Positions 1-21,836 of a stretch of 21,836 nt of DNA are shown here, one piece after another; position 1 is the stretch's first letter; every line of letters begins with the position of its first letter. This stretch comes from a virus. The DNA is taken from positions 1-21,836 of the IMG/VR virus record IMGVR_UViG_3300037245_000859, one strand, 5' to 3'. The translations under genes and the position numbers were made by a program. The notes under the pieces are model-generated. The model saw nothing but the letters and a program-made list of their open reading frames with translations. It ran no database searches and was not told the origin of the DNA.

Positions 1-510
1 CTCTATCGTCACCGTGTACTCTCCGTACACGGCATTCGGATGGACGAACCACGCTCCCCCATCGAAATAGAACCTCCCTGAGGCCCATAGCGCAGTTGGT
101 GCTTCTCCGCTGAGGTCAACAGCGAGCACGTCGAACAGCGGCGCCGAGACCCCACCCTCGAGAAAGATGAATGTATGAAGCCCATGGTCCCATGGGAACA
201 CAGTCGTGATGTACAACGGTGCCGGACTAACAGCCACACAAAATGGTAGCCCCGCGCACACGAGCCGCGCCATGGTGTGAATCTCCAACGATGCAACGTT
301 GTCCATGAACAGCAGATCCCCGTAAAAGATGTGAGTCCCGAGCACGGGCGGCATGCTCCATGGGGTGTGATAGTCAACGAGAGTGGCCTCGATCGCCACT
401 GGTCCTACGTTGTCTATGTAGTCGCCAATGAACTCCTCGGGTATGGTCTGGGCATAGACCATAGTAGTAGCCATGATGAGTACGCATAACAATACAATCG
501 GTCGTTTCAT
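1..510 (-). CDS. Exported protein of unknown function, 3' end beyond the window
   Basis: An open frame of 170 codons starts with ATG at 510-508 and reaches base 1 without a stop, so the C-terminus is missing. The first 20 residues look like a Sec signal peptide: MKRP, then a hydrophobic core IVLLCVLIMATTMV, then YAQ with a probable cut after VYA. There is no convincing lipobox, since the Cys at position 9 sits inside the core. The mature part looks beta-rich, with motifs such as GRFYFDGGAWFVHP and GEYTVTIE, and I do not recognise its family. Its ATG overlaps the TGA of the amidase by four bases, the junction type used throughout this operon, which supports it being real and co-translated. Its place after the endolysin suggests a role in lysis, the periplasm or superinfection exclusion, but that is inference. 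An o-spanin is possible but lacks the expected lipoprotein signal. Confidence 0.8.
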   Translation of the reverse strand, partial: MKRPIVLLCVLIMATTMVYAQTIPEEFIGDYIDNVGPVAIEATLVDYHTPWSMPPVLGTHIFYGDLLFMDNVASLEIHTMARLVCAGLPFCVAVSPAPLYITTVFPWDHGLHTFIFLEGGVSAPLFDVLAVDLSGEAPTALWASGRFYFDGGAWFVHPNAVYGEYTVTIE

Positions 511-989
511 GGTAGTCCTCCAATGCAGTAACTTGCCTGATTCGGCGAGTTACCACTCCAGAGCGCACGGATGTCCGCACGCAGTTTATCGAGATCCCAG
601 CCGGCGCCGGGACACGTCTTGTATCTCTCGAACTCGCAGTGACCGAATACATCGTCCGGTGGCACCCAGAACGTGAAACACAGCAGCGAGAGCACGCGCA
701 CCGTGGCCTCGTAGATGTCCTGTGGTGGCGGCTCCTCGAACTCACCAACAATACAAACGCCGAGTGAATCGAAGTTACGCCCGGCTGCTTTGCAGTGCGC
801 CCCCTTCTCAAACCAGGGGCGCCCACGGAGGAGCTGCACGGTGTCACCGACATATTCAATTCCGTAATGATAACCAATGTCGCGCCAACCCCTGCGGTCC
901 ATGTGGTAGCGCCGGATGGCCTCCCATGACTGTGACCCGGTATCCTTCGTGGCTGAACAGTGCAGGATGATCTTGGATGGTACTAGCAT
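507..989 (-). CDS. N-acetylmuramoyl-L-alanine amidase endolysin (Amidase_2 / T7 lysozyme type)
   Basis: This 160-residue protein is a single-domain zinc amidase that cuts the bond between MurNAc and L-Ala in peptidoglycan during lysis. Family marks are present: ILHCSAT near the start (H10, zinc ligand), GYHYGI at 39-44 (Y40 or Y42 region), NFDSLGVCIVGEF at 72-84, and FGHCEFERYKTCPG at 115-128. The last supplies zinc ligands H117 and C126 and the catalytic-type K124, which sits two residues before the Cys as in T7 lysozyme. The length matches T7 lysozyme (151 residues) plus a short tail. There is no signal peptide or wall-binding domain, so it needs a holin to reach the wall. Its ATG overlaps the TAA of the upstream membrane protein by one base (TAATG), and its TGA overlaps the next ATG. 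Confidence 0.95.
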   Translation of the reverse strand: MLVPSKIILHCSATKDTGSQSWEAIRRYHMDRRGWRDIGYHYGIEYVGDTVQLLRGRPWFEKGAHCKAAGRNFDSLGVCIVGEFEEPPPQDIYEATVRVLSLLCFTFWVPPDDVFGHCEFERYKTCPGAGWDLDKLRADIRALWSGNSPNQASYCIGGLP

Positions 990-1222
990 TATCGTGTCTC
1001 ACGCAGGTAACTGTTGAGCTCCCTGAGCTCTTGCCGGATGTCTGACATGTTCTTGTCCAGCCTCTCCTCGATGCGGGTGTCCGCGTCCTTCCGTTCCTGC
1101 ATCTCGTTTCTGACCGAGTAGTCAATCCGTGCCTCAAATGCCGCGGCAGCACCAAACAGTATCGCGCAAACGGTGAGAATCCAGAGGAACCTCCGGTCAA
1201 AGCTCGAGCTGCCATTTGTCAT
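989..1222 (-). CDS. Small one-TM coiled-coil membrane protein, putative holin or inner-membrane spanin
   Basis: The protein has 77 residues. A short polar N-terminus with basic residues (FDRR) is followed by one hydrophobic segment at about 12-29 (FLWILTVCAILFGAAAAF). A highly charged region from about 35 to 75, rich in Glu, Arg and Lys, then forms a probable coiled coil (NEMQERKDADTRIEERLDKN). It sits directly upstream of the endolysin with a one-base overlap and overlaps the fibre gene by four bases, which is the usual position of a holin. The shape also fits an i-spanin, with an N-terminal anchor and a periplasmic coiled coil. No second TM segment is visible, so it would be a one-TM holin type if it is a holin. 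The lysis role rests mainly on context. Confidence 0.7.
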   Translation of the reverse strand: MTNGSSSFDRRFLWILTVCAILFGAAAAFEARIDYSVRNEMQERKDADTRIEERLDKNMSDIRQELRELNSYLRETR

Positions 1223-2706
1223 TTCACATACTCCTCGTCTGAACCTAGAGAATTCATTTCAATGTGGAAGTCAAATTCGTAAAACCAAGCGCCCGAGGTA
1301 TACGTGTCACCTTCGTCGCTCCCGAGTCTTGTGAGCTTGCAAATGAGCATCGACGAGATGCCCTTCCCGGTTCCATCTATCGCACTGAACTCCGCGACTT
1401 GGTGCTTCCTTGTGGTTAGATCGGCCGCGTCTGTCACCGTGATCGCGGTTGTGTTTGGGAATGATCCACCGATGTCCGCCCATGTGTAATCAAGCCGCCA
1501 AACAACGTTACCGGCGGATGTGTTGGACGGACCCCAATGAACATGCGGGTAGATGTCCGTGCCTTCTTTATAGGTGTGCGGGATCTGCGCGTTAAACTCA
1601 ACGTAGTTACTTTGGGCGTTCGCGAATAACCAAGTGTGTGCGGCCCCGACGAACGCGCTCCATGTCGGTGACGATGAGCCGGGTCTCGTAGCCTGTGCCG
1701 CAACTCGAACATCATCCCACATCGTGTCGTCAATCGTACCGTCCTTGATCCTGTCAAGGAAGTCACCCCAGCCCTGCCCCATCCGCCGCGGGAAGGATCG
1801 CGCCCAGTGCTCGTAGTCATCTCTGAGGGTTATACTGCCTTCACCTTCACCCGCATCAATCTCATCCGCATCCAGCTCCGGGGCTCCCAGCGTCGGAGTT
1901 CCCGCTGTCAAACCACCGGCGGTGAGAACGTGCGTTTGCCCGATCGTTGGTGTGGCGAGCGTTGGCGTTCCGCTCGTGAGATCCGAGGCCGTGAGAACGT
2001 CAATGTCGTCCACGTCCTCGACCTCCGGCGTTCCCAGCGTTGGCGTTCCTGCCGTCAGATCACTCGCGGTGAGCGCGTGCTTTTGGCCGATGGTGGGCGT
2101 CTCGAGCGTCGGCGTGCCAGCGGTGAGGTCGCTCGCTGTTAGGACATGCTTCTGGCCGATTGCGGGAGTCTCGAGCGTTGGCGTGCCAGCGGTGAGGTCG
2201 TTGGCGGTAAGCTCGTCAGTGTCGCCGGCCTCGTAGTCTACCCACTCCGAGGCCGACGCCCCGGTCTCAAGCATGATACCGTCACAGTAGATATAGCCAG
2301 CCGAAACGTCTGCGGAGTCCTTTAATAGTTGTAGTTTTATCCCGGTGTCACCAGCTCCCATCGTAACAGTGAAGTCGATCCGGGTCCAGGTATCGGCGTC
2401 ATAGGTTGTCGTGCCGACTGCACCGAGTAAATTGCTGTCTTGGTCGTAGGCTCTGAAATTGATGACATAGGTCGCGTCCGTGGTGAAAATATACGCGCTG
2501 ATCGTGTACTGAGTTGACTCTTCAACCACATACTTTACATCACTGGTTCCACCCTGGATACCGGCTCTGGCAGCAACCGCAATCCGGAGAGAATTGGTTT
2601 GATCCCAAGCCTCTGTACTACTTTGAGAAACGACCCCGAAGACGTAATTGTTCCAATCGTCAACCCCGCTCTCAAGCGATGGGTTTTCCCACAGGTTAGT
2701 AGCCAC
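1219..2706 (-). CDS. Tail fibre-like protein with N-terminal CBM-like domain and five 23-residue repeats
   Basis: This 495-residue protein has three parts. Residues 1-162 resemble a CBM4/9-type beta-sandwich: NLWENPSLESGVDDW at the start, a middle strand pattern ESTQYTISAYIF, and an ending GYIYCDGIMLETG. Residues 166-278 hold five repeats with the core DLTAGTPTL. Residues about 295-495 form a beta-rich C-terminal domain with YPHVHWGPS at 386-394, a motif I associate with phage tail and fibre proteins. The likely role is receptor or surface-glycan binding on the virion. The start is GTG at 2706-2704, ten bases after the stop of the upstream gene, with a TAGGGG Shine-Dalgarno that shares that stop codon. 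The stop overlaps the ATG of the membrane protein gene by four bases. Binding specificity cannot be read from the sequence. Confidence 0.8.
   Translation of the reverse strand: MATNLWENPSLESGVDDWNNYVFGVVSQSSTEAWDQTNSLRIAVAARAGIQGGTSDVKYVVEESTQYTISAYIFTTDATYVINFRAYDQDSNLLGAVGTTTYDADTWTRIDFTVTMGAGDTGIKLQLLKDSADVSAGYIYCDGIMLETGASASEWVDYEAGDTDELTANDLTAGTPTLETPAIGQKHVLTASDLTAGTPTLETPTIGQKHALTASDLTAGTPTLGTPEVEDVDDIDVLTASDLTSGTPTLATPTIGQTHVLTAGGLTAGTPTLGAPELDADEIDAGEGEGSITLRDDYEHWARSFPRRMGQGWGDFLDRIKDGTIDDTMWDDVRVAAQATRPGSSSPTWSAFVGAAHTWLFANAQSNYVEFNAQIPHTYKEGTDIYPHVHWGPSNTSAGNVVWRLDYTWADIGGSFPNTTAITVTDAADLTTRKHQVAEFSAIDGTGKGISSMLICKLTRLGSDEGDTYTSGAWFYEFDFHIEMNSLGSDEEYVK
1873..2211 (-). repeat. Array of five in-frame ~69-bp repeats inside the fibre gene
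   Basis: Five copies of a motif close to LTASDLTAGTPTLETPTIGQ begin at residues 166, 189, 212, 238 and 261 of the fibre protein. The step is 23, 23, 26 and 23 residues. The third copy replaces the IGQKH end with the acidic EVEDVDDIDV, and the fifth ends in ELDADEIDAGEGEG. Copies are close but not identical at DNA level. Similar Pro/Thr-rich repeats occur in phage structural proteins, where they probably form a spacer between globular domains. Confidence 0.9.
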
Positions 2707-2716
2707 GGGTCAGCCC

Positions 2717-3088
2717 CTACGACGGATCAGGAATCTCGATGTCAAACTCGGTGAGCGTGAAGACGTTCCCCTGTGTCACGCTCTCCGAAGATGAGAGCGC
2801 ACCGGCGGCCAGCAACTCGCTCTCCGAGTTGTCGGTCAGCGCCCAGTGAGTCGCATCGTCGGTGGCATCGACCACGCCGTCGGTGATCGCATCGACCGTG
2901 GTTTTGCGACCGGATACGTCGCCAGCTCCAGGTCCGGTGATCCCCGGTGACTCCTTGGTTCCGAGCTTGTAGGTGCTCTGTGCCTCGGCGTAAGTCGTCG
3001 CCTCGGCGCTGGTGATATACAGATTTTCGACGCCGTCCTCGATGTACTGAAGAGCTGCATCCAGAACGCCATCACTTAAACTTCCCAT
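2717..3088 (-). CDS. Small conserved phage structural-region protein of unknown function
   Basis: The protein has 123 residues. Its N-terminus (GSLSDGVLDAALQYIEDGVE, then ATTYAEAQSTYKLGTK) matches a pattern I recognise from uncharacterised phage proteins found among fibre genes. The C-terminal half is rich in Asp, Thr and Ser and ends with a short beta-like stretch, FTLTEFDIEIPDPS. There is no signal peptide, TM segment or catalytic motif. It lies between two fibre-type genes and has a good Shine-Dalgarno (AGGGAG, six bases before ATG), so it is probably made in quantity. A role as a fibre adaptor, fibre chaperone or minor virion protein is inference from position. Confidence 0.75.
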   Translation of the reverse strand: MGSLSDGVLDAALQYIEDGVENLYITSAEATTYAEAQSTYKLGTKESPGITGPGAGDVSGRKTTVDAITDGVVDATDDATHWALTDNSESELLAAGALSSSESVTQGNVFTLTEFDIEIPDPS

Positions 3089-3094
3089 TGTTTT

Positions 3095-3100
3095 CTCCCT
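3095..3100 (-). promoter_or_regulatory. Shine-Dalgarno of the small conserved gene
   Basis: AGGGAG on the minus strand lies six bases before the ATG at 3088-3086, in a 36-base gap, one of only two gaps longer than about 15 bases in the window. It gives this gene its own ribosome entry site, unlike its coupled neighbours. I saw no clear promoter or terminator in the gap. Confidence 0.75.
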
Positions 3101-3124
3101 TTTGCTCTGATTTGTGTAGTCATG

Positions 3125-4057
3125 CTACCTCACGAACACCGCGCTCATACGTCCGGTCACATTCTGCGATGAGCCCGAGTTGTTGTAATACCTGAGCGAG
3201 GCAGTTGTATCTATGGCTAACACTGGCACGACTGTCATTACAGAAAAGTTTGTCTCCCCGTCTGCTCCAAACCAAATTTTGCCCCACTCATTAGACAGGC
3301 TGTCATCAAACCATGCTCTACTAAGTGTATTGAACGTCGCCGAGCTTATTGTCATATTGCATGTCAAGAGCCAGAGGCCGTTTACTTTTAGTGCTATATC
3401 AGTCGATGTCACAGTTATCATTGAGTCAGGATCGTACTGCTCTACATCCCACGCTATTTCCCCAGTTGCTCCATGAGCGACAGCCTGATTGGCCGATCGG
3501 ACCACCTGACATCCCATCTGAATATCGTTTATCATCCTCCAGGTTGTACCGATTCCTCCGTCAGCGACCATCGTGTACGTTCTTCCTGAAATGATCTCAC
3601 CACCAGCGAGGTTGCTCCCGTGTCGCTGGATGTTGTCCGCCCCGAGACCGTTCACGTCCAGCGTGCATGCGCCCGTGTTTGTGAACTGTGCTGTGAACGT
3701 CACCGTCATCCCGAGTGAAAGCGCGATCGGCACCGGGGCCAGCGTGATTGTCTGGGCATTCGCAGAGCCACCACTTAACCCGCCTGAACAGAGAACATTC
3801 TTCTGCACCTGTCCCGCCGCTGCGTAGTGCGTCAGCGCAGTTGCGTCACCGACACCCGTGTGAATGTTGCCCCCCATCGGGAGATCGCCAGTCGCGGTGT
3901 TCTCACCGTTCTTGGCGATGCACGCATTGATGCCGGCAGCGAATGCGTCGTTCTCCTCGTCAAAATCCGGCGCGTCGATATTGTTGCCGGCGTCGCGCTC
4001 GTCGACCCACTTGAACGCTCGTGTGAAATTACCTGATCCGTCCCATCCACCTGCCAT
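3125..4057 (-). CDS. Tail fibre / receptor-binding protein with C-terminal C1q/TNF-like jelly roll
   Basis: The protein has 310 residues. Residues 1-85 look like a virion-attachment region seen in short-tailed phage fibres: FKWVDERDAGNNIDAPDFDE, then MGGNIHTGVGDATALTHYAA, in which a conserved small helix leads into an early strand motif. Residues about 95-180 form a beta-rich middle part (ITLAPVPIALSLGMTVTF and NTGACTLDVNGLGA). Residues about 183-310 resemble a C1q/TNF-like trimeric jelly roll, with IALKVNGLWLLTCNMTIS and the closing strand RMSAVFVR. Such domains bind receptors as trimers. The ATG overlaps the stop of the large ejection protein by one base (TAATG). The fold call rests on pattern and not on alignment. 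Confidence 0.8.
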   Translation of the reverse strand: MAGGWDGSGNFTRAFKWVDERDAGNNIDAPDFDEENDAFAAGINACIAKNGENTATGDLPMGGNIHTGVGDATALTHYAAAGQVQKNVLCSGGLSGGSANAQTITLAPVPIALSLGMTVTFTAQFTNTGACTLDVNGLGADNIQRHGSNLAGGEIISGRTYTMVADGGIGTTWRMINDIQMGCQVVRSANQAVAHGATGEIAWDVEQYDPDSMITVTSTDIALKVNGLWLLTCNMTISSATFNTLSRAWFDDSLSNEWGKIWFGADGETNFSVMTVVPVLAIDTTASLRYYNNSGSSQNVTGRMSAVFVR

Positions 4058-6255
4058 TATCTTCCTCCTGCTCGTACAGGCGGGATCAGTCCGAGCCCTG
4101 GCCTGTTCATCATTTGTTGACCAACTGGGGGTTGCTGTTTGCCACGCCCACCGGGTTCAGTCATTGCCGTGATCGTGCCGAAGAACTCCATCAGTGCCTC
4201 TTTCTCAGCGAGATCGAGCGACGGATAGATCGCTCCGATGCGAATGATGTTCGCCGGGATGGACACGAGCGGCTCGTTTATTGTCCTCTGGAGGGCCTTG
4301 ACGTAGCTCTCGCTCATCAGTAGCCTCCACGCAGCCTTGCCCGTCATCACCGAGAGCCCCACCCCGAAGAGTGCACCGATCGCCGCCCCCTTGTACGGGC
4401 TGTCAGAGGACATACCCTGGAGCCCACCAGCGGCGCCGAGGGCCGCGGTCGGGCCTGCCATCTCGGTCAGTGTGAAGCGTGCGAAGGACTCGGGCTCCTG
4501 CCGTTTGAGACTCTCCGCCAGCTTGTAGACGTTGTCCCAGTGCTCACGGAACTTGCCGGACTTGCCGAACACGAGGTCCGTCATGTCCCGCTCCATGGTG
4601 TTCCTGAATGCAACGTAAGCGTCTGGGAACATTGGTCTCCCCGGGAGCGGAGTGCTCGGTGTGACGTTAGAGCGGACGATCATGTTGCGAACGTGCTTCC
4701 ACTCGTCAGATCCCTCACCGAGCCGCTCCATGAGCTCATTCACTGTCTTGTACTGGTTACCCTTGACTGCGTTCTTGACCGAGCTCCACGCCTTCGCCGG
4801 GTCGGCGCCAAGAGAGTTGACGATGCTTTTCATTAACGTCTCCTGATTCCTCATATTCGAGCTCCAATACTCGTTATTTGCCTCGTGGATTTTCAGAGCA
4901 TCCGGCCCGCCCTGTTTATTGATCGCTGCCGTTACGTCGTTCCCGAGCTTGCTGTGCAGCTTCTTCATTTCGTCAACTGTGTACTTCGCACCCGGCTCCC
5001 AGTCGGCGATCATCTTGCCAATTGCCGTTCTGAACTTCCTGACATCCGCGATCGGCATCTCCTTGACGTTATGGAGTGCCACCTGGAGACCCTGTGGGGT
5101 CGCCACCTGGATCGGATCGACAAGGTTCTTGTTGAATGCGTTCGCCAGCGCGCGGATCTTCGGACTCCCAACGTGCCGGAACAACCAATGGTTGCTCCCT
5201 GCATCTCCGAGGAACGCCATGGTCTCGGTCACCGGCATCACGGCTTCTTTGCCAGCCGGCATCCGGGCCCACACCGCATCGTCGATGGTCTCCCAGGTGG
5301 ACAAGAGGTTCGATGTGAACCTGTTCATGCCGTACTCAGTAGCCTGCCCCGCGGTTGTCGCCGTCGGAGTTCTCATGACCCCTTCTATGGCGACCTCTGT
5401 GTCCTTGACGAGTGCCTTCGCTGCTGTCTCAAACTGCTCATCCATCATTTCGTAGTACCTGGCCGACGTGAGCGGGTTTCTCCCCATCCACTTCGTCATG
5501 GCATCCCCGAGCCCGCCACGGTCAAGCACCTGGAACACACGCGGCTTGATTTTGAGGTCGAGCCACTCTGCCGCCCGCTTCGCCACAACCTCCGGCTCCG
5601 GCACCCTGCCTCCGACTCGAGCCCAGCGGCCGAACCGTCGGAGCCCTCCGAAGAAACCACGGCCAATACCTTCCATGATTGCTTCTCGAGCAAATACATG
5701 TAATGGGTCTTCTATTTTAGGCCGAACGCCCATGGCTGTCTGGAGCTTGTCCATGCCCATGTTTGCCAAGAGCCCCCCGCCCCCGGCCGCGAGGACGGAA
5801 CCACCGAGTCGCATGGATGGCGAGAGCGGAGCCGCCGCCGTTGCCTTGTTGAATGCTGCGGCCGCCGCCGTCGGCCCGGATATATCGCCAGCCAGATCAG
5901 TAATGGATCTTATTTGTGATGCCTTGAACTTCGGCTCTTGAATGCGCTGGAACATGCCGCCACCGCCACCAGTGAGCTGATTCGCCAGCATGTTGCCTGC
6001 CATGTTCTTGATGCTCGGCTTGCCACCCTCCATGAGCGGCCCACCGATACCGAGCTCCGTCAGCGGAGCCACGAGCTTGTCTGCGAGGTCTGGGTAGCCG
6101 TCAATGTCGGACTGTACGAGCTGTGCACCGTTCTCGTCCTCGTACTTCTTGACGAACCACTGGAGGTGACGCTCATTGTGGAGGTCTCCCGGCGCCACCG
6201 GGATTGACATCCCGTTGTCAAAGTAGAGCTTATTGGTTGAATTCTTTTCAGCCAT
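4057..6255 (-). CDS. Large internal virion / DNA ejection protein
   Basis: At 732 residues this is the largest protein in the window. It is mostly helical and has several small-residue hydrophobic stretches. One runs from about 126 to 165 (GPTAAAAAFNKATAAAPLSP, then GGSVLAAGGGGLLANMG). The other is near the C-terminus at 623-646 (YKGAAIGALFGVGLSVMTG region). This layout is common in podovirus ejection proteins, which leave the capsid and form a conduit across the cell envelope. I see no lytic transglycosylase or peptidase motif, unlike T7 gp16, so wall degradation is not supported here. It follows two other predicted ejection proteins, overlaps the preceding gene by eight bases and precedes the fibre genes. 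The role is inferred from size, composition and position, and no single diagnostic motif was found. Confidence 0.75.
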   Translation of the reverse strand: MAEKNSTNKLYFDNGMSIPVAPGDLHNERHLQWFVKKYEDENGAQLVQSDIDGYPDLADKLVAPLTELGIGGPLMEGGKPSIKNMAGNMLANQLTGGGGGMFQRIQEPKFKASQIRSITDLAGDISGPTAAAAAFNKATAAAPLSPSMRLGGSVLAAGGGGLLANMGMDKLQTAMGVRPKIEDPLHVFAREAIMEGIGRGFFGGLRRFGRWARVGGRVPEPEVVAKRAAEWLDLKIKPRVFQVLDRGGLGDAMTKWMGRNPLTSARYYEMMDEQFETAAKALVKDTEVAIEGVMRTPTATTAGQATEYGMNRFTSNLLSTWETIDDAVWARMPAGKEAVMPVTETMAFLGDAGSNHWLFRHVGSPKIRALANAFNKNLVDPIQVATPQGLQVALHNVKEMPIADVRKFRTAIGKMIADWEPGAKYTVDEMKKLHSKLGNDVTAAINKQGGPDALKIHEANNEYWSSNMRNQETLMKSIVNSLGADPAKAWSSVKNAVKGNQYKTVNELMERLGEGSDEWKHVRNMIVRSNVTPSTPLPGRPMFPDAYVAFRNTMERDMTDLVFGKSGKFREHWDNVYKLAESLKRQEPESFARFTLTEMAGPTAALGAAGGLQGMSSDSPYKGAAIGALFGVGLSVMTGKAAWRLLMSESYVKALQRTINEPLVSIPANIIRIGAIYPSLDLAEKEALMEFFGTITAMTEPGGRGKQQPPVGQQMMNRPGLGLIPPVRAGGR

Positions 6256-7612
6256 CTGTCGGCTCCGGCTCGCCGAATGGATCGTCAGTAAACTCGTCTT
6301 CTACAATCCCGGCTATTGCATAGCCACCCGTCTTGATCTCATCGGCTGCCCACTGCTGCGCCGCCTTTCTTCGCGCAAGAGTCCTCGCGTCGTCGTCTGT
6401 GTACGCCCCCTCTTTTGTCAGCTTCCCGTATTCTTCTGCGGCGATTGTGTGATACCCATCAGGGAGCTCCCCTGCGTTGAGATAGCCAATCATGCGCTCG
6501 TGTGTCCTGTCCGCCAGTTCGTCGAACCGCCGCATCTTCGCCTCGAATGCGTGCGGGCTGTCCGATGTGTGGGCGATTGACTTCAGGATACGCGGAACCT
6601 CTCGCTCGCTCATCTGCGCGCCAGTGATATGTTTAATGTGTGCGTTCACGGCCGACCACACATCCTGCATGAACATCTTCGATTTCTCGTACTCTCCCCA
6701 TGACTCGTCGGAGAATGCCTTATTACCTGTGAAGACTTCGTACCCACTCTTATCAACAAGGCTCTGGAATCCACGCCATCCCTTGTCTGGGAAGGTGAGG
6801 AACTTCGCATCGTAGTTGTCCCAGGCTGCGCTAACACGCTCTCTCGACTTTGAGAGGTCGATGATCTCTGCCTGAACCTTACTGAGTGAGGTTTTCGTCA
6901 GCTTCCTACCCTGGTCTCCGGTGTTGATCGTGACTCCCTGGCCCTTGGGATGGAGTGCGCCCTGCGGCTCTCCGAGAGTGCCTGATTTATTATTTCTGAG
7001 ATAGTCCTGATAAAGCACGTTCCCACGGGCGTCCTTCTGATCGGTCGCAACCGGAGTCATGCCCCATGTGCCGCCGGTCTCCGACTTCGGAGCCGTCCAA
7101 TTCTTCTTGGTTCCGTCAGGCATTTCTAACTCATACGTGTGCCCCGGCTTGAACTCGAGTGGTTTCTCTGCCGCCTCGTGGTGGATATTGCCCTGCTCGT
7201 CACGATACACTCCGCCCCCGAGCACAAGCGGCTTCTTCGGCATCATTCCTGACATGCCAACGCTCATGGCCCCCTTCTGTGCCATCGGGTTGCCGCTCGT
7301 CATCAACGCACGGAGCTTCGCCATCTGCGCGTTCTGCCCCTCGGCCTGCCCCGCCGCTGCCCTCTGCGCGCCTTGCATCGCCGGCATTTGCACGCCCTGC
7401 ATGGCGCCCATGCCGGGTGGGCCCATGCTGCCGATCGTCTTCGCTAGTGCTGCCTGATTGTCAGAGAATACCTCCGGCACTTCCTTGTCAGGAAACAGTT
7501 CCTCCGACAGCTTCTCCATTTTCTTCCTGGCGCCCCGCTTCTCGATGCCGCCTGCTATAGAATTGCCCGCTATGAGCATCGCACGAAGGAAATTGTCTCC
7601 TGCTCTGCCCAT
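6248..7612 (-). CDS. Internal virion / ejection protein with ITGAQMSE motif region
   Basis: The protein has 454 residues. The N-terminal 40 residues are basic and helical (NFLRAMLIAGNSIAGGIEKR). Residues about 62-125 are rich in Met, Gln, Gly and Ala. The C-terminal half carries a pattern I recognise from phage ejection or structural proteins: AWDNYDAKFLTF, GWRGFQSLVDK, then VNAHIKHITGAQMSE at about 322-336, followed by a helix ending FEAKMRRFDELADR. There is no signal peptide or enzyme motif. It starts three bases after the stop of the preceding ejection protein and ends inside the start of the large ejection protein, so the three are likely made in fixed ratio. It probably sits inside the capsid and leaves with the DNA. 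Exact correspondence to a P22 or T7 protein is not claimed. Confidence 0.75.
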   Translation of the reverse strand: MGRAGDNFLRAMLIAGNSIAGGIEKRGARKKMEKLSEELFPDKEVPEVFSDNQAALAKTIGSMGPPGMGAMQGVQMPAMQGAQRAAAGQAEGQNAQMAKLRALMTSGNPMAQKGAMSVGMSGMMPKKPLVLGGGVYRDEQGNIHHEAAEKPLEFKPGHTYELEMPDGTKKNWTAPKSETGGTWGMTPVATDQKDARGNVLYQDYLRNNKSGTLGEPQGALHPKGQGVTINTGDQGRKLTKTSLSKVQAEIIDLSKSRERVSAAWDNYDAKFLTFPDKGWRGFQSLVDKSGYEVFTGNKAFSDESWGEYEKSKMFMQDVWSAVNAHIKHITGAQMSEREVPRILKSIAHTSDSPHAFEAKMRRFDELADRTHERMIGYLNAGELPDGYHTIAAEEYGKLTKEGAYTDDDARTLARRKAAQQWAADEIKTGGYAIAGIVEDEFTDDPFGEPEPTDG

Positions 7613-7615
7613 TTG

Positions 7616-8866
7616 TTACCTCCCGAGGTAGGCGCCGCCGAGCTGTCCGCCAAGCCCGAGGAGCCCGCTGAAGAGGTCTGCGCCGCCGATCTGGTTGCCG
7701 GCGTTGTACATCTGACCCTGCATGTTCTGCCCGTATGCGCTCATCATATCGACCGGGCCTGGTCCGTAGAACTGACTCAGGTCGCCGCCCGCTCCAGGCG
7801 GTTGTGACAGCCCGAGAATGCTCGCGAGCTGCTGGAACTGCTGTCCGCCGATGCCCATTATGTCGCCCATGAGCGCCTGGCGCACTCCCATTTGCTCGCC
7901 GAACGCCTGTCCTCGTGCCTGATTGCCTACGCTAATTTGCTGTCCCTGCTCGCCGAATATCTGACCGCGTTGTTGTGCGCTCAGGCCTGCGAGTGCGAGC
8001 ATCTCCTTCTGACCCGCCTGGTCTGCCTGGAGGGCCGCGCTCTCGTAGCCTCTATTCTGCGCGTCTGCGAGCTCGCCACGCCGCTGATCGAATTCCTCTG
8101 ATCCAACCGGCATGCCGCGGTTTGCGTACTCCTGAGCGAGCGCAGTGTCCTGATTTTCGTACACTGGGTCAAGCAGTCCCTTGAGGATATCGAACTTGCC
8201 CTGTGTGATGCGCCCGCGCTCTCCGATGAGGTCGTCTCGTCCAAGGAGTCCCGGCAGCGAGGCCATGTTGTAGTGGTCTCGTATTGCCGGCGCGTTGCTC
8301 GAGAAGAACATTGGGTTCAGTCGCTCGTCGCCCTGAGCTGTGAATGAGCCGCCGTAGTCTCCGAACTGCCACGGTGGGGTGTCTGGATTTGACACTGGGG
8401 GTCCGCCTGGATCGGGCATCGGCGTTCCGGTTGGTCCGGTGGGTCCGCCGCCCCCTCCGCCTCCCATTATATTTGCCTCTGGGTAGTACTCGGGTGGGTC
8501 CGACCCCCCGCCTCCACCAGCCACCGGGGGTGGTGCCCATGGATTTGTTGGCGGTGCGCCTCCGCCGCCGCCGAAGTTGAAGCCTCCGAAGCCTCCGCCA
8601 CCTCCACCGCCGCCGAGGAGCTGAGAGAGCATATCCATCGAGCCTGTGCGGAGCCCGAACATCTGCTCCTGCATTTCCTGCATCTCGGGCGTCTGCCACT
8701 GCTCCATGGTCCCGGCCGCTGTCGGATTTCCGTTCTCGTCAAACGTCGGTGGTGTGAAGTTCATGCCACCATACGGGGTCACCTGATTAAAGTTATTCCA
8801 CGCGAATTGCGCGGCCCCGACCTCGTTCGGGTCAGGGAAGTTGACGTTGCCGCTGCCGAAGCACAT
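7616..8866 (-). CDS. Internal virion / ejection protein with Gly/Pro-rich insert
   Basis: The protein has 416 residues. The segment at about 231-300 (LLDPVYENQDTALAQEYANR, then GMPVGSEEFDQRRGELADAQ) fits a helical pattern typical of podovirus ejection proteins: a region of pairwise heptads with a GxxxGSEEF turn, followed by Gln/Ala-rich helices (QRGQIFGEQGQQ and QARGQAFGEQ). The N-terminal third begins MCFGSGNVNFPDPNEVGAAQ and is interrupted at about 84-165 by a long Gly-rich and Pro-rich low-complexity stretch. The C-terminus is Gly/Leu-rich (GLLGLGGQLGGAYLG) and may insert in membrane. The ATG overlaps the TAA of the upstream Gly-rich gene by one base (TAATG). The ejection role is supported by pattern and by neighbours on both sides. 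Confidence 0.78.
   Translation of the reverse strand: MCFGSGNVNFPDPNEVGAAQFAWNNFNQVTPYGGMNFTPPTFDENGNPTAAGTMEQWQTPEMQEMQEQMFGLRTGSMDMLSQLLGGGGGGGGFGGFNFGGGGGAPPTNPWAPPPVAGGGGGSDPPEYYPEANIMGGGGGGGPTGPTGTPMPDPGGPPVSNPDTPPWQFGDYGGSFTAQGDERLNPMFFSSNAPAIRDHYNMASLPGLLGRDDLIGERGRITQGKFDILKGLLDPVYENQDTALAQEYANRGMPVGSEEFDQRRGELADAQNRGYESAALQADQAGQKEMLALAGLSAQQRGQIFGEQGQQISVGNQARGQAFGEQMGVRQALMGDIMGIGGQQFQQLASILGLSQPPGAGGDLSQFYGPGPVDMMSAYGQNMQGQMYNAGNQIGGADLFSGLLGLGGQLGGAYLGR
8372..8617 (-). repeat. Gly/Pro-rich low-complexity stretch inside the ejection protein
   Basis: Residues about 84-165 of the ejection protein contain four separate Gly runs of five to eight residues, joined by Pro-rich pieces (APPTNPWAPPP, PTGPTGTPMPDP). 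The plus strand shows this as long cct/ccg/cca tracts. It separates a short N-terminal region from the conserved helical part and is expected to be disordered. Confidence 0.85.
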
Positions 8867-9579
8867 TACGATCCGCCAGAGTAGTTATGAGTTCCGAGCG
8901 CCTGCATGTTTGGCGGGGGCCTGAAGCGCATCGCTTGCATGAGCCTCATGAGTCCGCCGTTACCCCGCTGGTTCCCGTCATTTTGTCTGCCTCTCCCGCC
9001 GTATGCGTAGGGGTTGAAGCCCTGTCCGCCGTATCCGCCCTGCGCGGGGTCGGTCGCACCACCACCAGGGATCATCGTTGACTGCCCGCCTGGGATCTGA
9101 TTGTAGCTGCCGTTGTAACTAGATGGTTTTTCTGGCATCTGGTTGTTTTGGTTGCCCCAGTAATTGTTCATCCTGTCCATGAAGCTCAGGCCATTGGGGT
9201 CTTTGTACATACTCTCGGCTGTCTGAATCCCCATTATTGGCCCCTGGGGGGATTCTCTGTTGGGTCCGCCACCAGCGTTCCAGCCACCGAGGCCACCGAG
9301 GCCCCATGAGGGCTGCGGTCTGCCCCAGCTACCGGCGTTGGCATTACCAAATCCACCCGTGCCCGTCCCGGCCTGACCTCCGAATGAGGGCTGCGGTCTG
9401 CCCCAGCTACCGGCGTTGGCATTACCGAACCCACCCATTCCGCCATTTCCGCCTCCGAATCCTCCAAATGGGCTAAAGCCCCCCCGTGGTCCGTACCCGC
9501 CACCTGTGTTTCCGTCGCCCCACCGCTGACCGCCATACGGGTCGTTGACACTTGTATTCCCACCGCCACCACCGCTCAT
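8866..9579 (-). CDS. Gly/Asn-rich low-complexity protein with tandem 26-residue repeat
   Basis: The protein has 237 residues from the start chosen here. It consists mostly of Gly, Asn, Pro, Gln and Ser with aromatic residues and Arg scattered through it. GFGNANAGSWGRPQPS occurs twice, 26 residues apart. Short ordered pieces are ESMYKDPNGLSFMDRMNNYW in the middle and GLMRLMQAMRFRPPPNMQAL near the end. A longer frame opens at 9585 (MCM start). I prefer ATG 9579-9577 because it gives the 4-bp ATGA overlap with the preceding gene seen at six other junctions, and puts GGTGAG nine bases upstream. No function is recognised. Its position between a GNAT-like protein and three ejection proteins suggests a virion component. 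The composition recalls proteins that phase separate or bind nucleic acid, but that is only a resemblance. Confidence 0.75.
   Translation of the reverse strand: MSGGGGGNTSVNDPYGGQRWGDGNTGGGYGPRGGFSPFGGFGGGNGGMGGFGNANAGSWGRPQPSFGGQAGTGTGGFGNANAGSWGRPQPSWGLGGLGGWNAGGGPNRESPQGPIMGIQTAESMYKDPNGLSFMDRMNNYWGNQNNQMPEKPSSYNGSYNQIPGGQSTMIPGGGATDPAQGGYGGQGFNPYAYGGRGRQNDGNQRGNGGLMRLMQAMRFRPPPNMQALGTHNYSGGS
9306..9426. repeat. Two 43-bp direct repeats, 78 bp apart
   Basis: The 43-base segment at 9306-9348 recurs without mismatch at 9384-9426. It begins atgagggctgcggtctgccc on the plus strand. The 78-base period is exactly 26 codons, so the copies encode the same peptide and the duplication keeps frame. 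The exact identity suggests recent duplication or ongoing exchange between copies. Homologous recombination or slippage could change the copy number. Confidence 0.95.
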
Positions 9580-10022
9580 GCACATATGCTCACCATCCTT
9601 GTACGATCTTTAGTTAAACCAAGGAGGACGCCATGGCAGGTTCCGAAGTGGTCCCTTAGCAAACCCTCTTTTTCAAATCCAAATAGCTCCGCTACCTTTA
9701 TCGTGCGCGCGTCGGTCTCTTTCAGGATCAGCGACACCCTGCGCGCATTGAATAACCCCGTGAACGGGATTCTGATTGCTTCCTCACACAGGTGCCTGTG
9801 CCTCATCACGGACGGCCCGTCAGCAAACATGCTCGCCAGAAAGCTGCCTTCAGCATGGAAGCTCTGGATCACGCACGCTACCATCACGTTGTCACCCGAC
9901 TTCAGTCCGTAACCGTAGACCTCGGCCGTATCGCGCGGCCACTCCTTCTCCCCGTGCTTGCGCGCGAGCCAATCGGCGAATTCCCACGACTCCGCCGGGT
10001 CTCTCGGGAGCACCAGTCTCAT
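9576..10022 (-). CDS. GNAT-like acetyltransferase fold protein in the ejection cluster
   Basis: The protein has 148 residues. The C-terminal part NARRVSLILKETDARTIKVA then ELFGFEKEGLLRDHFG (about 92-127) looks like the last strands and helix of a GNAT fold, where a partner residue segment is followed by a GFxxEGxLR turn. The N-terminus (ESWEFADWLARKHG) and the central AEGSFLASMF are compatible. I do not see a clean Q/R-x-x-G-x-G/A acetyl-CoA loop, so activity is uncertain. Its place between the hub gene and ejection genes parallels T7 gene 13, a small internal virion protein. It may therefore be a virion protein that reuses the fold, or an enzyme acting on a host protein early in infection. 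It overlaps both neighbours by four bases (ATGA). Confidence 0.7.
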   Translation of the reverse strand: MRLVLPRDPAESWEFADWLARKHGEKEWPRDTAEVYGYGLKSGDNVMVACVIQSFHAEGSFLASMFADGPSVMRHRHLCEEAIRIPFTGLFNARRVSLILKETDARTIKVAELFGFEKEGLLRDHFGTCHGVLLGLTKDRTRMVSICA

Positions 10023-12070
10023 AATCTTGCTCCTATCTCAACTAGCCATGACGACCCGAGAAACGTGACACGTTGTTTTGTGCTCAGGCGCTTCCGCATG
10101 CTGATGACCTCACCGTACGCTCCGATGGAGCCCCACTCGTGGTAGATTGTGTCGCCGGCAGCCCACGGCGTCGTGTCCCACGCAGACACGTCCCAGAGCG
10201 CGCCTGCCTCGTCCACTGGCACTGGGAACGGCTGAGCCGAAAATGCCCTGTAGTCCGTGGCGAAGAAGTTTGATACTGTGATGTCGGTGTTGGTCTTGTA
10301 CGCCTCACGCACCATCTTGAACAGCTTCTCAGCCCCGGCTCCTCCGATGGCGAGCCAAGCGGTCTGGAACGTTGATTCGATCTGATCGTCTGAGTCGATC
10401 TCCCCGCTGTCAAACTCGTAGATTTTCCCGTCGTTCGCCGCGAAGTAGATTGCGCCGTTGAAGATGCACCATGTGTTTGCCGTAATGCCCCTGAACCGCG
10501 CCCAGGCGCCCGTGATGGTGTTCTGGACGTGCTGCTCGATGGTGTCGTTCTCCTTCGCCGGGACGTTGAAGATCCCCATGTGCCCGCGTGGGTACATCTG
10601 CGCTTCCCAGCCCCAGTTGTCCCCGTAGAGCCTCACGGCCGTCCTGTGCGCTCCGACGATCTTGGTCTCCATCTGCCGTGCCTCGATGCCGGCGACGACC
10701 TCTGACATTTTCACAATGTCCAGCTTCGTAATGATGAAGAGGTCGCCGCCAAACTTGACGGCGGATCTATATCCCATCGGTTCCCCGATGTTATAAATCC
10801 CGACGAGCGCCCAGTCACCTGCTGCACCAGGGTAAGATCCCTGGTAGACGATAGCCTCGCCGGAGCTCATGACGAAGACCGCAAAATCGTCGGGACCGGA
10901 CCCGCCGTCACGAGTCCAAGATTCCATGAGAACAAGGTTGCCGCCGAACTGACCGACGCGGGAGAGTGGGAAGCTGTCGCATGTTCCACCCAGCGCGTTC
11001 AGTGCCGAGTACCACACGTCCTGCTCATCCGCTTCCCAGAACCATGTTCTGTTCTTAAAAACTGAGCACCCGATCGGTGTCAGTGGTGTTTCGCCGTCAT
11101 CCTCGAGGATTTCCAGTGCCGACAGGTCGGTGCCGTCCCACTTCACGCTTTCGGCGCCGTTTACCATCCCGAGCCAGCCATCGAAGTTCACTTCCTGCCA
11201 GCGGTCGTTATCGTACGTTTCGCCCCCACCTGCCGATAACAGCTCCGGTGACGATGTGGAGACATCGAATATCTCACCGTTGTCAGCACAGAGCATCTGC
11301 CTGTCAGAGCCGGAAATGTACTCTACGAGAGTCTCAACACTGCCCGGTGTGTGACCGAGCTCGTAGACCGACACAACGTCGATGTACGCCGTGACAGTCG
11401 AATCCACAAACGCTCCGGTTTTGAACGCGATCTCAACAGAGACGCACGATTCGGGAGTTGTGAACACGACCTCTGTAAGAATGAACTCTGTTCCATACGG
11501 GGTCACTTCCGTCCAGGCCACGATGTCAGCCGACCCGGTATTGTCGTACACCCTGTACTGGTGACCGTATGTGTGCACGGGGATTGGGTCGACTACCACA
11601 GACCAGAATTTCATCCTGTACACTGTCTCTGCGTCTGTGACGATGTCCTGAGCCACCTGGGCGTAGTTCCCACCAACATCGGTCTTGAGCGAAAGACCAC
11701 ACGAGTAGTCGCCTGCCTTCTTGTAGTCGTCGGACTGTTCGATTGTCCCGTTTGTGTTGGTCTCGGTCCAGTTAGCAAAAATATCGGCTCCGCCGCCGCC
11801 CGCATCCTCGAACCCGCCGTTCTCTGCGAGGTTTTCCCCGGTCGTCACGTCTGCTGTGCTCGAGTGCTCAGTGTACCCAGGGCGCGTCCGCACCTCGCCG
11901 ATGTCAGGCCACCAGTTGTCGAACTCGAGCGCGTCTGTCGGCGCGATGTTGTCCTCAGAGTCGCGCGTGTTCCATCCGCCGGTCGGCGCTTCAATATGCG
12001 CGAACGGTTGTGCCTTCCGCCCTCGCATTTGACGCTTCTGAACTTGACGATGTCGACGGTGTCGAGGCAT
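10019..12070 (-). CDS. Tail hub / packaged-DNA stabilisation protein (P22 gp10 / tail tubular B-like)
   Basis: The protein has 683 residues. After a basic start (MPRHRRHRQVQKRQMRGRK) comes GWNTRDSEDNIAPTDALEFD then NWWPDIGEVRTRPGY, a pattern typical of podovirus hub proteins, in which a conserved Asp/Pro segment leads into beta-propeller-like blades. From about residue 244 the conserved part resumes as VETLVEYISGSDRQMLCADN and continues with repeated short blades (IFDVS, IYEFDSGEID, GEAIVYQGSYPG, LFIITKLDIVKMS). The C-terminus is also beta-rich. It likely closes the portal channel after packaging and anchors fibres. The start lies five bases after the adaptor stop with GGAG upstream. Residues about 79-238 form an extra domain described separately. 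Tail tubular B and gp10 cannot be told apart with certainty here. Confidence 0.82.
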   Translation of the reverse strand: MPRHRRHRQVQKRQMRGRKAQPFAHIEAPTGGWNTRDSEDNIAPTDALEFDNWWPDIGEVRTRPGYTEHSSTADVTTGENLAENGGFEDAGGGGADIFANWTETNTNGTIEQSDDYKKAGDYSCGLSLKTDVGGNYAQVAQDIVTDAETVYRMKFWSVVVDPIPVHTYGHQYRVYDNTGSADIVAWTEVTPYGTEFILTEVVFTTPESCVSVEIAFKTGAFVDSTVTAYIDVVSVYELGHTPGSVETLVEYISGSDRQMLCADNGEIFDVSTSSPELLSAGGGETYDNDRWQEVNFDGWLGMVNGAESVKWDGTDLSALEILEDDGETPLTPIGCSVFKNRTWFWEADEQDVWYSALNALGGTCDSFPLSRVGQFGGNLVLMESWTRDGGSGPDDFAVFVMSSGEAIVYQGSYPGAAGDWALVGIYNIGEPMGYRSAVKFGGDLFIITKLDIVKMSEVVAGIEARQMETKIVGAHRTAVRLYGDNWGWEAQMYPRGHMGIFNVPAKENDTIEQHVQNTITGAWARFRGITANTWCIFNGAIYFAANDGKIYEFDSGEIDSDDQIESTFQTAWLAIGGAGAEKLFKMVREAYKTNTDITVSNFFATDYRAFSAQPFPVPVDEAGALWDVSAWDTTPWAAGDTIYHEWGSIGAYGEVISMRKRLSTKQRVTFLGSSWLVEIGARL
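11357..11836 (-). other. CBM-like beta-sandwich insert in the hub protein
   Basis: This segment encodes residues about 79-238 of the hub protein. It starts ENLAENGGFEDAGGGGADIF with NWTETN, continues AGDYSCGLSLKTDVGGNYAQ and YRMKFWSVV, and ends VTAYIDVVSVYELG. This is the order of a CBM4/9-type domain: an Asn-Gly-Phe-Glu start, a Ser-Leu ligand strand, a middle strand with aromatic residues, and a closing Asp-Val strand. It splits the conserved hub pattern between GYTEH and GSVETLVEY. The fold call is from pattern only. Confidence 0.7.
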
Positions 12071-12075
12071 ATGCT

Positions 12076-12801
12076 CTAACTCCCGTATCCGCTCTCTGGA
12101 ATGTTGACGTAGTGGAACGGCCTGAACTTCCTCGTGTCGATCGTCTTCGCACCCGAGTCGTTCGCTGCGAAGTCGTCGATGAGGGCGAAATACTCGTCGC
12201 GCTCGTCCGAGAAGTCCATGCCCATCATCCGAAACATCCGCCAGCGTGCCGCGGCCCGGACCACCTTGTCGTCTACCAGGAACGTGTCTGCGTCGCTCGT
12301 AATGTCGACCTGTGGTAACCCACCCGCCCCCATGATAATCTTGTTGTTGATGTACCAGAACGACACATCAATATCAGCCGTGTTGTCTGGGTAGAATGAC
12401 AGAACCTTAACGTTGTTCTCCTGATCCCCGAGGATCTTACAAATCTGCTGGAGCCCTGTGAGCCGGTGGAGTCCCTTGTTGTACTGCTGCCACATGGGGA
12501 GGTCAACTGGCCCCTCTACAGAACGGAAGTTCGTGCCATCCCATATCGTATCGTTGATGATGCGATCGAAATCACTCGGCAGCGCGTACGTGGTTACTCC
12601 ATCACCAATGAGTGAAATATCGTAGGGTTTTCTGAGCATCTCCCAGTCACGATCCCTGTACACGTCAATGAACACACCATCTCTGATCGCCAACAGTATT
12701 TTTTGTGCGTCTTGGTTGCTGCTGCCGATGAGGTTATTCTGCTTCGGAATACCAACCTCGACGGATAGGTACTGACCGATCTGAAGGACCGTTAAACTCA
12801 T
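12076..12801 (-). CDS. Head-tail adaptor (P22 gp4 / tail tubular A-like)
   Basis: The protein has 241 residues. LLAIRDGVFIDVYRDRDWEM and then TYALPSDFDRIINDTIWDG are typical of the podovirus adaptor family, where YxLPxDF follows an N-terminal helical pair that docks to the portal. A beta-rich middle (VKVLSFYPDNTADIDVSFWY) and a C-terminal helical part (VVRAAARWRMFRMMGMDFSD) follow. Twelve copies are expected to extend the portal and receive the hub protein encoded next. The ATG overlaps the upstream TGA by four bases. Size is closer to tail tubular A than to P22 gp4, which is about 166 residues. Confidence 0.8.
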   Translation of the reverse strand: MSLTVLQIGQYLSVEVGIPKQNNLIGSSNQDAQKILLAIRDGVFIDVYRDRDWEMLRKPYDISLIGDGVTTYALPSDFDRIINDTIWDGTNFRSVEGPVDLPMWQQYNKGLHRLTGLQQICKILGDQENNVKVLSFYPDNTADIDVSFWYINNKIIMGAGGLPQVDITSDADTFLVDDKVVRAAARWRMFRMMGMDFSDERDEYFALIDDFAANDSGAKTIDTRKFRPFHYVNIPESGYGS

Positions 12802-13448
12802 TTGTTAGTGCTCCCCTTGGGTCTCCCGCGCTTCTTCGGCTTCGGCTTCGGCTTCTCCGGCTCTGCTGGTATCTCGTCTGTGTGTGGCTGGAGGAGTTTA
12901 ATCTGCGCCTTCAGCGCCTCGCCCATCTCCTTGAGCTTCTCGATCTCCTCGCGGCCTTCCTTGAGCTCTGCCCTGACTTTCGTGACGCTTATTTCCTTGT
13001 TCTTCAACTTCACCCACGCCACAGCCTTGACCTTCAACCCGGACATGCCCGGGCCGAGTGTCTGGAGGTTCACGTCGGCGACCTCTGCGAGCTGCTCGAC
13101 CGTGTAAATCTTTGCCTCGTGCAGCGTGCGAGCGAGGGCGTTGTTGATCTGCGGCCACTCCGTAACCGGGAGGCCGTCAAAATCCGGCTCCTCAACCCCC
13201 TCCAGAAATCTCCTCCACTGCTCCGGCCAGCGTAGCTTGTCGGACTCCTTGACCTTGCGGTCTACGATCTCTTTATCATTACCCGGGGCGATGATCTCGA
13301 CGAACTGGACCGCTTCGTATACTGGCGTGCCGGCGATTTCTGACTGCTCCAGGTTTTCGCACGTCTCGTGGTGGAAAATAGCGTAACACCCGTCGCTCGA
13401 ATCCACGTGGGTACGAGCCAATTTCATTATGTCTAAATCGAGACCCAT
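12798..13448 (-). CDS. Conserved phage protein with HhH-like segment, coiled coil and C-terminal AT-hook
   Basis: The protein has 216 residues. The N-terminal half (VYEAVQFVEIIAPGNDKEIV, then RWPEQWRRFLEG, then LPVTEWPQINNALARTL) matches a pattern I know from uncharacterised proteins in phage structural modules. Residues about 108-146 (EAKIYTVEQLAEVADVNLQT then LGPGMSGLKVKAVAW) look like a helix-hairpin-helix or SAM-like fold. A charged coiled coil follows at about 147-186. The last residues are PEKPKPKPKKRGRPKGSTNK, which includes an AT-hook core (RGRP) for minor-groove DNA binding. It may bind DNA during packaging or as a minor virion protein, but this is inference. It has its own Shine-Dalgarno (AAGGA, seven bases before ATG), after the hairpin. 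Confidence 0.75.
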   Translation of the reverse strand: MGLDLDIMKLARTHVDSSDGCYAIFHHETCENLEQSEIAGTPVYEAVQFVEIIAPGNDKEIVDRKVKESDKLRWPEQWRRFLEGVEEPDFDGLPVTEWPQINNALARTLHEAKIYTVEQLAEVADVNLQTLGPGMSGLKVKAVAWVKLKNKEISVTKVRAELKEGREEIEKLKEMGEALKAQIKLLQPHTDEIPAEPEKPKPKPKKRGRPKGSTNK

Positions 13449-13471
13449 TTTGCGATCCTTTCAAAAGTGGC

Positions 13472-13502
13472 GGGTGGCCGGAGCCGAGGCTCCGGCGCAC
13501 CC
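13472..13502 (-). terminator. Strong GC-rich hairpin, possible attenuator
   Basis: In the 68-base gap the minus strand has a 9-bp perfect stem (GCCGGAGCC with GGCTCCGGC, 2-base loop TC), extended by GGGTG with CACCC across one bulged C, about 14 pairs in all. Only a short TTTT follows, five bases later. This is a strong hairpin but a weak intrinsic terminator. It may act as a partial terminator, an RNA processing site or an mRNA stabiliser between capsid and tail genes. Confidence 0.7.
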
Positions 13503-13516
13503 TGGTTTATGAAAAT

Positions 13517-14041
13517 CTACGCCGGCTCCACCGAAGTGCAAACCGGATAGTTGAGCTCTACGTCAGTGTTGGTGGCGGCGCTACTGGTGCCGGAGGCAGC
13601 CGCAGCACGAGCACCAAAGATTTCGGTCAGGCCCGATCCAGTAGGACCGGCCTCACCCGCCGTGGTCGTAGCAAAAAGCGCAGCATTGTCACCAGTCGAC
13701 TCTTCGATAAGGCCAATGCCCTTGCCCTGGAACTGCACCCAGCCATACGAACTGGCTTCGAGTGCCGAGACCGCTACGGCAACACCGCCTCGGTGTGCGT
13801 CCGCAAGGAGTGCAACGACGGTGGTGTCGGGATTGAGGGCAAGCCAGCTACCGGCGACGCATGAAGCAACCCCGGTCACATAGCGAAACTTGCCGTAGTG
13901 AGTAACAGCCGAAGAACTGGCATTCCAGTACGCAGCGCACGCCTCTGTGGCGCCGGTACGGAACACGGCAGAACTGTCGACTTGCGCCATTGCGGCGCCC
14001 ATCGGGCCACTGATGGTTTTCCAACCACTAGCAATAGCCAT
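13517..14041 (-). CDS. Probable capsid decoration or minor head protein
   Basis: The protein has 174 residues, is rich in Ala, Ser, Thr and Gly, and lacks charged clusters. Strand-like segments include VTHYGKFRYVTGVASCVAGS, SYGWVQFQGKGIGLIEES and TEIFGARAAAASG, suggesting a compact beta-rich protein. There is no signal peptide, TM segment or enzyme motif. It lies directly after the major capsid gene and has the best Shine-Dalgarno in the window (AGGAGGT, six bases before ATG), so high expression is likely. This fits a decoration or cement protein made in about capsid amounts. The family is not recognised, so the call rests on position and expression signals. Confidence 0.7.
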   Translation of the reverse strand: MAIASGWKTISGPMGAAMAQVDSSAVFRTGATEACAAYWNASSSAVTHYGKFRYVTGVASCVAGSWLALNPDTTVVALLADAHRGGVAVAVSALEASSYGWVQFQGKGIGLIEESTGDNAALFATTTAGEAGPTGSGLTEIFGARAAAASGTSSAATNTDVELNYPVCTSVEPA

Positions 14042-14047
14042 AATTCT

Positions 14048-14054
14048 ACCTCCT
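14048..14054 (-). promoter_or_regulatory. Optimal Shine-Dalgarno of the decoration gene
   Basis: AGGAGGT on the minus strand is a full anti-16S match, six bases before the ATG at 14041-14039. It overlaps the last codon and stop of the capsid gene, so the ribosome that ends capsid translation is next to it. It fixes the start of the 174-residue protein. Confidence 0.9.
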
Positions 14055-15009
14055 AGCTCTTGAAGAGGACGCCCTGGAGCGAAGCATTCGACATGGTAAG
14101 GTTACCAGCGAACACAATCGGCACCACAAAGGCATCCTGGTTGACCGCATTTCGCTTCTCGAGAGCGACGAAGTTGCGGTTGGAGTGCGGACGGAAGAAC
14201 AAGAAGTCGGAGTTGACGAAATACATCGTGTTCGCTTGGTGTCCAGAGTCACCATCATAGATGACATCCGCACCCAAGAACGCGAGAGTTTCCCAACCCT
14301 GTCGTCCCGTTCCGGTATCTGTGTTGATGCGCTGGATCGCCTGGAGGGCGTCCCAGTAGAATGCGTACATCGCCGCATCAGCGGTGATGAGATCGGGCTT
14401 GTCTGCACCACGAGTACACTTGATGTACAAGGTCTGCATGTAGCCCTGGATCACTGTCGCGTCCATGGTGCCATTCGACACCACCTGATTGCGCCAGAAC
14501 GTCCAGTTCGCACGGTTAATCCCACCAACGGTCCCCGTAGCGGGGACGTTCGCGAGCTGCGCCTGGAGTCCGGTGATCTGCTTCGAGCCAGAGCCGGTTC
14601 CATCCGAGTAGATCCCGGTGGAAATGTTGTTTTTCATGGTGCGATAAGCGTTCTTGATGCGCTTCTCGACCAAGTTGATAATAGCCTCTTTGCCGGTGTT
14701 TTGAACCTCGGCCTCGAGACCACTCGCGGTGACCACTACTGCGGCCTGCTTCCAATTGTATTCCGCGGCCGTCATCACGTCGGAAGGATTGATGTCGAGT
14801 TCCTCGTAGCCGCTGTAGTACTTGAACGTCGCGTTCTCGGCGTACTCCAGCTCCTCGACGATCGTCCGTCCGCCGGGTGCGGTGCGAACATTACCCTTGG
14901 AAGACAGGCGCGCGAGAAGGGCGTTACTCTTGGACACGTTGTCCGCAAGCTCGCCGCTTCGCTGCCGCAGGGTAGTGGTGATGATTTCAGAAAGATTCGG
15001 TGAAGCCAT
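14053..15009 (-). CDS. Major capsid protein, HK97-fold type
   Basis: The protein has 318 residues. It starts with a helical arm (SEIITTTLRQRSGELADNVS, then NALLARLSSKG), followed by an E-loop-like region GGRTIVEELEYAENATFKYY. Next come SDVMTAAEYNWKQAAVVVTA and the spine helix region EVQNTGKEAIINLVEKRIKN, which is typical of phage coat proteins. The C-terminal part has DLITADAAMYAFYWDALQAI, VIYDG, TMYFVNSDFLFFRPH and the closing strand region AFVVPIVFAGNLTMSN. There is no long N-terminal delta domain, and a separate scaffold gene lies just upstream, so assembly is probably scaffold-driven without a protease. An AGGGGG Shine-Dalgarno precedes the ATG and spans the scaffold stop. Confidence 0.92.
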   Translation of the reverse strand: MASPNLSEIITTTLRQRSGELADNVSKSNALLARLSSKGNVRTAPGGRTIVEELEYAENATFKYYSGYEELDINPSDVMTAAEYNWKQAAVVVTASGLEAEVQNTGKEAIINLVEKRIKNAYRTMKNNISTGIYSDGTGSGSKQITGLQAQLANVPATGTVGGINRANWTFWRNQVVSNGTMDATVIQGYMQTLYIKCTRGADKPDLITADAAMYAFYWDALQAIQRINTDTGTGRQGWETLAFLGADVIYDGDSGHQANTMYFVNSDFLFFRPHSNRNFVALEKRNAVNQDAFVVPIVFAGNLTMSNASLQGVLFKS

Positions 15010-15013
15010 GGCA

Positions 15014-15019
15014 CCCCCT
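15014..15019 (-). promoter_or_regulatory. Shine-Dalgarno of the major capsid gene
   Basis: AGGGGG on the minus strand lies four bases before the ATG at 15009-15007 and shares bases with the scaffold stop codon TAG. The gap between scaffold and capsid genes is only eight bases. Confidence 0.75.
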
Positions 15020-16037
15020 AAAGTGCTGTTCCTGTCGTTTCAAGTTTTTCCTGTGCGTCCCAATTAGCTCCTAGCGAATCTGCCAGCGACTCCGGCTTCT
15101 TTTCTCCAACCTTCTTTGCGACTGGAGTTGAGTGGACCTTCGCCTTCGAGGCCCGCATGGACCTCTCAGTAGCGGTCGTTTTACCGTCGTCTGCTGCCTG
15201 TCTCGCTACCAGCTTCTCCCTGATTGGTCCGTTACTCCAGCAAGCCTTTTCGTAGATGGCTTTTATATCTGGGGTCTGGTCAGGGAACTGTGCGCGCGCC
15301 GCGTACGTCAGCTCGATCATCTCTGGCATTACATCGTCGAAGAACTCGGCCTGTCCCCTGAATGACTCGAGGCTCGCATTGACGCCGGCTTGCTGCTCGG
15401 CGGCATACGTCCTCTCCATCATGGTTGCCTTGTTCTCCAACTCAGCAATGCGCTGAGATTCAACTGTGTTCGTCGGCGTACCTTCCTCTGAAAACAGCTC
15501 CTCCGCTGAGAGCCCGTACTGGTTCATGAGGTACTGTATTGATTCTTTTGGTTTTTCCTTGAGGCTCAGGTGAGCTCCCACGAGGGTCCGCACTGCCTGA
15601 GCATCTGAGATGCCGGACATCGAGAGCTCCTGCCGGAGTGGTTCGAGCGAGCGGCTGAGCTCCGCTGTCTCCTGCATCTTGGCGTTCGCAACCCGCTGGA
15701 AGTCCTTGTCGCGCCTGATAATAAACTCCTGAGCCACCGGATCGAGTCTCTCGAAGTTTTCCTTGTCCTCCTTGAGCCAGTGCGCCAGCGGCTCGAGCTT
15801 CTCGGCGCCGTCCTCTGTGCTCTCTGCCTCGTCAGACTCGTCAATCTCTTTCTCGGCCTCTTCTGCCGCGGCCTTCTGCTCGTCGCTGACCTCTTTCTCG
15901 GCCTCTTCCTCTTCCTTGTCGTCGACCACCTCTTCGACTACTTCCTCGACGACCTCCTCCTCCTCCTTGATTTTCTCATCAATGGAGTCGTAAGTCTCCT
16001 CAATCGCATCTTTCATTGTCTGTTCATTATCCGGCAT
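15018..16037 (-). CDS. Scaffolding protein
   Basis: The protein has 339 residues. The first 75 are extremely acidic (KIKEEEEVVEEVVEEVVDD, then DKEEEEAEKEVSDE), like the N-termini of podovirus scaffolds. The middle is helical, with LEPLAHWLKEDKENFERLDP at about 80-99 and a helix DFQRVANAKMQETAELSRSL. The C-terminal 60 residues are basic and Ala/Lys-rich (ATERSMRASKAKVHSTPVAK), like the coat-binding end of P22-type scaffolds. It should guide procapsid assembly and then leave. It lies between the portal-linked small gene, which it overlaps by 11 bases, and the capsid gene, which is the usual place. No protease domain is visible. Confidence 0.9.
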   Translation of the reverse strand: MPDNEQTMKDAIEETYDSIDEKIKEEEEVVEEVVEEVVDDKEEEEAEKEVSDEQKAAAEEAEKEIDESDEAESTEDGAEKLEPLAHWLKEDKENFERLDPVAQEFIIRRDKDFQRVANAKMQETAELSRSLEPLRQELSMSGISDAQAVRTLVGAHLSLKEKPKESIQYLMNQYGLSAEELFSEEGTPTNTVESQRIAELENKATMMERTYAAEQQAGVNASLESFRGQAEFFDDVMPEMIELTYAARAQFPDQTPDIKAIYEKACWSNGPIREKLVARQAADDGKTTATERSMRASKAKVHSTPVAKKVGEKKPESLADSLGANWDAQEKLETTGTAL

Positions 16038-16323
16038 TTTCTAATCCCCGTTCCTTGTTCTCGCGGATCTTTTCCCGCATGGTTGTTGACATTTCGTTTC
16101 CAACCTCGATCTTGTTATGTCGCTTCAGGAGCTCGCGGTGCTGCGAGCGCGTTGTCACCATTGGTGCATCGGGGAAGCCGACACCTCGGTACGGCTCGAT
16201 GTCCATGATTATGTTCGGGCAACCCTCATTATTCATGCCCCTCGGCGTGATGCTGTCGTCAGTCCGCTCATCCATTGGGACTACCCTGTGTTGATTTTTG
16301 TCGTAAACATAGACGCTAGTCAT
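16027..16323 (-). CDS. Small conserved protein downstream of the portal
   Basis: The protein has 98 residues and belongs to a pattern I know from phage genomes where a short protein separates portal and scaffold: IIMDIEPYRGVGFPDAPMVT, then TTRSQHRELLKRHNKIEVGN. Those segments contain the recurring DIxPYR, a Ser-Arg-Ser/Gln turn and the ExGN end. Its function is unknown, and a role in capsid assembly or as a minor head component is only inferred from position. The start codon lies within the last eight bases of the portal gene, with GGGAGG and AAGG embedded in the portal 3' end as ribosome-binding signals. The 3' end overlaps the scaffold start by 11 bases. Confidence 0.8.
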   Translation of the reverse strand: MTSVYVYDKNQHRVVPMDERTDDSITPRGMNNEGCPNIIMDIEPYRGVGFPDAPMVTTRSQHRELLKRHNKIEVGNEMSTTMREKIRENKERGLENAG

Positions 16324-18322
16324 CCTTTTTGCCTCCCTGGGCGTTAATCATCACGGTCATCATGTTCATGATGTCGCTACGCTGCTTCTGTGCCAACTTC
16401 GCCATCTCGATCTGACCGTCTTGCTCGAGCTCCATCGCCTGAAGCTGGAGCTTCTGAGCAATCTCCTGCATCTTCATCTCAAGCTCTTTCTGCTTGAGCT
16501 GTAATTTCGCCTGTTCGAGCTGTGCCTTCTGCTGCGCTGCCTGCTCCTCTGGAGACGGACCCTTTTCTTGCTGCTGGCCCTGGAATGCCTCCTCGATCTT
16601 GCCCTCGAGCTCCCTACCGGCCTTGAATCGTCTGACAGCGAACATGATGAGCTCGCCGACGACTTCCTTCGGCATGGCGCCGGCCTCTGCCGCCTGTATC
16701 CCGCTCGACATGAAGTTGGTCAGAGCGCCCATGAACTCCATGAGGTCTTGTTTCCGCAGGGAGTCATCCGGTGCAACCGTCGTGTCGCTCTCAACGTCAA
16801 TCTTGTACTTCCGCATGCGATCGTTCTTTAGGAGCTCCGCCGCCGCCTGCACTTCCTGCGGTGGCTTGTCCTGCATGCCACTCGACATGACGATGGTCTC
16901 GAGATCGTAGAGCTCGCCGATGACCTCTCCGAGGATGCGGATTGAGTCGCGAACGAACCGCTCCACGCGCTTCTGCTTGCGGCGCATACGCGATGACGAC
17001 CCGGATGCAACCTGCATCTTGAGCTCTTGTGACTTGTACGCCTCGCGGGGGTTCGTCACACCCCGCATGATGTCGGCGATACCGACGATCTCGTAAATGA
17101 GCTCCATGTTTGTCTGACGCTGAATCACCAGCTTGGCGAGCACGTCCGCCGTCGCCGCGTTCGGCGCCCAGAGGATTGCGTTTTCAACTCCACCGTTGGC
17201 GATCACGCTATTGAAGTTTGAGTCTCCGATGAGCTTGTTCTCGTCGGCATCGAACAGCTTCCCAATTGAGTCTGCATGCGCCGAGTCGTAGATCCCGCGC
17301 GCAACGATCGACTGCACGAGCCTGTCGATCCTACCAGTAAGGCGGTTCGCCTCCATGGCGTGATCTTCGTACATCTTGTACTCTGGGATTGGCTCGAGTG
17401 AGCTAGTTGTGTCGATCATATCGAGCGGTGGCGGGCACGGGAAGAACCCGGTTACACCGTACGGGTCGTCCAGCGGCTCCTCGAGAAACACCGGGCACCC
17501 CGGGGCGACCTTATATACTTTCCCGGTACGCTTCGACCAAAACTCCCAGACGCGAGCGAACTCCTGCCGGCCCGCCTCGTACCCCAGGTAGTTGATCTTG
17601 CCGTGTTGGTCCTGTACATCCCTCGCGAGCGGAACCTTCTCCGCGATGTCCTCGCCAAACTGCTCAGTGAGGTCTTCCTCCGTCAACCACGATCCGAATG
17701 CGTTCCACCACACGTCCTCCCAGCGCGAGCCGTCAGAATGCGCGTAGTCTCGCCAGTTGACATGCTCGATGAATGCTTCCTCGGATACCTTCTTCTCCGG
17801 CCCGTCGCGGTAGAGGCCCTGCACGTCGGACTTGATGTCTTCGCCCTCTCCGGCGATCTCCGCGGCCGTAGCCTCATCACGACTCACTGGGATGCGCGTC
17901 GGCTCGAACTCTGCATTGTAGACAACTCGAACCTGACCGCGGCCGGGGACTGCGTAGTCCGAAACCGCGCGGTCCATGGACATATCGAATTCGTGCTCCT
18001 CGTAGTCCATGGCGCACTGAGTTGCGCGCTCGAGGATCTCGGACGAGAGACGCGCAATCGGGTCTTTGTCGAGGAAGCGGCGCCGCACGTCGGCCTTCGC
18101 CCCGCCAGTGTAGAGCGCCGGACGCTGCATCTCTGTCACTGCCCAGAGAATCTTGAATCTGTCACTGTCGTTGTTGACGCCGTCGCCCTCTCCGCGGTAG
18201 AGACTGATGCACCTGTCTCCGCGCTCGTGCCACTTCTCCATTCTGCGGTGAAATGCCTCTATCTCATCTTGAATGATGTCGATCGTGTCGCGTGAGGTTG
18301 CGTCGAGGCGCTCTTGTTCCAT
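16316..18322 (-). CDS. Portal protein (P22-like) with C-terminal coiled coil
   Basis: The protein has 668 residues. The start is helical (DEIEAFHRRMEKWHERGDRC). Core marks follow: RFKILWAVTEMQRPALYTGG at about 55-74, then MDRAVSDYAVPGRGQVRVVY, the wing region GVTGFFPCPPPLDMIDTTSS, and the stem-forming region MELIYEIVGIADIMRGVTNP at about 410-430 followed by long helices (RMRRKQKRVERFVRDSIRIL). Residues about 590-655 form a Gln/Lys/Glu-rich coiled coil (QQKAQLEQAKLQLKQKELEM), like the C-terminal barrel of P22 portals. Twelve copies form the DNA channel and motor dock. The stop of the preceding 150-residue gene lies directly beside this ATG, so coupling is likely. Confidence 0.93.
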   Translation of the reverse strand: MEQERLDATSRDTIDIIQDEIEAFHRRMEKWHERGDRCISLYRGEGDGVNNDSDRFKILWAVTEMQRPALYTGGAKADVRRRFLDKDPIARLSSEILERATQCAMDYEEHEFDMSMDRAVSDYAVPGRGQVRVVYNAEFEPTRIPVSRDEATAAEIAGEGEDIKSDVQGLYRDGPEKKVSEEAFIEHVNWRDYAHSDGSRWEDVWWNAFGSWLTEEDLTEQFGEDIAEKVPLARDVQDQHGKINYLGYEAGRQEFARVWEFWSKRTGKVYKVAPGCPVFLEEPLDDPYGVTGFFPCPPPLDMIDTTSSLEPIPEYKMYEDHAMEANRLTGRIDRLVQSIVARGIYDSAHADSIGKLFDADENKLIGDSNFNSVIANGGVENAILWAPNAATADVLAKLVIQRQTNMELIYEIVGIADIMRGVTNPREAYKSQELKMQVASGSSSRMRRKQKRVERFVRDSIRILGEVIGELYDLETIVMSSGMQDKPPQEVQAAAELLKNDRMRKYKIDVESDTTVAPDDSLRKQDLMEFMGALTNFMSSGIQAAEAGAMPKEVVGELIMFAVRRFKAGRELEGKIEEAFQGQQQEKGPSPEEQAAQQKAQLEQAKLQLKQKELEMKMQEIAQKLQLQAMELEQDGQIEMAKLAQKQRSDIMNMMTVMINAQGGKKDD

Positions 18323-18775
18323 TTAGTTCTCCTGCCGCTTAATGAAGTTCAACAAGGCACCGTAGAACTCACGCCGGGTAGCGTTAGGATGGTTACTACG
18401 CCACCCGTCGATGTCGTCGGCGTCCATGCCGAGCTGAACCAGACCATCACGAATCTGCGTCCAGTGTGTAGCGAAAAATGGCTGATCTGGCCCCCAGTTG
18501 TTACCGCTGCGGGTGTAGTCAACCCATTCGTCGCCGATGTCCTCCTGTGCCGCGAGGATCAGGCTCCGTGCCGCCTGGTGGATCGCCACGCCTGTCACGT
18601 CGTCGTTGATGGTGCGTGAGATCGCAACGGGGGGGACATACGGCGGTGCAGCAACTAAGATGTCCCGCCACTCGATCTCAGGGAAGTCGTCGCTCAACGC
18701 CGGTCTATACGGGTTCGTTCCCGGTGTACCATCACCGATCACCCGTGAGATCGCCCACATCTTCAAGATACTCAT
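18323..18775 (-). CDS. Hypothetical protein between lectin-like gene and portal
   Basis: The protein has 150 residues and no recognised family. It begins MSILKMWAISRVIGDGTPGT. A central region has helices (VTGVAIHQAARSLILAAQED) and tryptophan-rich turns (EWVDYTRSGNNWGPDQPFFA), and the end GWRSNHPNATRREFYGALLN is helical. There is no signal peptide, TM segment or catalytic motif that I can defend. It overlaps the upstream lectin-like gene by four bases (ATGA) and stops exactly one base before the portal ATG, so it is translated with both. A head completion or portal accessory role is possible but speculative. Confidence 0.7.
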   Translation of the reverse strand: MSILKMWAISRVIGDGTPGTNPYRPALSDDFPEIEWRDILVAAPPYVPPVAISRTINDDVTGVAIHQAARSLILAAQEDIGDEWVDYTRSGNNWGPDQPFFATHWTQIRDGLVQLGMDADDIDGWRSNHPNATRREFYGALLNFIKRQEN

Positions 18776-19860
18776 TTGAGTGCTCCCGGAAGATCGGGGT
18801 AGTTCGGCCAGGCGTTGAATTCGGCACCAGACGCAAAGCCCGCAACCTTCGTTCCCGCGACCGTCTTATTGCTTGCCGCCGACCCATACGTATCCACGGA
18901 CACGCCGTCCACAATGACCGTGATGTCTTCATCGTCGGCGTCGATGTGGATGTCGTACTCAGTCGTCGGCGTCCACGTCTGCGCCGATGACGCACGCTCT
19001 GTCTCGCTGCCGTCGGCTTCGATGATCTTGACCGTGCTCCCGGCCTGATCACCACGAATGATCCATGCGTGGGTATCATCAGTGCGCCTGATGAATATTT
19101 CCAGCGTTTCGGATGCGGTCGCTGTGTATTTGAACTGGTGGTGCGCGTTAGCCGTGCTGGTGTCAGTGTCATCCGCTGATGGCGAGGCGTTGTGGTAGTC
19201 GGCAATGCCGAGTTCAGATCCACCGTCAAGCCAATCGCCATCGCTCCACGGGGCGGGGAGGGCTACTAGGGCTATGTCGGCGCAGGTGAATACTTGGCTG
19301 ATGTTCGCGAAAGCAACATAGGCCGGGGTTGTGATCGCCGTCTCTGTAACCCAAACCAGTTTGCCATCCTTGATGAAATAATGACCGTGAGTGCTCGACC
19401 TTACAACCTGGAGGTATTTCGACTCAGACGTGTCGTAGACTGCGACATTACCAGCAACCCCGCTTACAATATCAATATCTGCGGAGGTGCCTGCTTGATA
19501 ATACGGCTCACTGGGAGACGCATTAACATTTCCATCGAAACCAAAACGGATTGAGGTGTTCGTCGCGCTCGGGGTGAATGACCAAAAACCGGCGTACCCG
19601 GTGGAGAGGGCCATCGGATCTGACGACCCGGCATTGTCATAGCCGAGATGGGCCCTTGGGTCCAGGCTCGCATCAACACCAGTGCAAACTAGCTTTCCAC
19701 CGGCCTTCGTCAGCTTGTTTCCGGTATCGGTGTACGCCATCTTCCCGCGAATGGCATCGCCAGGGGAAGCCAGCGGGGCGGATTCATCGAATCGGGCTGA
19801 AAACCATAGGATCGCGTGATCCTCGAGCCAATCACCAAGAAATACTGGTATTAGCGTCAT
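18772..19860 (-). CDS. Lectin-like (concanavalin A / LamG-type) virion protein, two beta-sandwich regions
   Basis: The protein has 362 residues and appears to hold two beta-sandwich regions. The first, about 45-205, includes STHGHYFIKDGKLVWVTETA and FTCADIALVALPAPW, a pattern found in phage proteins with lectin-like folds. The second, about 215-355, includes HHQFKYTATASETLEIFIRR, then WTPTTEYDIHIDADDEDITV with IVDGVSVDTYG, in which an end-on strand leads to a VDG turn typical of LamG-like jelly rolls. The likely role is glycan binding on the capsid or neck. Position between terminase and portal is unusual for such a protein. It overlaps both neighbouring genes by four bases (ATGA). The fold is inferred from pattern, and there is no catalytic motif. 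Confidence 0.7.
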   Translation of the reverse strand: MTLIPVFLGDWLEDHAILWFSARFDESAPLASPGDAIRGKMAYTDTGNKLTKAGGKLVCTGVDASLDPRAHLGYDNAGSSDPMALSTGYAGFWSFTPSATNTSIRFGFDGNVNASPSEPYYQAGTSADIDIVSGVAGNVAVYDTSESKYLQVVRSSTHGHYFIKDGKLVWVTETAITTPAYVAFANISQVFTCADIALVALPAPWSDGDWLDGGSELGIADYHNASPSADDTDTSTANAHHQFKYTATASETLEIFIRRTDDTHAWIIRGDQAGSTVKIIEADGSETERASSAQTWTPTTEYDIHIDADDEDITVIVDGVSVDTYGSAASNKTVAGTKVAGFASGAEFNAWPNYPDLPGALK

Positions 19861-20219
19861 CTCGGGTTATACCGCGTCCACACCGGCTTGACAATGATCG
19901 CCGAGCTCTGTGCGCTGGACGCTACGAGGTGCATGAACTTCATCGTGTGATAATTCTTCGGATCGAGCTTCACCATGATCGCCGTGCTCGCGCTCGCAGG
20001 GGTCGTGATCGTCAGCGCCGAGGCGCTCGAGTCGTACATAAGCATGCCGGCGCCTGCCGTCGGTCCAAGCCCTTCTTTCAATATGAATCCGGTGCCATCC
20101 CAGCCGCTCGCCGGGAAGATAAATCCCGCAAGTGACAGACCGCCCCCGTTGATTACGTTGCTGACCGTTCCGCTGCTGCCCAGGATTGTGAGATCCCCTG
20201 CCGAGGGTCCAAATGCCAT
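19857..20219 (-). CDS. Small beta-rich hypothetical protein after the terminase
   Basis: The protein has 120 residues, is rich in Gly, Ala, Ser and Thr, and has strand-like segments (GDLTILGSSGTVSNVINGGG, SAIIVKPVWTRYNPR). GWDGTGFILKEGLGPTAGAG suggests a loop-rich start of a beta-sandwich. There is no signal peptide or TM segment. It begins eleven bases after the terminase stop, with GGAGATAG as Shine-Dalgarno, and overlaps the lectin-like gene by four bases, so the two are likely made together. It might be a partner or adaptor for that protein. I do not recognise the family. Confidence 0.7.
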   Translation of the reverse strand: MAFGPSAGDLTILGSSGTVSNVINGGGLSLAGFIFPASGWDGTGFILKEGLGPTAGAGMLMYDSSASALTITTPASASTAIMVKLDPKNYHTMKFMHLVASSAQSSAIIVKPVWTRYNPR

Positions 20220-20230
20220 CTTCTATCTCC

Positions 20231-21637
20231 TCACAGCCTAGTAAAGGCTCCATGGTGAACTGCGGCCGCGATCCCGCGGTCGTGCTCCACCATGATTTCA
20301 TTCCATGTTTGATCGCGCCCATACCGCGCTGGTCGTTTGATCGACTGCGTGATGTTCGGCAGCATGACCGCTCCGGTCCTGAAGGCGTCCGCTGGGTGGC
20401 TCGACCAATCGTGGATCGGCTTCGACCACACCCCGCTCTTTGCGTCCTTGACCTTCCGGTACTGCCGGAGCGCCGAGATTCCGTCCACACACTTCTCAGA
20501 GTCAAAGCGGCACTTCGGAAGTGCCAGCCGTACGGCGTTAATCCCGTTTTCAACGCTCAACTTAGGAACTACAGTAAAGCGTAGTCCCAGCGATGCAGCA
20601 GTCTCGAGCACGCTCTTGCCCGTGCCAACCTCCCGCTGTTTCACGTCGTGTGGCGCATAGTGCGTCTTGTACACATACGGCTTCTTGTCCAGCTCTTTCG
20701 CGTAATAACCAATGCCCTCTCCGGCATGCGAGATGTAGTCGATCAGGTGCACCCAGCCACCGATGATCTGAGCAAACCAGATAACCATGGAGTCCCTCAC
20801 CCCGAGATCCCACCATGTGTAAACCGGGTACTCCCGCTCCCAGCGGATCTTAGTCAGCCTGTCGTCCCTGTCGGCCGCGTCCATCTCCTTGCCGTAGTAC
20901 GCTCCGGTCATCGGCGCCGAGAAATCGCAGTAATACTCCTGCCGCGCGATCTCCTCCGGCATCCCCATCCTGATAGCCTTCTTGACCTGTTCAGGCGTCA
21001 CGATCGGCACGCCATCCGGCCTCGATGTCCGCGAGATGTCCATCAGGCTCGTGTGCCAGTCCTCTTCCTTCTTAGCCAGCTCGTACAGCCTGTGCGCGTG
21101 ATTGAACCCTCGTGGCGTGAAAATGAACGCCGCCCACCCGTCGTTCGCGTCGAGAATCGGCTGTGAGAGATCCCAGCATATCGGGTTCATTAGCGAGTAC
21201 TCACTGAAGATTATCCCGAGAGGGTTGCCACCAACCAAGCGATCAGGCTGGTCACCACCAATAAACTGATAAATGGAAGTCTTTCCACTGGGGCACTCCT
21301 TCGTGCCGCCTCCAACGTCCACCTCCACCAGCATCTCATCGTTGCGAGTGCGTAGCACTGCCTCTTCAGGAATGTACGACAGAAACTTTCGTCCCTCATT
21401 GGTGCTACCCTGCCAAATCGCCTTGCGCGCCTGCGCGTATGTAGGAAAGACGTGCCAGTACGTCCCGGGGCGCCGGAACATCTCGACAACGCACATGTTC
21501 TCCGCTGTAATGTCCTTGCCGGCGCGACGGTGCCAAACCTCCACAAAACGCTTCTTACCGTCATTGAACCGAGCGTTCCAGAGACCGCGCTGGTGCGGCC
21601 ACGGGCGCCAGCCGACTGGGACCGTTACGTTAGGCAT
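20231..21637 (-). CDS. terL: Terminase large subunit (ATPase and nuclease)
   Basis: The protein has 468 residues and is the motor that pumps DNA through the portal and cuts it. The ATPase part has a deviant Walker A WHRRAGKD at 35-42, a Walker B region GIIFSEYSLM at 141-150 (E146 the likely catalytic Glu) and a coupling motif IFTPRG at 172-177. The nuclease part has the first acidic residue in WWDLG (D277), the second in APHDVK (D331) and the third in HPADAFR (D417), as in RNase H-fold terminases. The size is normal for podovirus terminases. The start ATG lies immediately after the stop of the upstream gene. The small subunit is not identified in the window and may lie beyond its right edge. 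Confidence 0.97.
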   Translation of the reverse strand: MPNVTVPVGWRPWPHQRGLWNARFNDGKKRFVEVWHRRAGKDITAENMCVVEMFRRPGTYWHVFPTYAQARKAIWQGSTNEGRKFLSYIPEEAVLRTRNDEMLVEVDVGGGTKECPSGKTSIYQFIGGDQPDRLVGGNPLGIIFSEYSLMNPICWDLSQPILDANDGWAAFIFTPRGFNHAHRLYELAKKEEDWHTSLMDISRTSRPDGVPIVTPEQVKKAIRMGMPEEIARQEYYCDFSAPMTGAYYGKEMDAADRDDRLTKIRWEREYPVYTWWDLGVRDSMVIWFAQIIGGWVHLIDYISHAGEGIGYYAKELDKKPYVYKTHYAPHDVKQREVGTGKSVLETAASLGLRFTVVPKLSVENGINAVRLALPKCRFDSEKCVDGISALRQYRKVKDAKSGVWSKPIHDWSSHPADAFRTGAVMLPNITQSIKRPARYGRDQTWNEIMVEHDRGIAAAVHHGAFTRL

Positions 21638-21836
21638 CTATGTCGTGCACCAGACTGTCGGGTAATATGGGGTATAATTTGGGGAAAATGGTGAGTACGG
21701 TGGCATCCGTGGGATGCTGGGGTACGTCGGACACCGCACCGGCCACGGCGTCGGCCCGGGGTCTGACGGCGGAATCTTATCAAGGAATTCCCTGAAATGA
21801 TCCGTGAGCTCGCCATCCTCTTTCACGTCATCTTCC
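21638..21836 (-). CDS. C-terminal end of an unidentified protein, rich in Pro and Tyr
   Basis: A frame stays open from the right edge to a TAG at 21640-21638, so the N-terminus is outside the window. At least 65 codons are visible. A GTG at 21826-21824 could serve as a start, but the frame continues upstream as EDDV, so a longer gene is more likely. The visible end is charged at first (KEDGELTDHFREFLDKIPPS) and then rich in Pro and Tyr (PYSPFSPNYTPYYPTVWCTT). The stop directly touches the terminase ATG. A small terminase subunit would be expected near here, but this tail gives no support for or against that. Confidence 0.6.
   Translation of the reverse strand, partial: EDDVKEDGELTDHFREFLDKIPPSDPGPTPWPVRCPTYPSIPRMPPYSPFSPNYTPYYPTVWCTT

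Follow-up and report, generated by a model that had tools for sequence, protein, structure and literature searches.

The terminase–portal junction of Mx8-like podoviruses as a recurrent, hypervariable gene slot, and the three genes that occupy it in one environmental phage

Introduction

In lambdoid phages, morons are extra genes that sit amid conserved virion genes, being present in some kin and missing in others. In the particles of RcGTA, the head carries spikes, in each of which five copies of a small jelly-roll base protein (Rcc01079) form a pentamer that is combined with one larger, flexible, sugar-binding fibre (Rcc01080); the fibre is anchored on the base pentamer by an N-terminal Ile/Leu-Gly repeat, and the spike binds the host capsule (PMC7296036). 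The vertex decoration P2_50 of Peru-2 consists of Ig-like pentamers, i.e. accessory beta proteins on the capsid of a short-tailed phage, and has been proposed to aid host contact (PMC13320782). Finally, a study of the Mx8-like phage group reports that recombination affects the terminase genes more than the structural genes, which run from the portal onward, and does so separately (PMC10386132), a finding that offers a simple reason for extra genes collecting at the boundary between the large terminase subunit (TerL) and the portal.

The window examined here is an IMG/VR virus record (IMGVR_UViG_3300037245_000859), analysed over its whole length of 21,836 nucleotides. It shares the core order TerL, portal, scaffold and major capsid protein (MCP) with both Mx8 and Mx9. 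While nothing lies between TerL and portal in Mx8, and Mx9 has three small genes there that are unrelated to those of the window, the window itself carries three genes of 120, 362 and 150 residues at this spot, as the first-pass annotation had described correctly in coordinates, sizes and junctions. The features needed for what follows are these:

20231-21637, minus strand: TerL, the upstream boundary of the slot (phrog_2, 4e-20; phrog_2472, 1.5e-42)
19857-20219, minus strand: g120, 120 aa, the first slot gene (open reading frame and coding score)
18772-19860, minus strand: g362, 362 aa (open reading frame and coding score; Laminin_G_3, 13.7 bits)
18323-18775, minus strand: g150, 150 aa, the last slot gene, next to portal (open reading frame and coding score)
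16316-18322, minus strand: portal, the downstream boundary of the slot (phrog_12082, 1e-124)
14053-15009, minus strand: MCP, used as bait for collecting relatives (phrog_9953, 4e-100)

The window and its operon

The main genes of the window lie on the minus strand in the order TerL, the three slot genes, portal, a 98-aa gene, a scaffold-like gene and MCP, and continue through an amidase to the tail/lysis end. The matches of the portal to phrog_12082 and of the MCP to phrog_9953, along with the core gene order, are those of an Mx8-like structural module. Similarly, tblastn with the portal groups the window with Mx8, Mx9, Stenotrophomonas phage BUCT555, Rhizobium and Bradyrhizobium phages, and others, the portal having 25-33% identity with those of Mx8, Mx9, BUCT555 and others. 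Judged by its genes, the window phage is an Mx8-like podovirus, predicted to infect bacteria.

From TerL to portal, the junctions measure 11 nt, -4 (ATGA), -4 (ATGA) and 0 nt, with g150 and the portal gene in direct contact (TAA abutting ATG). The first-pass annotation read the ATGA overlaps as the mark of a cassette. However, overlaps of -4 also occur elsewhere in the operon, at g216/g241, g683/gnat and g495/g77, and most of the remaining junctions fall within about 11 nt; given such tight packing throughout, the overlaps say little about a cassette. Based on a coding score trained on the window's other genes, the annotated frame is the sole one of six to score positively in each of g120, g362 and g150, and all three are therefore likely to be real genes; g120 is additionally preceded by its own Shine-Dalgarno-like sequence. 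By a consensus scan only, the slot region has one promoter-like site (1.3 expected) and three terminator-like sites (1.5 expected), i.e. no excess of either, and since there is also no intergenic room, the three genes are probably co-transcribed with the late head genes.

Spacing of terminase and portal across relatives

Relatives were gathered from annotated phages, from IMG/VR by way of the MCP and portal, and from two alphaproteobacterial MAG contigs. TerL and portal are adjacent in Mx8, BUCT555, ppBjS10J-1 and RHph_I3_18. Across 145 records with both genes located, the window included, a sample that is redundant, picked by similarity and has a few over-extended start codons, the gap between the two genes, taken from match midpoints, is <60 bp in 60 records, 60-199 bp in three, 200-999 bp in 64 and at least 1 kb in 18. 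Thus, the initial premise that TerL and portal are usually adjacent survives in part: the trio is an insertion relative to many kin, but a gap of at least 200 bp occurs in 82 of the 145 records. When the portals are collapsed at 75% identity, 68 clusters result, among which 22 have adjacent genes only, 27 small gaps only and 11 large gaps only, with the other 8 being mixed. On a tree of the 68 portal representatives, the spacing classes require 27 changes, and their clustering hardly exceeds that of shuffled labels, indicating that inserts have been gained and lost many times. A second variable place is located directly behind the portal; among the 51 representatives that have all landmarks, at least 1 kb lies before the portal in 8, after it in 14, and on both sides in one.

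Contents of the slot in relatives

Clustering of the open reading frames (ORFs) within the TerL–portal gaps reveals that the contents of the inserts vary by lineage. Because kin carry either nothing or quite different genes at this spot, the TerL–portal boundary is a recurrent, hypervariable accessory slot, a site of swapping as opposed to the address of one travelling set. The small beta family F0, with 41 ORFs, mostly comes first after TerL. The fold predicted for F0 is that of a jelly roll (pLDDT 84.5), and comparison of this model with the PDB gives weak matches, none below E 0.001, the HFTV1 turret and a viral protrusion being among the best of them; this likeness of the modelled fold to turret and protrusion proteins is only suggestive.

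The slots of six relatives hold related, beta-rich proteins of 400-719 aa (family F3). Among the four F3 proteins tested, those of L218, L166 and L140 pass NF048003, the 'phage head spike fiber domain' (with E values of 4e-45, 9e-59 and 5e-30 among the three), and that of L133 fails. The L218 protein is, moreover, homologous to the solved RcGTA head spike fibre (E 1.7e-35), and in both L218 and L166 the homologue of the RcGTA fibre stands behind a small beta protein, in the same slot that is filled by the trio in the window. Directly downstream of F3, in five of the six loci, is a small protein of family F8 or F15; hhalign relates the two families (probability 77%, E 2e-5), and the two F8/F15 proteins tested match phrog_18574. 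However, F3-like proteins also match PHROGs labelled 'tail', and the NF048003 domain is found in tail proteins as well, so that its presence is not enough to assign F3 to the head, and slot-encoded adhesins of this type may be tail-borne.

Some of the other contents of the slot are plainly not adhesins. Family F4 (414-469 aa; L152:3118-4527, L154, L156 and L164) is weakly similar to ADP-ribosyltransferases (ART-PolyVal; PF18760, E 0.01), a Cpn10/GroES-like co-chaperonin gene is present in L147 (6044-6355) and, by clustering with it, in L008 (4901-5161), and MW202489 has a PhoD-like phosphatase. A DNA methylase fragment is also among the slot ORFs of kin. The nearest relative with a visible slot is L011, which is sister to the window on the portal tree with 100% support, with 47% identity in the portal and 78% in the MCP, and the C-terminus of its TerL is 59% identical to that of the window. 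Its slot of 5 kb encodes proteins of 112 aa and 88 aa, a phrog_644 protein, a probable beta-helix protein of 513 aa, a protein of 313 aa and a repeat protein of 433 aa, with no gene in common between the two slots. By inspection, a second slot protein of L011 (3199-4140) appears to repeat the phrog_644 domain (L011:1193-1645, 5e-16) in its C-terminal half.

The three slot genes of the window

Neither singly nor together do g120, g362 and g150 have a homologue among 225 related loci, and tblastn of a phage collection (accepting E values as high as 10 for two genes), as well as searches of Pfam, PHROGs, NCBIfam and PDB sequences, gave nothing usable. Exact-peptide (8-mer) scans for the slot proteins found no match in IMG/VR viral contigs or, in the case of g362, in genome contigs, and scans of IMG/VR by the window's portal or TerL protein alone gave no close kin. 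Profile comparison detected no relation of g120 to F0, F11 or F14, of g150 to F8/F15, or of g362 to F3. A match of g120 to 7ong was discarded, that entry being a repetitive designed protein that aligned to a short GWDGTGF-like stretch. The first-pass annotation had seen in the trio a set acquired as a unit, which conserved co-occurrence in relatives would bear out; with not one of the three genes occurring in kin, that expectation failed. The codon usage of the three is also mixed, in that g362 deviates (z -4.0) while g120 (z +0.5) and g150 (z -0.2) look native, which fits poorly with a single recent transfer of all three. Tail genes deviate likewise (g495, z -3.9; g174, z -3.2), and g310 is similar to g362.

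The labels 'beta-rich' and 'lectin-like' also come from the first-pass annotation. Judged from its composition and its position, at which a small beta protein is common among kin, g120 is probably a small beta protein. The protein encoded by g362, the N-terminus of which is MTLIPVFLGDWLEDH, probably has two beta domains, and its C-terminal half (residues about 240-340) is weakly LamG/concanavalin-like: Laminin_G_3 (PF13385) gives 13.7 bits (cut-off 27.6) over residues about 250-345 and is the only such match in the window, and a second LamG-fold profile, TS_C, gives 16.3 bits against a cut-off of 27 (E 0.008-0.03). Two weak matches speak for the lectin label, but profile search yielded no LamG/concanavalin-like match to g362 above a curated cut-off, and neither label is proven. 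A single-sequence AlphaFold2 model of g362 has a mean pLDDT of 35, too low for use, with strands at 239-318 reaching only about 50, and the two halves of the protein resemble neither each other nor the LamG-like stretch of L073.

Possible roles and origin of the trio

The reading that we favour, at about an even chance, is that the trio represents the present content of a hypervariable slot that is refilled by recombination, with its likeliest role being that of virion-exposed proteins, g362 as the adhesin and g120 and g150 as accessories. The slot would be emptied and refilled by recombination at the boundary where packaging genes (TerL) meet head-building genes (portal onward). Within it, g362 would be a glycan-binding adhesin, g120, as a small beta protein, would serve as 'base' or decoration, and g150 would be a small partner protein, and together they may help the particle to catch host surface polysaccharide ahead of tail engagement, as the head spikes of RcGTA do. 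We infer the adhesin function, the roles of g120 and g150 and the location on the head; a working like that of the RcGTA head spike is an analogy drawn from what kin carry in the same slot, and the likeness to the P2_50 decoration of Peru-2, which stands in a different gene context, is one of description. A surface adhesin plus partner, as originally proposed, is plausible, inasmuch as g362 gives its weak LamG-like signal and a beta-rich protein resembling an adhesin is often accompanied by a small neighbour in the slots of kin, although g362 has no NF048003 (GTA_spike_fiber) domain, the mark of a fibre of the RcGTA type.

A stricter form of this analogy would have the trio be a complete head-spike apparatus, i.e. 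base, lectin fibre and partner, recruited from unrelated families, with the TerL–portal junction acting as a fixed exchange site for non-homologous spikes. We regard this as distinctly doubtful. Of the parts of an RcGTA spike, the N-terminal Ile/Leu-Gly anchor repeat of the fibre is absent from g362; g120 is small and probably beta, and the F0 proteins that hold its position in kin model as a jelly roll but do not align with it. Against the favoured reading itself, the three proteins showed no homology to F0, F3, F8/F15 or any other sequence examined; the NF048003 domain of the window sits not in g362 but in g495 at the tail/lysis end (37.3 bits, above cut-off), with g683 reaching 15.7 bits; and the slots of some kin hold genes that do not encode adhesins. 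The tail location of that carbohydrate-binding type of domain, the match of F3-like proteins to 'tail protein' PHROGs, and a g495-like domain upstream of the scaffold gene in L072 would all suit another possibility, namely that the slot proteins are tail-mounted adhesins or parts of tail fibres that merely happen to be encoded in the head module. However, the known tail fibres of the group are usually encoded at the far right end (PMC10386132), and the window already has probable tail adhesins, g310 and g495, at its tail end, making this an improbable explanation.

Alternatively, the trio might be a moron-like accessory insertion that serves lysogeny, exclusion or host takeover and acts outside the virion. 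This is unlikely, though it deserves some weight, since the slot is filled in the window while about 60 of the 145 records have TerL and portal contiguous, and since the slot of kin can hold a Cpn10-like, DNA methylase, PhoD-like or ART-like gene. Unlike morons, the slot genes overlap within the operon with no promoter or terminator of their own detected by consensus scan, and their co-transcription with late head genes argues against the idea. As to the foreign composition expected of morons, codon usage deviates in g362 but also in tail genes, and not in g120 or g150; the deviation of g362 resembles that of the tail adhesin genes g495 and g310. Least probable is that the trio is one cassette moving as a unit. 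Its ATGA linkage is tight, and F3 adhesins and their F8/F15 partners do travel jointly in five of six kin loci, but none of the three genes recurred in the 225 loci, the 8-mer scans of IMG/VR or the phage collection, codon usage differs within the trio, and ATGA overlaps are found throughout the operon.

The TerL–portal slot is thus a specific exchange site in a widespread group of environmental podoviruses, and, given the homologues of the GTA head fibre within it, host-binding proteins mounted on the capsids of short-tailed phages may be sought there. Were the slot proteins head-borne, rapidly swapped head genes would share with the tail fibres in setting host contact in this group; were they not, the slot would be no more than a common accessory site between two modules.

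Additional observations

Elsewhere in the window, g495 (1219-2706, minus strand, tail/lysis end) has CBM_4_9 and NF048003 above cut-off as well as several LTAxDLTAGTPTL repeats. A domain homologous to its C-terminal part (E 2e-8) is located at L072:1-450, upstream of the scaffold and MCP genes, such that this type of adhesin domain lies on opposite sides of the structural module in the window and in L072. In one IMG/VR subgroup, the region from the portal to the 98-aa gene holds, by inspection, fibre-like ORFs, coiled ORFs with an 'NAFQ' motif and a probable glycosyltransferase-like ORF, at the following loci:

L017:7751-8503
L033:4820-5611
L058:7666-8520
L060:7728-8519

Finally, a 148-aa ORF in the window (9576-10022, minus strand), which by inspection is acetyltransferase-like, is flanked by the 683-aa tail protein and a Gly-rich protein, and a relative of it is present in L011.
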